A program made the translations under genes and the position numbers. The notes below the pieces were generated by a model. That model was not told the DNA's origin. It did no database searches and saw only the letters and a list, made by a program, of their open reading frames with translations. Of a DNA stretch of 64,000 bases, positions 1 through 64,000 are shown piece after piece. Origin of the DNA: Crocinitomix algicola (lineage in GTDB: Bacteria; Bacteroidota; Bacteroidia; Flavobacteriales_D; Crocinitomicaceae); contig NZ_LYPF02000019.1 of NCBI RefSeq assembly GCF_001661595.2, forward strand, positions 1 through 64,000. The letters are read 5' to 3'. Numbering within the stretch: the stretch's first letter is position 1; the number at the start of each line of letters is the position of its first letter.

Positions 1-141
1 ATTTTAAACTATTTTGAACATAGAAGCACAAATGCCGCTGCTGAAAGCTTCAATGCTAAAATTAAAGCATTCAGGGCACAATTTAGAGGAGTAAAAAATG
101 TTGCTTTCTTTTTATTCAGATTAACTAAAATTTATGCCTAA
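1..141 (+). CDS. ISAon1-family transposase, C-terminal fragment (cut by window edge)
   Basis: The frame opens at base 1 and ends at TAA 139-141, giving 46 residues. The text contains NYFEHRSTNAAAESFNAKIK followed by a run ending FFLFRLTKIYA. This matches my memory of the C-terminal end of Bacteroidota ISAon1-type transposases, where the NAAAESFNAKIK region carries the last acidic catalytic residue of the DDE nuclease fold. The rest of the gene lies to the left of the window, so it cannot be judged whether the element is intact. The family name is from memory, not from a search. Confidence 0.75.
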   Translation: MLNYFEHRSTNAAAESFNAKIKAFRAQFRGVKNVAFFLFRLTKIYA

Positions 142-165
142 TCCCCAACTTTTGTGCTTGATCCG
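1..165 (+). mobile_element. Right end of an ISAon1-like insertion sequence
   Basis: The transposase tail is followed at once by CCCCAACTTTTGTGCTTGATCC (about 143-164, described here in two parts: CCCCAACTTTTGTG then CTTGATCC), which looks like the right terminal end of such elements. The left end and target duplication lie outside the window, so the boundary near 165 is an inference. Confidence 0.45.
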
Positions 166-204
166 ATGCTACTTCTCGCCCCGACGTTATTATTGACTAT
201 TGTG

Positions 205-242
205 CAAAAAAAAAACAGAAGTCCATAATTGAACTTCTGTTT
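205..242 (-). terminator. Rho-independent terminator of tRNA-Lys
   Basis: A perfect inverted repeat AACAGAAGT / ACTTCTGTT (214-222 with 233-241) has a 10-base loop. On the minus strand it is followed by a run of ten T residues (206-215 on plus, all A). It begins directly at the CCA end of the tRNA gene, so it is the tRNA's own terminator. Confidence 0.85.
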
Positions 243-317
243 GGTGATCTGGCTGGGGCTCGAACCCAGGACCCTCTCCTTAAAAGGGAGATGCTCTACC
301 AACTGAGCTACCAGATC
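242..317 (-). tRNA. tRNA-Lys (anticodon TTT)
   Basis: Read on the minus strand, the gene starts GATCTGG (311-317) and pairs with CCAGATC (246-252). It has the D-arm TAGCTCAGTTGGTAGAGCA, the anticodon loop CTTTTAA flanked by CTCCC/GGGAG-type pairing, and the T-arm GGTTCGAGCCCC. The discriminator A and an encoded CCA end follow. The length of 76 bases is standard. TTT reads AAA/AAG lysine codons. The adjoining terminator shows it is transcribed alone, leftward, away from aroK. Confidence 0.97.
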
Positions 318-507
318 TGCGTCATTGCGGGTGCAAATATACAGGGTTTATTTTATTTGACAAGGTTATCTTTAAAAAAAATTAAAGTTTTCTTCTTGTA
401 AAAGAATAAAGATTACAGCTTATTTATGTTAAATACATGAATTTCAAAAAAATACTGATTCTTCTTTTTTAAGTTTAAGAAATAAATCTTTTGATTCTTC
501 TTTCCAT
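318..507. other. AT-rich spacer between tRNA-Lys and aroK
   Basis: I see no open frame of note, no hairpin and no repeat. It must hold the leftward tRNA promoter and the upstream part of the aroK promoter, but no clear -33 element could be assigned. Confidence 0.4.
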
Positions 508-515
508 TATCTTTG
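508..515 (+). promoter_or_regulatory. Bacteroidota-type -7 element (TATCTTTG) for aroK
   Basis: TATCTTTG fits the TAnnTTTG consensus used by the Bacteroidota primary sigma factor. TTG at 491-493 lies 14 bases upstream, closer than the usual 17-20. The element ends only four bases before the aroK ATG (520), so transcription would begin at or within a few bases of the start codon. This is inferred from consensus only. Confidence 0.5.
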
Positions 516-519
516 ATTT

Positions 520-1044
520 ATGGCAAATAATATATTCCTGTATGGTTTTATGGGCGCGGGTAAATCTACGTTTGGTAAAAAATTGGCGCGTAAATTAGGG
601 TGGATATTTATCGACAGCGATAAGGAGATTGAAAAGCAAACTCAAAAGACAATTGCCGAAATTTTTGAAGAAAATGGCGAGAACTATTTCAGGCAATTAG
701 AAACGGAGTGGTTAAATAATTTTTCTGGTAAATCAACGGTTGTGGCTTTAGGGGGAGGGACACCTTGTTTCAATAATAATCAATTGATAATAAAGGAAAT
801 GGGCGTATCAATTTATTTGGAAATGTCTTCAAAAATTTTGACTAATCGGTTAATGAATGCGAAAAATACGCGTCCACTAATTTCTGCGTTTAAAGCCAAT
901 GAGAGGGAATTAAACTCTTTTATTCAAGAAAAATTAGAGGAAAGAAAACCTTGTTATTCTAATGCTGATATTACTTTTTCAGCAGCAAGTATTAATGCTG
1001 AACGTATGGAAGAATTAATAGTAGAAATTAAACGATTGTTCTAA
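520..1044 (+). CDS. aroK: Shikimate kinase
   Basis: This cytoplasmic enzyme phosphorylates shikimate with ATP, step five of chorismate and aromatic amino acid synthesis. The 174 residues match the usual family size. Visible sites are the Walker A loop GFMGAGKST (9-17), the IDSD shikimate/Mg site (31-34), R58 in YFRQLE, the glycine triplet LGGGT (77-81), the lid arginine in TRPLI and a C-terminal ERKPCY arginine. The ATG at 520 is the only start that keeps Walker A near the N-terminus. The gene stands alone on this strand and overlaps the convergent gene by four bases (1041-1044). Its promoter element lies only four bases upstream, so the mRNA may be nearly leaderless. Confidence 0.96.
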   Translation: MANNIFLYGFMGAGKSTFGKKLARKLGWIFIDSDKEIEKQTQKTIAEIFEENGENYFRQLETEWLNNFSGKSTVVALGGGTPCFNNNQLIIKEMGVSIYLEMSSKILTNRLMNAKNTRPLISAFKANERELNSFIQEKLEERKPCYSNADITFSAASINAERMEELIVEIKRLF

Positions 1045-1616
1045 TGTCGGTTATATCTTTTTGACCGGGTTGCAGCTGAAATAACCGGATTGAATTTATT
1101 AAGATTTTTGTTCATTTTCTCTGCTAGTTCATTTGCAACTAGGTAAGCTTCATTGTAAGACTTTGTTTCGAACAATAGAATTTTTTTTCGGTGGTTTTTA
1201 GAAAGTAGATAAACTTCAAAAATTTCATTGTCTAAATGAAGGTCAGCTGCACCGAATGTGTGTTTCAATACTACTGATTTACCCATTTTTAAAACAGTGA
1301 TGTCAGGCATGAGTATAGTTGATATCCATTTTCCCTTTTTTATTCCAAATGAGGAAGTGTATGGTTTTATGTATTTATTCTTTAATGAAATTTGAGTACC
1401 ATAAGTCGAAGTAACGATGTACGAAGCTAAAAGTAGTAAGGGTGGACCAATTATGTATCCATTGCCACCTGAAGCTATTGCTAATACTGAAAACAATGCT
1501 AAAACACTCATTGTTATTCTTAATCCAGGTGTAAAAGAGTACCCGTTCCGGTAATTTATATCTGCATTTGATAGGGTAATTTCATCACTATCAATTGTTT
1601 CTCGATCTTGATTCAT
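1041..1616 (-). CDS. Hypothetical inner-membrane protein with two helices
   Basis: I do not recognise the family. The 191-residue product has a polar N-terminus, two adjoining hydrophobic helices at about 33-50 and 53-71 joined by a short GGNGYIIGPP turn, then a soluble basic domain. The domain has alternating hydrophobic residues (for example VVLKHTFGAADLHLD), which could form a PH-like beta structure, though that is a guess. It starts with ATG at 1616 and ends overlapping aroK tail to tail. The small membrane gene upstream on the same strand ends 12 bases before this start, so the two may share a transcript with the rhodanese and DUF4258-like genes. Confidence 0.75.
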   Translation of the reverse strand: MNQDRETIDSDEITLSNADINYRNGYSFTPGLRITMSVLALFSVLAIASGGNGYIIGPPLLLLASYIVTSTYGTQISLKNKYIKPYTSSFGIKKGKWISTILMPDITVLKMGKSVVLKHTFGAADLHLDNEIFEVYLLSKNHRKKILLFETKSYNEAYLVANELAEKMNKNLNKFNPVISAATRSKRYNRH

Positions 1617-1628
1617 GTTTTTGGATTC

Positions 1629-1802
1629 TTAGCAGCTTTGCTCATCGCATTGCTTGCTAAAAATAGTATGAATAATAAGAAAGATACCAACCAGAACCAA
1701 AAATAATTCCTCGTGTTTACAGTAAGTTGCGATTAAACTAATACTAATTCCCAATTTTATCAGTCGGATAGGGGTAAGTTTAAAATTAATAATCTTTTTC
1801 AT
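1629..1802 (-). CDS. Small two-helix membrane protein with C-terminal cysteines, partner of rhodanese
   Basis: This 57-residue frame reads MKKIINFKLTPIRLIKLGIS at its start and KQCDEQSC at its end. Two hydrophobic segments lie at about 15-27 and 33-48. A Shine-Dalgarno-like GGAAGG (1810-1815, minus) sits seven bases before the ATG and overlaps the stop of the upstream rhodanese gene, which argues for a real coupled gene. E. coli YgaP fuses a rhodanese domain to a small membrane domain. Here the same two parts appear as adjacent genes, so a role in membrane sulfur relay is inferred. The C-terminal cysteine pair resembles Cys-rich tails of small flavobacterial membrane proteins, from memory only. 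Confidence 0.65.
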   Translation of the reverse strand: MKKIINFKLTPIRLIKLGISISLIATYCKHEELFLVLVGIFLIIHTIFSKQCDEQSC

Positions 1803-1814
1803 TCAATTGCCTTC

Positions 1815-2114
1815 CTATTTTAGCGAGCGCCAACCACCTCCATTTTCTACTTCTAACCCCGCTCTTAGAAGTATGGTTTTAGCTTGGGCACTTCTAACCC
1901 CGCTTGCGCAACAAACGATAATTGGCTTTTCTAATTCTTTGATTTTGCCCATCGCGGATTTTATTTCTTGTAAAGGAATGTTTTTTGATCCTTTGATATG
2001 TCCTCTTTGAAACTCTCCGGGATTTCTGACATCAATTATGATTGCTCCTTTTTCTAGTAATTCTTTTACTTTCGACTTGCGCTTACCTCCGAATATACGA
2101 CTAAAAATCCCCAT
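1815..2114 (-). CDS. Single-domain rhodanese (sulfurtransferase)
   Basis: This 99-residue protein is one rhodanese domain. It has IIIDVRNPGEFQRGHIKGSKNIP near the N-terminus and the catalytic loop CCASGVRS with C69 as the likely persulfide cysteine (C-x-S-G-x-R type). Rhodaneses carry sulfane sulfur as a cysteine persulfide. The N-terminus is basic and short with no signal peptide, so it is cytoplasmic. It lies three bases after the DUF4258-like gene and is followed by the small membrane gene at 1629-1802, so the three look like one operon. Confidence 0.92.
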   Translation of the reverse strand: MGIFSRIFGGKRKSKVKELLEKGAIIIDVRNPGEFQRGHIKGSKNIPLQEIKSAMGKIKELEKPIIVCCASGVRSAQAKTILLRAGLEVENGGGWRSLK

Positions 2115-2117
2115 TTA

Positions 2118-2846
2118 TTATTCATTTAATTCTAAAGAACAGTCTGATTTTTCTTTACCGATTATGCGAGCAATTCGGGTTCTGTTTTCACCAACAATAT
2201 ATTTAATTCGATAATGTTCGTCGTTTATTTCACCAGCTAAAAAGTAAAAAGGGTTTGGACTTAAACGAGGTGCCGATTGATCAATCTCAATTGTTGCCGT
2301 TTTATGAAAGTTTAGAAGATTTTCTTCACCTATTTGATAGAATTCTTGTTCGCATCGGGCTTGATTTAAAACTCTAAATTCTTGCGATTCTAAAATGGCA
2401 ATAACATCTTTATGAGGAAGAGGGATAGTAGATTTCCGCTGATTAGAATTTTTGACATCACAATCCGATTGATTAGCTCTTCCTACTCCTACCACTTCAC
2501 TGAAATCTTTATCATCGTATAGCGAAAAATTAATCCAATACATTTCATTTTCTTTCTCACCTTTTATGTAATAGACTTTTGGATAAGTGTCAGTAGAACT
2601 TAGGGTAAATTCTACATTACCTTCACTCTTTAATAAAGCATAAATATCGTCATTATTAAGATCGTAACACTTTAAAGCTTGAAGAATACTATCACCTGCA
2701 ATAATTTCTTTTTCACCAATCATATTTTTCACTCTATTTCCTGGTAACCATGCACAACCACGGTTTCCAAACATAAAATAGACAACGATTACCCCTAAAG
2801 AAAGGCCGATTAGATAGTATTTAATTCTATTCTTTAACTTATCCAT
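2118..2846 (-). CDS. DUF4258-like membrane-anchored protein
   Basis: This 242-residue protein has one N-terminal helix (about 9-26) followed by GNRGCAWLPGNRVKNMI and then two similar halves. Each half has a helix-rich start and a beta-rich end ending in a cysteine (NQSDC, then EKSDC). The layout and the GCAWLPGNRVKN text resemble flavobacterial DUF4258 proteins as I remember them. The function is unknown. I chose ATG 2846 over an in-frame TTG at 2864 because a TAACTTTG -7 element (2862-2869) overlaps the latter. It heads the rhodanese operon. Confidence 0.7.
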   Translation of the reverse strand: MDKLKNRIKYYLIGLSLGVIVVYFMFGNRGCAWLPGNRVKNMIGEKEIIAGDSILQALKCYDLNNDDIYALLKSEGNVEFTLSSTDTYPKVYYIKGEKENEMYWINFSLYDDKDFSEVVGVGRANQSDCDVKNSNQRKSTIPLPHKDVIAILESQEFRVLNQARCEQEFYQIGEENLLNFHKTATIEIDQSAPRLSPNPFYFLAGEINDEHYRIKYIVGENRTRIARIIGKEKSDCSLELNE

Positions 2847-2861
2847 GCTCCATTTTTTTCG

Positions 2862-2869
2862 CAAAGTTA
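2862..2869 (-). promoter_or_regulatory. -7 element (TAACTTTG) for the DUF4258/rhodanese operon
   Basis: On the minus strand TAACTTTG fits TAnnTTTG and ends 15 bases before ATG 2846, which predicts a leader of about 10 bases. No good -33 TTG is seen at the usual spacing, so this is a moderate call. Confidence 0.4.
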
Positions 2870-2911
2870 ACCAAATTTCAATTCTTAGATATTGACGTTT
2901 AACTTATGTGA

Positions 2912-3790
2912 TTATTGCTTGTACATGGAACAATCTTCGTTCGATAGTTCTGTTTCAACCGTGTAATATTCAAACTTATAACGTTCTAATATCTGATTAA
3001 TGTTCTTTTTAATTTGGTATGATTCCTGAGCGGTTACATTTTTGTTCATTCGAATATGTGTGCTAAAGACATGATGTTCACCATCTAAGGACCAAATTGC
3101 GGTTTGGTGAATTGATTGGACACCCAAAAGATTCACTAGTTCCTTTTCTATCTCTTGTTTATTGATGTCTGTCGGGTTTCCTTGCAAAAATAAATAGAGG
3201 GTTTCTCGCAAACGTTTAAAAGCATTATATAAAATATACAACGTAATTAATAAGGATAATATAGGATCTAAGTATGGAATGTCTTTAAAATATAGGATGA
3301 TTGAAACTATTAAAATTGCCGCCCAACCCAATACGTCTTCTATTAAATGCCATCCAATAACTTTTTCATTCATCGTTTTTCCCTTGGTTAATTTCCAAGC
3401 GGCATATCCATTGACTAGAACACCTACGACTGCAAAAAAAATCATTCCTTCAGCATCCGAAGATTCTGGGTACATAATTCGTTCAACAGCGGCATAAATC
3501 ACATAAATTGAGCCTCCTACCAAGACTACACTATTAATCAATGCACCGAGTAATGAAAAACGTTGATATCCAAAAGAAAATTTAGCATCGCTCTTACGGT
3601 TAGATTTCTTTTGTAAGTACCAAGCTGTTCCTAATGATAAACTATCTCCGAGGTCGTGCACCGCGTCGGATAAAATAGCAATACTATTCGTATATATTCC
3701 CCCAAAAATCTCAAATACAGTAAAGGCTAGATTGAGAAAAAAGGCGAGCCTCAAATTCTTAACTGCATGATGTTCATGATGATGCCCCAT
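2912..3790 (-). CDS. CDF-family divalent cation exporter (zinc-type)
   Basis: This inner-membrane antiporter of 292 residues moves Zn2+ or similar cations out of the cytoplasm in exchange for protons. A His-rich head MGHHHEHH precedes six helices. Metal-site residues are visible: H45 and D49 in DAVHDLGD (helix 2) and H148 and D152 in HLIED (helix 5), the zinc-type HD-HD set. The C-terminal 85 residues form the cytoplasmic domain, with HQTAIWSLDGEHHVFSTHI carrying the histidines that bind metal at the dimer interface. It is transcribed alone, divergent from hisS. Confidence 0.93.
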   Translation of the reverse strand: MGHHHEHHAVKNLRLAFFLNLAFTVFEIFGGIYTNSIAILSDAVHDLGDSLSLGTAWYLQKKSNRKSDAKFSFGYQRFSLLGALINSVVLVGGSIYVIYAAVERIMYPESSDAEGMIFFAVVGVLVNGYAAWKLTKGKTMNEKVIGWHLIEDVLGWAAILIVSIILYFKDIPYLDPILSLLITLYILYNAFKRLRETLYLFLQGNPTDINKQEIEKELVNLLGVQSIHQTAIWSLDGEHHVFSTHIRMNKNVTAQESYQIKKNINQILERYKFEYYTVETELSNEDCSMYKQ

Positions 3791-3907
3791 GGATATGAAT
3801 TAACCTTGTTTAACCACTACTTCAAATATACGGTAAATTAACTGTAATACTATGGAATCAATATTATCTTTATCCTATCATTTCAATCTATTTTTAGTTC
3901 AAAAGTT

Positions 3908-3915
3908 TAAATTTG
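3908..3915 (+). promoter_or_regulatory. -7 element (TAAATTTG) for hisS
   Basis: TAAATTTG fits TAnnTTTG and lies 20 bases before the hisS ATG, predicting a leader of roughly 15 bases. No exact TTTG is present at the -33 position. Confidence 0.45.
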
Positions 3916-3934
3916 CCCTAATTTCAAATATATC

Positions 3935-5296
3935 ATGAGTACCAAACCTTCAATTTTAAAAGGAACACGAGACTTTTTACCAGATACAATGGTAAAGAGA
4001 AATTACATTTTTAATACGATTCAAACTGTTTTTCAAAAGTTTGGTTTTCTTCCCATTGAAACACCCTGCATTGAAAAGACGGAGACATTACTAGGGAAGT
4101 ATGGAGAAGAGGGAGATCGTTTGATTTTTAGAGTTATGAATCAAGGTGAATCGTTAAAAAAAGCCGATTTAAAAGCGCTAGAAGATGGAAATATTGGTCG
4201 ATTCTCGAATTCAATTTCTGATAAAGCCTTACGTTATGATTTAACAGTGCCTTTCGCAAGGTTTGTGGTTCAGAATCAAAATGAATTAAGTTTTCCGTTT
4301 AAACGTTATCAAATTCAACCGGTTTGGCGAGGTGATCGTCCTGCCAGAGGGAGGTATCGCGAATTTTATCAATGTGATGCTGATGTGGTTGGTAGCGACT
4401 CGTTAATTTTTGAAGTAGAATTGGTACAAATTTTTGATGAAGTATTAACGCGACTTGGATTGCCAGATTTTAGCATAAAAATAAATAACCGAAAAATATT
4501 ATCCGGTATTGCAGAGGTTTGCGGTGAAAGCGAGAATTTAATTCCTATCACAGTTGCTATAGATAAACTGGATAAAATTGGCAAAGGGGGAGTGATAGAA
4601 GAATTAAAGAATAGAGGCATTAGTAATGAAGCGATACAAAAGATTGATCCCCTTTTTGAGTTATCAGGGGATAATGAGAACAAACTAAATGTGCTTAAAG
4701 ATTTTTTGGCTGAATCAGATACAGGTTTAAAAGGAATAGAAGAGTTGGAGTTCGTTTTTGACGCTATCAACAACTTGGGGCTTCAAAAGGCAAAGTTAGA
4801 ATTAGAGGTGACATTAGCACGAGGGTTAAATTATTATACCGGGGCTATTTTTGAGGTGGTTGCAAACAATGTAAATATGGGGAGCATCTGCGGAGGTGGT
4901 CGGTACGATGATTTAACCGCTTTATTTGGATTAAAGGGAATGTCTGGAGTTGGAATATCATTTGGCGCAGATCGAATTTATGATGTGATGTCGGAATTGG
5001 ATTTATTTCCAAATGAATTATTACGTACAACTTCTTACTTATTCATCAATTTCGGTGAAAAAGAGCAAATGTATTGTATGGGGTTAGCTAATAAATTAAG
5101 GGCTGAAAATATTTCATGCGAAATTTATCCAGAATCTAAGGCGATGAAAAAGCAAATGAAATATGCTAATGATCGGGGTATTCCCAATGTAGTTTTAATC
5201 GGTTCAAAAGAAATGGAAGAAGGTGTTGTAACGATTAAAGATATGACCTCTGGTAATCAGGTTACTAAATCAGTTGAAGAATTTTTAAAGCACTAA
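3935..5296 (+). CDS. hisS: Histidine--tRNA ligase
   Basis: This class II synthetase charges tRNA-His. Its 453 residues are typical. Visible motifs are KGTRDFLPD at the N-terminus, motif 2 in FKRYQIQPVWRGDRP followed by GRYREFYQCDAD, the histidine A motif ARGLNYYTGAIFE, and motif 3 GGGRYDDL with GVGISFGADRI. The last 90 residues form the anticodon-binding domain (ISCEIYPESKAMKKQMKYAN). ATG 3935 is the first start after the promoter element. hutH starts four bases after the stop, so the charging enzyme for histidine and the first enzyme of histidine breakdown are likely co-transcribed. Confidence 0.97.
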   Translation: MSTKPSILKGTRDFLPDTMVKRNYIFNTIQTVFQKFGFLPIETPCIEKTETLLGKYGEEGDRLIFRVMNQGESLKKADLKALEDGNIGRFSNSISDKALRYDLTVPFARFVVQNQNELSFPFKRYQIQPVWRGDRPARGRYREFYQCDADVVGSDSLIFEVELVQIFDEVLTRLGLPDFSIKINNRKILSGIAEVCGESENLIPITVAIDKLDKIGKGGVIEELKNRGISNEAIQKIDPLFELSGDNENKLNVLKDFLAESDTGLKGIEELEFVFDAINNLGLQKAKLELEVTLARGLNYYTGAIFEVVANNVNMGSICGGGRYDDLTALFGLKGMSGVGISFGADRIYDVMSELDLFPNELLRTTSYLFINFGEKEQMYCMGLANKLRAENISCEIYPESKAMKKQMKYANDRGIPNVVLIGSKEMEEGVVTIKDMTSGNQVTKSVEEFLKH

Positions 5297-5300
5297 ATAA

Positions 5301-6782
5301 ATGTCAATACACCAAATTAATAACGAACATTTATCAATCCAAAAGGTTGAAGAAATTATTACATCAGGAGCGTCAGTAGAATTGTCTGAATCGGCAGCAA
5401 ACCGCATTCAAGTGTGTCGTGATTATTTAGATAATAAACTAAAGAGTGGCGAAGATGTTTTTTATGGAATCAATACCGGTTTTGGGTCACTTTGCGATAC
5501 TGTAATTCCGCGTGAGGATCTTAGTAAATTGCAGAAAAACCTAGTTATTTCGCATGCTTGTGGAATAGGAGATGAGGTACCAACTGAAATTGTACGCTTG
5601 ATGCTTCTTCTAAAGGTGCAAGGACTTTCTTATGGACATTCTGGCGTGCAGTTAGCAACGGTAAAACGATTATTAGATTTTTATAATGAGAATATTACTC
5701 CTGTTGTCTATCAACAAGGTTCTTTGGGGGCTTCAGGTGATCTAGCTCCTTTAGCACATATGTCATTACCCTTGTTTGGCGAAGGGTTTGTAGATGATAA
5801 TGGTGTAAGAATATCGGCTAAAGAAATGTTGAATAAAAGGGGGTGGGAACCACTAACCTTGCGTTCAAAAGAAGGTTTAGCTTTGTTAAACGGAACGCAA
5901 TTCATGAGTGCATATGGGATTTGGGTTCTTATGAAAGCGAATAAACTTACCAGGAACGCAGATTTAATTGGTGCACTTTCCGTTGATGCTTTTGACGGAC
6001 GAACGAATCCATTTTTTGAGAATGTTAATGTCATTCGTAATCAAAAAGGACAAATTGAAACGGCTAAAAATATGCGTGAATTTTTAAAGGGCAGTGAAAT
6101 TGCTAGTCAAGAGAAAAAACATGTTCAAGATCCTTACTCGTTTCGTTGTATACCGCAAGTCCATGGAGCAAGTAAAGATGCCATTCAATATGCAAATGAA
6201 GTGTTTGAAAGAGAAATAAACGCTGTTACAGATAATCCAACTATTTTCCCAGAGACTGATGAAATTATCTCTGCAGGAAATTTTCACGGTCAACCTTTAG
6301 CGATTGCATTGGATTTACTGGGAATAGCTTTAGCAGAACTTGGAAATATTTCGGAAAGAAGAACCTATCAATTAATCGGTGGGAAAAGAGGTTTACCGGC
6401 GTTTTTAGTTGCAAATCCTGGTTTAAACTCTGGATTTATGATACCACAATATGCTGCTGCCTCTGTTGTAAGTCAAAACAAGCAACTAGCAACTCCAGCT
6501 TCTGTCGATTCAATTGAATCATCCAACGGACAAGAAGATCATGTAAGTATGGGAGCAAATGCAGCGACTAAGGCATTTAAAATTATCGAAAACCTTGAGA
6601 AAGTTCTGGGTATTGAACTGTTTAATGCTGCCCAAGCCATCAGCTTTAGAAGACCGCTTAAATCAAGTCCGGTAATCGAAAAAATGCTAGTTAGATACCG
6701 AGAAAATGTTCCTTTTGTTGAGAATGATAAATTTATGCAACCAGAAATTGAAAAATCAATTAACTTCGTTAAAAGTCTTTAA
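5301..6782 (+). CDS. hutH: Histidine ammonia-lyase
   Basis: This enzyme removes ammonia from L-histidine to give urocanate, the first step of the Hut pathway. The 493 residues fit the family. The MIO cofactor triplet A144-S145-G146 is seen in GSLGASGDLAPL. S84-H85 in VISHACGIG is the substrate-selecting pair typical of histidine rather than tyrosine or phenylalanine lyases. The downstream QEDHVSMG motif is also present. No hutU, hutI or hutG is in this window; the neighbours are hisS upstream (4 bases) and an unknown membrane gene downstream (3 bases). If the rest of the pathway exists it is elsewhere. Confidence 0.96.
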   Translation: MSIHQINNEHLSIQKVEEIITSGASVELSESAANRIQVCRDYLDNKLKSGEDVFYGINTGFGSLCDTVIPREDLSKLQKNLVISHACGIGDEVPTEIVRLMLLLKVQGLSYGHSGVQLATVKRLLDFYNENITPVVYQQGSLGASGDLAPLAHMSLPLFGEGFVDDNGVRISAKEMLNKRGWEPLTLRSKEGLALLNGTQFMSAYGIWVLMKANKLTRNADLIGALSVDAFDGRTNPFFENVNVIRNQKGQIETAKNMREFLKGSEIASQEKKHVQDPYSFRCIPQVHGASKDAIQYANEVFEREINAVTDNPTIFPETDEIISAGNFHGQPLAIALDLLGIALAELGNISERRTYQLIGGKRGLPAFLVANPGLNSGFMIPQYAAASVVSQNKQLATPASVDSIESSNGQEDHVSMGANAATKAFKIIENLEKVLGIELFNAAQAISFRRPLKSSPVIEKMLVRYRENVPFVENDKFMQPEIEKSINFVKSL

Positions 6783-6785
6783 ATC

Positions 6786-7259
6786 ATGCAAGAAAAAAAA
6801 TCGAATATTCTAATTGCTTTATGTGTTATGTCCTTTATTTCTTTGGCGTATCAAGCATTTAGTTTGTCCATGAGTTTGTCCAATGGTCGACCTACAGATG
6901 AACAAATTAAACAACAAAAAATTACTTTGCTTGAAGGTCAAACTCCCGAAACGTTAGAAGCAAGTCGTGGAATGATTGAAGATGCAATGCAAATTACAAA
7001 AGTTCAACAAGAGAATTTTTCTTTAATGCTTAGTTTGGAAGGATTGTCAATTTTAATCGGATTAATTGCAGTTTTATTGATGTTACAAATGAGAAAAATA
7101 GGCTTTCATTTATACATCATCTACACCTTGATTTCTATTTTCTATTGGACGTTTCTGTTTTCGGGAATTGGATTGGCAACTATACTAATCGTACTGAGTA
7201 TTTTATTTGGAATATTATTCGTTGGACTTTATTACGTTCAATCAAAAAAAATGACTTAG
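6786..7259 (+). CDS. Hypothetical four-helix membrane protein
   Basis: I do not recognise this 157-residue protein. Hydrophobic segments lie at about 8-28, 80-100, 106-123 and 126-150. Between the first and second is a polar, glutamine-rich loop of about 50 residues (NGRPTDEQIKQQKITLLEGQ) that is probably outside the membrane core. It follows hutH by three bases, so it is probably co-transcribed, but nothing in it suggests histidine transport: four helices and no known transporter motif. Confidence 0.75.
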   Translation: MQEKKSNILIALCVMSFISLAYQAFSLSMSLSNGRPTDEQIKQQKITLLEGQTPETLEASRGMIEDAMQITKVQQENFSLMLSLEGLSILIGLIAVLLMLQMRKIGFHLYIIYTLISIFYWTFLFSGIGLATILIVLSILFGILFVGLYYVQSKKMT

Positions 7260-7295
7260 TAAACCTTTGAAGGTTAGTACACGTATTTAAATTGA

Positions 7296-7973
7296 ATGAA
7301 ATTATTTTCTGTCATATTCATTATTGCATTTGGGTTAATAGCTTGTAAAAAAGATGAACCTAAATCAATCTATTATGGCTATGAGTTTTTTCCTGTTCAT
7401 GAAGGTCATTTTCGTGTGTATGATGTGGTTGATATTTTTCACGACGTCGCATTGGATCCTCAACACGATACAAGTCGCTATCAAATAAAAGAGGTAATTG
7501 CTGAAAACTTGGTGGATGGCGAAGGAGATACAATTCAAAAAATTAGACGTTATTGGAGGGAATCGGATACGTTAGCTTGGGAAATTAAGGATATTTGGAC
7601 CCAAAAAAGGACCAAAACAACCGGGGAAGTACTGGAGGAAAATAAAAGAATGATTAAGCTCATATTTGCTATCGCTTACGAACGTTCTTGGGATGGAAAT
7701 GCTCTTAATAATTTAGATCGACTTGAATATTATTATGACGAAATATATGAACCCTATCAACTTGATGCAGTTGAATTTGACTCGACCGTTATAGTTGAAA
7801 AGGAAAATTTTTCATCTTTTATTGATTACCGTCGACAGTATGATGTTTATGCCAAAAATATCGGAATAATTAAATCCGTATACAAAGTGCTCGAAATTGA
7901 TAACGCAGACACTTTGGATATTCAAAAAGGACCGGAAATTACCTATACCTTGGTTGATTATGGTGTTGAATAA
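7296..7973 (+). CDS. Hypothetical lipoprotein
   Basis: This 225-residue protein has a short signal peptide ending in a lipobox (LIAC, with C17 as the lipidated residue) followed by KKDEP, as in many Bacteroidota lipoproteins. The mature part is acidic and rich in tyrosine, tryptophan and beta-type text such as SIYYGYEFFPVHEGHF. I recall similar small lipoproteins next to surface proteins but cannot name a family. It lies 36 bases after the membrane gene and 170 bases before the large surface protein at 8144. Confidence 0.75.
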   Translation: MKLFSVIFIIAFGLIACKKDEPKSIYYGYEFFPVHEGHFRVYDVVDIFHDVALDPQHDTSRYQIKEVIAENLVDGEGDTIQKIRRYWRESDTLAWEIKDIWTQKRTKTTGEVLEENKRMIKLIFAIAYERSWDGNALNNLDRLEYYYDEIYEPYQLDAVEFDSTVIVEKENFSSFIDYRRQYDVYAKNIGIIKSVYKVLEIDNADTLDIQKGPEITYTLVDYGVE

Positions 7974-8143
7974 ATCCATGAAATTGATTGACTAGGTTAC
8001 TAATGAAAAAAGTGTAAACCTAATTTTCTTGGAACCGAACTGTTAAAACCCTGTTAAATCAAAGAATTCAGTTGGTAAAAAGGCAACTTAAAAGCCTGTT
8101 AAACGTATTCAATAAAAGGACTTTTTTGACGTTATCACTGTAC

Positions 8144-11100
8144 ATGAAGCTACGTTTTATATTCATATTTTTTAGTGTACTCCTTTGGAGCAAGATGGCG
8201 AATGCGGAGCATTTAATGGGAGGAGAAATAACGTGGCGTGCTCTTGGAGGGAATGATTATGAATTTACTCTTGTCATATACAGGGATTGCAATGGGTTAG
8301 ATATTATTGATCCTAGCCTAAACCTCAGAGTCTGGCGTCATGATGTGGTTTCTGACATCACCGTGAACTTTATCTCTCAAACCGACTTAAGTCCTTCATG
8401 TACACCTGTGTTTGGCGGGCCAGCCGAATTGGATTGTGGCGTTGGTGCAGGTGGAGGATCAGGGCCGGGGGCAGTCGAAAAATTTGTTTACCGCTCTAAT
8501 CCAATCACTTTAGCAGGTTCACCACCTGCAGAAGGTTGGGCGTTTACTTATGATTCCTTTTCACGAAATGTTGACTTGGATAATATTGCAGATCCTTATG
8601 CCTACGGGCTAACATTGTCGTCTATCATGTACAACGTGGACGATGATTGCTTAGATTCTTCTCCTGCGTTTGCTCAAGATCCTTACGTTTTACTCTGTGA
8701 AGGCAGCGATTTTCAATTCAATTCTAATGCGTTTGATCCAGATAATGACTCTTTAGTTTTTTCTTGGGGTATTCCACTTGATTATTTCCCATCAGGAGAT
8801 TTTAATCCTCCAACGAATCCCTCACCTGTTCCGTTTACACCAGGTTATTCGCACAGTAATCCAACGCCGGATGAAAGTTTTAATCCCGATAATATTCCGG
8901 CTTCCATGGATCCAACATCGGGTCAAATCACTTTTAAATCGAATACGGTAGGAAATTTTGGATTTGCTCAGAGGATTGATTGCTACAGGAATGGGGTGTT
9001 GATTGCAACAATTAATAGAGAATCACAATTAATTGTAATACCTTGTGTTGGATATGATAATAATCCACCAATAATACAACCTCCATTTGCGGGAGGAACT
9101 TCCTTTGAGGCTGAATTTTTCGCGGGTGATTTAATTAGTTTTGATATCGAGATTGAAGATTTGGAAGTGTTGCAAGATGGTTCACCGCAAACGGTAACAC
9201 TTATACCGACGGGAAATTATTTTGGATCGGGGTTGGTGGATGATGGTTCTGGTTGTGATTATACACCATGCGCAACATTGGACACACCTCCTTTAATTCA
9301 AGGTGAGCAGGGGGTAACTACGAGGTTTGAATGGCAAACGGCTTGTGATCATTTATTGGATGCCTGTGGTACGCAACAAAACGAACAAGTTTACACATTT
9401 GTTTTAAACGCTCAAGATGATTATTGTTCCGTACCTGGTAGAACTTATGAAACGATAAAAATTACCCTTAAGAATAAGGCTCCAATAACACCTCCTAATT
9501 TAAATTGTGTTGATGTATTAGATGATGGTAGTGTAACACTCAGCTGGACGCCGAGTGTGGATACTGATGGTTCATTTGACCGTTATGAAGTACACTCTTT
9601 AGAAGACGGTTTTATTGCTGATATTTTTGATGTTACAACCGATACTTATACAGTGGTTGGTGCTGGAGCAGATGTTGTGAGTAAGAATTATTTTCTATTG
9701 GCCAAGTTTGGCTGTGAAGGTGGATCCATAGCTTCTTCGGACACCCTCTCGAGTATTTTGATGGAGTATACTAATTTAATGGATGGCCGAATTTCAGTGA
9801 AATGGAATAATACCGCGGTTCCTTCAAACGATGGTGACGACATTATGCATGGAATTTATCGTGAGTTTCCAATTGGAACTTGGACAAAAAGAGGAGAAGT
9901 GCCTTATGGAGAGAATTTATTCATTGATACGATCGATGTTTGTGATGCTTTTTTGAGCTATGAAATCAGAATTGAAAACGAGGCCGGATGTGTATCTACT
10001 TCTAATAAAATTGGTGATAATTTGTCGGATATTATAAATCCGATTATTCCCGAACTTAGCTGGGTGACGGTTAATCCCGAGACAGAATTTGTTGACGTAT
10101 TATGGAACGTAAACCCAGCTTTAGATACCTATGGGTATATTATTTTTATTCAAGATGATTTGGGATTTTGGATAGCAAAAGATACCGTATGGGGTCGAGA
10201 AAATACGTCATGGACTAACGTAGATACAGAGGCGGATTTAGGTTCGGAAGGTTATCGAATAGCTGCATTTGACTCTTGTTTTACGGCTACTGATCCACCA
10301 ACTTATCAAACGTCAGCGCGAAGTGAAGCACACCGAACAATTTTTTTAGAACAAGAGTATGATCTCTGTGCAAAATCAATACAACTCGAATGGTCTCCAT
10401 ACATTGGTTGGATTGAAGAAGTGAGACGTTATGAGGTATTTGCAAGCGAAAACGGAGGAGCTTTTGAATTAATTGGCACGATTGAGACAGCGGCACTAAA
10501 TTTTAATCATACTCACCTTAATTATGATTCGGAATACTGTTATTATGTTAGGGCGATTTCAGTGAGCGATTCAATTTCAATTTCAAATAAAGTTTGTCAA
10601 TTGGCCGAACGACCGTCTCAGCCGGCTTTTCATTATTTAACTACCGCAACTCATCAATTAGGTGTAGGAATAGAGGTGATTTGTTATACGGATGAAACTG
10701 CCGCCGTAGATCTTTATGAAATTGAGGTAAAAGGTCCATACGACACAGATTATACAGTTATTGGAACAGAGGATGAACCAATTGGACCTTTCATTTATTA
10801 TCTTGACGAGAATGTTTTTCCGGAGCGAGGCGAATACCAGTACCGTGTTAATTTAATTGATACTTGTGGTCGTGTAGGTAAAGTTTCAAACATTGGTAAA
10901 CCATCCTTTTTAAAGGTCACTACTGATCATGTACGCATGATTCACACATTAGATTGGTCATCTTATGCCGATTTTAATGGTGATATTCAATCCTATAATA
11001 TTTTTAGAGGAGAAAATGGCGTTTTTGATGCTAACCCAATCGCAACGACCCTACCTGGAGTGCGATCGTATGTCGATGATGTTTCAGAATATTACAATTC

Positions 11101-11485
11101 TCAAGGTCAGTTTTGTTATCGAATTGAAGCTGTTGAAACAGAGAATGAATTTGGGTTTAATGAATCGTCGTTCTCAAATACAGCTTGTGCCGTAATCGAT
11201 CCGTTGGTATACATTCCAAATGCCTTTATGATAAATGGGGAAAATTCAATATTCTTGCCTGTTTTATCGCGATATGATTTTGATTCTTATCAATTGAATA
11301 TCTATAACCGTTGGGGAGAAAATATTTTTCAGACTTTAGATAGGTTTGAAGGTTGGAATGGTTATAATGAAAAGGATAATGAATTTTATGAAGAGGGTAT
11401 TTATGTTTATCATCTCACATTTAAAGATCGTGAGGGAAATGATTATGAATATCGAGGAACCGTCGCTCTGCTCATTGGGGGATAA
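8144..11485 (+). CDS. Large T9SS surface protein with Fn3-like repeats and CHU_C domain
   Basis: This 1113-residue protein is exported and probably attached or released at the cell surface by the type IX system. A signal peptide (MKLRFIFIFF... ending KMANA) is followed at once by EHLMGGEITW, an opening common in large Bacteroidota adhesins. The middle has repeated beta-sandwich modules, some fibronectin III-like (VLWNVNPALDTYGYIIFIQD). The last 90 residues form a gliding-motility C-terminal (CHU_C) domain: YIPNAFMINGEN, YQLNIYNRWGENIF and a final GTVALL strand. The open frame extends back to TTG 8072, but ATG 8144 gives the signal peptide. No catalytic motif is seen, so an adhesin or matrix role is inferred. 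Confidence 0.9.
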   Translation: MKLRFIFIFFSVLLWSKMANAEHLMGGEITWRALGGNDYEFTLVIYRDCNGLDIIDPSLNLRVWRHDVVSDITVNFISQTDLSPSCTPVFGGPAELDCGVGAGGGSGPGAVEKFVYRSNPITLAGSPPAEGWAFTYDSFSRNVDLDNIADPYAYGLTLSSIMYNVDDDCLDSSPAFAQDPYVLLCEGSDFQFNSNAFDPDNDSLVFSWGIPLDYFPSGDFNPPTNPSPVPFTPGYSHSNPTPDESFNPDNIPASMDPTSGQITFKSNTVGNFGFAQRIDCYRNGVLIATINRESQLIVIPCVGYDNNPPIIQPPFAGGTSFEAEFFAGDLISFDIEIEDLEVLQDGSPQTVTLIPTGNYFGSGLVDDGSGCDYTPCATLDTPPLIQGEQGVTTRFEWQTACDHLLDACGTQQNEQVYTFVLNAQDDYCSVPGRTYETIKITLKNKAPITPPNLNCVDVLDDGSVTLSWTPSVDTDGSFDRYEVHSLEDGFIADIFDVTTDTYTVVGAGADVVSKNYFLLAKFGCEGGSIASSDTLSSILMEYTNLMDGRISVKWNNTAVPSNDGDDIMHGIYREFPIGTWTKRGEVPYGENLFIDTIDVCDAFLSYEIRIENEAGCVSTSNKIGDNLSDIINPIIPELSWVTVNPETEFVDVLWNVNPALDTYGYIIFIQDDLGFWIAKDTVWGRENTSWTNVDTEADLGSEGYRIAAFDSCFTATDPPTYQTSARSEAHRTIFLEQEYDLCAKSIQLEWSPYIGWIEEVRRYEVFASENGGAFELIGTIETAALNFNHTHLNYDSEYCYYVRAISVSDSISISNKVCQLAERPSQPAFHYLTTATHQLGVGIEVICYTDETAAVDLYEIEVKGPYDTDYTVIGTEDEPIGPFIYYLDENVFPERGEYQYRVNLIDTCGRVGKVSNIGKPSFLKVTTDHVRMIHTLDWSSYADFNGDIQSYNIFRGENGVFDANPIATTLPGVRSYVDDVSEYYNSQGQFCYRIEAVETENEFGFNESSFSNTACAVIDPLVYIPNAFMINGENSIFLPVLSRYDFDSYQLNIYNRWGENIFQTLDRFEGWNGYNEKDNEFYEEGIYVYHLTFKDREGNDYEYRGTVALLIGG

Positions 11486-11599
11486 AGAAATAAGTCCCCA
11501 TTTACCGGTGTTATATTCCGTTTAAATCATCATTCTTACCACAAATAAGTTCAAACATGTATTCGGTAAAACTTCCTTTAGCTTTCCTTTTAAAAACCT

Positions 11600-11607
11600 T
11601 ATTTTTG
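11600..11607 (+). promoter_or_regulatory. -7 element (TATTTTTG) for the TonB-receptor-like gene
   Basis: TATTTTTG fits TAnnTTTG and ends 16 bases before ATG 11624. No TTG is found near the -33 position, so the call rests on the -7 element and on its spacing, which matches that of other genes in the window. Confidence 0.4.
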
Positions 11608-11623
11608 TGCAAAAATATTGGAA

Positions 11624-14023
11624 ATGAGAATTACACTATCAATCATCATTGCATTATTAACGATTAATGTTTTCGCACAAAAACCTAATGGAAATCGGGT
11701 AGAAGGTGAAATTTTTGGAACTGTCATAGATTCTGTAAGTGGAGATCCTATGGCCTATGTAACCGTGATGGCTTTGAGTGGACCAGAAGATAAAATTGTT
11801 GCTGGTTCTATCACCGAAGATAATGGAAGTTTTTCGATTGCCGGTTTAGCCGCGGGAACCTATAAATTAAAAGTTTCTTTTGTTGGATATAAGGTGCATT
11901 TTATTGAGAATATTGAGATTAACGAATCCCAAATGACAAAACAGTTCAAGTCTTTAACGCTTGCCCCTCTTGTGATGGATGTTGTTGAGGTTGTTGGAGG
12001 TGTTCCAGATATTTCTTATGAAATAGATAAAAAAGTAGTGAATGTAGAAGATCAAATAAATGCAGAAGGACAATCTGCTTTGGAAGTCTTACAAAATGTT
12101 CCTTCTATAAATGTAGACCCGGATGGTACGGTTAGTTTGAGAGGTTCGTCAAGTTTTACGCTGCTTATTGATGGGGTACCAACATTGTTAGATGCCAGTG
12201 ATGCATTAGCCACTTTACCTGCAAGCTCTATTCAAGACATTGAAATTATCACTAATCCATCTGCTCGTTACCAAGCAGAAGGAACAAGCGGAATTATTAA
12301 TATTATTACTAAAAAAAGTAAGCTTCAAGGGGTAAGCCTTTTAGTTAATGGTAATGCGGGAAGTTTTGGGAATTATGGCGGAGATATTGCTTTAAATATT
12401 AAAAAAAATAAATTCACTTTTGATATTAATGCAAATTACAATCAACGTAGCCGCCCCAATGATAATGTCACAGATCGAATTACTACTTACGATACTTTAG
12501 TGAATCGTTTGCATTCTGAAGGTGAACGAAATTGGGCGATGTCAAGTTGGGGAGCTGGCGGTGGAATTCAATGGGCGCCGAATAATAGCCATGTTGTCGT
12601 GTTAAATTCAGATTTTAGATCTAACTTAATGAAACCCTATTCAGATTATAATTATTGGAGTTATGATGACGATTCTTTAGTTTCTCAATTTTACAACGAA
12701 CAACATAATTATATCGACATGTTCAGCAGTAATACCAGCTTATTTTATAAACATAATATAAAAAGAAATAAAGAGCACAGTATCAGTTTTACAGCCATTG
12801 CAAACTTTCGAGATGTCGTGCAATCAGACACTACTTTGTCTTATTTAAGTGATGGTTCCATTCGTTCAGGAAACTTATATACTGAAACTGGTCCGTCAAA
12901 TTTTACTCGCTTTAACGTAGATTATCAACTCCCACTCAAAAAGGGTCATAAATTTGAAGCTGGATTGCAGTCACAATTTGGAATGAGTGGAGATGTTGGA
13001 AAAAATTATGTGTACAATACCGGTACTGGTGAATTTGATTTTAACGAGTTATTCAGTTCAGATGTTGAATATGTTCGAGATGTTCACGCTGCATACTCTT
13101 TATTAGGCGGTAAGGTAAAAAGTTTAGGGTATCAAGTTGGGTTAAGAGCGGAGTATACTTATCGCACAATTTCTTCAACTGCCGCAACTGATTTTGCAAC
13201 GATAAATCGAATGGACTTTTTCCCTTCAGCTCATTTCTCCTATAATCTCGCAAACAAAAGTCAGCTATTATTGAGTTATTCAAGAAGAATAGAACGACCG
13301 AGAAGTTATTATTTTGAACCTTTCATTACGTGGGAAGATCCTTTTAACGTACGAACAGGGAACCCGAATTTAACCCCTGAATATATTAATGCTTTTGAAT
13401 TTAGTTTCATTCAGCCGCTTGCGCAAAAAGGATTTTTTAGTGCAGAAGTATATTACCGTAAAAGCAACGGAATAATAAATAGAATTTCAACGGTATATGA
13501 CGATGGAATTTTGATTTCACAACCATTTAATATTGGAACTTCGCAATCTTATGGATTAGAAGGAGCAGTGAGCTATAATTTTGCGAAATGGTGGAAAATA
13601 AATGCTGGTTTTAATTCTTATTTCTTTAATCTAACCGGAGCATTAAACGATGTTGATTATAGTGCCGAATCATTCAATTATAATGGGCGAATCACAAATA
13701 CTTTTAATTTAAAAGGAGGGGTTATCGTCCAGTTGGTATCTTCATACAGAAGTGGATCTGTAACTGCACAAGGGGAAAGTTTAGATTCTTTTACACAAGA
13801 TATTTCCGTAAAGCGTTCATTTTTGGATAAAAAACTATCGGTCACACTTCAAGGAAGAAATATCTTAGGTACGGATAGGAGAGGAAATATACGTTATACG
13901 GATAATGTTTATATTAATTCTATTTCTAAGCCTTTGGCACCCATGTTAATGTTATCAGTATCGCTAAAATTGAACAATTACGAGAAGGTTTATAAGGCAA
14001 ATGAGAATTTAGATGATTTTTAG
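11624..14023 (+). CDS. TonB-dependent-receptor-like outer-membrane beta-barrel protein
   Basis: This 799-residue protein has a signal peptide (to about residue 19, ...INVFAQ) and a CarboxypepD_reg-like domain (GTVIDSVSGDPMAYVTVMAL to VSFVGYK). A plug-like region follows, with LEVLQNVPSINVDPDGTVSL, FTLLIDGVP and the closing PSARYQAEGTSGIINIITKK. The rest is a long outer-membrane barrel with NPNLTPEYINAFEFSF. This order matches the outer-membrane beta-barrel family related to TonB receptors. No SusD-type partner is adjacent, so the substrate is unknown. ATG 11624 was chosen over TTG 11618 because it gives a cleaner signal peptide. Confidence 0.88.
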   Translation: MRITLSIIIALLTINVFAQKPNGNRVEGEIFGTVIDSVSGDPMAYVTVMALSGPEDKIVAGSITEDNGSFSIAGLAAGTYKLKVSFVGYKVHFIENIEINESQMTKQFKSLTLAPLVMDVVEVVGGVPDISYEIDKKVVNVEDQINAEGQSALEVLQNVPSINVDPDGTVSLRGSSSFTLLIDGVPTLLDASDALATLPASSIQDIEIITNPSARYQAEGTSGIINIITKKSKLQGVSLLVNGNAGSFGNYGGDIALNIKKNKFTFDINANYNQRSRPNDNVTDRITTYDTLVNRLHSEGERNWAMSSWGAGGGIQWAPNNSHVVVLNSDFRSNLMKPYSDYNYWSYDDDSLVSQFYNEQHNYIDMFSSNTSLFYKHNIKRNKEHSISFTAIANFRDVVQSDTTLSYLSDGSIRSGNLYTETGPSNFTRFNVDYQLPLKKGHKFEAGLQSQFGMSGDVGKNYVYNTGTGEFDFNELFSSDVEYVRDVHAAYSLLGGKVKSLGYQVGLRAEYTYRTISSTAATDFATINRMDFFPSAHFSYNLANKSQLLLSYSRRIERPRSYYFEPFITWEDPFNVRTGNPNLTPEYINAFEFSFIQPLAQKGFFSAEVYYRKSNGIINRISTVYDDGILISQPFNIGTSQSYGLEGAVSYNFAKWWKINAGFNSYFFNLTGALNDVDYSAESFNYNGRITNTFNLKGGVIVQLVSSYRSGSVTAQGESLDSFTQDISVKRSFLDKKLSVTLQGRNILGTDRRGNIRYTDNVYINSISKPLAPMLMLSVSLKLNNYEKVYKANENLDDF

Positions 14024-14079
14024 TTTAAATGATTTAATTCCCTTGAATAATCATTATCTTGTACTAAAGGTTCAAAGTT

Positions 14080-15090
14080 ATGAGTGAAAAGATAAAGACT
14101 ATATTGCCCCTTAGTTTTCCATTTGAAACGCAGGATCCGTTTTTATTTTGTGCTTATCATAATGATGATTATCCGCAAGGTAAAAATGGAAATATGACGG
14201 TTTCCCAAGCAGATTTAAGAGGACGCAATATGGGACAAGATTTTAATCCAAATTTGTCGTGGCGTATGTATCATGGACAAACTATCCCAGGATTTCCTTA
14301 TCATCCGCATAGAGGGTTTGAAACAATTACAATTAATAAACAAGGTACAGTTGACCACTCCGATTCATTAGGCGCCGCTGGACGCTTTATGGAAGGAGAT
14401 GTGCAATGGATGACAGCAGGAAAAGGAGTTCAGCATTCTGAAATGTTTCCGCTATTACACGATGATAAGCCGAATAAACTAGAAATTTTTCAAATTTGGC
14501 TCAATTTACCTCGGGCAAGTAAATTTGTCGAACCGCATTTTAAAATGCTTTGGAAAGAAGATATTCCGGTAATTGAAGAAGAAAATTTAAAGGTTACCAT
14601 AATTGCTGGAGCCTATAAAGGAATCAAAGCATTAAAACCAACGCCTGACTCATGGGCTGCAAGTCCAGAAAATGGTGTACGCGTTATGACCGTAGAATTA
14701 AAATTGGGCGCCGAATTTTTTTTAGATGGGTGTCCTGATGGGACAAACAGAAGTGTCTTTTTTTATGAAGGAGATAAACTGCAATTTGATGATATTGAAG
14801 TTGAAAGTTTGCATCATATTCAATTGAAATCAGATGCAGCCATCGCAATTAAAAATAATTCGAATATAACTGGATACTTACTTGTTCTCGAGGGAAAACC
14901 GATAGGCGAGCCTGTTGTTCAATATGGACCCTTCGTCATGAATTCGCAAAAAGAAATACAAGAAGCAATTCAAGATTATCAGCGGACACAATTTGGAGGT
15001 TGGCCTTGGACAGAACGAGAGAAAGTGCATGCCAAGTCAAAAGGACGATTTGCATTACATGCTGATGGAACCGAAGAAGTAAAGAGTTAA
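14080..15090 (+). CDS. Pirin-family bicupin protein
   Basis: This 336-residue protein of the cupin fold has two beta-barrel halves. The N-terminal half carries the metal ligands in PYHPHRGFETIT (two histidines) and GKGVQHSEMF (histidine and glutamate). The C-terminal half (EFFLDGCPDGTNRSVFFYEG) closes the fold. Some bacterial pirins oxidise quercetin and others bind regulators, so the exact role here is open. It has no signal peptide and is cytoplasmic. The start is ATG 14080. Its end overlaps the convergent YggS gene by four bases. Confidence 0.92.
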   Translation: MSEKIKTILPLSFPFETQDPFLFCAYHNDDYPQGKNGNMTVSQADLRGRNMGQDFNPNLSWRMYHGQTIPGFPYHPHRGFETITINKQGTVDHSDSLGAAGRFMEGDVQWMTAGKGVQHSEMFPLLHDDKPNKLEIFQIWLNLPRASKFVEPHFKMLWKEDIPVIEEENLKVTIIAGAYKGIKALKPTPDSWAASPENGVRVMTVELKLGAEFFLDGCPDGTNRSVFFYEGDKLQFDDIEVESLHHIQLKSDAAIAIKNNSNITGYLLVLEGKPIGEPVVQYGPFVMNSQKEIQEAIQDYQRTQFGGWPWTEREKVHAKSKGRFALHADGTEEVKS

Positions 15091-15749
15091 TTACGAGCTC
15101 CGAAAATAGCACTTCCAACTCTCACCATGGTGCTACCTTCCTCAATCGCTATTTGGTAATCCCCACTCATGCCCATTGATATTTCTTTGAAATACGAGGC
15201 ATGTCTAAACTGGTTTCTCTTTAGTTGATTGAAAATTTCATGCAGGTGAGTAAATTCTTCACGAATCAGTGTTGTATTTTCTGTAAAAGTTGCCATTCCC
15301 ATAACACCAATAATTCGCACATTTTTTAGCGAAAAAAATTCTGGCGAATTAATCATCTCTTCAGCCTCTTCTATACTAAATCCAAATTTTGTACTCTCTT
15401 CCGCAATATGAAACTGAATCAAGCAATCAATAATTCTATCACATTTTTCAGCTTCTTTATTTATTGTTTTTAACAGTTTAAATGAATCAACACCATGAAT
15501 TAAATGGACAAAGGGGGCAATTTTTTTTACCTTTTTAGATTGTAAATGTCCAATCATATGCCATTTAATATCTTTAGGCAGGGCTTCAAACTTCCATTCT
15601 AATTCTTGTACTCTATTTTCTCCAAAATGTCGTTGACCTGCATTATAAGCCTCTTCCAATAATTCTTGAGCTTTAGTTTTTGATACAGCTACTAAAGTTA
15701 CAGATGAGGGAATACTCGCACTTATTTCTTGTAGGTTTGCTTCAATCAT
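15087..15749 (-). CDS. YggS/PROSC-family pyridoxal-phosphate homeostasis protein
   Basis: This 220-residue cytoplasmic protein binds PLP without known catalysis and buffers free PLP. The Schiff-base lysine lies in TLVAVSKTKAQEL. Further family marks are FGENRVQEL, WHMIGHLQSKKVK, HGVDSFKLL, SMGMSGDYQIAIEEGSTMVR and the closing RVGSAIFGARN. The size is slightly under that of E. coli YggS. It follows the DUF1015 gene on the same strand after nine bases and probably shares its promoter. Confidence 0.95.
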   Translation of the reverse strand: MIEANLQEISASIPSSVTLVAVSKTKAQELLEEAYNAGQRHFGENRVQELEWKFEALPKDIKWHMIGHLQSKKVKKIAPFVHLIHGVDSFKLLKTINKEAEKCDRIIDCLIQFHIAEESTKFGFSIEEAEEMINSPEFFSLKNVRIIGVMGMATFTENTTLIREEFTHLHEIFNQLKRNQFRHASYFKEISMGMSGDYQIAIEEGSTMVRVGSAIFGARN

Positions 15750-15758
15750 AATATTCTA

Positions 15759-16991
15759 TTATTCGTCTAATGGAAATATAGTTAACCCGCTTCTTAATTT
15801 TGGTTCAATCCATGTTGATTTTGGAGGCATTATTAAATTTTCGTCTGAAACTCTTTTTAGGTGTTCCACTGTAACCGGAAATAAACCAAATCCTACAGCA
15901 TATTTACCACTATTTACAGCTTCTTCTATACCTTCCATGCCTTTTCTACCTTGAATAAAATTAATTCTTTTATCTGTTTTCAAATCGGAAATTCCCAATA
16001 TTGGATCTAATAAATTTTGTGTAAGGATATGGGTATCCAATCGATGAACTGCATGAAAACGATCAAAACTTCCTTCTTTTACCGTTAATTTATACCATTG
16101 CTTATCGATGTACATGCTAATTTCATGTAAACCTAAAGGGGCAACTTCTTCCGTTATTATTTTTGTAACTAGAAAATGTTCCGATACTTGCTTCAAAAAA
16201 TCTGCTGTCGTTAAACCATTTAAATCACGAACTAATCGGTTGAAATCAAGGATTTGTAATTTCTCTTCAGAGATAAAACATGCTAAAAATAAATCTTGAT
16301 TCGGACTGGTTTTATGTTCAATACTTTCGTGATACCGCGCAGAAGAAGCACAACGATGATGTCCATCAGCAATATAAACGCGTTCAATCTCGTGATAATA
16401 GCGTTGAATACGTTCAATTTGATCTGCATCCCTAACCACCCAAACTTCATGTTTAACCTTATCCCAAGAACTAAATTCATACTCAGGACGAATATTCATG
16501 ATATGATCGTATAAATCATCCAAACCTTCATGTTGTTTGTGAAAGAGAAGTACAGGCTCAACATTAAAAGCAACAATGTTAAGAAAGTTAGAAAAAACTT
16601 CTTCTCGCTCACTTAAAGTATCTTCATGCTTTTTTATATGACCTGAATTGTATTGGTCAATAGATGCACCTCCAATAATTCCTACATAGGCATGATCTTC
16701 ACGAGTTTGTCGATATAAATAAAAACAATTCTCTTCATCTTGCATAAAAATCCCCTCACGAATGAATTCATCAAATTTATTTCGAATTTTCTGAAATCGT
16801 TCCGGTGAATTTGGACGTGTTTTATCTTCCGTATTAAATTCTGGATTTATAACATGTAAAAACGTGTAAGGATTATGCTCTAACTTTGCCTTTAGTACAG
16901 TTTTATTGTAAGCATAAAATGGTCGAGTGGCAACTAAATATGCTTTGTCTCTAGTCGGACGAATTGCTCGAAATGGTTTAATGACTGTCAA
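15759..16991 (-). CDS. DUF1015-family protein
   Basis: This 410-residue cytoplasmic protein has family marks in KPFRAIRPTRDKAYLVATRP, ERFQKIRNKF, YIADGHHRCASSARYHE and FIQGRKGMEG near the end. The function is not established to my knowledge. Members often sit beside serine-synthesis genes in Bacteroidota, as I recall, but here the partner is a PLP-homeostasis gene. The start is TTG 16991: no in-frame ATG exists before residue 50, and the KPF-x-xIRP opening is where homologues begin. No strong Shine-Dalgarno sequence is seen upstream. Confidence 0.88.
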   Translation of the reverse strand: MTVIKPFRAIRPTRDKAYLVATRPFYAYNKTVLKAKLEHNPYTFLHVINPEFNTEDKTRPNSPERFQKIRNKFDEFIREGIFMQDEENCFYLYRQTREDHAYVGIIGGASIDQYNSGHIKKHEDTLSEREEVFSNFLNIVAFNVEPVLLFHKQHEGLDDLYDHIMNIRPEYEFSSWDKVKHEVWVVRDADQIERIQRYYHEIERVYIADGHHRCASSARYHESIEHKTSPNQDLFLACFISEEKLQILDFNRLVRDLNGLTTADFLKQVSEHFLVTKIITEEVAPLGLHEISMYIDKQWYKLTVKEGSFDRFHAVHRLDTHILTQNLLDPILGISDLKTDKRINFIQGRKGMEGIEEAVNSGKYAVGFGLFPVTVEHLKRVSDENLIMPPKSTWIEPKLRSGLTIFPLDE

Positions 16992-17140
16992 TGCTGTAAT
17001 TTTTTAGAGTTACGAAATTAAGAAGTTGTGAGGAGAAATGATTCGATTTTCTATTTTTTCTTGAATTTCTTAGTCCGCTCGTAAATCCAATAAATTTCTA
17101 ATTTTTGCGTATAATTCTTATATTGACTAAAACTTCTTAG

Positions 17141-17620
17141 ATGAAAAATTTTCTTTTAATAATCAGTTTAATGTGCTCAATCTTTGGATTCGCTCAAAAC
17201 GGAACCAAAACGGAACCATCGGAGGGGGCACACCATATTGGACTTCATGCTGGAACAACAACGGGGTTAGGTTTTTCGTATCGTTTTTGGCCTGGAAAAA
17301 TAGGTTTTCAATTAACGGGTGTTCCAATTTTTGACAGCCATTCCTCATTTGTAAGTGCGGGTGCATCTTTTCTTTACAAATTCAATGATAATGAGGTTGT
17401 TGATTTTTTTGGTTATGTGGGGAATCATTTACTTCATCGAACATATGGTTATAATAACTCTACTAATTTAACCTATAACGCAAGTATTGGTATCGGGTTA
17501 AAAATTGATTTTTTGGAAGTTTTAAATTTCAATTTACAAGCCGGTTATGGCGTTTATAATATGACCGAAACTGTAAGAACGAGATTAGCTGGAGAAGTTG
17601 GATTGTATTATAATTTATAA
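17141..17620 (+). CDS. Hypothetical outer-membrane beta-barrel protein, tandem copy 1
   Basis: This 159-residue protein has a signal peptide ending GFAQ and a short mature part made of alternating strands: HHIGLHAGTTTGLGFSYRFW, IGFQLTGVPIF, FNLQAGYGVYN, and a C-terminal GEVGLYYNL that ends on a hydrophobic strand as porin-like proteins do. The family is not recognised. Copy 2 starts 28 bases later and shares the HHxGLHAGxTxGxGFSYRxWP core, so the pair arose by duplication. Confidence 0.8.
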   Translation: MKNFLLIISLMCSIFGFAQNGTKTEPSEGAHHIGLHAGTTTGLGFSYRFWPGKIGFQLTGVPIFDSHSSFVSAGASFLYKFNDNEVVDFFGYVGNHLLHRTYGYNNSTNLTYNASIGIGLKIDFLEVLNFNLQAGYGVYNMTETVRTRLAGEVGLYYNL

Positions 17621-17648
17621 AATTAGTTTAACCTAAAAAAGGGAAAAA

Positions 17649-18167
17649 ATGAAAAAGCAATTATTATTTGTGATTCTATTGATTTTAGCTTTACCTATTT
17701 TTGGACAAGAAGAAAAAATAGAAAATAAATTTGAGGAAGTGCATCATGTTGGTTTACATGCAGGCGTGACTTCTGGAATAGGTTTTTCTTATCGCTATTG
17801 GCCAAAAGAATTAGGATTTCAAGTTACAGGTATTCCTTTCTTCGAAAATGATAATTCTTTTTATAGTTTTGGCTTATCTTTCTTAGCAAAATTAAGGGAT
17901 GATAAGGTCGTAGATTTATACGGTTATGTATCAAATCACCTTATGCTTAGAACAGGTTTGAATTATAACTATGACCAAATGACGGGAGAGTATACAACTT
18001 CAAAATATACCCGAGAAACCTTCAACATTGGTGTCGGGATGGGACTTGAATTTTCGCTCTGGAAGGTCGTGAAACTTAATTTACAAACGGGTTATGGTTT
18101 GGTAGATATCACAAATTCAATTACAGGCACCATTATTGGTGAGTGTGGGTTGTATTACAGTTTTTAG
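17649..18167 (+). CDS. Hypothetical outer-membrane beta-barrel protein, tandem copy 2
   Basis: This 172-residue protein is a paralogue of the preceding gene. It has a signal peptide (MKKQLLFVILLILALPIFGQ) and the shared core HHVGLHAGVTSGIGFSYRYW, followed by LGFQVTGIPFF, LNLQTGYGLVD and a terminal GECGLYYSF. It has an insert in the middle (YDQMTGEYTTSKYTRE) compared with copy 1, in a predicted surface loop. Purine-rich AAAAAAGGG precedes the ATG. The function is unknown. Confidence 0.8.
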   Translation: MKKQLLFVILLILALPIFGQEEKIENKFEEVHHVGLHAGVTSGIGFSYRYWPKELGFQVTGIPFFENDNSFYSFGLSFLAKLRDDKVVDLYGYVSNHLMLRTGLNYNYDQMTGEYTTSKYTRETFNIGVGMGLEFSLWKVVKLNLQTGYGLVDITNSITGTIIGECGLYYSF

Positions 18168-18175
18168 GCCTGTGA

Positions 18176-18580
18176 TTATCTTTTAACACCAAATATTTCG
18201 CCGGGTTCTCCTTTTTTAGGTTCAATAAGTTTAAACGGCAGATAGAATAGAGGAGGCTCTTCATTTTCGATGTGTTTCATATCAATTGAAATTGCGTCAA
18301 TCTTATCCTGACCTTCCTCTAACTGTAAAGCAACTTCATACGCTAAGGCATAGCCATTCATTTTTGAAGCTTTCATTTCCCCTTCACAATATCCTTTTAA
18401 ATTTTCAATAACTTGACCAATTGTAGGGACGTTTTTCGTATCGATTTCCATTTCTAAAGGATGAACATTTCCTATAGTATCTATAAAAGCTCCAAACGGA
18501 TACGATTCGCCTGTTTCTACTAAAAGGTCTGAAGCATATTCAACACAGTGTTTGAGGAGATTCTCTAATTCTTCATTCAT
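18176..18580 (-). CDS. Hypothetical cytoplasmic protein
   Basis: This 134-residue acidic protein is not recognised. It has an N-terminal helix (EELENLLKHCVEYASDLL), the text YPFGAFIDTIGNVHPLEMEI, and a C-terminal part with EEPPLFYLPFKLIEPKKGEP. There is no signal peptide or membrane helix. It converges on the tandem outer-membrane genes (8 bases apart) and lies 43 bases downstream of uvrB's end in the direction of reading but is read from its own start, since it follows uvrB on the same strand. Co-transcription with ispH-uvrB is possible. Confidence 0.7.
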   Translation of the reverse strand: MNEELENLLKHCVEYASDLLVETGESYPFGAFIDTIGNVHPLEMEIDTKNVPTIGQVIENLKGYCEGEMKASKMNGYALAYEVALQLEEGQDKIDAISIDMKHIENEEPPLFYLPFKLIEPKKGEPGEIFGVKR

Positions 18581-18623
18581 GGCGCAATTAATTTTTATGC
18601 AAGTATATTTCTTTCTGTAGGAT

Positions 18624-20645
18624 TTACAAGGATTTTATGCGAGATTCTAAAGCATACATTTCATCTCTTAAACGAGCAGCTTCGATAAAATCCAATGCTT
18701 TTGCTGCTTTTTCCATGTCTGATTTCGTCTTTTTAATACTTTTTTCCAATTGCTCTTTCGACATATAACTAACAACGGGGTCGGCAGCCATTGCTGTTTC
18801 AACAGGGTTGTCATAAATTTTTTCTTTCCCGTCTTTATCTGCAACTTTTGTTTGATTTAGAATGCTTTCAGTAGTTCGCTTAATTTGAGTTGGAACAATA
18901 TTATTTTCCTTGTTATACGCTTCTTGTATGGCGCGTCTTCGATTCGTTTCATCGATGGTTAATTGCATACTTTTGGTAATTTGATCCGCGTACATGATAA
19001 CAGCACCATTGACATTTCTAGCTGCTCGACCAACAGTTTGCGTTAACGCCCTTTCTGACCTTAAAAATCCTTCCTTATCCGCATCGATTATCGCAACAAG
19101 CGAAACTTCAGGTAAGTCAAGTCCTTCTCTCAATAAGTTTACCCCAATTAATACATCAAATTCCCCCAACCTTAATTGTCTTAAAATTTCCACCCTTTCA
19201 AGCGTATCCACATCAGAATGGATATATCGGCACGGAATCGAAAGTCGATCAAGATATTTTTGCAATTCCTCCGCCATTCTTTTGGTCAATGTCGTCACTA
19301 AAACACGTTCATCCTTTTCTTTACGAATATGTATTTCTTCGATTAAATCATCAATTTGATTTTCACTTGGACGTACATCTATTTTAGGATCTAATAGACC
19401 TGTTGGGCGAATTACTTGTTCAATTACAACACCTTCTGATTTTTCAAGCTCATAGTCTGCTGGAGTAGCGCTTACGTATATCGTTTGATTTGTGATTGCT
19501 TCAAATTCTTCAAATTTTAAAGGTCGGTTATCAAGTGCAGCAGGTAATCGAAAACCAAAATCAACTAAATTCACTTTTCTTGACCTGTCTCCACCATACA
19601 TTGCTCTAATTTGAGGAATGGTGACATGACTTTCATCGACCATTAAAACAAAATCTTTCGGAAAATAATCTAATAAACAGAATGGTCGTGATCCTGGTTC
19701 ACGTTTATCAAAATAACGAGAATAATTTTCAATTCCCGAACAATAACCTAGCTCACGAATCATTTCTAGGTCATAATTTGCTCTCTCTTCAATCCGTTGA
19801 GCTTCTACTAATTTACCTTCGCGTTTAAAGAATTCAACATGTTTTCCAATATCAATTTCAATCTGTCGAATTGCATGATTAATGGTGTCTTGAGAAGAAA
19901 CAAAGATGTTTGCTGGAAAAATGTTGATTGTTTTGTATGATTCAATTTTTTTGTTTGTTTCCGGATCAAAAGTGTATAATTCTTCAATCTCATCCCCCCA
20001 AAAAATAATTCTTAAAGCGTAATCGGCATAAGCTAAAAAAATATCAACAGTATCTCCTTTTACTCTGAAATTTCCGCGTTGCGGGTCAATGTCATTTCTA
20101 GAGTATAAATTTTGGACAAGATTCAAGAGAAACTTATTCCGTGAGACAGTCATTCCCGTATGAACTTCAATAATACTATTCTCAAATTCGGCTGGATTCC
20201 CTACACCATAAATACATGATACTGATGCTACAATAATCACATCCTTTCTTCCGGATAATAAAGATGAAGTTGCAGCTAGACGAAGTTTCTCAATTTCATC
20301 ATTGATTGACATGTCTTTCTCAATGAACGTATTTGTTGTAGGTAAATAGGCTTCAGGTTGATAATAATCGTAATATGATACAAAATATTCAACCGCATTA
20401 TTTGGGAAAAAACTTTTAAACTCCCCGTATAATTGAGCGGCTAAGGTTTTATTGTGGGAGAGTATTAAAGTTGGTCGATTGATTTCTTTAATAACATTGG
20501 CCATGGTAAATGTTTTACCGCTTCCCGTTACTCCTAATAAAGTTTGAAAATCAATACCGTCATTTAGTCCTTCAACCAATTGACGAATGGCTTCGGGTTG
20601 ATCTCCCGTTGGATCAAATTCGGAATTAAGTTCAAATTCACGCAT
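18624..20645 (-). CDS. uvrB: Excinuclease ABC subunit B
   Basis: UvrB is the damage-verifying helicase-like subunit of nucleotide excision repair. The 673 residues are standard. The Walker A loop GVTGSGKTFT lies near residue 40, with the beta-hairpin region YYDYYQPEAYLP after it, DESHV as the Walker B box, helicase motifs in QTVGRAARN, and the C-terminal UVR domain that binds UvrC (EKAAKALDFIEAARLRDEM). I chose ATG 20645 over the adjoining TTG 20648. The ATG overlaps the end of ispH by eight bases, implying translational coupling. Confidence 0.97.
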   Translation of the reverse strand: MREFELNSEFDPTGDQPEAIRQLVEGLNDGIDFQTLLGVTGSGKTFTMANVIKEINRPTLILSHNKTLAAQLYGEFKSFFPNNAVEYFVSYYDYYQPEAYLPTTNTFIEKDMSINDEIEKLRLAATSSLLSGRKDVIIVASVSCIYGVGNPAEFENSIIEVHTGMTVSRNKFLLNLVQNLYSRNDIDPQRGNFRVKGDTVDIFLAYADYALRIIFWGDEIEELYTFDPETNKKIESYKTINIFPANIFVSSQDTINHAIRQIEIDIGKHVEFFKREGKLVEAQRIEERANYDLEMIRELGYCSGIENYSRYFDKREPGSRPFCLLDYFPKDFVLMVDESHVTIPQIRAMYGGDRSRKVNLVDFGFRLPAALDNRPLKFEEFEAITNQTIYVSATPADYELEKSEGVVIEQVIRPTGLLDPKIDVRPSENQIDDLIEEIHIRKEKDERVLVTTLTKRMAEELQKYLDRLSIPCRYIHSDVDTLERVEILRQLRLGEFDVLIGVNLLREGLDLPEVSLVAIIDADKEGFLRSERALTQTVGRAARNVNGAVIMYADQITKSMQLTIDETNRRRAIQEAYNKENNIVPTQIKRTTESILNQTKVADKDGKEKIYDNPVETAMAADPVVSYMSKEQLEKSIKKTKSDMEKAAKALDFIEAARLRDEMYALESRIKSL

Positions 20646-21873
20646 CAAAATTCGATTTTAATTCAGTGAGTGCTTCTTCGATGTTTAATTCTTCATCTAG
20701 CAATTCAGCGATTCGTTGAATCACGCGATCAACAGTTGCGTCTGGACAAGATGCTCCACTTGTTATAATGATATTTATCGGTTTTTTATTCGTTAGAAAA
20801 TTACTCGTTCGTGTGATTGTATTGCTGTGCATATCAAAATGCTGAATCTCATCACGACTGATAAGTTCTGTCTCGTCTTTAATGTAGTATGTTTGAAATT
20901 TTTCTTCACATAATTCAACTAAATGCGATGTGTTTGAGCTATTATATCCTCCAATCACTAGCGCAATATCAGCCTCTTCTTTAAGCAGTGCCATGGTAGC
21001 CGATTGATTATCATTAGTAGCATAACACAAGGTGTCCCTGGTGTTCGCAAAATGTTCTGAAAGGCTGTCGGATCCAAATTTCTCTTCCATAATCTGAGCC
21101 ATGAAATCCGAAATTTCTTGCGTTTCAGAAGCTAGCATGGTTGTCTGATTTACGACGCCTATTCGGTTAAAGTCTTCTTCAAGGTTAAAGCTTTCAGAAT
21201 ATCGACCATTAAAAACGATTTTAAAATCTTCTTTTGGTCGTTTCTCCAATATAATATCACCTAAAATTTTCGCTTCTTCAATGTCTCTTATGACAATCGA
21301 TTTTGCATTTGATTGAGCATGAGAGAAGGTTGCTCGCGTTTCTTCATGCTGATCTTTTCCGTGAATAATTACAGTGTAATTATCGGCACCTAACTTTTCT
21401 GACTTCTTCCAAACGCGCTCTACAAAAGGGCATGTAGTATCGTATTTATTGGTACTAACTCCAATTTTTTTTAGGCGATCCTCAATTTCTAAAGTCGTTC
21501 CAAAAGCAGGAATTATTACAACATCGTCAGCATTGAGTTCGGTCCAAGGAATTAGTTGATTTCCTTTGGTATCTTGTAAAAAGTTTATGCCATGCGCTTC
21601 AAGATCACCGTTAACTCCTGGATTATGAATCATTTGGCTGAGAAGGAAAATTCGTTTGTTCGGGTTTTCTTCGATTGCACGATAGGAAATTTCAATCGCA
21701 TTTTCAACACCGAAACAAAATCCAAAATGACGAGCAAGGATAAAGTTAATACCTTCAAAGTTTAAACGACTTGGTGAAAAGTCCTTTTTCCTTTTATCCT
21801 GTTTAGTTCTAATGGCTTTTACACGACTTATGATGGGAGATCGGTAATACGTTGGAATATCAAAGGTCTTCAA
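20638..21873 (-). CDS. ispH: 4-hydroxy-3-methylbut-2-enyl diphosphate reductase
   Basis: IspH is the last enzyme of the non-mevalonate isoprenoid pathway. It uses a 4Fe-4S cluster to make IPP and DMAPP. The three cluster cysteines are C53 (FGFCFGVENA), C148 (TTCPFVERVW) and C376 (SGASCPDATVDRV). Active-site text NQTTMLASE and SNTSHLVE is also present. At 411 residues it is the long form with about 45 extra N-terminal residues (FDIPTYYRSPIIS), as in Bacteroidota. The only start that includes this conserved head is TTG 21873; the next ATG would lose C53. A TATCTTTG element lies 40 bases upstream. Confidence 0.95.
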   Translation of the reverse strand: MKTFDIPTYYRSPIISRVKAIRTKQDKRKKDFSPSRLNFEGINFILARHFGFCFGVENAIEISYRAIEENPNKRIFLLSQMIHNPGVNGDLEAHGINFLQDTKGNQLIPWTELNADDVVIIPAFGTTLEIEDRLKKIGVSTNKYDTTCPFVERVWKKSEKLGADNYTVIIHGKDQHEETRATFSHAQSNAKSIVIRDIEEAKILGDIILEKRPKEDFKIVFNGRYSESFNLEEDFNRIGVVNQTTMLASETQEISDFMAQIMEEKFGSDSLSEHFANTRDTLCYATNDNQSATMALLKEEADIALVIGGYNSSNTSHLVELCEEKFQTYYIKDETELISRDEIQHFDMHSNTITRTSNFLTNKKPINIIITSGASCPDATVDRVIQRIAELLDEELNIEEALTELKSNFDA

Positions 21874-21912
21874 GTTGTTTTATTTAATGTTGAAAATCAA
21901 TCGTTCTTATTA

Positions 21913-21920
21913 CAAAGATA
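21913..21920 (-). promoter_or_regulatory. -7 element (TATCTTTG) for ispH-uvrB
   Basis: On the minus strand TATCTTTG fits TAnnTTTG and lies 39 bases before the TTG start of ispH. No TTG is present at the -33 position. Confidence 0.4.
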
Positions 21921-21934
21921 ACGAATATCTCAGC

Positions 21935-22642
21935 TTATTGTTCGAGTGATAATAAATAATCGAGTGCTGTATAATTGAAATTTTTTCCTACCCAATGATA
22001 AGCTACTTCACCGCTAGGTTCGACCAAGTAAAGCGACGGAAATTCAAACCCTGCATAATATAAAAATTCATGTTCATTTTCAATCCTATGAAAAGGATAA
22101 TTTTCGACATTAAAAGTTGTTCTAAAATGATTAATGTTTTGTTCGTCGCCATTAAAAAAGAGGTGTACAGGAACTTTTTGACCGGCATAATAATTTACAC
22201 CTAAACGTTGTGCCGTTTCCATGCAATGGCCACAACCTAGATCCAAGAATGCGAGAACTTGATAAGTTTCATCAAAACGATAAGATGATTTTGTTTGTTC
22301 TCCTAGCTTATTGAGATGTTTAAAGTCTTTTTTATCAGCATGCATGAAGTAATCGACATCATAGATGGGCGTGAACGCAAAATTTATTGAAAAACCAATT
22401 AGAAACCCAATGATGAAAAAGAGCCATTTCTTTAAATTTAACCTGATAATTCCTTTCGTTGAAAAAACAAGTCCAAATCCCATGCAGGTTGCTGTTATTA
22501 AACGAATAATTAAAGTGGATACACTCCAACCGAACCAAGTATGCTCAACCACCTCAAATAAAACCAAGTTGAATAGTGCTGATAGTATTAAAGAAATCGA
22601 AATAAATACTAGACCGATCAAAACAAAACCTAAGTTATTCAT
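21935..22642 (-). CDS. Membrane protein with thioredoxin-like CGHC domain
   Basis: This 235-residue protein has three hydrophobic helices (about 5-30, 40-61, 72-91) and then a thioredoxin-fold domain with the redox motif C137-G-H-C140 in FLDLGCGHCMETAQ, followed by FPSLYLVEPSGEVAYHW with the cis-proline type Phe-Pro. The layout resembles the Bacteroidota proteins that fuse a DoxX/MauE-like membrane part to a thioredoxin domain, but the membrane part is short. It likely moves thiol electrons at the inner membrane. It starts one base after the stop of the amidohydrolase gene, so the two are one unit. Confidence 0.82.
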   Translation of the reverse strand: MNNLGFVLIGLVFISISLILSALFNLVLFEVVEHTWFGWSVSTLIIRLITATCMGFGLVFSTKGIIRLNLKKWLFFIIGFLIGFSINFAFTPIYDVDYFMHADKKDFKHLNKLGEQTKSSYRFDETYQVLAFLDLGCGHCMETAQRLGVNYYAGQKVPVHLFFNGDEQNINHFRTTFNVENYPFHRIENEHEFLYYAGFEFPSLYLVEPSGEVAYHWVGKNFNYTALDYLLSLEQ

Positions 22643-22643
22643 A

Positions 22644-23822
22644 CTATATAAATACTTGAGAGAGTAGAGTTTGGATGCCTATTTTTAAAGCATTTTCATC
22701 AATGTCAAAACGTTTATTATGAACGGGATATATAATTCCTTTTGCTTCGTTCCTAACACCAATTCGAATGAAAGTAGCAGGGATTTTTTGTGAATAATAG
22801 GCGAAATCCTCACCAGTCATTCTCAGCGGGAGGTCGACAACATTATCTTCTCCAAAAAATGAGATGCATTTCTCTTTAGCCTTTCTAGTCACTGCTGCAT
22901 CGTTCTCCAGATAAGGATAACCAACTTGAATATCTACATCAACTGTTCCCCCCATACCTTCTACTAGGTGATTTGCAATCCTTTTGATTTTAACGTGTGC
23001 CTCTTTCCGCCATTCTTCATTCATTGTTCGGAAAGTTCCTTCTATTGAAACAGTGTCTGGAATTACATTCGTAGCACCTAAACCTTCAATTCTTCCAAAG
23101 GACAGTACAGAAGGAATTGTTGGAGGGCAATTTCTGCTCACAACTTGCTGTAAAGAAACAATTAAGTGACTCGCTATTAATATGGGATCGATATTTTGAT
23201 GTGGCATTGCACCGTGTCCACCCTTACCATTGACCGTTATTCTAATTTCATCACATGAAGCCATATACATGCCTTCTTTTAGACCAACTTTGCCTACTTC
23301 AAGCTCGGGAAAAACATGTAAGGCGTAAATTTCATCAACTTTAGGATTTTCTAAAGCTCCCTCTTTGATCATTAAATTCGCACCTCCCGGTAACTGTTCT
23401 TCACCCGGTTGAAAAATTAATTTTACTTTGGTTTTCAATAAATGACGGTTACCGTAAAGTATTTTTGCCGTGCCAAGAAGTATTGCGGTATGCACATCGT
23501 GACCACAAGCGTGCATAATTCCTTCGTTTTGGGATTTGTAACTGGCATTACTTTCTTCCGCAATTGGAAGCGCATCCATATCTGCTCTTAAGCCTATGCA
23601 GTGATCCTCGGAATTTTGCCCTTCAATTAAAGCTATGATACCAGTTTCAACTATTCTATCCTCAAATGCTATTCCCCAACTACTCAGCTTTTTTGCGATA
23701 AACGCGGAAGTTTCAAATTCTTTAAAAGATAGTTCAGGATGTGAGTGGATATGCCTTCTAATCGCTACAACTTCTTCAAATATCGCTTCCGATTCTGTTT
23801 TAATGAGTTTTTTTAAGTCCAT
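22644..23822 (-). CDS. M20-family amidohydrolase (N-acyl-amino-acid type)
   Basis: This 392-residue metal-dependent hydrolase cleaves amides of N-acylated amino acids or related compounds. Family marks are RRHIHSHPELSFKEFET, GLRADMDALP, the metal-binding HACGHDVHTA, FQPGEEQLPGGANLMI with the catalytic glutamate pair, the HVFPELEVG region, the dimerisation domain GKGGHGAMPHQNIDPI and MTGEDFAYYSQ near the end. There is no signal peptide. The exact substrate cannot be read from sequence. The gene lies between a TauE/SafE-like gene and the thioredoxin-fold gene on the same strand. Confidence 0.93.
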   Translation of the reverse strand: MDLKKLIKTESEAIFEEVVAIRRHIHSHPELSFKEFETSAFIAKKLSSWGIAFEDRIVETGIIALIEGQNSEDHCIGLRADMDALPIAEESNASYKSQNEGIMHACGHDVHTAILLGTAKILYGNRHLLKTKVKLIFQPGEEQLPGGANLMIKEGALENPKVDEIYALHVFPELEVGKVGLKEGMYMASCDEIRITVNGKGGHGAMPHQNIDPILIASHLIVSLQQVVSRNCPPTIPSVLSFGRIEGLGATNVIPDTVSIEGTFRTMNEEWRKEAHVKIKRIANHLVEGMGGTVDVDIQVGYPYLENDAAVTRKAKEKCISFFGEDNVVDLPLRMTGEDFAYYSQKIPATFIRIGVRNEAKGIIYPVHNKRFDIDENALKIGIQTLLSQVFI

Positions 23823-23834
23823 AAATAATAGGTA

Positions 23835-24257
23835 TTACTCAGTGGTATTCTCAATTTTAGGATTGTTCTTATCTCCCTGCATGTTTTTTACTCCGCTAAA
23901 AATCAATTTAAATGAAATATAAAGTAATAATATACCGAAGATTATTTTTATCAAATCCTCATTCATTCTTAATGCCAGTTTTGATCCAAAATATCCGCCA
24001 ACAATGAAAGCAATTGCGATTATTATACCATAAGTAACATTTATTTCACCAGCCTTGTAATAGTTCATAACAGCTAAAATTCCTATTGGCGGTAACATAA
24101 GAATGAGACTTGTACCTTGCGCCTCCAATTGACTTAATCCCATGATGTAGACCAGTGCAGGTACCATTATGACACCGCCTCCTATGCCAATAAACCCACT
24201 CATAGCGCCAGCAAATAAACCAATGAAAATTAATAATAATAAAGTTTGAAAAGTCAT
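23835..24257 (-). CDS. Half-size TauE/SafE-family anion transporter
   Basis: This 140-residue protein has four hydrophobic helices and the family's glycine motif GFIGIGGGVIMVPALVYIM, followed by GTSLILMLPPIGILAV and GGYFGSKLAL. Full TauE/SafE proteins usually have about 250 residues and eight helices, so this is one repeat unit and would need to dimerise. The frame opens back to 24323, but ATG 24257 shares its A with the TAA stop of the upstream 1067-residue gene (TAATG), a typical coupled start, and gives the normal N-terminus. The tail is a short polar stretch. Confidence 0.85.
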   Translation of the reverse strand: MTFQTLLLLIFIGLFAGAMSGFIGIGGGVIMVPALVYIMGLSQLEAQGTSLILMLPPIGILAVMNYYKAGEINVTYGIIIAIAFIVGGYFGSKLALRMNEDLIKIIFGILLLYISFKLIFSGVKNMQGDKNNPKIENTTE

Positions 24258-27200
24258 TAAATATCTTTTGTCAAAGAAATATATGGTTGTGGTTTTTGAA
24301 ATTCGAGATTTTCGATTCCCCATGCGACGTCAAGACGAACGAAATACCCCCATATTTTAGAACGAAGACCAAAGCCTAAACCGCCTATAATTGGTTCACG
24401 TAAGTTTTGCACATTGATTGTAACAGGCTTGTCGTTTATTATTTGCGTATTGAAATAGTTTTCTGGACTAAAAGGGTGGGGACCAGTCCAAGCTGTACCA
24501 ACATCTGTGAAACCTACGATTTGAAAATGTCTTAAAAATTCGCTTTTTATGGGATAGCTTGAAAAATAAGAGATGATCGGCAACCTTAATTCTGAGTTGA
24601 AGACAACGAAACTATTTCCGTTTCTGGCGTTTTGAATAAATCCTCTCATTGGAGTTGCAATAGTTTGAAATGCATAGTTTTGCGAAGGATCAACTTGAAT
24701 AGAATTATCAAAATCTGTGTTTGGTCGTAGAACCCAGCTATCGACAGCCCCCATATAATAAAGTAATTTTCGACCACCCAAAGATGTAGCTCCTGCCAAT
24801 CGATTAACCCAAATAAAATTTCTTTTGATTCGAGTGTAATGCCTTAAGTCCATGCCTAAATTAAATGTGGGGTCATAATTTCCTCCCAATTCTTGGAGGT
24901 ATTCTGCGAAAACTTTAAATCTTGTGCCTCTTCTAATATTAAGTTCCATTGGTATGGTATTATCCAAGACCAGTTCGAGGTTTAACCCAGAGTTATATCG
25001 AGCAACAGGATCAATGGTCAGGGAAATATCTGACACGGGAATATCCACTCGATTATCTCTTCTTAGATTTATTGTTGAACGAAAGCTCCACGTTTCAGAA
25101 ATTGGAAAGTTCATTCGATATCTTATGTCGTGTGTCAGCAGACGATAAAATCCGCTTTCTACTACCATCTTTTGACGATAGAGAATAAGACGATGATCAA
25201 CTCTGTTTTTTAAATGTTGTAACATAAACATAAATTCTCCGCCACTCGAAATTCGAGCTGGAATTCTAACTCCTCCTAATAATTTAAAATCGTCAAATAA
25301 ATCACTCGCCCCAACTTTTAGAATAGCGTTAATTCCGGGGTTAAAATAAACGGAGCCAGGGCCAGAATAGGGTTGATAATTTTGGAATAGAAAATTGTTG
25401 TCAAATTGAGATAAAATAAAATCTTTAGCAAAATTAATTTTGTAAACTTGGTACTTTGGAGGTTCAAAATCTTGGATTTTTTTTGTAATCAAGCTGTCGG
25501 TATCACTGTCTTCGGTATTTTCTGTTTTAATGTTACCGCCAATGTACACGATTTCTTTTTGGTAGAGGTGATTTCCAACCTGTACCGTATCATTTTTTAT
25601 CTCTTCTCGCTTTTGTGCTTTCGCTTTTTTACGTACTCTTTTTTCAATGTAAGTGGTGTTCCATAAATCGCTAATTGTACTCGTATCAGCTTGAGTGGTA
25701 AAGAATTTATTTTCTCCGTTTTGGTATACACCATACACCATTTCCATGTTTTCATTAATATGATGTTCATTGATGCTGGTGACATAATTGGTTTGTGGAG
25801 AAGTGGTAACAAAGTGGCGATAGTGAATTGTAGTGTCGATAAAAGCTATTACGCTGTCCTTAGCGGCGATAAAACGATTGTAAATTCCATTTTTATCGCT
25901 CAAATAAATATAACCTCCTTCGTTTAAAGCGTAGGGTTGTATTTCGTTTTCGTCTGGCGTGTTTGTTATTCGATCTAAGTATTTATAGGTATGGTTTATT
26001 TGACTTAGGTCATAGATAAAAATATCATTTTTACGATCGATAAATTTAATAGCGGGTTTCTTAAAAATTGTGTCGTTATCACGGTTTGAAGCAAAGATAA
26101 CTTTCTTATCATCTTCCAAAAATCGTGGATTTAAATCGTCATAAATATCGTCTGTAATTTGAGTTGTATTTCCACCCAAGACCTCATAAAGGTATAAATC
26201 AGCTTGTCCTTTTACGACACCAGAAAAAATAATTTTTTTTCCATCATTTGAATAGCTAAAGTCTAAAATTTTATCCAAGTTTTTCATCGGTTTACGTACC
26301 ATCGTCTCATTTTCTAGATCATAAATAAACAGTAATAATTCACCTTTCAATTCTGAGAAAAAGGCCAAAGCCTGACCGGATGGATGCCAACCAATGACAG
26401 GGTAAGTATGGTCTTGTAAACGATCCATTTTAGGTTCCGCTGCAAATAATTTTTTTGTTTTTTTCGTATCGCTGTTATAAATTTTTACTCGGTATCGCCC
26501 AAGTTGATTTTCGACATAAGCGATAGAACGGCCATCAGGACTAAGTTTCGCACCATAATAATCCGATTCTTTTTTGATTTTGTAATTCACATTATCCCCA
26601 TCTGGTTCATTTTGACGCTCATATTCTTTTATGTACCTGGAGCGGTAGAAGGAGATGTAATTTCGTGTGATCGTTGGAAAGTCCATTCCCATAAGCGAAA
26701 AGAATCCTCGTTCAACATTTTTAGAGATTCGCGTTACGTATAAAATATTTGGAATTATGGTAGGACCATGAGTTTCCGCAATATAATTCCAAAGAGCATG
26801 GCCAGCATATGATTTTTCTTGCTCATTTAAATTATTGAATTTATCTATCTTTTTAGTTAAGATAAGGTCTTTTACACGACTTTCAGTTTCAGAATTCCAT
26901 TCATGTACAAAGTAGCGCACCAGACCTTCTTCTAACCAAGTCGGAATTCCTGAACTCACGCTTGATTTCAATTGATCCTTCCAATCCCCACCAAAAAATA
27001 AATGCTTTAACAGCACCTCATAAACAGCAGATTTTATATTGTCATTAAACTGTTGATGATCGCCTTCATAGAAAACAAATATTTTCGACCCTATTATTCT
27101 TGTTGTACCCCCAACATTCGATTGCTCATCATTCGTAAGACCGAGGTTACTTTGACGAAACTTTGATTGACTTTGGTAAACGATTACTTCTAATTTTTCA

Positions 27201-27460
27201 GGAATGGTGTAGTCTAAACGAACTTCAGCCATTTCTAAATAATGGTGCATCGTTTGAGCTGTATAATTAGCGATGTCTTCGTTTATACCGCTATAATAAA
27301 TTTTAAAGCGTTTGTAATTGTGCGATTTCCATCCAAAAGAATTATACTGAACCCTGTTTTTTCCAAATTCTTGGATTGAGCCTTGATAAAATTGCCCAAT
27401 AGCATTATCTACCCCGAAAAGTAGAAAAATAATGGATAGTATAAGAGTTCTTTTATTCAT
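24257..27460 (-). CDS. Peptidase-MA-like / TolB-type propeller / Omp85-like barrel fusion protein
   Basis: This 1067-residue envelope protein has a signal peptide ending AIGQ. Residues about 45-280 resemble a peptidase-MA-like domain (FKIYYSGINEDIANYTAQ, then SGIPTWLEEGLVRYFVHEW), but the HExxH zinc motif is not seen, so it is probably not a working peptidase. About 300-560 are WD40-like/TolB-like repeats (YGAKLSPDGRSIAYVE, YSNDGKKIIFSG). The last 400 residues look like an outer-membrane barrel of the Omp85/surface-antigen type (VFNSELRLPIISYF, VGFTDVGTAW, GLGFGLRSKIWGYFVRLDVA). It is probably anchored in the outer membrane with its propeller in the periplasm. It is coupled to the TauE/SafE gene. 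Confidence 0.85.
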   Translation of the reverse strand: MNKRTLILSIIFLLFGVDNAIGQFYQGSIQEFGKNRVQYNSFGWKSHNYKRFKIYYSGINEDIANYTAQTMHHYLEMAEVRLDYTIPEKLEVIVYQSQSKFRQSNLGLTNDEQSNVGGTTRIIGSKIFVFYEGDHQQFNDNIKSAVYEVLLKHLFFGGDWKDQLKSSVSSGIPTWLEEGLVRYFVHEWNSETESRVKDLILTKKIDKFNNLNEQEKSYAGHALWNYIAETHGPTIIPNILYVTRISKNVERGFFSLMGMDFPTITRNYISFYRSRYIKEYERQNEPDGDNVNYKIKKESDYYGAKLSPDGRSIAYVENQLGRYRVKIYNSDTKKTKKLFAAEPKMDRLQDHTYPVIGWHPSGQALAFFSELKGELLLFIYDLENETMVRKPMKNLDKILDFSYSNDGKKIIFSGVVKGQADLYLYEVLGGNTTQITDDIYDDLNPRFLEDDKKVIFASNRDNDTIFKKPAIKFIDRKNDIFIYDLSQINHTYKYLDRITNTPDENEIQPYALNEGGYIYLSDKNGIYNRFIAAKDSVIAFIDTTIHYRHFVTTSPQTNYVTSINEHHINENMEMVYGVYQNGENKFFTTQADTSTISDLWNTTYIEKRVRKKAKAQKREEIKNDTVQVGNHLYQKEIVYIGGNIKTENTEDSDTDSLITKKIQDFEPPKYQVYKINFAKDFILSQFDNNFLFQNYQPYSGPGSVYFNPGINAILKVGASDLFDDFKLLGGVRIPARISSGGEFMFMLQHLKNRVDHRLILYRQKMVVESGFYRLLTHDIRYRMNFPISETWSFRSTINLRRDNRVDIPVSDISLTIDPVARYNSGLNLELVLDNTIPMELNIRRGTRFKVFAEYLQELGGNYDPTFNLGMDLRHYTRIKRNFIWVNRLAGATSLGGRKLLYYMGAVDSWVLRPNTDFDNSIQVDPSQNYAFQTIATPMRGFIQNARNGNSFVVFNSELRLPIISYFSSYPIKSEFLRHFQIVGFTDVGTAWTGPHPFSPENYFNTQIINDKPVTINVQNLREPIIGGLGFGLRSKIWGYFVRLDVAWGIENLEFQKPQPYISLTKDI

Positions 27461-27580
27461 CTTAAGATTAAAGGTAAAGATAATGATATTAGTCGCATAA
27501 GTCGAACCTTTCGATAAAGAAAATCCACCCTTTATTCAATTGCTCCCAAGATTTGGATGGATTGTATTAAAAAGTCTTTC

Positions 27581-27588
27581 TATTTTTG
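27581..27588 (+). promoter_or_regulatory. -7 element (TATTTTTG) for the MBL hydrolase
   Basis: TATTTTTG fits TAnnTTTG. TTG at 27562-27564 lies 16 bases upstream, slightly short of the usual spacing. The ATG follows 20 bases after the element. This supports choosing ATG 27609 over the earlier TTG 27540, which would lie upstream of the promoter. Confidence 0.5.
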
Positions 27589-27608
27589 TGAACAAAACAA
27601 GACAGTTT

Positions 27609-28256
27609 ATGATTAAGGTTCAGAAATTCACATTCAATCCATTTCAAGAAAACACCTATGTATTATACGACGAATCAGGGGAATGTGTAATTATCGATCC
27701 GGGTTGTTATGAATCGCATGAACGAGAAACATTAAGTCAATTTATTCAAGAAAACAACCTTAAGCCCGTTCATTTACTCAATACCCATTGTCATGTTGAT
27801 CATGTTTTTGGGAATTATTTTGTCAGTCAAACATATAATTTACAGCTTTCGTGTCATCGTTTAGATTTACCGACTTTGGCGTTAGTTCCAAAGTCTTGCC
27901 AAATGTATGGTATACCAGGCTATCAATTATCTCCAGAACCTACTGTTTTTCTGGAAGAAGGAGATGTTGTTGAATTCGGAAAGAGTAAATTAAAAGTAAT
28001 TTTTGGACCTGGACATGCGCCTGGGCATATTGCTTTCTATGCGGAGGAAGAAAGCTTCGTGATTAATGGAGATATTTTATTCAAAGGGTCGTTTGGTAGG
28101 TATGACTTACCTGGAGCTAGTTTTGAGGATTTACAAAAAACAATTCTAGATAAGATGTTTATGCTACCGGAACATACGGTTGTTTATTGTGGTCATGGTC
28201 CAGAAACAACCATTGGACAGGAAAAACTAACCAACCCTATTCGGACGGGATTTTAA
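27609..28256 (+). CDS. MBL-fold metallo-hydrolase (glyoxalase II-like)
   Basis: This 215-residue cytoplasmic hydrolase has the metallo-beta-lactamase motif H60-C-H62-V-D64-H65 in NTHCHVDHVFGN. Further metal ligands lie in FGPGHAPGHIAFY, NGDILFKGSFGRYDLPG and the final VVYCGHGPETTIG. This is the short glyoxalase II-like type that hydrolyses thioesters such as S-lactoyl adducts, although substrates of the subgroup differ. The open frame reaches back to TTG 27540, but the start at ATG 27609 fits family length and the promoter. It converges on the 84-residue gene with a 20-base overlap. Confidence 0.92.
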   Translation: MIKVQKFTFNPFQENTYVLYDESGECVIIDPGCYESHERETLSQFIQENNLKPVHLLNTHCHVDHVFGNYFVSQTYNLQLSCHRLDLPTLALVPKSCQMYGIPGYQLSPEPTVFLEEGDVVEFGKSKLKVIFGPGHAPGHIAFYAEEESFVINGDILFKGSFGRYDLPGASFEDLQKTILDKMFMLPEHTVVYCGHGPETTIGQEKLTNPIRTGF

Positions 28257-28491
28257 GTTTCTCTACAAAAGCGCGGTGTGGTTTTAAAGCGTCACGAAGA
28301 ATTTTCACATCAGTTTCCTGAACCGTTATAAATGCCAAAGCGTGAAGTTCTCCTTTTGAATCTACTCCTTGATTGAAATATTCAATTTTTTCTTTGGTCA
28401 TAAATTCTTCTAAGTGGATAAGGTGATGTTTTGCTGTTCCATCAGCTGTTTCTCCAAAAAAATCCCAGACTAATCTTATGTAACGGCTCAT
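28237..28491 (-). CDS. Conserved hypothetical 84-residue protein
   Basis: This small protein (MSRYIRLVWDFFGETADGTA) has no signal peptide or helix in the membrane. It has a histidine-rich first half (AKHHLIHLEEFMTKE) and ends near DALKPHRAFVEKL. Proteins of this look are common in Flavobacteriia, as I recall, but the function is unknown. The ATG overlaps the TGA of the endonuclease gene (ATGA, 28488-28491), so translation is coupled. The open frame extends three codons further to TTG 28500. The 3' end overlaps the convergent MBL gene by 20 bases. Confidence 0.78.
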   Translation of the reverse strand: MSRYIRLVWDFFGETADGTAKHHLIHLEEFMTKEKIEYFNQGVDSKGELHALAFITVQETDVKILRDALKPHRAFVEKLKIPSE

Positions 28492-29543
28492 TGAATGCAA
28501 ATTTTACGAATGTGTAACTGACCTAAAACTTCAAGTTCAATCAGGTATAAACCGGATGGAATATCCTTAACATCTAATGCATATTGGTTTGTAGCAAGAG
28601 CTGGTTTTGCTTGAATTATTTGGCGTCCATCAAGGCTATACATTATAATTTTATTGATTGTTTGAGAGGCTGGAATGGCTAAGTTAATCTCACCAGATTC
28701 AGTGGGATTAGGGTAAACATTAATATTTAAAGTCGACGTTGAAAAGTTTTCAACTGAAAGCACACCCCAAGTATCTTCAGTTTCAGGGCCACCCCAAATT
28801 CGATTTGCAATTGCGGGATTGTCAATAAATGGATTTCTATTTCCAATTTCCTCGTATATCACATTATTTCGGTTTACTTCGAAAGGAGACACTTCATCTG
28901 CTGCATGCCATTCAAGCAATAAATCAATCATGTTGGCATCAATAGCGTTTGAAGTTCCTATTGTAACTGCATTTGGTAAACATCTTGAATTATATCGAAC
29001 GTACATGTACATTAACATTCGTGCAACATCACCTTTCCATTCTTCACCAGGAAACCAGTTGGCACCTACTGTTCCTGCGTTTCCTGCTCCATTTGCAAAC
29101 TTTCGATTACTACGATGACCGTTTGCATCGATGTCAGCAGCTCTTAAATGATGGGGGTCTGATCCAGGTCCTGTTGTTCCAAGATCAGGACTACCGAGTG
29201 ACTTTGGAAAAACATGTTCTCTATTCCATTCACCAGGAGGAGACCCTCCATTGGCATGTTTATCGCGAGTTCTATCTGTTTCATTATCGCCGTCTGCGTC
29301 ATTATAACCATAAATTAGCAGCACGACATCGTCATTCTCTGGATCTAAGTCAGCTACTTTTAAAACATCCCATACTTCGGAGTATGAGGTAGGGGAAGTG
29401 TGTGTGCTTGTAATTAAATCACTTAATTCTGCCTTTAAGGCGAGTCCTGTTAAATCAAAATTTACAGGAGAATAATAGGTGGGAATTTGAGCACTTAGTC
29501 TTAGGAATAAAAATCCGAAGAGAAGCAGTATAGATTTCTTCAT
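28488..29543 (-). CDS. Secreted endonuclease I-family nuclease with T9SS sorting domain
   Basis: This 351-residue exported nuclease has a signal peptide (MKKSILLLFGFLFLRLSAQ). The endonuclease I domain follows: YGYNDADGDNETDRTRD, GEWNREHVFPKSLG with the catalytic histidine, DPHHLRAADIDANGHRSNRKF and GEEWKGDVARMLMYM. The last 75 residues form a T9SS C-terminal sorting domain (NVYPNPTESGEINL, YSLDGRQI, IPSGLYLIEL). It probably degrades extracellular DNA for nutrients. ATG 29543 was chosen over GTG 29564 because it starts the signal peptide. Confidence 0.93.
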   Translation of the reverse strand: MKKSILLLFGFLFLRLSAQIPTYYSPVNFDLTGLALKAELSDLITSTHTSPTSYSEVWDVLKVADLDPENDDVVLLIYGYNDADGDNETDRTRDKHANGGSPPGEWNREHVFPKSLGSPDLGTTGPGSDPHHLRAADIDANGHRSNRKFANGAGNAGTVGANWFPGEEWKGDVARMLMYMYVRYNSRCLPNAVTIGTSNAIDANMIDLLLEWHAADEVSPFEVNRNNVIYEEIGNRNPFIDNPAIANRIWGGPETEDTWGVLSVENFSTSTLNINVYPNPTESGEINLAIPASQTINKIIMYSLDGRQIIQAKPALATNQYALDVKDIPSGLYLIELEVLGQLHIRKICIQ

Positions 29544-29627
29544 TACGATACCTTTATTTTTCACAAAGTTAGCAAAATGCTGCTCGAAATGAAAATGCGG
29601 TCGTCATAAACGCTGTAAATTTCAGTC

Positions 29628-30599
29628 TTAATCAAAAGATTGATTCGCATTATTCGCCATTTCTAACAATCGCTCATATTGATCAGCAGAGATGTCCGAA
29701 TGAAAGAAGTGCACGGGATTTATTTTTGTACCATTCTTCTCAATTTCATAATGAAGATGCGGTCCGGTTGATTTTCCAGTACTACCAACTTTTCCTATAA
29801 TTTGACCACGCATTACTTTATCTCCTTTTTTGACGTCAAAAGCGCTGAGGTGTGCGTATCGGGAACGATATCCAAATCCATGGTCAATTACGATACTTTT
29901 TCCGTATCCCCACATTTTAGTTTCAACTTCAACTACAGTTCCGTTACCAGTGGCATAGACATTGGTTCCTACATCTGCAGTAAAATCTAACCCCCAGTGC
30001 ATTTTTTTTGTTTTGTAAATAGGATCTATTCGTAATCCATATCCAGAAGCGACTCGTGTTAAATCTTCATTAGAAACGGGCTGTATTGCGGGCATACTCG
30101 CTAACATCTTTTCTTTTTCTTTCGCCAATGCAATCACTTCATCAAACGAGATTGATTGAGCGTAGATACGTTTTTCTAACGCTTTTAATTGTTGTCGTTG
30201 TTCTATAATTCGGTTGGAGTGATTGTACCCTTTTAATTCAGCATATTCATCCATTCCACCAGTACCAAGTTCACGCATGTGCTCTGGGAAAGGTTCGGCA
30301 TTAAATACAACTCTATAAATTTCATTATCTCTTTTTTCAAGGTCATCTTGAACAGCTGTCATTAATGTTAATTGCTCACTAACTTCGGCCATTTCTTGCT
30401 CTAGCATGGCTAATTCTCGTTCTAAACTAACTTCGTGTGCCGATTTAAAAAAGGATGAGAATACGAGGTAAAAACAAAATCCAAGTACTACTGCCGGAGC
30501 AATAACAAGAAGAGAACGTAAAATTCTTTCTTTTGTAGATAATTCCACTTTTTCATACGATAGTGTTTGTGGGTTATATCTAAATTTTTGTCTTTTCAT
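29628..30599 (-). CDS. Membrane-anchored M23 (LytM-type) peptidase
   Basis: This 323-residue protein has a cytoplasmic head, one helix at about 30-50, a coiled-coil region (about 55-90 and 135-170) and a C-terminal M23 domain. Zinc and catalytic residues are visible in KMHWGLDFTAD, GYRSRYAHLSAF and the final HLH (281-283) of GSTGKSTGPHLHYEI. The full set suggests a working peptidoglycan endopeptidase in the periplasm, acting in wall growth or division. A promoter with both -33 and -7 elements lies 70-100 bases upstream. The gene is divergent from alaS, an arrangement common in this phylum in my memory. Confidence 0.93.
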   Translation of the reverse strand: MKRQKFRYNPQTLSYEKVELSTKERILRSLLVIAPAVVLGFCFYLVFSSFFKSAHEVSLERELAMLEQEMAEVSEQLTLMTAVQDDLEKRDNEIYRVVFNAEPFPEHMRELGTGGMDEYAELKGYNHSNRIIEQRQQLKALEKRIYAQSISFDEVIALAKEKEKMLASMPAIQPVSNEDLTRVASGYGLRIDPIYKTKKMHWGLDFTADVGTNVYATGNGTVVEVETKMWGYGKSIVIDHGFGYRSRYAHLSAFDVKKGDKVMRGQIIGKVGSTGKSTGPHLHYEIEKNGTKINPVHFFHSDISADQYERLLEMANNANQSFD

Positions 30600-30669
30600 T
30601 CAGTTTAATTAAATCTAATAATCATGTTTTTTGAGCTGAGTAGACATAAAAATTCTACTTTCAAAAGCG

Positions 30670-30699
30670 CAAATTTACATATAAACAATAAATTTGCAA
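30670..30699 (-). promoter_or_regulatory. Bacteroidota-type promoter for the M23 peptidase
   Basis: On the minus strand TTG (30697-30699) is followed by 19 bases and then TAAATTTG (30670-30677), matching the TTG-N17-20-TAnnTTTG pattern. Transcription would start near 30663, about 63 bases before the ATG. This is the best complete promoter I can read in the window. Confidence 0.6.
30689..30696 (+). promoter_or_regulatory. -7 element (TAAATTTG) for alaS
   Basis: The same octamer appears on the plus strand between the two elements of the divergent M23 promoter. It lies 34 bases before the alaS ATG. There is no TTG at the -33 position. The two divergent promoters overlap, so polymerase binding at one should block the other. 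Confidence 0.42.
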
Positions 30700-30730
30700 T
30701 ACAATTAACAATCGTTAACAAATTACTTTA

Positions 30731-33349
30731 ATGAAAATCAACGACATACGACAAGTATTTTTGGATTATTTCAAAGCTAAAAGCCATGAAATTGGAACAT
30801 CTGCGCCAATGGTTATCAAAAATGACCCAACTTTGATGTTTACAAATGCTGGAATGAATCAATTTAAAGATTTTTTTCTTGGCTATAATGAGGCAAAAGA
30901 TAAGCGCGTTGCCAATACCCAAAAATGTTTACGTGTGTCTGGTAAGCATAATGATTTAGAAGAGGTTGGTGTAGACACTTATCATCATACAATGTTTGAA
31001 ATGCTTGGCAACTGGTCTTTTGGTGATTATTTTAAAGAAGAGGCAATTGCTTGGGCATGGGATTTATTGACGAATGTGTATAAATTGGATGTAGATCGAA
31101 TTTATGTGACGGTTTTTGAAGGTGATCAAGAAGATCAGTTGGATGTTGATCAAGCGTCAATAGATATTTGGAAAAAGTACATTTCTGAAGATAGAATTTT
31201 ATTAGCAAATAAAAAAGATAATTTCTGGGAAATGGGTGATACGGGGCCTTGTGGTCCTTGTTCGGAAATTCATGTCGACATAAGAAATGAAGATGACCGT
31301 AAAAAAATAGACGGTAAGGATTTGGTCAATAAAGATCATCCGCAAGTGATAGAAATTTGGAATTTGGTTTTCATGCAATATAACCGAAAAGCAAATCGAC
31401 AGTTAGAAAAATTACCTGCTACTCATGTTGATACGGGGATGGGGTTAGAGCGTTTGGCAATGGTTTTACAAGGTAAACAATCGAATTATGATATTGATTT
31501 GTTTCAGAGTTTAATTCAATTTGTCGAGCGAATATCAAATAAGAAATACGGGGAGAATGAAAAAATAGATATTGCCATGCGCGTTATTGTGGATCACGTG
31601 CGGGCAATCGCTTTTTCCATCGCTGATGGACAATTGCCATCAAATAACAAAGCCGGTTATGTCATTCGTAGAATATTAAGACGAGCAGTCCGGTATGGTT
31701 ATCAAACATTGGATTTGAAAGAGCCGTTTCTGAATCAGCTTGTAGCAACATTAACGAAGGAAATGGGTGATGCTTTTCCTGAGCTGTCAAAGCAAGAGGA
31801 ATTGATAACCAAAGTTATTCTTGAGGAAGAAAATAGTTTTTTTAGGACATTAGAAAATGGATTAAAAAAGATTGAAGAAATCGTTTCGAACACAAAAGCC
31901 GCTGGAAAAAACCAGGTTTCAGGGGCAGATTTATTTGAGTTGTATGATACTTTTGGTTTTCCTAAGGATTTAACTTCATTAATTGTACATGAGCATGATT
32001 TATCGGCAGATTTAATCGAATTTGATCGTTTGTTAGAAGAACAAAGAAATCGAGGAAGAGCGGCGACGGCTATTGAATCGGATGATTGGGTGGAGCTAAT
32101 AGAGGATGAGGTAGAAGAGTTTGTTGGGTATGACTATTTAGAAACTTCAATTAAAATCACAAAGTATCGAAAAGTCGTTCAGAATAAAAAAGAATTTTAC
32201 CAGTTAGTTTTTAACATTACGCCATTCTATGCAGAAGGAGGTGGACAAATAGGGGATAGTGGCTATATTGAGTCTGAAGATGAAAAGGTAGTTGTTTTCG
32301 ACACAAAAAAAGAAAACAATATAATTGTTCATCTCGTAAAAGAATTGCCTAAAAATCCGAGCGCACATTTTAAAGCTCATGTCAATGGACAAAAAAGAAG
32401 GTTAACAGAAGCAAATCACTCTGCAACGCACCTTCTACATCATGCATTAAGAACTGTTTTGGGAAGTCATGTCGAACAAAAAGGGTCGCTTGTTAATGAC
32501 AAATATCTACGTTTTGATTTTTCTCATTTCTCAAAAGTAAGTGATGAAGAATTAGAAGTTATAGAGAAACAGGTCAATGATGCGATATTCGCGAATATTG
32601 CATTAAATGAAAGTCGTGCAATACCGATGGAGGCAGCTACGGAGATGGGAGCTATGGCTTTGTTTGGTGAAAAGTATGGTGATTTAGTAAGAGTGATTGC
32701 GTTTGGGGATTCGATTGAACTTTGTGGTGGTACTCATGTTAATTCAACAGGAGAAATTCGTTTGTTTAAAATAACGAGCGAAGGTTCAGTAGCTTCAGGA
32801 ATTAGAAGGATTGAAGCCATAACTTCGGATGTGGCACAAGCTTATTATGCAGAGCGAACGGCCCAATTTGAAGCCATAGAAAAACTACTTAAAAAACCCA
32901 AAAACCTGGTGAAATCAATTCAAGAATTGTTGGATAAAAACACAGCATTGTCCAAAGAAATCGAAGGGTTGAAAAATGCGCAAGTCGCACAGATTAAGAA
33001 AGAAATTCTCAGTAAAATAAGTCAACGTGGTGACGTTCAGTTTATTTCAGAGATTTTAGATTTAGACGGAGGCTCTATTAAAGATATCTGTTTTCAGTTG
33101 AAAGGATCAGTAGATCGTTTATTTGCTGTTATTGGTGGTAAATCTAATGGTAAAGCCACCTTGAGCATTGTAATTTCGGATGAATTAGCAAAAGAAAAGG
33201 ATTGGCATGCAGGAAATCTGGTTAGGGAATCAGCTAAACTTATTCGAGGTGGTGGAGGCGGTCAACCATTTTTTGCAACAGCTGGTGGTAGTGATAGTAG
33301 TGGGCTTGATGATGCAATTAATAAAGTGATTGAATTAACAGGAGTTTAA
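30731..33349 (+). CDS. alaS: Alanine--tRNA ligase
   Basis: This class II synthetase charges tRNA-Ala. The 872 residues are standard. Visible marks are the catalytic core (SAPMVIKNDPTLMFTNAGMN, TYHHTMFEMLGNWSFGDYF), the motif DTGPCGPCSEIH, VDTGMGLERL, the editing-site histidines in NHSATHLLHHALR and the zinc-site CGGTHV, and the C-terminal C-Ala domain with RGGGGGQPFFATAGG. The ATG at 30731 gives the expected N-terminus. A 68-residue membrane gene follows after one base. Confidence 0.98.
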   Translation: MKINDIRQVFLDYFKAKSHEIGTSAPMVIKNDPTLMFTNAGMNQFKDFFLGYNEAKDKRVANTQKCLRVSGKHNDLEEVGVDTYHHTMFEMLGNWSFGDYFKEEAIAWAWDLLTNVYKLDVDRIYVTVFEGDQEDQLDVDQASIDIWKKYISEDRILLANKKDNFWEMGDTGPCGPCSEIHVDIRNEDDRKKIDGKDLVNKDHPQVIEIWNLVFMQYNRKANRQLEKLPATHVDTGMGLERLAMVLQGKQSNYDIDLFQSLIQFVERISNKKYGENEKIDIAMRVIVDHVRAIAFSIADGQLPSNNKAGYVIRRILRRAVRYGYQTLDLKEPFLNQLVATLTKEMGDAFPELSKQEELITKVILEEENSFFRTLENGLKKIEEIVSNTKAAGKNQVSGADLFELYDTFGFPKDLTSLIVHEHDLSADLIEFDRLLEEQRNRGRAATAIESDDWVELIEDEVEEFVGYDYLETSIKITKYRKVVQNKKEFYQLVFNITPFYAEGGGQIGDSGYIESEDEKVVVFDTKKENNIIVHLVKELPKNPSAHFKAHVNGQKRRLTEANHSATHLLHHALRTVLGSHVEQKGSLVNDKYLRFDFSHFSKVSDEELEVIEKQVNDAIFANIALNESRAIPMEAATEMGAMALFGEKYGDLVRVIAFGDSIELCGGTHVNSTGEIRLFKITSEGSVASGIRRIEAITSDVAQAYYAERTAQFEAIEKLLKKPKNLVKSIQELLDKNTALSKEIEGLKNAQVAQIKKEILSKISQRGDVQFISEILDLDGGSIKDICFQLKGSVDRLFAVIGGKSNGKATLSIVISDELAKEKDWHAGNLVRESAKLIRGGGGGQPFFATAGGSDSSGLDDAINKVIELTGV

Positions 33350-33350
33350 G

Positions 33351-33557
33351 ATGGAATGGACTGAAGAACGAAAACGAATGGCGTATTGGATAGCAGGAAT
33401 TATCATCGTGCTATTTATTGTTTTATTAATGCTAAAATTTTGGGTGACTTCTTTAGTCGGTTTAGCCGCTTTTGGACTTGGCTTTTATTTTGGTCGAAAA
33501 AGTGGTGATTCTGCTGACGATCATAGTAATAAAAGGAAAAGAGAAGGGTTTTTATAG
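33351..33557 (+). CDS. Small membrane protein
   Basis: This 68-residue protein has a charged head (MEWTEERKRM), hydrophobic helices at about 12-29 and 32-46 that may be one hairpin, and a basic tail (SNKRKREGFL). It starts one base after alaS ends, so it is translated from the same mRNA. No family is recognised. Its 3' end overlaps the convergent beta-barrel gene by six bases. Confidence 0.7.
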   Translation: MEWTEERKRMAYWIAGIIIVLFIVLLMLKFWVTSLVGLAAFGLGFYFGRKSGDSADDHSNKRKREGFL

Positions 33558-35123
33558 CCTAATTCCCAATCCAATGCCTATATGGGTATAGTCAAAGCTT
33601 TTGTTAAAAGTAGATGTCCCAAGCGATTTGCCAATTACAGGACGATATTGGAGTGTTGAACTTAAGTATAGATTGCTCCAAAAGTTATAGTGTAAGCGAA
33701 CACCAAGAGCAATGTCCGTGTAAAACTTTCTGTAAATGCTATTTCGGTCAGTAAAAGAATAAAAGGCATCGTTTTTTTGATAAATTCCCTCAGAATTTGT
33801 TCGAAAGTTAAATCGTAAGGCTGCATATAAATCCAATTGTATGCGATTAAAATTCATTTGCGTGCCGAATGAAATAGGGATGTGAACATAAGTTACTTTA
33901 TTTGTTCCTCTAACATCTCGTTGATGAATCGATTTCTCGACTGAATACACGGAATTTGTATCTAATAATCCATAGGTAGAATCAACTGCCACCAAAATAG
34001 TGTCAAGTACCGCACCAGAAACTTCATCATAAATTATTTCTTCTTCATAATCATAATTATATCCGTATTCATATTCATAGCTTTCAATGGCCCGTGTAGT
34101 TTGTATCGATCGCTTAAAATTAAATTCTTCTTCAAACTTTGTATAACCAAGTCCAGAACCAAATGTAAGTCCATTATTTAATCGGTATGTAAAATCAAAG
34201 TTAGTTTGTTTTCCAATTTGGTCAGTGCCGGCATTTTCATAAATTGTTTTTTCATGTTGGGTATTAGCCGAATAAGAGGAGTTAACTTTGTTGAATCCTG
34301 TAGTTAAGGTAAGCATCCATGGTTGGGATTTAATCTTTTTTAAATTGGGGTCAATTGGAATCATTGCAGGAATATGAGTGCTGTCTAGTTCCGCAATTTT
34401 GGAAATATCCGCATTTTTATCCTTATTCAAATTTTGCTTTTTTGTATCTATTGAACTTTCAGGAACTTGTGCCGTAATTGAAGAGGAGTCTATCGTTTCT
34501 TTTAATGGAGTATTAGTGTCATCAAGTTCAGCTTTGATTTGTCTATTATGGTTTACTTGTTTTGATGTGTTAATTTGCTTGTTTTCAACTTGTTCTTCTG
34601 TTCGATATTGATTAACTATACTAGCGCTACTTGAGTTTACTTTTGATTCGGATGAGTTAGTTTGTACTTCTTTCGTTTTTAACGGTGTGGAGGTATATTT
34701 TTTGCCTTTATTGACTACACTATTCTTGGATTTAACATTCTTTTGCTCGCTAATTTGGATCGTGTTTTGAGTTGTTCCGTTATTTTTTGAATTGATTGGA
34801 TGTTTTTGTGACGACGGAGTTTCAACTAAAGTGTTAATATCTGTTGATTCAAGATCGAGTTCTGCGGCATCACTATAAAAATTTTGAGGAGCGGTTATTG
34901 CCGTATCAACTAAGGGTGTTTGTGTATCAGTTTGGTTTATAAAGGGAATTGTTATTATCCCACCTATAAAAACAATACTCAACCATATAAAGGCGGTTTT
35001 GCGATTAGTATTAAAGCCTAGAGACTCATCAATATTTGATTTAATATGCTCAGGAACCGTATGCATCTCACCACCAAGTTCGGCTTGATACAAATCATCG
35101 ATATTTTTAAATTCTTTACCCAT
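33552..35123 (-). CDS. Anti-sigma-like protein with transmembrane helix, long linker and C-terminal beta-barrel
   Basis: This 523-residue protein starts with a short soluble head (1-41, FKNIDDLYQAELGGEMHTVP) with no signal peptide. One helix (43-62) follows, then about 200 residues rich in S, T, N, Q and K (for example TNSSESKVNSSSASIVNQY), and a C-terminal outer-membrane-type beta-barrel (about 275-523, LTLTTGFNKVNSSYSAN, NGLTFGSGLGYTKFEEEF, HIPISFGTQMNF, GIGLGIRL). The gene overlaps the ECF sigma gene by eight bases. In Bacteroidota such pairs are regulators of surface functions, so it is inferred to hold the sigma factor at the membrane through its head. How one chain spans both membranes is unresolved. 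Confidence 0.8.
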   Translation of the reverse strand: MGKEFKNIDDLYQAELGGEMHTVPEHIKSNIDESLGFNTNRKTAFIWLSIVFIGGIITIPFINQTDTQTPLVDTAITAPQNFYSDAAELDLESTDINTLVETPSSQKHPINSKNNGTTQNTIQISEQKNVKSKNSVVNKGKKYTSTPLKTKEVQTNSSESKVNSSSASIVNQYRTEEQVENKQINTSKQVNHNRQIKAELDDTNTPLKETIDSSSITAQVPESSIDTKKQNLNKDKNADISKIAELDSTHIPAMIPIDPNLKKIKSQPWMLTLTTGFNKVNSSYSANTQHEKTIYENAGTDQIGKQTNFDFTYRLNNGLTFGSGLGYTKFEEEFNFKRSIQTTRAIESYEYEYGYNYDYEEEIIYDEVSGAVLDTILVAVDSTYGLLDTNSVYSVEKSIHQRDVRGTNKVTYVHIPISFGTQMNFNRIQLDLYAALRFNFRTNSEGIYQKNDAFYSFTDRNSIYRKFYTDIALGVRLHYNFWSNLYLSSTLQYRPVIGKSLGTSTFNKSFDYTHIGIGLGIRL

Positions 35124-35676
35124 TCAGCACGGTATTTCTGGTAATTTGTTTCGCTTCAAGTTTTTTACGAATTATCTTCCTTGCTTTTGATAATTGCGTT
35201 TTTGAAGTATTGATAGAAATTCCTAAATAATCAGCAATTTCTTGATGTTTTAAGTTATCTAATACATACATCGTAAAAACTGTACGGTAACCATCAGGCA
35301 GTTCTGTAAGTATTTCATGAAGAATTTTTTTTAGATCAACTTGATCATCTTCAATATAAAGCTCTAACTCATCTTCAGCTTCAAAATAAGCCTCTTCTTC
35401 AACAAATTCGAATCTTTTTTCTTGTCTGTATTGATTAATTGCTTCGTTTATTACAATGCGTTTAATCCATCCGCCTAATTCGTAATCGGGATTAAACAAA
35501 TCTCTCTTGCGATAAATTTTAATGAACGCTTCTTGAAGGATATCAGCTGCTTTGTCAGTGTTTTTGGTATATCTTAGACATACGGTATACATAGCCTGAG
35601 AATAATCACGATAAATGATATCAAAGGCTTTTTTATTTCCCTTTATGAATTGCTTTTTCAGCTTATCTTGGTCCAA
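35116..35676 (-). CDS. ECF-family RNA polymerase sigma factor
   Basis: This 186-residue sigma factor has region 2 in DYSQAMYTVCLRYTKNTDKA and ADILQEAFIKIYRKRD, which bind core polymerase and the -10 region, and region 4 in LPDGYRTVFTMYVLDNLKHQ with the helix-turn-helix EIADYLGISINTSKTQLSKA. Between them is an acidic stretch (EEEAYFEAEDELELYIEDDQ). The start is TTG 35676, with AGGTAAG just upstream; no ATG lies before residue 29. The stop overlaps the start of the barrel protein gene by eight bases, so both proteins are made in step. Confidence 0.93.
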   Translation of the reverse strand: MDQDKLKKQFIKGNKKAFDIIYRDYSQAMYTVCLRYTKNTDKAADILQEAFIKIYRKRDLFNPDYELGGWIKRIVINEAINQYRQEKRFEFVEEEAYFEAEDELELYIEDDQVDLKKILHEILTELPDGYRTVFTMYVLDNLKHQEIADYLGISINTSKTQLSKARKIIRKKLEAKQITRNTVLNG

Positions 35677-35783
35677 GTCTTACCTATTCAAATTCAAATT
35701 AAAGACGATAAAATATCGCTTTGGTAGCGTTCATTTTCAAACAATACAGGCGTAAAGTTTAATAGGTTGTCTAGAAAAGGAAA

Positions 35784-36692
35784 TTAATCGATTGTTTGGA
35801 CCCTAACATCATATACGATGTCAGCATTTTTTGGAACTAAATCAACAAGTCCAGCATTACCATATGCTAATTTTGCTGGTATTTCAATAAAGGCATTTTC
35901 TTTGGTTTTTAATACTGACATTCCTTGATGTAGGCCGTCAATGACATTGTCATTTTCAAATTTAAAACTAAAAGGTTCACTGTTTTTGAAAGAATTATCG
36001 TAACGTTTACCGTTTTCACCTTTGGTATAGGCGAAATAGTCAAATGTAATTTTTTGATTTTTAGAGGGAGACTTTCCTTCAGGATTTATTTTCCATTTGT
36101 ATACTTTTACTCCTTCTTCTAGAACGATAGGCTTAATTTTTTCAACGATTTCAATTTCAACAATTACATCTGCTTTAGGTGGTACAATATTTAAATATCC
36201 TGCGTCTCCGTATGCCATAGCACTTGGTATCATAATTCGACCAATGTCACCAACATGCATTTTTAATAGCCCTTTTTCCCAGCCTTCAATCAACATTCCG
36301 ATATTAGTTTTAAGTGGCACAGGTTGTCCAATTTCTTGGTTCGAATCAAATTCTTCTCCCGCAGCTACCCGTGCTGAGTAATTAACAAGCACAACATCAT
36401 TTAATGCAATAGGATGATTAGTGTTTTTTTTAGTCCATTCAACCCTTAAACCACCTTCACCGTTATAGACCATTTCATTTATTTTACCATCGATAGAATC
36501 TTTCAATAACGAAAATGGTTGATCGCCCTCTCTTTCTAAACTAGCTAAACTATCACTCACATTGTTCACTAATTGAGATGAATCGATTGTAGTAGATTCA
36601 ATATCACTTGATTCTTCATCTGCAGATTGTACTCCATCCAAATTACAAGAAAGTAAGAGAGTACAAGAAATCAGGGAGAAATATTTAATCAT
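35784..36692 (-). CDS. FKBP-type peptidyl-prolyl isomerase lipoprotein with two FKBP domains
   Basis: This 302-residue lipoprotein (lipobox LLSC, C16) catalyses cis-trans isomerisation of X-Pro bonds, here in the envelope. Two FKBP-type domains are visible: LLIEGWEKGLLKMHVGDIGR with PSAMAYGDAGYLNIVPPKAD, then NVIDGLHQGMSVLKTKENAF with PAKLAYGNAGLVDLVPKNAD. ATG 36692 was chosen because TTG 36701 starts inside the upstream gene with a poorer signal. It overlaps the GldI-like gene by eight bases, so the two isomerases are coupled. Confidence 0.9.
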   Translation of the reverse strand: MIKYFSLISCTLLLSCNLDGVQSADEESSDIESTTIDSSQLVNNVSDSLASLEREGDQPFSLLKDSIDGKINEMVYNGEGGLRVEWTKKNTNHPIALNDVVLVNYSARVAAGEEFDSNQEIGQPVPLKTNIGMLIEGWEKGLLKMHVGDIGRIMIPSAMAYGDAGYLNIVPPKADVIVEIEIVEKIKPIVLEEGVKVYKWKINPEGKSPSKNQKITFDYFAYTKGENGKRYDNSFKNSEPFSFKFENDNVIDGLHQGMSVLKTKENAFIEIPAKLAYGNAGLVDLVPKNADIVYDVRVQTID

Positions 36693-37212
36693 TTTTGTCA
36701 ATTTTTAAGAGTTCAATATCGTAAATAACTGGACTTAACGGGGGAATTTTATCGGTGTCTCCTATAAGTCCATGTGCAGCTCGACTAGGAATTATAAATT
36801 TTGCTCTATCGCCGACAGTTAAATATTTAATGCCTTCGTGTAAACCACTTTCAATGTCTGATTTTTCAACCAGGAACGTTTCAGCACCATTTTCTTTTGA
36901 CGAGTAACAAATTTCTCCAGAAAGTAATGTGATTTCAAAGTCTACGGTTACGGCATCGCCAACTTTTGCAGAGTCGGTTCCTATCCCGTTTTTGTATATC
37001 ATGTAGCGTAAACCCGTTCCTGTTTCCTTCATTTTCCAGTCAGGTCGTGTCATTAAAAACACATCGATTTCATTGTCCTCTTCAGCAGCAAATTCACTAT
37101 TCATTTTAATTGATTCATCTTTTGACCAATTAGGATTCGCAACTTCCATTTTGGGATTGTCGTTTTTACAGGCAACTACAACTAAAATAAGAGCAGGGAG
37201 GAGGTATTTCAT
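36685..37212 (-). CDS. gldI: GldI-like FKBP-type peptidyl-prolyl isomerase lipoprotein
   Basis: This 175-residue lipoprotein (lipobox VVAC, C15) has one FKBP domain: GDAVTVDFEITLLSGEICYS, SDIESGLHEGIKYLTVGDRA and PSRAAHGLIGDTDKIPPLSP. Its size and its place next to an NrnA-like DHH gene and another FKBP lipoprotein match gldI of Flavobacterium, which is needed for gliding. GldI likely helps fold envelope parts of the gliding machine. The gene name rests on context and memory, so gliding itself is not shown here. ATG 37212 starts a signal peptide; the frame opens to TTG 37239. Confidence 0.72.
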   Translation of the reverse strand: MKYLLPALILVVVACKNDNPKMEVANPNWSKDESIKMNSEFAAEEDNEIDVFLMTRPDWKMKETGTGLRYMIYKNGIGTDSAKVGDAVTVDFEITLLSGEICYSSKENGAETFLVEKSDIESGLHEGIKYLTVGDRAKFIIPSRAAHGLIGDTDKIPPLSPVIYDIELLKIDKND

Positions 37213-37213
37213 T

Positions 37214-38242
37214 TTAAAAAACGGATTTATTTTCTTCAACGAATTTAGGTAAAATAGTTACAAATTTTTGAATTGCATCTTCCAATTTTCCTACAAATTT
37301 ACCGCCCGCAGCATTAAGATGTCCACCTCCGTGAAAATTGTTTCTAGCAAGGTTATTCACTGGAATTTCTCCTTGTGAACGCATCGATATTTTAATAATT
37401 CCGTCGGACTCTTTAAAAAACACGGCCATTTTAACACCTTCTAAAGATAAAACCTGATTCACCAAACCTTCTGTATCTCCTTTTTTGGCATCGAAACGGT
37501 CTAAGTCATTAGCAGAAAGCGAAATGTAACCAACATTAAATTCTTTTAAAACAACTAGCTTTTCGAGCATTGCAAAGCTTGTTAATTTTACACGGTTTTC
37601 ACTATTGTTATCAAAAATGGCTTCATGAATTTTTGAATGACTAAGTCCTTTGTTTATTAAAAAGGCGCCTATTTCATGTGTTTTTGGCGTTACGGATGAA
37701 AATCGAAACGAACCCGTATCAGTAATAATTCCGGTATAAATGCTTTCAGCAATGGCCTGGTCAATTTGAAACAATGTTTGTCTTGCTTCAATTAATTCAA
37801 AAATCATCTGAGCAGTGGAACAAATAGTATGATCAGAGAACATTAAGTCAACAAATTCAACATTAGGGTCTCTATGATGGTCAATCATAATTTTTTTCGC
37901 AGATGATTTTTCGAGTAAATCGTCCATTTTACCAATTCTGCCTGGTGAATTATAATCAAGACAGAAGATTAAATCAGCTTCGATGAAATGATTCTCGATT
38001 TTTTCAGGAGATTCTTCATAGGTTTCGATTTCGTCAAAACCAGTTAACCAATTCAAGAAATGCGGAGCCTTATCCGGGTGGCAAATTACCACATTTTCAT
38101 GTTCATTTTTTAAATAATGGTATAAGGCTAGTGAAGAACCGATGCTATCTCCATCAGGAGATTTGTGTGCGGTAATAATAATTTTTGAAGCCGCGGTAAC
38201 TAAGTGATTAAATTCTTCAATTTTGTCTGGAGTAAATGTCAT
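37214..38242 (-). CDS. NrnA-like DHH-family phosphoesterase
   Basis: This 342-residue cytoplasmic enzyme has the DHH and DHHA1 domains. Metal-site residues are H26, D30 and D32 in TAHKSPDGDSIGSS, FCLDYNSPGRIG, MIDHHRDPNVEF and the substrate motif HGGGHLNAAGGKF near the end. Family members hydrolyse oligoribonucleotides (nanoRNA), phosphoadenosine phosphate or c-di-AMP products; which one cannot be read. It ends just before the GldI-like start, so the DHH and isomerase genes look like one operon. Confidence 0.92.
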   Translation of the reverse strand: MTFTPDKIEEFNHLVTAASKIIITAHKSPDGDSIGSSLALYHYLKNEHENVVICHPDKAPHFLNWLTGFDEIETYEESPEKIENHFIEADLIFCLDYNSPGRIGKMDDLLEKSSAKKIMIDHHRDPNVEFVDLMFSDHTICSTAQMIFELIEARQTLFQIDQAIAESIYTGIITDTGSFRFSSVTPKTHEIGAFLINKGLSHSKIHEAIFDNNSENRVKLTSFAMLEKLVVLKEFNVGYISLSANDLDRFDAKKGDTEGLVNQVLSLEGVKMAVFFKESDGIIKISMRSQGEIPVNNLARNNFHGGGHLNAAGGKFVGKLEDAIQKFVTILPKFVEENKSVF

Positions 38243-38246
38243 AGTT

Positions 38247-38285
38247 TAAAAATAAAAACCGTCCAAGCACTAGCTAAGACGGTTT
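38247..38285 (-). terminator. Rho-independent terminator after the 38313 gene
   Basis: AAACCGTC (38256-38263) pairs perfectly with GACGGTTT (38278-38285) around a 14-base loop. In the minus direction it is followed by TTTATTTTT. It ends transcription of the 38313-39743 pair before the DHH gene, so the DHH-GldI-FKBP operon needs its own promoter. Confidence 0.75.
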
Positions 38286-38312
38286 AGATTGATTGTTATT
38301 GTTTTAAGGTTT

Positions 38313-38840
38313 TTAAAAACCTAATTTTTCAGTTTTACGATGCTCGAGTAATACACCTACACAAACATTATCGGTATTGGTTAGTTTTTTATTCTCGCTG
38401 CTACCTGTTGCAGGAACGTTGACAGCAACATAGAATTTGGTTGTTTTATCCGTTGTAAACAATACGTATGGTGTCATGCCATCATCTTCGTTGTCGAAAA
38501 TTACTTCTCGTTGACGTTTAATATTTGTATTGCCATCCTTATCTTTAACACGAACAACGATATCTTTTGACAGTTCAAATTTTACACTATTTGCACTTTC
38601 AACGTCTGAGCAAGTTGACAAACGGTATTCGAAACCTTCATATGCAATAAAGCTCATTTCGTATACCTTTCCTTTTTCAAAAGCGGCGCTACGAGATTGA
38701 TTATTTAAATTCCAATATGCACCTCTTTGTTCTTTTGAAAATTGATCGGTGCATCTATAATGCGTTTTATTACATTGGGCGAAAGCTTGGATAACAATTA
38801 TACTGAACAAAAATGCTCCTGCAAGTACTACTTTTTTCAT
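38313..38840 (-). CDS. Hypothetical secreted protein
   Basis: This 175-residue protein has a signal peptide (MKKVVLAGAFLFSIIVIQAFAQ). The mature part has four cysteines (CNKTHYRC, STC, NVC) that could pair in the periplasm, and alternating strands such as YEMSFIAYEGFEYRLS and YVLFTTDKTTKFYVAVNVP. This suggests a compact beta-sandwich. The family is not recognised. It is followed by a clear terminator and preceded six bases upstream by the acidic lipoprotein gene, so the two are one transcript. Confidence 0.8.
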   Translation of the reverse strand: MKKVVLAGAFLFSIIVIQAFAQCNKTHYRCTDQFSKEQRGAYWNLNNQSRSAAFEKGKVYEMSFIAYEGFEYRLSTCSDVESANSVKFELSKDIVVRVKDKDGNTNIKRQREVIFDNEDDGMTPYVLFTTDKTTKFYVAVNVPATGSSENKKLTNTDNVCVGVLLEHRKTEKLGF

Positions 38841-38846
38841 TTTATT

Positions 38847-39743
38847 CTAGTTTGTGTATTTAACTCTAAGTTCGTTTGCTTTTGCCTTAATTGCGTCAAA
38901 AGCGGCTGCGGTCATGTGGTACGAACCTCCACCACTAATTAATAATGTTCCATCTTGGTCATTAGCAACATTCGTTTCAGATTCTTTTAAATCCATATTG
39001 CTTTCAAATACATCTGCTAAATCAGTAAGGTCAAGAATGATATTATTAACGTCTTCATCATCGGAATATTCAAAAATGAAGTCAATTAAGTTTTCAAGTA
39101 CTACTTTTTGATCTCCAATTTTTTTAACTACAGGATCATTGTCAGCATATTGTTCTACAAGATTTGTGATGATATAAAGAGATTCAATATATCCCCCCGC
39201 CATTATTAGAGAAAGTTCCTTGCCTTTCTCGTTTTCTTCTAAATACAAATAACTGTCATAGTATGTGTCGTTAGAAATAGCAAATAGCGAATCGGAGTCA
39301 CCTTCATTATTTTCGATTCTATCCATCATTTCTTCATCAAATGCCCCAGCAATCCCAAGTTCCTCACCTAGTTCTTCAATCTTTTTGAAATACTTCAAGA
39401 AATCAACACCAATGCCAAAACAACTTAAATAAGCAATGTCAGCCGAATAAACACCAAAATTGATGGATTTCGATTTTACATCTACATAGTTTTCCGCATT
39501 TTCTATTGGGTTAACTAATTCCAATTTCTGCTCACCTCCTTGAAGTTTAATGATCTCAAAAAGTTCATTTGGAGTAGGAACAGAATAATCAATCGATGCT
39601 ATTTCCACGACAGTATCAACCGCGGTGGTATCAGCAAGTTCAATATGTTGGATTTCATTTTCATCCGATGAACCCGAACAACTAACGGATGCAATTGCAG
39701 CAGCTGCACAATAGATACCGATGATAATTTTTTTTCTTTTCAT
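38847..39743 (-). CDS. Acidic helical lipoprotein of unknown function
   Basis: This 298-residue lipoprotein has a lipobox SVSC (C22) followed by SGSSDENE. The mature part is strongly acidic and mainly helical, with runs such as KKIEELGEELGIAGAFDEEM and LIDFIFEYSDDEDVNNIILD, and a glycine loop LLISGGGSYHM near the end. I cannot name the family. ATG 39743 was chosen over TTG 39761. It heads a two-gene unit with the secreted 175-residue protein, ended by a terminator. Confidence 0.78.
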   Translation of the reverse strand: MKRKKIIIGIYCAAAAIASVSCSGSSDENEIQHIELADTTAVDTVVEIASIDYSVPTPNELFEIIKLQGGEQKLELVNPIENAENYVDVKSKSINFGVYSADIAYLSCFGIGVDFLKYFKKIEELGEELGIAGAFDEEMMDRIENNEGDSDSLFAISNDTYYDSYLYLEENEKGKELSLIMAGGYIESLYIITNLVEQYADNDPVVKKIGDQKVVLENLIDFIFEYSDDEDVNNIILDLTDLADVFESNMDLKESETNVANDQDGTLLISGGGSYHMTAAAFDAIKAKANELRVKYTN

Positions 39744-39858
39744 TCGATTTTGATTAAACAAGTGGTTTCAAATATAGTATTTTTTTACAACTCATAATAT
39801 CAGAAGTTTAGGTTGAAAGCATGAGTTGTTCTTTTGTTACGGTCACTAATCAAAAAGG

Positions 39859-40749
39859 TTATAGTTTTTCTATTTGATCTGTTAAATCAATTAATTTCTT
39901 TTTGAGTTCATCCGACACGTTAACAAGGGGTAATCGGACATTGTTTAACATCACGTTCTTGTGCGTGAGAACTTCTTTTATTCCTGCAGGATTTCCTTCA
40001 GCGAATAAATGATCAATGATTGGTAAGATATTATAATGCCAATGACGGGCAGTATTCATATCGTCTTTTAAACAAGCATTAACCATTGTGCTAAATTGTT
40101 TGGGGAAACCATTTCCTACCACAGAAATAACACCGTCTCCACCAGCAGCCATGATAGGCATTGTAATAGCATCGTCACCAGAAATTACCAAAAAATTGTC
40201 TGGTTTATTGGCTATTATATTCATGACTTGTTCAATATTTCCTGAAGCTTCTTTTACAGCAATTATTTGATCAAATTCATTAGCTAACCTTAATGTAGTA
40301 TTGGGTAATATATTTGATGATGTTCTACCAGGAACGTTGTAAACGATAATCGGTAAATCTGTTCCTTCAACAATTTTTGCATAATGTTGAAAAATTCCTT
40401 CTTGCGTAGGTTTATTATAGTATGGTGAAGCTGATAAAATCGCATCAACTTGACTAAGGTCATAATTTTTAAAATCGTTCACCACGGCTAGCGTATTATT
40501 GCCTCCAATTCCAAAGACCAAGGGCAGTTTTCCTTGATTTACTTCGGCAACAGTGTCTAAGGTCAGTTGTTTTTCCGCAATTGATAGGGTAGGAGACTCT
40601 CCGGTAGTGCCTTGAACTACAAGGTAATCAACGCCACCAGCAATTAAATAGTGCGTTAAATTTTCTAGCGACTTTATATCAACAGCTCCGTTGCTTGTGA
40701 AAGGCGTTACCATTGCAACACCTAATCCTTTAAACTTATTTTGCTCCAT
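39859..40749 (-). CDS. dapA: 4-hydroxy-tetrahydrodipicolinate synthase
   Basis: DapA condenses pyruvate and aspartate semialdehyde, the first committed step to lysine and diaminopimelate. The 296 residues fit. The Schiff-base lysine is K166 in AVKEASGN. Y137 in YNVPGRTS and the T48-T49 loop of QGTTGESPTL form the catalytic triad with the family. ATG 40749 overlaps the DUF6913 gene by 14 bases. Its other neighbours on the strand are ligA, TerC and mnmD. Confidence 0.97.
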   Translation of the reverse strand: MEQNKFKGLGVAMVTPFTSNGAVDIKSLENLTHYLIAGGVDYLVVQGTTGESPTLSIAEKQLTLDTVAEVNQGKLPLVFGIGGNNTLAVVNDFKNYDLSQVDAILSASPYYNKPTQEGIFQHYAKIVEGTDLPIIVYNVPGRTSSNILPNTTLRLANEFDQIIAVKEASGNIEQVMNIIANKPDNFLVISGDDAITMPIMAAGGDGVISVVGNGFPKQFSTMVNACLKDDMNTARHWHYNILPIIDHLFAEGNPAGIKEVLTHKNVMLNNVRLPLVNVSDELKKKLIDLTDQIEKL

Positions 40750-41233
40750 TTTGACTTAAGAGGTTAATTTGTGTTTTTATATGTTCAAATAATTCTTTAT
40801 CGTTTTTCGCTTCAGGAATAATTAAATCGTACCAAAGAGACTTATTATTAGATGCACTACCTACCATAAATGTGTGGTTTAGGCGGGCGAGGATGAAATT
40901 ATTCAACGGCAAATTTTTTGACAAATCTACAACTAAATCGAATCGGTTATCGAGGACTTTTTTCAATTTATCATTTTTTACCTTTCCCGTTAAATTCAAA
41001 TCACTTATATGATAGCTAAATACATCAGTTTTAGTTTGATCTTCTTTCTCATTTCGAGGAAATAAGAAGTAGATTTTTGCTCTTGGAAATATAGCGTTGA
41101 TAAAGCTTTCCAGTTGTGATTTATCTTCATCGGCTACCACCAATACTTCTCTGTAAACATCGAGTTTTCGGAGAATTGGTTTTCGTTCGAGTCTTTTTTT
41201 AATCTTCGCTTGATTTATTATGATTTTTTTCAT
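40736..41233 (-). CDS. DUF6913-family protein
   Basis: This 165-residue soluble protein begins with a basic helix (KKIIINQAKIKKRLERKP) and has a Rossmann-like text (VYREVLVVADEDKSQLESFI, FDLVVDLSKNLPLNNFILAR, HTFMVGSASNNKSLWYDLII). It resembles the Bacteroidota DUF6913 proteins found beside dapA, as I recall. The function is unknown. It lies three bases after ligA's stop and overlaps dapA by 14 bases, so it is made with both. Confidence 0.8.
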   Translation of the reverse strand: MKKIIINQAKIKKRLERKPILRKLDVYREVLVVADEDKSQLESFINAIFPRAKIYFLFPRNEKEDQTKTDVFSYHISDLNLTGKVKNDKLKKVLDNRFDLVVDLSKNLPLNNFILARLNHTFMVGSASNNKSLWYDLIIPEAKNDKELFEHIKTQINLLSQNGAK

Positions 41234-41236
41234 GCG

Positions 41237-44129
<2,893 letters not shown>

Positions 44130-44171
44130 TTGAATTTGTTTTTAAAGATTAAAATTAGTTAGTTTTTCAAT

Positions 44172-44849
44172 TTAGTGATTATTTTTTTCAGTCTTTATCG
44201 CTCTAGTCATTTCTCTTTTGCCGGGAGGACCTGGTAATGACTCAACAATAAAACCTGCAGATTTTAAGTTCCGCTTAAATTGACCTTGAGCACAATAAGT
44301 GACCAAAGTACCACCGGATTTAAGACTTTTGTACAGTTTTACCATTATTTCTTTTGTCCATAAGTCAGGTTGTACTCTTGGTCCAAACGCATCAAAATAA
44401 ATCAAATCATATTCTTTTGGTTTTAAGTCAATTTCGATTAAATCAGCATTTATTTTTTTTAGTTGAAAAGTAGAATTAATTTTCGTTAAACCGTCCCAAG
44501 GTGCATTATGTAACTCGGTTAAAAATTCTTCAACCTCATTGTTATTAATAATTGTTTTGAAGGATAATTCATTTACAGTTGCTATTGCTAATGGATACTT
44601 TTCCAGAGCCGTATATTCAACTGAATTTTTTGCGTGAATGGACGTTAACAATGCGTTTAACCCAGTGCCAAGTCCCATCTCTAAAATTTTTAGTGTGCCA
44701 CCTTTTCCTTCTGCATACCTTAACCCATGCTGGATAAAAACATGCATAGCTTCGTTAAAAGCGCCATGCGTCGAATGATACGTTTCATTTAAATGTGGAA
44801 TTAACAAAGTTTTTGAATTGTCTCCAGTTACAATAATTTTCCTATCCAT
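44172..44849 (-). CDS. mnmD: tRNA (5-methylaminomethyl-2-thiouridine)-methyltransferase MnmD
   Basis: This 225-residue enzyme adds the final methyl group from S-adenosylmethionine to the wobble uridine of tRNAs for Lys, Glu and Gln. Marks are the start region NETYHSTHGAFNEAMHVFIQ, the SAM loop EMGLGTGLNALL, YFDAFGPRVQPDLW and the closing LPGPPGKREMTRA. It is the methylase half only; the oxidase MnmC part found in E. coli is absent, as expected in this phylum. ATG 44849 is preferred over TTG 44870, which overlaps the promoter element. Confidence 0.93.
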   Translation of the reverse strand: MDRKIIVTGDNSKTLLIPHLNETYHSTHGAFNEAMHVFIQHGLRYAEGKGGTLKILEMGLGTGLNALLTSIHAKNSVEYTALEKYPLAIATVNELSFKTIINNNEVEEFLTELHNAPWDGLTKINSTFQLKKINADLIEIDLKPKEYDLIYFDAFGPRVQPDLWTKEIMVKLYKSLKSGGTLVTYCAQGQFKRNLKSAGFIVESLPGPPGKREMTRAIKTEKNNH

Positions 44850-44857
44850 TAGTTTTA

Positions 44858-44865
44858 TATCTTTG
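44858..44865 (+). promoter_or_regulatory. -7 element (TATCTTTG) for the 44883 lipoprotein gene
   Basis: TATCTTTG fits TAnnTTTG and ends 17 bases before ATG 44883. No TTG is seen near the -33 position. It overlaps in space with the divergent element of mnmD. Confidence 0.4.
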
Positions 44866-44867
44866 AA

Positions 44868-44875
44868 CAAAAATA
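44868..44875 (-). promoter_or_regulatory. -7 element (TATTTTTG) for mnmD
   Basis: On the minus strand TATTTTTG fits TAnnTTTG and ends 18 bases before ATG 44849. The two -7 elements of the divergent genes are two bases apart, so the transcripts would start by crossing each other's promoter. Confidence 0.4.
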
Positions 44876-44882
44876 CAAATCT

Positions 44883-45194
44883 ATGATTCGAATTGGGGTG
44901 TTTGCTTTTTTAGGGCTATTAGTTTTTAACACGGGTTGTGAACGATGCATGAAGTGTACGTATTCTTACACTGAAACAACTATCGTGGAAACTCCAGACG
45001 GAGAAGAAGAACAGACGGTAACCTACGAAGAAAAGATTTTATTGGATTCAGACGGAGATGCGTTTGGTGAGGAGTGTTATAAAAGAGGAGAGTTTAAAAA
45101 CGGAGCGAATCCATTTACAATTGAGAATTATTATGAGCTTGAAAAATCTAAAACGGAATTGGATAATTTCGAATACGATTGCTACGAGCTTTAA
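44883..45194 (+). CDS. Hypothetical small lipoprotein
   Basis: This 103-residue protein has a signal peptide with a lipobox NTGC (C19) followed at once by ERCMKC, three cysteines within seven residues. The mature part is acidic (ETPDGEEEQTVTYEEK) and has two more cysteines (GEECYKRG and YDCYEL). Disulfides in the periplasm are likely. The family is not recognised. It is transcribed alone, divergent from mnmD, and converges on the thioesterase gene. Confidence 0.75.
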   Translation: MIRIGVFAFLGLLVFNTGCERCMKCTYSYTETTIVETPDGEEEQTVTYEEKILLDSDGDAFGEECYKRGEFKNGANPFTIENYYELEKSKTELDNFEYDCYEL

Positions 45195-45210
45195 TTCTTT
45201 TTTACGTTTC

Positions 45211-45621
45211 TTATTTAAGGCCTTTGAGTTCGAGTTGTTCGCGTAAATCTTGAGGCGCAATTGTTGGTTTCATATCTGTTTTTTTAACAAAGACTAACGT
45301 GGTATGCGCCTTGGTTAAAAGGTCGTTTTTTTCATTAAAAATTTCGTAGTCAAACTTAATTTTTATGCCAGGTAATTCTGAGATAGTTGTGTGAATAATA
45401 ATCTCGTCATCATAGAAAGCTGGTTTAATGTATTTAACGTTATATTCCATCACGGGGAGCATGATGCCTTTCTCTTCCATCGCACGGTAGCTAAGCCCTA
45501 ACGAGCGAAGCATCTCTACTCGACCAATTTCAAAAAATTGTGCATAATTTCCATAATAAACGTAACCCATTTGGTCCGTTTCACCGTATCTAACTCTTAA
45601 TTTTGTCTGATGTGTATACAT
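45211..45621 (-). CDS. YbgC/FadM-family acyl-CoA thioesterase
   Basis: This 136-residue hot-dog-fold enzyme hydrolyses acyl-CoA thioesters. The catalytic aspartate is D16 in RYGETDQMGYVYYGNYAQFF, followed by the family text FEIGRVEMLRSLGLSYRAME and VMEYNVKYIKPAFYDDEI. The substrate chain length cannot be read. It is cytoplasmic. It is read divergently from dnaA across a 228-base AT-rich gap. Confidence 0.92.
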   Translation of the reverse strand: MYTHQTKLRVRYGETDQMGYVYYGNYAQFFEIGRVEMLRSLGLSYRAMEEKGIMLPVMEYNVKYIKPAFYDDEIIIHTTISELPGIKIKFDYEIFNEKNDLLTKAHTTLVFVKKTDMKPTIAPQDLREQLELKGLK

Positions 45622-45691
45622 TTTATGTATATTCGTAATTCGGTCAATTTTCTCCCGTGATAAATTAATTTATTTTTCCGAATTGGGAGTG

Positions 45692-45743
45692 AAAAAAAAA
45701 GAAAAAAAGCAAAAAATTACAGAAGTAAAAAAAAGTGAAAAAA
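45692..45743. other. A-tract cluster upstream of dnaA
   Basis: The gap between the thioesterase gene and dnaA is 228 bases. It holds A-runs at 45692-45700, 45702-45708, 45711-45716, 45727-45734 and 45738-45743. Their centres are spaced by about 9, 8.5, 17 and 10 bases, close to the helical repeat, so the DNA is probably curved. Only one near match to a DnaA box (TGTGAATAT, 45779-45787) is seen, so an origin is not supported. Confidence 0.5.
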
Positions 45744-45849
45744 CAATATCAAATGAATTTTTTTTATAACTTTTTTATGTGAATATTTGTTGACAAGTTG
45801 AAAAGCTGATTAGAAAAGATAATAAACAATATAATATACCCCTACCTGA

Positions 45850-47286
45850 ATGAAGAATACAAAAAACCATGAATTGATTTGGGAAGATTGCTTAAAAGTA
45901 ATCAAGGATAATATAAGCCTACAGAGCTATAAGACTTGGTTTGAGCCGATCGTTCCAATTAAATTCAAATCAAAGGTTTTGACATTACAGGTGCCATCTC
46001 ACTTTTTCTACGAGTGGTTGGAAGAGCATTACATTGATCTACTTAAAAAGGTAATTAAAAAGGAAATTGGAGCGGATGCGAAGTTGGAGTATTCCATAAT
46101 TATGGATAAGAGTGTTGATAAAAAGACACCTTATACAGTTAAATTGCCCACTTCAAGTAAGAAAAATTTATCAAACACACCGGTTTCGATGCCACTTAAT
46201 GTTGGTGAAAACCAAATACGCAACCCTTTTATAATTCCGGGATTGAAAAAGGTGAACGTTGATTCAAATTTGAATCCAACTTATTCGTTTGATAATTTTG
46301 TGGAAGGAGATTGTAATCGACTTGCACGATCAGCTGCATTTGCTGTTTCAAATAAGCCAGGTGGAACGGCTTTTAATCCCTTATTAATTTATGGGGGAGT
46401 TGGATTAGGAAAAACTCATTTGGCGCATGCTATTGGAATTGGAATTAAAAATCAATTTCCAAACAAAACCGTGCTTTATACTCAAGCAGAAACTTTTACA
46501 CGTCAGTTTATTGATTCAATAAAGAACAATACAACAAATGATTTCATTAACTTTTATAAGTTGATGGATGTTTTAATAATTGATGATGTACAGTTTTTTG
46601 CAGGAAAGGAAAAAACGCAAGATGCATTTTTTCATATTTTTAACCACTTACATCAAACTGGTAAACAGTTAGTCTTAACTGCTGATAAGGCGCCTGTTGA
46701 AATGAAAGGGATTGAGCAACGCTTATTATCTCGTTTTAAATGGGGATTGTCTGCTGATGTTCAGCCACCTGGGTTAGAAACTAGAATAGCTATCCTTGAA
46801 AAGAAAATTTACGGAAACGGTGTGGATTTACCAGCTGATGTTCTCGAATATTTAGCGTACAGTATTAATACAAATATTCGTGAGATGGAAGGGGCTTTGA
46901 CATCGTTAATTGCGCAAGGTTCTTTAAATAAAAAATCCATTACCATTGAATTGGCTAAGAAGATGATTGACAAATTTGTCAAAAATACAGCCCGCGAAGT
47001 TTCAATGGATTATATTCATAAAATAGTTTGTGATTATTTCAATTTGCCGATTGAATTGCTTAAATCCAAAACACGTAAACGTGAAGTGGTGCAAGCCCGA
47101 CAAATTGCAATGTATTTCGCAAAGAAAATGACAAAATGGTCGTTGGCGAGTATTGGAGCTCAATGCGGAGGTAAAGATCACGCAACAGTATTGCATGCTT
47201 GTCGAACAGTGAATAATTTAGCAGAAACAGATAAGCAATTCAGAGGTTATCTCGAAGACCTTGAAAAGAAACTAAACGTTAATTAA
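45850..47286 (+). CDS. dnaA: Chromosomal replication initiator protein DnaA
   Basis: DnaA binds the origin and opens the duplex. The 478 residues have domain I (WEDCLKVIKDNISLQSYKTW), a linker, the AAA+ domain with Walker A GGVGLGKTHLAHA and Walker B VLIIDDVQFFAGKEKTQ, sensor text LTADKAPVEMKGIEQRL and SRFKWGL, and the C-terminal DNA-binding domain IV with GGKDHATVLHACRTV. ATG 45850 gives the standard start. A strong terminator follows the gene. No dnaN or gyrB is adjacent. Confidence 0.97.
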   Translation: MKNTKNHELIWEDCLKVIKDNISLQSYKTWFEPIVPIKFKSKVLTLQVPSHFFYEWLEEHYIDLLKKVIKKEIGADAKLEYSIIMDKSVDKKTPYTVKLPTSSKKNLSNTPVSMPLNVGENQIRNPFIIPGLKKVNVDSNLNPTYSFDNFVEGDCNRLARSAAFAVSNKPGGTAFNPLLIYGGVGLGKTHLAHAIGIGIKNQFPNKTVLYTQAETFTRQFIDSIKNNTTNDFINFYKLMDVLIIDDVQFFAGKEKTQDAFFHIFNHLHQTGKQLVLTADKAPVEMKGIEQRLLSRFKWGLSADVQPPGLETRIAILEKKIYGNGVDLPADVLEYLAYSINTNIREMEGALTSLIAQGSLNKKSITIELAKKMIDKFVKNTAREVSMDYIHKIVCDYFNLPIELLKSKTRKREVVQARQIAMYFAKKMTKWSLASIGAQCGGKDHATVLHACRTVNNLAETDKQFRGYLEDLEKKLNVN

Positions 47287-47291
47287 TTATA

Positions 47292-47324
47292 AATCCCCAA
47301 TTGTTGAAGTTGGGGATTTTTTTT
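47292..47324 (+). terminator. Rho-independent terminator of dnaA
   Basis: AATCCCCAA (47292-47300) pairs perfectly with TTGGGGATT (47310-47318) around a nine-base loop, followed by a run of T to 47324. The minus-strand side has only a short T-poor tail, so it mainly serves dnaA, though it may also act for priA arriving from the right. Confidence 0.85.
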
Positions 47325-47357
47325 GATTCATAATTCCTTCTGATCGTGCAATTTTAC

Positions 47358-49841
47358 CTATTGCGGATCGACATCAATATCCACACGAATTGAACGAAAA
47401 TCATGATCAGTGAGAAACGCATCAATTTTATCTTTGATGATTTTCTTTACTTTCGACGGCGAAGCATCACGTTCAAACTTCAACCGAATATTCATTAAAT
47501 AAAAATTTCTGACACGACCAATTGGGGGAACTTCTGGACCTAAGACGCGGTCCTTAAAGACTTCTTGCAATTTCTTTGCTAAAACATTAGCGCCAAATTC
47601 TAGGGTATCTTTTTTTCGATGTTTTAATTTGAGTACTACAATTCTGAAGAATGGTGGGTAATGAAAGTTACGTCGTTCAATAACTTCTTGCTTATACATC
47701 CCTAAATAGTCATGTGCCATTACTTTTTGAATTATCCAATGGTTAGGATCAAAGGCTTGAATGATAACTTTTCCTCTTTCTTTTTTTCTTCCTGCTCTAC
47801 CTGCAACTTGTGACATTAAATGGTAAGACCTTTCAAAGGCTCTGAAATCTGGGAAATTCAGCATTTGGTCAGCGCTTAAAATACCTACTAATCCAACATT
47901 GTCGAAATCTAAGCCTTTCGTTACCATTTGCGTGCCAATCAAAACGTCAATTTCTCGATTTTCAAAGTCGGATATAATATTTTGATAAGCATTTTTAGCG
48001 CGTGTAGTGTCAAGATCCATTCTTTTAATTACAATATCTGGAAAGTAAATTGAAAGTTCGTCTTCTATTTTTTCCGTTCCAAATCCTAACATTTTTAATT
48101 TTCTGCTACCACAACCTCCGCAAGAAGAAGGAGGAGATACGAAAAATCCGCAATAATGGCATTTTAAAGCGTTGCTTGATTTATGATAGGTTAGCGAAAC
48201 ATCACAATTTTTACACTGAGGGGTCCAACCACACATTTCGCACGACCATACCGGGTTGTAGCCTCTTCGATTTTGAAATAAGATAACCTGTTTTTTTTCT
48301 TCAAAAGCATTTTCCATTTCTTCCATAAGGAAAGAGGAAAAATGAGACTTCATTGTTTTTCGCTTCGTTTCTTTTTCTAAATCGGCACATAAAATCTCAG
48401 GCATTTGTACACCACCAAATCGCTCGTGAAGGTTTACCAGTCCATATCTTCCTTCGCTTGCGTTGTAATAGGTTTCAATAGATGGAGTTGCAGAACCTAA
48501 CAATACTTTCGAATTGTACAGGTTACTCATCATTAATGCCGTATCACGAGCATTGTAACGTGGAGCTGGATCGTACTGTTTAAATGAGTTTTCATGTTCT
48601 TCGTCAACTATGATTAATCCCAATTTTTGAAATGGAAGAAATACGGAAGATCTTGCGCCTAGTATAATTCTAAATTCATTTAGGTCATTGGTTAACACCT
48701 TGTTCCAAATTTCAATGCGTTCATTTTGATTGAAACGACTGTGGTATACTCCAACGAGGTTACCAAAATATTTTTTTAACCTGGTTATTAACTGAGTAGT
48801 AAGTGCTATTTCTGGGAGTAAAAACAGTACTTGATTACCCAATTCTATTTGTTCTTGAATTAGTTTAACGTAAAGTTCTGTCTTACCAGATGAGGTAACA
48901 CCGTGAAGCAGTACGATAGGTTTTTTCTTGTAAAATTCCTGAATTTCTGATAGAGCTTGGGTTTGTGCAGGCGATAATTCTTTTACTGCTTCCACCAATT
49001 GTTCTTTATCTCCCAGCCGAGATATTTCAGCAGTAAATATCGATATGATACCCTTTTTAGCTAGGGTGTTTAAAGATGAGACTGAAATATCCTCTGTAAC
49101 AATTTGTTTTTTTAGGACAGGAATTTGTGTTCCATTTCTCCATCCGGTTTGATCAACAATTTTTAATAGAGCATTGACTTGCTTGTGATTTTTACTTGAG
49201 TTTTCAAGTTCATTTAAAAGACCCGAAAGTTGTTCGTCCGTTTTAATTTCTTCACTTACTTCAACAAACGAGGCGAATTTGGGACTGTATTTAGCGTTTA
49301 ACTCTTCAGTTACAATTGCAACTCGTTTTTCTATTAAGCGTTTAATAATTGGCTGTATAGTTTTGATCTTTACAATTTCAGAAACTTCTTTCAGCGTAAG
49401 TTCTTCTTGTACTTGGAGTGATTCTAGTATCAAGAATTCTTGATCGGTTAGATGTTCATCCTCTCCATCATACTCCGGATGAAGGGAGATTTTAGTTTCA
49501 GAAGCGAGTTTGAAATTACTGGGTAAAGCAGCATTCATCACGTCGCCAATATCGGCCATATAATAATCAGAAATCCAATCCCAAAGTTTAAATAATTGGG
49601 GGGTAACGATAGGACGATCATCTAAGACCCCTTCAATATATTTTGCGGTATATTTTTGTGGGATTTCTTGATGAATCCTTTTAATTATGGCTGTATAATA
49701 TTTAGCCTTTCCAAAAGGTACAATTACGCGTTTACCTTCGCCCAATAAATCGTTCATATCATATGGGACACGATACGTGTAGGTATTAGGTATACTTAAG
49801 GGTAAAATTACATCAACAAAATAAGTAATCCGCTCTGTCAT
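47358..49841 (-). CDS. priA: Primosomal protein N' (replication restart helicase PriA)
   Basis: PriA reloads the replicative helicase at stalled forks. The 827 residues have the 3' DNA-binding domain at the N-terminus (YFVDVILPLSIPNTYTYRVP), Walker A in HGVTSSGKTELYVKL, the DEEH box in LIIVDEEHENSFKQ, helicase motifs GSATPSIETYY and QVAGRAGRK, and eight cysteines in two zinc sites (CEMCGWTPQCKNC and CHYCGFFVSPPSSCGGC). It converges on dnaA. Confidence 0.97.
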   Translation of the reverse strand: MTERITYFVDVILPLSIPNTYTYRVPYDMNDLLGEGKRVIVPFGKAKYYTAIIKRIHQEIPQKYTAKYIEGVLDDRPIVTPQLFKLWDWISDYYMADIGDVMNAALPSNFKLASETKISLHPEYDGEDEHLTDQEFLILESLQVQEELTLKEVSEIVKIKTIQPIIKRLIEKRVAIVTEELNAKYSPKFASFVEVSEEIKTDEQLSGLLNELENSSKNHKQVNALLKIVDQTGWRNGTQIPVLKKQIVTEDISVSSLNTLAKKGIISIFTAEISRLGDKEQLVEAVKELSPAQTQALSEIQEFYKKKPIVLLHGVTSSGKTELYVKLIQEQIELGNQVLFLLPEIALTTQLITRLKKYFGNLVGVYHSRFNQNERIEIWNKVLTNDLNEFRIILGARSSVFLPFQKLGLIIVDEEHENSFKQYDPAPRYNARDTALMMSNLYNSKVLLGSATPSIETYYNASEGRYGLVNLHERFGGVQMPEILCADLEKETKRKTMKSHFSSFLMEEMENAFEEKKQVILFQNRRGYNPVWSCEMCGWTPQCKNCDVSLTYHKSSNALKCHYCGFFVSPPSSCGGCGSRKLKMLGFGTEKIEDELSIYFPDIVIKRMDLDTTRAKNAYQNIISDFENREIDVLIGTQMVTKGLDFDNVGLVGILSADQMLNFPDFRAFERSYHLMSQVAGRAGRKKERGKVIIQAFDPNHWIIQKVMAHDYLGMYKQEVIERRNFHYPPFFRIVVLKLKHRKKDTLEFGANVLAKKLQEVFKDRVLGPEVPPIGRVRNFYLMNIRLKFERDASPSKVKKIIKDKIDAFLTDHDFRSIRVDIDVDPQ

Positions 49842-49906
49842 ATAACGAAGTTAGCAGATTTTATTCGAAATATTATGTGATGTTTCTTTTTAAAAGGAAG
49901 TTAAAA

Positions 49907-50335
49907 CTAGCGGAGCCAAGCCATATATCCACCTTCCAAATTATAGATAGCTGTAAAGCCTTTATCTTCAAGTATTTTTTTAGCTTGACCTGATCTACCT
50001 CCAGATTTGCAATAAAGGTAAATGGTTCTGTTTTTATCTAGTTGATCTAATTCCGTTGAAAAATTTTCATTTAAAAAATCAACATTAATAGCTCCTTCAA
50101 TCGAGCCTTCTGCGAATTCGCTGGGAGTTCTAACATCCAGTACCAGTGCATTAGGATCTTTTGCTAGTTTTTCACGAAAATCTTTTACATTAATATCCTC
50201 AACAATTTGTAAAGGACTAATTTGACTTTTAGGTGCATTATCTTCGTTTTCTCCGTTTGATTGTTCTTGAGAATTACAGCTGCTCATGAAAAAAGCAGCA
50301 ATCATTACGGTTAAATAAATCTTTAATTGTTTCAT
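49907..50335 (-). CDS. Rhodanese-like lipoprotein
   Basis: This 142-residue protein has a signal peptide with lipobox MSSC (C20) and then one rhodanese domain. Marks are ALVLDVRTPSEFAEGSIEGA and the catalytic loop LYCKSGGRSGQAKK with C109. It is probably anchored in the outer or inner membrane facing the periplasm, so it differs in place from the cytoplasmic rhodanese at 1815-2114. I chose ATG 50335, which overlaps the upstream stop as ATGA, over the longer frame to 50419. Confidence 0.92.
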   Translation of the reverse strand: MKQLKIYLTVMIAAFFMSSCNSQEQSNGENEDNAPKSQISPLQIVEDINVKDFREKLAKDPNALVLDVRTPSEFAEGSIEGAINVDFLNENFSTELDQLDKNRTIYLYCKSGGRSGQAKKILEDKGFTAIYNLEGGYMAWLR

Positions 50336-50937
50336 ATGGCTTGCATTTTTTGAATTGAAGGTTTGTCTCCTCGATGGAACCGATAGTTTAACCCAAAAGT
50401 AAGTAATTCTGGCGTCCAAATGCTTAATTCTAAGTTAAATCCAATTTTTTTTGTTAGAAAATAGTTCAGACCAATTGGAGTAAAACCTGTAATTACCATC
50501 GCCTTTTCAGGAAATGTTCTTCTCGCTTGATCATTTAGAAGACTAGGGTTATTGAACCAAAAATTGGCGCCAACGTTTAATTTCACATAGTATTCAAATC
50601 CTTTTCGATAAAATACAGTAAGAATTGGGCTTAAAGTAAAATAAGCAAAGGAGGCGCCATAGCGTTTGTGGTCATAAAAAATATTCATGTATTGATATCC
50701 TATTTTTCCTGAAACCGCAAAAATATCGCCAATAATTATATTGTGGTTGATACTAACGAGCGGAGAATGTGAAACAAATTCAAAATGATGTGTGCTGGAA
50801 TCATTGAATGCTGAGATGTTTTGTTTGTATGTAAACTCTTCATGACTAAAACCTAAATTCAATTGCGTTAGACGGTTATAGACTTGCGAAAAACCCAAGT
50901 TTACAAAAAAGAAGAATATCAATATTAGTTTTGGCAT
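50332..50937 (-). CDS. Hypothetical outer-membrane beta-barrel protein
   Basis: This 201-residue protein has a signal peptide (MPKLILIFFFFVNLGFSQ) and then alternating strands typical of small barrels, such as LTQLNLGFSHEEFTYKQN, FAVSGKIGYQYMNIFY, YVKLNVGANFWFN and LTFGLNYRFHRG. The family is not recognised. It is followed by the rhodanese lipoprotein with a four-base overlap (50332-50335), so translation is coupled. A link between the barrel and sulfur transfer is possible but not shown. Confidence 0.8.
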   Translation of the reverse strand: MPKLILIFFFFVNLGFSQVYNRLTQLNLGFSHEEFTYKQNISAFNDSSTHHFEFVSHSPLVSINHNIIIGDIFAVSGKIGYQYMNIFYDHKRYGASFAYFTLSPILTVFYRKGFEYYVKLNVGANFWFNNPSLLNDQARRTFPEKAMVITGFTPIGLNYFLTKKIGFNLELSIWTPELLTFGLNYRFHRGDKPSIQKMQAI

Positions 50938-51039
50938 CTTGTCATTCTTAATTCAAAAATAAAGATATTCTTAGTTTAATTTTCTGTTTATGATTAAAAA
51001 AAATGATTGGAGCTAAAATTTTATTTGATATCTTTAAGT

Positions 51040-51735
51040 ATGATTAACCCAAAATCACTTTCAATAAAAGATTTGTCAAAGGACGATCGACCACGCGAAA
51101 AATTAATAGAAAATGGTCGTTCAACACTATCAACGAGTGAAATCATCGCAATTTTAATAGGTTCGGGCTCGAGTGAAAAGTCAGCCGTTGAATTAAGTCG
51201 TGAGATTCTTGAATCCGTTGAAAATAATTTAGATCGTTTGGCAAGATTGAGCATCCATGATTTGATGAAGTTTAAAGGCATAGGTATGGCAAAAGCTGTT
51301 AGTATTGCTGCAGCACTTGAATTGGGACGTAGAAAGCAAAATACAACAAGAAGTAAAGACGTTCAAATTCGATCTTCAAGGGATATTTTCGAATATGTAC
51401 GAGAACGGTTTTTAGATCTAAATCATGAAGAGTTTTATATTGTTATCCTAAACAGAGCGAATAAAGTAAAATCAATTGAATTAATTTCGAAAGGAGGGAT
51501 AAGCGGAACGATTGTTGATGGTAAAATTGTTTTTAAGAAAGCACTTGAGCAAACCGCATCTGCTATAATTCTTTGCCATAATCATCCATCAGGAAATCTC
51601 ACACCTAGTCGAGCGGATCTTGAATTAACCAAAAAAATGAAATCTTTTGGAAACATGATTGATCTTCCTGTACTCGATCATTTAATTATAACTGATGATG
51701 GTTATTATAGTTTTGCCGATGAAGGTGTCTTTTAA
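51040..51735 (+). CDS. radC: RadC/JAMM-domain DNA repair-associated protein
   Basis: This 231-residue protein has a helix-hairpin-helix region (SIHDLMKFKGIGMAKAVSIA) and a C-terminal JAMM metal site in LCHNHPSGNLTPSRADLELT (H-x-H and S-x-x-D). The marks VILNRANKVKSIELISKGG and DHLIITDDGYYSFAD are typical. RadC has long been linked to DNA repair but its reaction is not settled. ATG 51040 was chosen over TTG 51007. It stands alone, divergent from the barrel/rhodanese pair. Confidence 0.94.
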   Translation: MINPKSLSIKDLSKDDRPREKLIENGRSTLSTSEIIAILIGSGSSEKSAVELSREILESVENNLDRLARLSIHDLMKFKGIGMAKAVSIAAALELGRRKQNTTRSKDVQIRSSRDIFEYVRERFLDLNHEEFYIVILNRANKVKSIELISKGGISGTIVDGKIVFKKALEQTASAIILCHNHPSGNLTPSRADLELTKKMKSFGNMIDLPVLDHLIITDDGYYSFADEGVF

Positions 51736-51793
51736 TTTTGTTCGAATCCTTTGTTTTTTCTATGCACAGCTTACCTAGGAAGTTATGAAATCT

Positions 51794-51801
51794 TATATTT
51801 G
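51794..51801 (+). promoter_or_regulatory. -7 element (TATATTTG) for the wecB operon
   Basis: TATATTTG fits TAnnTTTG and ends 17 bases before the wecB ATG. No TTG is found at the -33 position. It would drive the six-gene unit 51819-57988. Confidence 0.42.
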
Positions 51802-51818
51802 TTTAGAATTTAAGAAAA

Positions 51819-52967
51819 ATGAAAATAATTACCATAATAGGTGCTCGACCTCAGATTATAAAATCAGCTGCTATCAGCAGGGCTGTTAGAGAAAAATATT
51901 CTGATGAATTAGAAGAAATTATCGTACATACAGGACAACATTACGATGAAAATATGTCGGCTGTTTTTTTTGATGAATTAAACATCCCTAGACCTCACTA
52001 TAACTTAAATGTTGGTTCAGGTAGTCACGGTGCGCAAACGGCGAAAATGTTAGCAGGAATTGAGAAAATTTTACTAGAAGAAAAGCCAGATGCCTTGGTT
52101 GTTTATGGTGACACAAATTCAACTGTTGCTGGAGGTTTAGCAGCATCAAAAATATACATACCGGTAGTGCATATTGAGGCAGGTTTGAGATCTTTTAATA
52201 AGCGAATGCCAGAAGAACAAAATCGGATTTTATGCGATCATCTTTCAACATTGCTATTTTCACCGACTAAACAAGGTGTTGAGAACTTAAAACGAGAGGG
52301 TTTTAGGCAGGATGACGCCATAAAAGTTGATATTGACCACCCTAAAGTATACCATTGTGGTGACATAATGTATGATAATTCCTTGTACTTTTCGAAAGTG
52401 TCAGATGATAAATCTTCTTTGATTCAAGAACTAGATTTGACGGATAAGCCTTTTATTTTATCGACAGTTCATAGAAATGATAATACTGATGATCCAAAAC
52501 GGTTAACCGCAATTTTTGAGGCATTGTTAGAAATAGGCTCAAAGAGTCAAACGCCAATTGTTCTGCCATTGCATCCAAGAACAAAAAAAATGATGGATGT
52601 TAACTTATCAGTAGAATTGCTCGGTAAGATTAAAAATTCAGCGTTCATTAAAATTATACCACCAGTTTCATTTTTAGACGTTATCGCCTTAGAAAAAAAT
52701 GCTGATTTCGTGATTACGGATAGTGGGGGAGTACAAAAGGAAGCGTTCTTTTTTCAAAAACCGTGCATTATTCTTCGACCGGAAACCGAATGGATTGAGA
52801 TCGTTAAGAATGGTAATGCCATTTGTTGTGATGCCGATAAAAATAAAATTCATAGGGCTTTTGAACAGTTATATAAAAATCAAAATTTAACATATCCAAA
52901 TCTATTTGGTGATGGTAAAGCAGCAGAGTTTATTTGCCAAGAAATATTAAATCAAATTCGTTGCTAA
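51819..52967 (+). CDS. wecB: UDP-N-acetylglucosamine 2-epimerase (non-hydrolysing)
   Basis: WecB converts UDP-GlcNAc to UDP-ManNAc for surface polysaccharides. The 382 residues fit. Marks are IIGARPQIIKSAAIS, HTGQHYDENMSAVFFDEL, VYGDTNSTVAGGLAASK, HIEAGLRSFNKRMPEEQNRI, STVHRNDNTD and the UDP-binding SGGVQKEAFFFQKPCIILR. It begins the six-gene operon and its stop overlaps the TTG start of the deacetylase by seven bases. Confidence 0.95.
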   Translation: MKIITIIGARPQIIKSAAISRAVREKYSDELEEIIVHTGQHYDENMSAVFFDELNIPRPHYNLNVGSGSHGAQTAKMLAGIEKILLEEKPDALVVYGDTNSTVAGGLAASKIYIPVVHIEAGLRSFNKRMPEEQNRILCDHLSTLLFSPTKQGVENLKREGFRQDDAIKVDIDHPKVYHCGDIMYDNSLYFSKVSDDKSSLIQELDLTDKPFILSTVHRNDNTDDPKRLTAIFEALLEIGSKSQTPIVLPLHPRTKKMMDVNLSVELLGKIKNSAFIKIIPPVSFLDVIALEKNADFVITDSGGVQKEAFFFQKPCIILRPETEWIEIVKNGNAICCDADKNKIHRAFEQLYKNQNLTYPNLFGDGKAAEFICQEILNQIRC

Positions 52968-54214
52968 AAATATTCGCTGAACATATCACGACACGGTTAA
53001 CTTATGTCCTTGATTTTTGCTTTAAATCTAAAGGGGCTGACTATCAGCTGATGAGTTCGGTTGATGATTGGCAGTTACTTAAAGGTAAACACCTTAATTA
53101 TTCCGGTTTGCCAATTGAATCAGCCAAACAAATTAGACCTGAAGGAATTTTGTTTGAAAGCGAAATATACCCTAATAAACAAATTGAACGTGTTAATAAT
53201 TGTTTATTACTAGATGGTGTTGAAGACCATCTTGGGTTGATTTTCTATTTTTTAACTCAATATGAAGATTATTTCTGTGAGGATGTTGATCAGCACGGTA
53301 GAGTGCCAAGCTCACATTCATCACTTGTACGATTAAAACTCAATAAAACAGCTGTAGTTGATCGTCTTGTTCAAGACTTATGGAATGATTTAGAATTAGA
53401 CTATGAACCGATTCGTGAGAATTATTCATTTTTACCAACTTTTGATATTGATATTGCCTGGGCATATAAGCAACGATCGTTTGTTCGCTCGATTGGGGCG
53501 GCAATTAAAGGGGGGCAATTAATAGATCGAATTAAAGTAGGAGCGGGTATTCGAAAAGATCCTTACGATACATACGATGTCATACGTGATATTGCCACAA
53601 AAACTGATGGTATATACTGTTTTGTTCTACTTGGTGATTATGGTCCTTATGATAAAAATATTCATTGGGAAAATAATGCATACGGCTCGTTAATCCGAGG
53701 ATTAAATTTAGAAGGTGAGGTCGGAATTCATCCATCTTATGCTTCATTTTTGAAGCGATCAAAAGTAGCTGAAGAAAAAAAACGGCTAGTTGAAATTACG
53801 GGACATAATATAACAGCGAGCCGTCAACATTTTATGCGCGTTCAATTACCACATACTTATCAAGTGCTATGTGATATAGGTATCGAAGAGGATTATTCAG
53901 TTGGATTTGCTGATCAAATAGGTTTTAAAGCTGGAACAGCCTTTCCTTTCTATTTTTTTGATTTGAAAGAAAACAATGCTAAACCCCTAAAACTTTTTCC
54001 GTTCATGTATATGGATAGCGCATTGAAAGATTATTTAAAATATAATCCTAATCAGGCTATTCAAGAGGTTAAACAGCTTATAAATGAAGTAAAGGAAGTT
54101 GGTGGAGTATTTTCTTTTATCTGGCATAATAGCTCTATCAACAATTTAGGGGAATGGAAAGATTGGCGAATGGTGCTCGATGAAACAGTTAAAATAGGAA
54201 ACAATATAGCATGA
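52961..54214 (+). CDS. DUF7033-containing polysaccharide deacetylase-family protein
   Basis: This roughly 417-residue protein has an N-terminal beta domain (LLKIFAEHITTRLTYVLDF) and a C-terminal NodB-like domain. Visible deacetylase parts are FLPTFDIDIAWAYK with the DxD metal site, GEVGIHPSYASF with histidine, and RQHFMRVQLPHTY. The role is probably N-deacetylation of a surface sugar made by the operon. No ATG exists near the start: the frame begins at TTG 52934, and the family opening fits TTG 52961, which overlaps wecB by seven bases. The exact start is thus inferred. Confidence 0.85.
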   Translation: MLKIFAEHITTRLTYVLDFCFKSKGADYQLMSSVDDWQLLKGKHLNYSGLPIESAKQIRPEGILFESEIYPNKQIERVNNCLLLDGVEDHLGLIFYFLTQYEDYFCEDVDQHGRVPSSHSSLVRLKLNKTAVVDRLVQDLWNDLELDYEPIRENYSFLPTFDIDIAWAYKQRSFVRSIGAAIKGGQLIDRIKVGAGIRKDPYDTYDVIRDIATKTDGIYCFVLLGDYGPYDKNIHWENNAYGSLIRGLNLEGEVGIHPSYASFLKRSKVAEEKKRLVEITGHNITASRQHFMRVQLPHTYQVLCDIGIEEDYSVGFADQIGFKAGTAFPFYFFDLKENNAKPLKLFPFMYMDSALKDYLKYNPNQAIQEVKQLINEVKEVGGVFSFIWHNSSINNLGEWKDWRMVLDETVKIGNNIA

Positions 54215-55323
54215 AGAATATCTTTTTTTTAAGCATTTGCTTCCTATTAATTTCTTGTGTCGAACACCAAGATAAAACGTCAGTTGAGGAGAATGTATTT
54301 ACTGCTGAAGATAGAGTGGAGGTAAAGTACGCCAAGGGGTTTGAGGTATCTTATCACCAGGGGTATATCAAAATTACAACCCAATCTCATTCCAGTAATT
54401 CACAGTTTAAGGATAGCTTGTTTTTAATAACTGATTTAAATAATAATCTGCCCAAAGACGTTAAAAGACTTACAGCCGAGAAAACTGAATTTGCTTGTCA
54501 ATCCTCAACTTACTTAGCTTTTTTTGATGCTTTCAAAGCGTTGGATATGGTGAAAGCACTTTGTGGAATTAAGTTTGTAAATCAAGATAGTCTAAAAGCT
54601 GAATTGGTTTCGAACGGCGTGGTTGAATTATGTTTGACGGACCAGATACAGGATGAAGCATTATTAGAGGCAAATCCTGACTTATTCTTAATCTACCCTT
54701 TTGGACGTTCTCAAGATAATAATTATAAGGAAAAGGGAATAAATACTTTGCTTATTGGAGAATACTTAGAAGAAACTCAAATTGCACGTTTAGAATGGAT
54801 AAAGTTATTTGGTTTACTACTTAATCGAGCGGAAGAAGCGAACTTTTATTTTGATAAAATCCATGAGGAATATGAAGCTTTAAAGCGACAAGTGAAGCCC
54901 ATTGAGAAAAGTTTTATTATGAACTTACCTTTTCAAGATCAATGGTTTATGCCTTCAGCCCAATCAGTTGGTGTACGGATGGTTGAGGATGTTGGAATTT
55001 CCTATTATTTCAAAGAAGCCGGAGGTACAGAGAATGAGGTATTTTCAAAAGAGGCTATTTGGGATGTCGGTACCAAAGCTGACTATTGGATTATTATCGC
55101 AAATCGTAAACCTAATTTTTCATTAAATGACCTGTTGAGTGAGTCTCCTGTTTATAAAACGTTTAAGTCGGTTAAAAACCAGCAGGTCATATTTTGCAAT
55201 ACAGCAGATGTTGATTATTTTGCAAAAGGTATTATTGAGCCCCAAATAATCCTTAAAGATTTGCTATATGCGACAAAACAAATTGAGTATCACACTCCAG
55301 TTTATTTTAAACGATTAAAGTAG
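54211..55323 (+). CDS. ABC transporter substrate-binding lipoprotein (BtuF/FepB type)
   Basis: This 370-residue lipoprotein (lipobox LISC, C16) has a type III periplasmic binding fold. Marks are FACQSSTYLAFFDAFKALDM, NPDLFLIYPFG, GEYLEETQIARLEWIKLFG and the C-terminal LKDLLYATKQI. These proteins bring corrinoids, heme or iron-siderophore complexes to a FecCD-type permease, which is the next gene. The start overlaps the deacetylase stop (ATGA, 54211-54214). The ligand cannot be read. Confidence 0.92.
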   Translation: MKNIFFLSICFLLISCVEHQDKTSVEENVFTAEDRVEVKYAKGFEVSYHQGYIKITTQSHSSNSQFKDSLFLITDLNNNLPKDVKRLTAEKTEFACQSSTYLAFFDAFKALDMVKALCGIKFVNQDSLKAELVSNGVVELCLTDQIQDEALLEANPDLFLIYPFGRSQDNNYKEKGINTLLIGEYLEETQIARLEWIKLFGLLLNRAEEANFYFDKIHEEYEALKRQVKPIEKSFIMNLPFQDQWFMPSAQSVGVRMVEDVGISYYFKEAGGTENEVFSKEAIWDVGTKADYWIIIANRKPNFSLNDLLSESPVYKTFKSVKNQQVIFCNTADVDYFAKGIIEPQIILKDLLYATKQIEYHTPVYFKRLK

Positions 55324-55339
55324 CAGTAAGTTTTTGAAG

Positions 55340-56353
55340 ATGAAACAGTGGAAAAATGATATATTTCTCTTGATCATTCTGTTTTGCGGGGTAATATTGT
55401 TGTGCTTGTTAAATATTTTAAATGGAGATGTTGCAATTGGATTGCACGATGTCATCAAATTATTGTCTGGTGGAGCTGTAGATAATCCTTCGTGGTCTTA
55501 CATTATTGAAAATAGACTAAATCGTTCTATTGTTGCAGTTTTTGCCGGTGGAGCCTTGGGTGTATCGGGATTAATTTTGCAGGTTTTTTTTCGTAATCCA
55601 TTGGCCGGTCCAGGTGTTCTAGGGATAACCTCTGGAGCTTCTTTAGGAGTAGCTATTATCGTTCTAGGCGGAGCAAGTTTTGGTTCAACTTGGGGAAATA
55701 TTGGTATTGTAATTGCTGGACTTGTAGGTGCTCTAGGGGTTTTATTTTTACTCCTAATTATTGCTCGCTTTATCCAAAATTCAGTCACCCTTTTAGTGGC
55801 AGGTATAATGTTCGGATATTTTACATCGGCTTTTATAAATGTGCTTATTCTATGGGCTGATAAAACAGAGACCAGGGATTATAATGTATGGAGTTTGGGT
55901 AGTTTTGAAGGGCTTTCTTCTTTTGAAGTGGGGCTATTTACGAGTATCATTGGATTTGGATTTATTTTGACGTTTTTATTGATTAAACCTCTGAACGCTC
56001 TTGTAGCTGGGAATAATGCCGCTGCCTCACTTGGAATTAATATTAAACAAACTCGTAACTTAATTATCTTAATCACAGGGGTTTTAGCATCAATTGTAAC
56101 TGTCTATTGCGGTCCTGTTGGGTTTATAGGAATTGCCGTTCCTCAGTTTATTCGTGTTCTCGTTAAGTCAAAAAATCATGCAATTGTCTTACCCTTGGTT
56201 TTTCTAGGAGGAGGCTTTTTAGCAATCTTAGCCGATTTTACTGTACGAATGTCAAGTAACGCATTACCTTTAAATACCGTCACTGCAATAATAGGTGCTC
56301 CCATAATTATTTGGGTAATTATAAACTTAAATCGTAAAAATGTTAGCATTTAA
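55340..56353 (+). CDS. FecCD-family ABC transporter permease
   Basis: This 337-residue inner-membrane protein has about nine or ten helices. Family marks are RSIVAVFAGGALGVSGLILQ, FFRNPLAGPGVLGITSGAS, NVWSLGSFEGLSS and the coupling region VGFIGIAVPQFIRVLV. It is the channel for a corrinoid, heme or iron-chelate substrate. ATG 55340 was chosen over TTG 55334. Its end overlaps the ATPase gene by 14 bases, so translation is coupled. Confidence 0.94.
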   Translation: MKQWKNDIFLLIILFCGVILLCLLNILNGDVAIGLHDVIKLLSGGAVDNPSWSYIIENRLNRSIVAVFAGGALGVSGLILQVFFRNPLAGPGVLGITSGASLGVAIIVLGGASFGSTWGNIGIVIAGLVGALGVLFLLLIIARFIQNSVTLLVAGIMFGYFTSAFINVLILWADKTETRDYNVWSLGSFEGLSSFEVGLFTSIIGFGFILTFLLIKPLNALVAGNNAAASLGINIKQTRNLIILITGVLASIVTVYCGPVGFIGIAVPQFIRVLVKSKNHAIVLPLVFLGGGFLAILADFTVRMSSNALPLNTVTAIIGAPIIIWVIINLNRKNVSI

Positions 56354-57059
56354 AGATTTAAAAATAAAAGTAGGGGGACGTCTTCTTTTCGAATCGCAAG
56401 ATTTCGAACTGAAAGGAGGAGTTATTGCGTTAGTTGGTCGAAATGGAGTTGGAAAATCTACTCTATTGAAAACAGCCACCGGATTGCATAAGGAGTTTGA
56501 AGGAAAAATTATGCTCAATGATAAGCCTATTAATGCGTATACACGAAATGAATTAGCGAAAGAAATTTCTATTGTACACGCAAAGAATAATATCTTTGGA
56601 AATCATAGTGGGAGAGATGTTTTGTTATTAGGAAGGTTGCCGTATCAAAATGTTTTTGCAAAAACAAAGAAAGATGACCTTCGTATAGTAAATCAAATAA
56701 TAGAAGAACTTGACCTAGCATCAATTGCTGATCTCGAGTTTAGCTCTTTAAGTGATGGTGAAAAACAATTAATAATGATAGGAAAAGCACTTGCCCAAGA
56801 AACTAAGGTTATTCTATTAGATGAACCTGGAGCATTTTTGGATCTTGTGAATCGGTTCAAACTGAAAGCACTCATTAAAAGGATTGCGACTGAACAACGA
56901 AAACTGATATTGTATTCAACTCACGATATCCAAGGATTGGAATCTCAGGTGAACCATGTTTTATTGATCACGCAAAAGAAGTTAATAATGCTGAACGATC
57001 CTCATCAATTTGAATCAACAATTTTGTCAAGTTTTGGTTTAAAGAGTGACGAAATATGA
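56340..57059 (+). CDS. ABC transporter ATP-binding protein
   Basis: This 239-residue ATPase has Walker A GRNGVGKSTLLKTA, the signature LSDGEKQLIMIG, Walker B VILLDEPGAFLD and the H-loop STHDIQGLE. It drives the FecCD permease encoded immediately upstream, with which it overlaps by 14 bases. The stop overlaps the start of the GSCFA gene as ATGA. The set of binding protein, permease and ATPase is complete, so the importer should work. Confidence 0.94.
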   Translation: MLAFKDLKIKVGGRLLFESQDFELKGGVIALVGRNGVGKSTLLKTATGLHKEFEGKIMLNDKPINAYTRNELAKEISIVHAKNNIFGNHSGRDVLLLGRLPYQNVFAKTKKDDLRIVNQIIEELDLASIADLEFSSLSDGEKQLIMIGKALAQETKVILLDEPGAFLDLVNRFKLKALIKRIATEQRKLILYSTHDIQGLESQVNHVLLITQKKLIMLNDPHQFESTILSSFGLKSDEI

Positions 57060-57988
57060 AATTTAGAACAGAAGTAATAATAGGGAAGCAGGATAAAGAT
57101 ATCCAGCATAGCCACCGAATAATGACAATTGGCTCATGCTTTGCAAATCATCTTTATTCCTTTTTAGAAAAAGGTGGATTTCATACTGTTCATAACCCTT
57201 TTGGCATTTTATTTAATCCTCTTTCAATCTCAAAAAACATTCATAATGCATTAGATCATCATGAAAATGACAAATTGTTTGTAGAAAGGGATGGTCTTCA
57301 TTTTCATTACGATTTTCACTCGAGCGTTTTCGGTTCGAATAAAAAGGAATTACTCGAAAATATTCAAAATATTCAAAAACAGTTTGTAAAAAACATTAAG
57401 GAGACTGATTTTCTCGTTATTACATTTGGAACGACATGGGTTTATAAGGAACTGAATACTCAGGAAATTGTAGCAAATTGTCATAAAATCCCTCAATTTC
57501 ATTTTCAAAAAATAGGTCTCAAACTTGAGCAGCTAAAGAGTATATTTATAGACTTATTTAAACGACTGCTTGAATTTAATCCCGGTTTGAATATTGTTTT
57601 GACAGTCAGTCCTGTAAGACATGTTAAAAACGGCTTGCATGAGAACAACATCAGTAAATCTACTTTATTATTATTGACCGATTATTTAGAAAAATCATTT
57701 CAGGAGATTAGTTATTTTCCCTCCTACGAGTTGGTATTAGATGACTTAAGAGATTATCGTTTTTTTGAGCAAGACTTGATTCACCCTAATGCTCAAGCAG
57801 TAGATTATGTGATGGAAAAATTTTCAGCATCCTACTTTAATGAAAAGACAGCTAAAATTGTCCAATTATCGAATAAATTAGTGCAGTTAAATGCGCATAA
57901 GTTCTTACATCCGAATGAAGAAAATTTTCGCAAAAAACAACATAAATTGGCGAATCTACAAGCGGAAATTGAAAGATTAAAAACTTAA
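57056..57988 (+). CDS. GSCFA-domain protein (SGNH hydrolase-like)
   Basis: This 310-residue protein has the namesake motif G26-S-C-F-A30 in RIMTIGSCFANHL and the block DFLVITFGTTWVY. A D240-x-x-H243 dyad in DLIHPNAQAVDYV matches the Asp-His pair of SGNH/GDSL hydrolases. The family has no proven reaction that I know of. An esterase or acyl transferase acting on the surface sugar of the operon is inferred. There is no signal peptide. It overlaps the ATPase gene by four bases and dinB by 12 bases tail to tail. Confidence 0.88.
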   Translation: MKFRTEVIIGKQDKDIQHSHRIMTIGSCFANHLYSFLEKGGFHTVHNPFGILFNPLSISKNIHNALDHHENDKLFVERDGLHFHYDFHSSVFGSNKKELLENIQNIQKQFVKNIKETDFLVITFGTTWVYKELNTQEIVANCHKIPQFHFQKIGLKLEQLKSIFIDLFKRLLEFNPGLNIVLTVSPVRHVKNGLHENNISKSTLLLLTDYLEKSFQEISYFPSYELVLDDLRDYRFFEQDLIHPNAQAVDYVMEKFSASYFNEKTAKIVQLSNKLVQLNAHKFLHPNEENFRKKQHKLANLQAEIERLKT

Positions 57989-59074
57989 TTTTAATTGATG
58001 ATTTGTCTGTAAATTTCTTTCTTCTTCTATTTCTAAATTAGAAACAGTAACCCCTAATAGTCGAACAGGTAAATTCAGCGCTTTTTGATTAAGTAATTCG
58101 ATGATGTTTTCATAAATAAGTTCTTTGCTTTGAGTGAAATTCTGAATGGTTTTACTCCTTGTTTGAACGCTAAAATCATTATACTTAATTTTGAGTGTAA
58201 TCGTTTTTCCCTTTGAGTTATTTTGACATAAACGATCGGCAGTTGTCGTCGAAATTTTAAATAAAGAGCTAACAATGTCATCTTGATGGACTAAATTTTT
58301 TGCAAAAGTTCTTTCCGTTCCGACAGATTTTCTTATTCGATCTGGCTGAACTGGACTATTATGAATTCCGCGAACAATATTGTAAAAATGCTGTCCCGAT
58401 TTACCAAAGGTTTGAACCAGAAATTCAAGCGAATGTTGTTTGAGTTGATATCCATTATAAATACCCCAACTGTTCATTTTCTCTGCAGTAACCTTTCCAA
58501 CACCATAAAATTTGGAAATAGGTAATCGCTCTAAAAACAGAAGTACTTCATGCGGTTTAATTGTCATTTGACCATTTGGTTTATTGATATCACTCGCAAT
58601 TTTGGCCATAAATTTATTAATGGAAATACCTGCTGAAGCAGTTAATTTAGTCTGCTCAAATATTTTCTGTCTGATTTCTGATGCTATCTCAGTTGCAGAT
58701 TCATGACCGTGCTGGTTAGCAGTCACATCTAAGAAAGCTTCATCTATTGAAAGGGGTTCAACCAAATCTGTATAATAATTGAAAATTTCACGCACTTGCC
58801 TCGACACCGCTTTATATCTCTTAAAATTGTGTTTTACGAAGATTAAATCTGGACATTTTTTCTTTGCAAGTGCACTAGACATGGCTGATCTTACGCCATA
58901 CTTTCTGGCTTCATAGCTCGCTGCAGCAACTACTCCGCGATCTTCACTACCACCAACCGCAATTGGTTTCCCTCGAAGTTCAGGGTTGTCTAATTGTTCA
59001 ACTGAAGCAAAAAACGCATCCATATCAATATGAATGATTTTACGATGAGGACCCGGTAAATGATTATTCGCCAT
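57977..59074 (-). CDS. dinB: DNA polymerase IV
   Basis: This Y-family translesion polymerase has 365 residues. The metal-site text HIDMDAFFASVEQ lies at about 15-28, SIDEAFLDVT carries the other acidic pair, and the helix-hairpin-helix PISKFYGVGKVTAEKM follows. The C-terminal little-finger domain has VGTERTFAKNLV. The short polar tail may hold a clamp-binding motif. ATG 59074 was chosen over TTG 59101. It overlaps the channel gene by 11 bases. Confidence 0.95.
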   Translation of the reverse strand: MANNHLPGPHRKIIHIDMDAFFASVEQLDNPELRGKPIAVGGSEDRGVVAAASYEARKYGVRSAMSSALAKKKCPDLIFVKHNFKRYKAVSRQVREIFNYYTDLVEPLSIDEAFLDVTANQHGHESATEIASEIRQKIFEQTKLTASAGISINKFMAKIASDINKPNGQMTIKPHEVLLFLERLPISKFYGVGKVTAEKMNSWGIYNGYQLKQHSLEFLVQTFGKSGQHFYNIVRGIHNSPVQPDRIRKSVGTERTFAKNLVHQDDIVSSLFKISTTTADRLCQNNSKGKTITLKIKYNDFSVQTRSKTIQNFTQSKELIYENIIELLNQKALNLPVRLLGVTVSNLEIEEERNLQTNHQLKLSF

Positions 59075-59753
59075 TGCTTTTTTTGTTGATGTATTTTCCA
59101 ATTACAGTGCCTGTTACAAATACACTATAAAAGTTTCCTAATAAAGAAACTAGCATTACCGCTTTCTTAGCTTGCTGTGTAAGTGGAACTATATCACCAT
59201 ACCCAATAGTTAAAGCAGTGATAAAACTAAAATAGTTGATGTTTTGAAATTTTTCTTCATTCGATCCAAGATTAGAAAATGAAAACGGTGTTTGATTTTC
59301 GATAATTAAGAAGAGAAGTGAAGCAATAAAACAAAGTAATATAAAGCCTGAAAATACAGCAATTATCATACTTAACCCTACTTTTTTTGTGTTAAAAATT
59401 TGCCGATAAGTTTCAACTGAAATACTGATAAAAAAGAAAATGTATAATAAACTGTTAATGGAACGAAGTAGCGGTATTTCGATAAAGATTCTCAACACTT
59501 CTGTAGCTAATACCAATGAAAAACACAGAAGGAACAATGTTCGCCATGTTTTTTGAGTGTAGAATAAGAATATTCCTGCAATAAATGTTTGCGCAAATAA
59601 AAAGGGTTGGATGAAGCTATGCCATTTTACAGGGATAAATAATTGCCCGAACAATAGAATTAGTAAACTTGCTAAAACTATTTCATGCTTAAATAGGGCT
59701 AATTTTTGCATTTTGATCATAATCCGATCTTTATTTATCAAATTTGATTTCAT
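59064..59753 (-). CDS. Six-helix potassium channel protein
   Basis: This 229-residue inner-membrane protein has six hydrophobic helices and the K+ selectivity filter TIGYGD (182-187) between the fifth and sixth. No regularly spaced positive residues are seen in the fourth helix, so it is not obviously voltage-gated, and no cytoplasmic RCK or cyclic-nucleotide domain follows. ATG 59753 gives a start overlapping truA by 23 bases; ATG 59720 would also fit and remove the overlap. It sits between truA and dinB on the same strand. Confidence 0.88.
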   Translation of the reverse strand: MKSNLINKDRIMIKMQKLALFKHEIVLASLLILLFGQLFIPVKWHSFIQPFLFAQTFIAGIFLFYTQKTWRTLFLLCFSLVLATEVLRIFIEIPLLRSINSLLYIFFFISISVETYRQIFNTKKVGLSMIIAVFSGFILLCFIASLLFLIIENQTPFSFSNLGSNEEKFQNINYFSFITALTIGYGDIVPLTQQAKKAVMLVSLLGNFYSVFVTGTVIGKYINKKSNGE

Positions 59754-60510
59754 TTAAAATTAACCCCGACCCAGGAGCAATAGTTTCCATCAATTCAACA
59801 GGTTCAATTCCTTTCAGGTGGTCTTTAATTTTATCAATTGTTGTTTTTCCCCTACCTAAATTAACCAGCTCCGCCATAATAAGTCGGACTTGATAACGTA
59901 AAAATCCTTTCGATTGTATTTTTAGAATATAGGATTCATTGGGGAAAAAGTTAGCGGTATAAATGCTGTTTTGCTCAATACTGCAATGTATTATTTCTCG
60001 AATTAAATTTGTATGTTCGGCGGGTTTTGTGCAATAACGTTTAAAATTATGCTTTCCTTCAAATATTTTAGCTCCTTCCTGCATTTTTTCTAGCGCTAAC
60101 TTACCTTTGAAATAAGTCATGATTGATGCGGTAAATGGATGAGGCTTTTCACCAAAAGTGAATAAATACAAATATTCCTTAGTTTTCGCAGTGTTTATAA
60201 TGTTGAATTTTTCATCTACTTCTTCTATGGATAGCGCTCTTATATCTGAAGGTAAATTTGAATTAAACGCTGCTAGAAACCATGCTTGATCAATTGGTTC
60301 ATCCAAAAACAATTCAAAAGCACTATGTTCAGCGGAAACTCTGGCATCTGTCCTGCTCGTTCCCAATGTTTTAAAAGGTTGATCTCCCAAGACAAATTTT
60401 ACAGTTTTATCAATCATTAAATGAACTGTTTTATGTTTGGGTTGTTTTTGCCAACCGTGAAATCGAAATCCTAAATACTGAATATGGATGAGGTAATAAA
60501 ATTGCTTCAT
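59731..60510 (-). CDS. truA: tRNA pseudouridine(38-40) synthase
   Basis: TruA isomerises uridines in the tRNA anticodon arm. The 259 residues are typical. The catalytic aspartate is D55 in TLGTSRTDARVSAEHSAFEL. Marks are IQYLGFRFHGWQKQP at the start, KRYCTKPAEHTNL and GFLRYQVRLIMAELVNLGRG near the end. ATG 60510 is the normal start. The channel gene follows with an overlap. Confidence 0.96.
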   Translation of the reverse strand: MKQFYYLIHIQYLGFRFHGWQKQPKHKTVHLMIDKTVKFVLGDQPFKTLGTSRTDARVSAEHSAFELFLDEPIDQAWFLAAFNSNLPSDIRALSIEEVDEKFNIINTAKTKEYLYLFTFGEKPHPFTASIMTYFKGKLALEKMQEGAKIFEGKHNFKRYCTKPAEHTNLIREIIHCSIEQNSIYTANFFPNESYILKIQSKGFLRYQVRLIMAELVNLGRGKTTIDKIKDHLKGIEPVELMETIAPGSGLILNEIKFDK

Positions 60511-60565
60511 GAATTTATGTCAAGACCAAACCACACAAAAATAGTAATTCCTATAAAAGAAAAGT

Positions 60566-60826
60566 CTATAACAGATATTCATGCGAGATACCAAAGAGTA
60601 ATGAAAACACGATTACCGTTATGACAATGGTGGTGATAGTTTTTTTCCTTTTTTGAGCTTTTAAATGACTGCTGAATTGTTTTAATTCAGTCGAATTCAT
60701 TTTGTTTTTAAAGATCAGAGGTTGCCCCATTTTTGCTTTATATGTAGGACTCGACCGCTCTCTTGTTGGAATTTTATTATTTTTTAATGAAGAAATCATT
60801 GCTGAGATAGAACCTCCTGCACCCAT
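60566..60826 (-). CDS. Small basic protein with C-terminal membrane helix
   Basis: This 86-residue protein has a glycine-rich head (MGAGGSISAMISSLKNNK), a basic middle (SSHLKAQKRKKT) and one helix at the end (about 63-82). It resembles a small protein that is widespread in Flavobacteriia, as I recall, with a conserved MGxGGSIxxMIxSLKxN opening. The function is unknown. It lies 55 bases before truA and reads the same way, possibly sharing a transcript. Confidence 0.75.
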   Translation of the reverse strand: MGAGGSISAMISSLKNNKIPTRERSSPTYKAKMGQPLIFKNKMNSTELKQFSSHLKAQKRKKTITTIVITVIVFSLLFGISHEYLL

Positions 60827-60960
60827 ATAGCTAATTTTTAAAGTAATATACTAAATAAATTAGTGTTTATCAAGATTTCATCTTGTTATCTGTTAAGTAC
60901 TTTGGCTATTATGATTGATAATCAGATGATAATTATTAAATTGTCCACTAAACGCAACGC

Positions 60961-63900
60961 ATGAAACAACTGTTACAATTATTCTTATTGTTTATTCTTT
61001 CTTTTCCAAAGCAGAGTTTAACGCAGCAATCGTATAAAGAACTAATATTGGATAATTCAGTGAACTTCTATGAAGTTTGCGCTGTTGCAGATGCGTATTT
61101 TGAAACAATTGATAAACACGCTAAAGGTTCCGGGTACAAAGGGTATCAAAGGTGGAAGTATCATAACGAATCCAAGTACTATCCCAGTGGAAATCGTTCT
61201 TCAGAAGATCCGTATTTTCTACAAAAATCATATCAAAAGTTTATTGAAAATTCTAGTTCAAGCGAACATTTAAGCTTACTTTTTGAGGATGGATGGGAAG
61301 AAGTAGGTCCTATAACCGTTGACAGTATAACCGGACATTATGCTCCTGGATTAGGCAGAGTTGAGTGTTTTTATGTTCATCCTGACGATGAGGATTTAAT
61401 TTATATGGGATCGAGAAGTGGAGGTTTTTGGAAGTCAACTAATGGAGGAGATTCATGGGAAGGCGGTTCCACCGATTTTTTATTTGCTTCTGGTGTAAAT
61501 ACAATGACAGTTTCACCTACCAATTCAGATTCAATTCTTATCAATTTGAGAAATGCAGGTAATGGCTATACACATGGGTTGTATCGTTCGACTGACGGAG
61601 GAGACTCTTGGTTCGAATCGAATTTTAATCCTATGACGCTTGATAAAGGCGGCTTAGGGAGTAATTTTCGCATAAATCAAATTGCCTATCACCCCAGAGT
61701 CAGTGATTTAATTTTTATTGCGGCGAGTGATGGATTGTATCGGTCAGAAGATAACCTAGCAACATGGTCCAAAGTAACAAGTGGGAGTATTTCTGAAATA
61801 GAATTTCATCCTGTCGATAATTCGATTATCTATATTTATGATTATTACTATTGGGGACCAAATAAAAATAAGGTGCTACGCTCTACAGATCAGGGGATTA
61901 CTTTTTCAGGTTCGGCGGAAATTATTGGCAATGATAATAATACGAATGTTCATCTTGATGTCAGTCCAATTTGTGAAGACTGCCTTTATTTCGGATCTGG
62001 AAATGGACTATGGATTTCTTATGATAAAGGATTGAATTTTGAATTTCGTGCCAATCCTGATATGAGTAGCGAAGGTTTTGCAATAAGTGATGTCGATACT
62101 ATGTTCATGACTTATGGGGGAATTGATGCTTTTGCTTCAAATAATGGAGGAATCAGTTTTGATCAAGTTACATGGTGGGGCTTATGGGCGGCTCCTTTTG
62201 ACGGTGACCAATATGTGCACGCTGATATGCGTTCGGCCGAATGTATTGATGGTAATTTTTATTTGGCTACAGATGGTTATTTAGCCAAGAGTAGCGACAA
62301 TGGGATATCGTGGCAAAGATTATGTGATGATGTTGGAATACGTGAGAATTATACTTTAGGAGTAAGTCAATCCAATCAATACATTACGATGGTAGGGTCT
62401 CAAGACAATGGAACGAGTATTAAACTGGAAAGTGGATGGATTGAGTTTGCTGGTGCAGACGGTATGGAAGCCATCATTCACCCCCTCAATGAAGACTGGA
62501 TGATTTCGAGTTACCAATATGGCGGAAGAAGAAGAACATTGGATCGAGGTCAGACACAAACAAATGTTTCTCCTCCAGATCACTCTTCTGCATGGGTTGC
62601 TCCTATGGCATTTGATCCAAATGACCATATGACCGTTTATCATTTCGGTGTAGATGTTCACAAAAGTACAGATTATGGAAATTCCTGGGAGGTAAAAGGG
62701 TCGCCAAGTTTTGGCGGAGAAATTCAAGAAGCAGCAATTGCAGAAAATAATTCACAATTAATAATTGTCTCTAGAGGTCAAGATATCGAATTATCGGATG
62801 ATGGTGGCGTGACATTTACAGATATTCAAGGAGAATTGCCTCCTTATGCTATCACAGACATTGCTTTTGACCCTAGATTTGATAGTACCGTTGTGGTTAC
62901 TTATAATCGTTATCAAATTGATGGCCAAAAAGTATTTATAACACACGATTTAGGTGAAACATGGGAAAATATAACGGCTAATCTAGAGGATATGCCAATA
63001 CGTGGTGCGGTGATTGATCATGATAACAATAGAAATATTTATCTGGCAGGCGAAATCGGAGTTTATGTAAAGGAAATGGAGGAAGAAGAATGGGAGTTAT
63101 ACAATGAGGATTTGCCAAATTGTATGAATTATGAGTTGGATATTGTATATGGTTCAAATACCTTAAGAACAGCGACATGGGGCAGAGGTGTATGGGAATT
63201 TACACTTAATGGCCGAACAGCCTATCCTACAATTCTTAAAACGGATATAACAAATCCGCCTACTTTTACTACTCCAGCAGAAGGTTCTGAGCAATATGTG
63301 ACCTCAATTATTACTTATGATTATGAATTAGATCACGCAGAGGTCCTATGGTCAATTGATGAACCAACCTTTGAAAATACCATACCCATGATAAACACTG
63401 AGGATACAACTTGGGTAGCTGAAGACCCAATTCCAAGTTTTCCTGTTGGCACAAAGGTATTCTTTAAAGTAAAGGCGGTAGGTGAATTTACCGAGTATTC
63501 GGAAACATACAAATTTATGTATACTGTTCAACCATTTGAATATTGTACAAGCCATGGTAACATGTCTTGGGAAACGGCAGTAACACGAGTTACGTTAAAC
63601 GATCTAGATAATTCTTCTGGCAAGTTAGCGCCATATACGAGTTATGTGGATTTAGATACAGCTAATTTGTATCAAACAATGACATATGATTTATCGGTAA
63701 ATCTCAATACGGATGGTCCCTATACGATACACTCTAATGCATGGATAGATTGGAATAGGGATGGAGATTTTACAGATCCGGGAGAATCTTATGATTTAGG
63801 AACTGCGAATGACGAAGTTGATGGGGCAACAAGTTTATCTCCTTTAGAAATTACGGTGCCTGAAGATGCTCATTTGGGTAAAACAAGAATGAGAGTTTCA

Positions 63901-64000
63901 GCAAAATATCCATCTGATGCGGATCCATGTGAAGAAGGATTTGATGGAGAAGTGGAAGATTATACAATTTTTATCAAACCTTTAATTAATTTAGATTACA
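60961..64000 (+). CDS. Secreted multidomain protein with Asp-box/VPS10-like repeats and GEVED domain (runs off the window)
   Basis: The frame opens at ATG 60961 and stays open to the last base, giving at least 1013 residues. A signal peptide (MKQLLQLFLLFILSFPKQSLTQ) leads into repeated beta-propeller blades with sialidase/VPS10-like Asp-box text: GFWKSTNGGDSWEGG, LYRSTDGGDSWFES, LAKSSDNGISWQR, VHKSTDYGNSWEVK and FITHDLGETWENI. After about residue 870 comes a GEVED domain (YCTSHGNMSWETAV, AWIDWNRDGDFTDPGESYD, EEGFDGEVEDYTIFI). The end is missing, where a T9SS sorting domain would be expected. It is probably an extracellular adhesin or glycan-binding protein. Confidence 0.9.
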   Translation, partial: MKQLLQLFLLFILSFPKQSLTQQSYKELILDNSVNFYEVCAVADAYFETIDKHAKGSGYKGYQRWKYHNESKYYPSGNRSSEDPYFLQKSYQKFIENSSSSEHLSLLFEDGWEEVGPITVDSITGHYAPGLGRVECFYVHPDDEDLIYMGSRSGGFWKSTNGGDSWEGGSTDFLFASGVNTMTVSPTNSDSILINLRNAGNGYTHGLYRSTDGGDSWFESNFNPMTLDKGGLGSNFRINQIAYHPRVSDLIFIAASDGLYRSEDNLATWSKVTSGSISEIEFHPVDNSIIYIYDYYYWGPNKNKVLRSTDQGITFSGSAEIIGNDNNTNVHLDVSPICEDCLYFGSGNGLWISYDKGLNFEFRANPDMSSEGFAISDVDTMFMTYGGIDAFASNNGGISFDQVTWWGLWAAPFDGDQYVHADMRSAECIDGNFYLATDGYLAKSSDNGISWQRLCDDVGIRENYTLGVSQSNQYITMVGSQDNGTSIKLESGWIEFAGADGMEAIIHPLNEDWMISSYQYGGRRRTLDRGQTQTNVSPPDHSSAWVAPMAFDPNDHMTVYHFGVDVHKSTDYGNSWEVKGSPSFGGEIQEAAIAENNSQLIIVSRGQDIELSDDGGVTFTDIQGELPPYAITDIAFDPRFDSTVVVTYNRYQIDGQKVFITHDLGETWENITANLEDMPIRGAVIDHDNNRNIYLAGEIGVYVKEMEEEEWELYNEDLPNCMNYELDIVYGSNTLRTATWGRGVWEFTLNGRTAYPTILKTDITNPPTFTTPAEGSEQYVTSIITYDYELDHAEVLWSIDEPTFENTIPMINTEDTTWVAEDPIPSFPVGTKVFFKVKAVGEFTEYSETYKFMYTVQPFEYCTSHGNMSWETAVTRVTLNDLDNSSGKLAPYTSYVDLDTANLYQTMTYDLSVNLNTDGPYTIHSNAWIDWNRDGDFTDPGESYDLGTANDEVDGATSLSPLEITVPEDAHLGKTRMRVSAKYPSDADPCEEGFDGEVEDYTIFIKPLINLDY

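Follow-up and report, generated by a model that had tools for sequence, protein, structure and literature searches.

In the 64,000-nucleotide stretch of the Crocinitomix algicola genome that was analysed (hereafter the window), an ECF sigma factor gene with a TTG start (35116..35676, minus strand; 186 amino acids) is followed by an ATG-initiated gene for a 523-residue protein (33552..35123, minus strand), the putative anti-sigma factor, with a trans-envelope architecture of the Reo/Dma type. The two genes overlap by 8 bases (ATGGGTAA; 35116..35123, minus strand), and in relatives the junction is an overlap of 1 to 26 nucleotides or a gap of at most 16. The sigma protein matches the Pfam families Sigma70_r2 (5.7e-15) and Sigma70_r4_2 (5.6e-16), both above cut-off, and its best NCBIfam match is TIGR02985 (118.8 bits against a cut-off of 126.4). 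A stop codon lies two codons 5' of the TTG (35674-35676) with no ATG, GTG or TTG in between, and the next ATG is found only at residue 29, within region 2. Among the 13 loci read at this position, TTG is present in 10 and CTG in one; an ATG start was found in none of the 13, counting as misses L002 (apparently GTG) and L019, where the start was not placed. Such a weak start codon may hold the level of the sigma factor below that of its anti-sigma factor.

The 523-residue protein, a single copy in the 3.7 Mb assembly (search at E<=1), is divided into four parts: a cytoplasmic head (residues 1-43; 34995..35123, minus strand) with the motif IDxLFxxxF..PxxVKxxIDxxL, which is the predicted sigma-binding module; a single membrane helix assigned by hydropathy (residues 44-62; 34938..34994, minus strand); a polar, low-complexity tether assigned by composition (residues 63-262; 34338..34937, minus strand), two thirds of which is S, T, N, Q, K, E or D; and, at the C-terminus, a 261-residue domain. 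The original prediction of an ECF sigma factor coupled through an 8-base overlap to a one-helix barrel protein is confirmed by the coordinates of the open reading frames, the Sigma70 matches and the recurrence of the pair in relatives. Its single helix and its stretch of about 200 polar residues also stand, with the head extended from the 41 residues first proposed to 43.

Two genes for FKBP-type isomerases lie upstream of the sigma gene on the same strand (35784-36701 and 36685-37239), and in loci L055, L057 and L058 the sigma gene has similar-looking genes ahead of it, judged by eye. Also by eye, a DHH-like gene lies upstream on the same strand, and the neighbour on the opposite strand is alaS-like.

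Conservation of the pair and its promoter-like motif

Relatives of the 523-residue protein were found in 16 of 150 genomes of the family at E<=1e-3 (own genome included; some matches partial). Matches to the sigma factor were found in 225 of 299 genomes of the order at E<=1e-30 and in 41 of 198 genomes of a phylum sample at E<=1e-28, both counts including paralogues and the genome of the window. All 23 loci of other genera fetched by the sigma factor alone (L059-L081) have a next gene at -17 to +16 nucleotides from the sigma stop codon, encoding a protein whose helix begins at residue 41-47 and whose head looks alike by eye; one of these neighbours (L071) has only 145 residues, and eleven run past the end of the locus. 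With the anti-sigma protein or relatedness as bait, 21 of 24 loci (doubles included) have the sigma gene next to a relative, the exceptions being L005, which starts at a contig edge, L007, and L015, a match of 35 residues. The loci are mutually related, and many are doubles: L001/L027/L052/L086/L096 are the window itself; the others are L003/L022/L054, L006/L020, L008/L019, L009/L056, L010/L057, L011/L055, L012/L023, L013/L024/L058, L017/L070 and L021/L053, and L002 equals L018 over 4524 bases. The 23-member family alignment and the 30 upstream loci discussed below contain no known doubles. That relatives have the two genes in the same order, usually overlapping and with the helix at the same position, argues that the pair is not a product of chance.

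Within the 23-member alignment, K28 of the head is invariant and I8, L11, I31 and D32 are nearly so, and the helix starts at residue 34-50 (looser hydropathy threshold). The tether varies from 127 to 277 residues and, by its composition, length and poor conservation, is long and disordered. In the phylum sample of 29 loci, nine neighbours of the sigma gene are long (at least 455 residues, some incomplete) with head and helix, and 20 are short (142-301 residues); the short ones have no room for a tether and barrel, which argues in part against a general rule that such partners end in barrels.

Upstream of the sigma gene is a promoter-like motif, GRCAACY-N15/18-GTM (GACAACCTATTAAACTTTACGCCTGTATTG; 35742..35771, minus strand). 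The pattern was chosen from the same sequences in which it was then counted: 25 of 30 loci, that of the window included, have it within 1300 nucleotides of the sigma gene on the upstream side, compared with a mean of 0.47 (at most 3) in 60 shuffles and with one of 30 on the opposite strand, and 13 of 30 have a near variant within 220 nucleotides, compared with 0.12. This placement suggests that the predicted promoter is one from which the sigma factor switches on its own operon, a reading that fits EcfO-Reo, whose sigma gene rises 33-fold with the toxin BcpT (PMC9308784, available portions). Across the genome of the window the strict motif is not enriched (7 matches, compared with 6 for a reversed control) and reveals no regulon beyond the operon itself; besides the copy at the sigma gene, only that at C1:145006 precedes a start codon.

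With a looser pattern, and with gene types judged by eye, some loci have an extra gene between motif and sigma gene. It encodes an outer-membrane-like protein in L053 and L054, a small Gly-rich protein with DST repeats in L056, L065 and L073, and a secreted-looking protein in L072, while L064, L068, L069, L070 and L075 have another small lipoprotein-like gene and a further 540-760 bases in between. A small Gly-rich DST-repeat gene is also located ahead of the sigma gene in L002 (1998-2324).

The C-terminal domain and its putative surface loop

The C-terminal domain (residues 263-523; 33555..34337, minus strand) is assigned as an outer-membrane-type beta-barrel through relatives and a structural model. 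The window protein itself has no match to any Pfam or NCBIfam barrel family at E<=1, OMP_b-brl_2 (PF13568) included, and searches of PDB sequences with the protein and three profiles returned no barrel. OMP_b-brl_2 is matched at E<=0.1 by 9 of the 23 family members, the best at 6.7e-8 (L077; 33.2 bits against a Pfam cut-off of 27, the only one above cut-off among eight read singly). Ten scanned relatives gave OMP_b-brl_2 at 1.8e-4 (L081), OMP_b-brl at 0.06 (L023), MipA at 0.09 (L013) and no match in the other seven. Profile comparison by hhalign aligned the window's group (9 sequences) with a second group (11 sequences, of which eight were seen to match OMP_b-brl_2) over 217 columns, with a probability of 97.9% and an E-value of 3.9e-13. 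On a home-made scale, residues 263-523 contain 14 amphipathic-strand peaks compared with 7.9 +/- 2.1 in 2000 shuffles (p 0.004), and the last strand ends the protein.

A model of the domain, built from two sequences, has ten strands and is of low confidence (pLDDT 43, pTM 0.35); it was used solely for the class of its fold matches. By their titles, the 50 top-ranking VIA-align matches are all membrane beta-barrels, alone or within a complex, from KdgM (Z 11.5, rmsd 2.0, 117 residues aligned) to a Z of 9.0 at rank 50, where the tool notes a typical best Z of 7 to 8 and that low-confidence models can match meaninglessly. The best Foldseek match of the model has an E-value of 2.2e-3. A full-length AlphaFold model, also from two sequences, was set aside (pLDDT 28.6). 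On the OMP_b-brl_2 matches in relatives, the profile homology of the window's group to them and the low-confidence model, the C-terminus is very probably an outer-membrane barrel. The barrel-like terminus of the original prediction is thereby supported, and the fold search returned membrane barrels in place of the soluble beta-domain that was to count against it.

The longest loop of the barrel, by our own assignment of strands, spans residues 330-407 (33903..34136, minus strand); it is acidic (net charge -11), contains nine tyrosines and carries the motif D[ST]..D[ST]. If the predicted topology is right, this loop would be exposed at the cell surface. The D[ST]..D[ST] pair, a pattern chosen from the same sequences in which it was counted, is conserved in 20 of the 23 members compared with 3.1 expected from shuffled loops, and the loop could be a binding site.

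Type IX-linked cousins in the same genome

The genome of the window encodes two GldM frames (above cut-off when in-frame pieces are summed) and 15 matches to the PorP family, one of which is the product of an anti-sigma-like gene at another locus (L089:156-3308, contig C19). There, a sigma gene overlaps a gene whose product combines a different type of head with a helix and a PorP/SprF barrel (PF11751, 2.8e-28; TIGR03519, 105.1 bits against a cut-off of 90.55); a separate PorP/SprF gene follows. In the best 30 family loci of this sigma factor, its own included, all 30 neighbours match the PorP-type C-terminus, 29 of them also PorP, and all reach the end of the locus. Two further loci (L091:862-2860 and L092:1161-2943) encode anti-sigma-like, one-helix proteins with PKD and a CHU_C type IX signal domain, in genes that overlap their own sigma genes. 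The CHU_C matches are above cut-off (1.9e-7 for L091, 4.2e-13 for L092), and TIGR04131 on the L092 protein is below it (30.2 bits against 35). For the L092 protein, 28 of the best 30 family loci show just upstream a sigma gene that resembles the one at L092; the wide match counts for proteins of this type come largely from the PKD and CHU_C parts of other proteins and are unusable as prevalence. At a fourth locus (L090:82-2325), a sigma gene is followed by a gene whose product seems to have multiple head-like repeats ahead of the helix and ends in a weak match to OMP_b-brl (1.6e-4, below cut-off); a lipoprotein-like gene is next.

A head profile built on residues 1-36 of the barrel family (E-values set for 100 sequences) matches 27 of 29 neighbours of the PKD and CHU_C class, mostly weakly (10-27 bits), and none of 30 of the PorP class. 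Of the 27 ECF-like genes in the genome of the window, 22 had neighbours tested with this profile and three of these matched, one being the window gene. As the head stays constant while the C-terminus changes, it is best explained as a putative module for binding the sigma factor.

In the available passages of published work, PorP/SprF-like shuttles recognise type-B signals in F. johnsoniae (PMC12618676); PorA, a secretion-signal protein of Porphyromonas, functions upstream of the sigma factor SigP (PMC7712824); and one ECF sigma/anti-sigma pair of F. psychrophilum has a promoter class in common with type IX genes (PMC9723704). A literature search over titles, the beginnings of abstracts or passages, with subscription papers mostly outside its coverage, returned no paper about a type IX signal domain or PorP barrel on an anti-sigma factor. 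Of the leads from the analysis, such type IX-linked proteins are the most novel. A tentative generalization is that Bacteroidota may have trans-envelope anti-sigma factors of modular build that wire outer-membrane barrels and type IX secretion straight to transcription, one head being combined with a barrel (window gene) or with PKD and a type-B signal domain (L092 type), and a second head with a PorP/SprF barrel, a kind of protein to which type-B signals are delivered (L089 type). If so, the L092 and L089 types would report the exportability of type IX substrates or the occupancy of shuttles, and tune genes accordingly.

A probable trans-envelope switch and its published counterparts

Gram-negative bacteria usually need a relay to sense outer-membrane events inside the cell. 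A switch that leads from the outer membrane to transcription in a single chain has been described in gut Bacteroidales (PMC13088901, PMC9308784 and PMC13114119, each available in part), and the architecture found here supports the proposal, made for this pair from the outset, that a single chain connects the sigma factor with the outer membrane. That proposal dispensed with an anti-sigma factor; instead, by architecture and gene order, the 523-residue protein is itself the anti-sigma factor, as has been shown genetically for the published counterparts. There is little doubt that the genes form a sigma/anti-sigma pair at all, and the whole reading, as a trans-envelope switch of the Reo/Dma kind, is likely.

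At rest, the head of the 523-residue protein would keep the sigma factor at the inner membrane, with the helix as anchor and the tether spanning the periplasm up to a C-terminal barrel seated in the outer membrane. Upon a disturbance of that membrane, a failure to assemble the barrel or the binding of a ligand to the large surface loop, the chain would alter its state or be cut, and the head would free the sigma factor. The freed sigma factor would then transcribe its own operon from the GRCAACY-GTM promoter and, in some relatives, genes for outer-membrane proteins or lipoproteins along with it. Release by a protease is possible; that damage to the outer membrane or a failure in barrel assembly is the signal, and proteolysis the means of release, is a guess that may well prove wrong. 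The signalling of such pairs had initially been described as not worked out. Loss of the anti-sigma factor turns the regulon on both in Das-Dma (PMC13088901) and in EcfO-Reo (PMC9308784, PMC13114119), and envelope stress induces the latter, according to the portions available; that description holds in part, for the release step.

An alternative of lower probability is that the C-terminal domain is a ligand receptor, in which the D[ST]..D[ST] hairpin of the loop binds a glycan, a metal or a partner lipoprotein, and binding, not damage, frees the sigma factor. Conservation of the loop motif well above its expectation in shuffled loops is consistent with this, as are the small Gly-rich DST-repeat or lipoprotein-like genes seen by eye between motif and sigma gene in some relatives, although the window has no such extra gene at that position. 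Sensing of glycans has also been hypothesised for Dma2 by its authors (PMC13088901, passages available), whereas EcfO-Reo is induced by toxins and, as its authors propose in the accessible text, answers outer-membrane stress (PMC9308784, PMC13114119).

It is improbable that the tether senses the spacing of the two membranes mechanically, pulling on the head upon swelling or vesiculation. A single chain would cross the periplasm, but the length of the tether is variable, and even the shortest one, stretched at 0.36 nm per residue, would exceed the usual width of the periplasm and so be slack. In favour of such a sensor, loss of Dma1 or Dma2 increases vesiculation (PMC13088901, in the part available).

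An ordinary one-helix anti-sigma factor, with a soluble periplasmic beta-domain as its C-terminal half, is less probable still: the absence of a direct Pfam match in the window protein, the weakness of the models and the many sigma neighbours in the phylum that lack this domain would allow it, but relatives homologous to the window's group match OMP_b-brl_2, the strands are amphipathic with the last at the protein end, and the fold matches are membrane barrels. A signalling pair of the FecI/FecR type, suggested by an ECF sigma gene beside a one-helix protein gene in a Bacteroidota-like genome, was rejected as its defining parts are absent, with no FecR match at E<=1, no receptor-like open reading frame seen by eye at positions 30-40 kb of the window, and upstream genes of the FKBP type.

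The trans-envelope switch was compared with its nearest known counterparts. The OMP_b-brl_2 barrels match the barrel domain of relatives, the window domain being too distant for a direct match; it differs from them also in being fused to a head, helix and tether. The PKD and CHU_C anti-sigma protein of L092 in the same genome has a similar head, one helix and an overlap with its sigma gene, and that of L091 has one helix and an 8-base overlap but a head without a match to the head profile; both end in a type IX secretion signal domain, whereas the window protein ends in a predicted barrel.

EcfO-Reo of Bacteroides fragilis and Phocaeicola vulgatus, as described in the available portions of PMC9308784 and PMC13114119, has an anti-sigma factor that reaches from the cytoplasm to the surface, ends in an outer-membrane barrel and is encoded 3' of the sigma gene, a plan also predicted for the window pair. 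EcfO-Reo has a NigD lipoprotein regulon, whereas no target was found in the genome of the window beyond its own operon. The Dma proteins, according to the accessible text of PMC13088901, have the same four-part plan, adjoin ECF21 sigma genes and occur solely in Bacteroidota; in Dma3 a sigma domain is on the same chain. The architectural likeness to Das/Dma of Bacteroidales lies in an N-terminal part that in the window protein is predicted to bind the sigma factor, the one helix, the long disordered tether, the probable C-terminal barrel and the adjoining ECF sigma gene, while the window pair belongs to another bacterial family.

Thus, the window pair is by architecture a further member of a kind already published as EcfO-Reo and Das/Dma, to which the present analysis adds the conservation of the pair, the promoter-like motif, the conserved loop motif, the sharing of the head and the type IX-linked cousins. 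That another family has conserved the plan, sharing a promoter-like motif and a head joined to different ends, opens the signalling step to tests in other Bacteroidota and suggests an extension of the same principle to the type IX secretion system.
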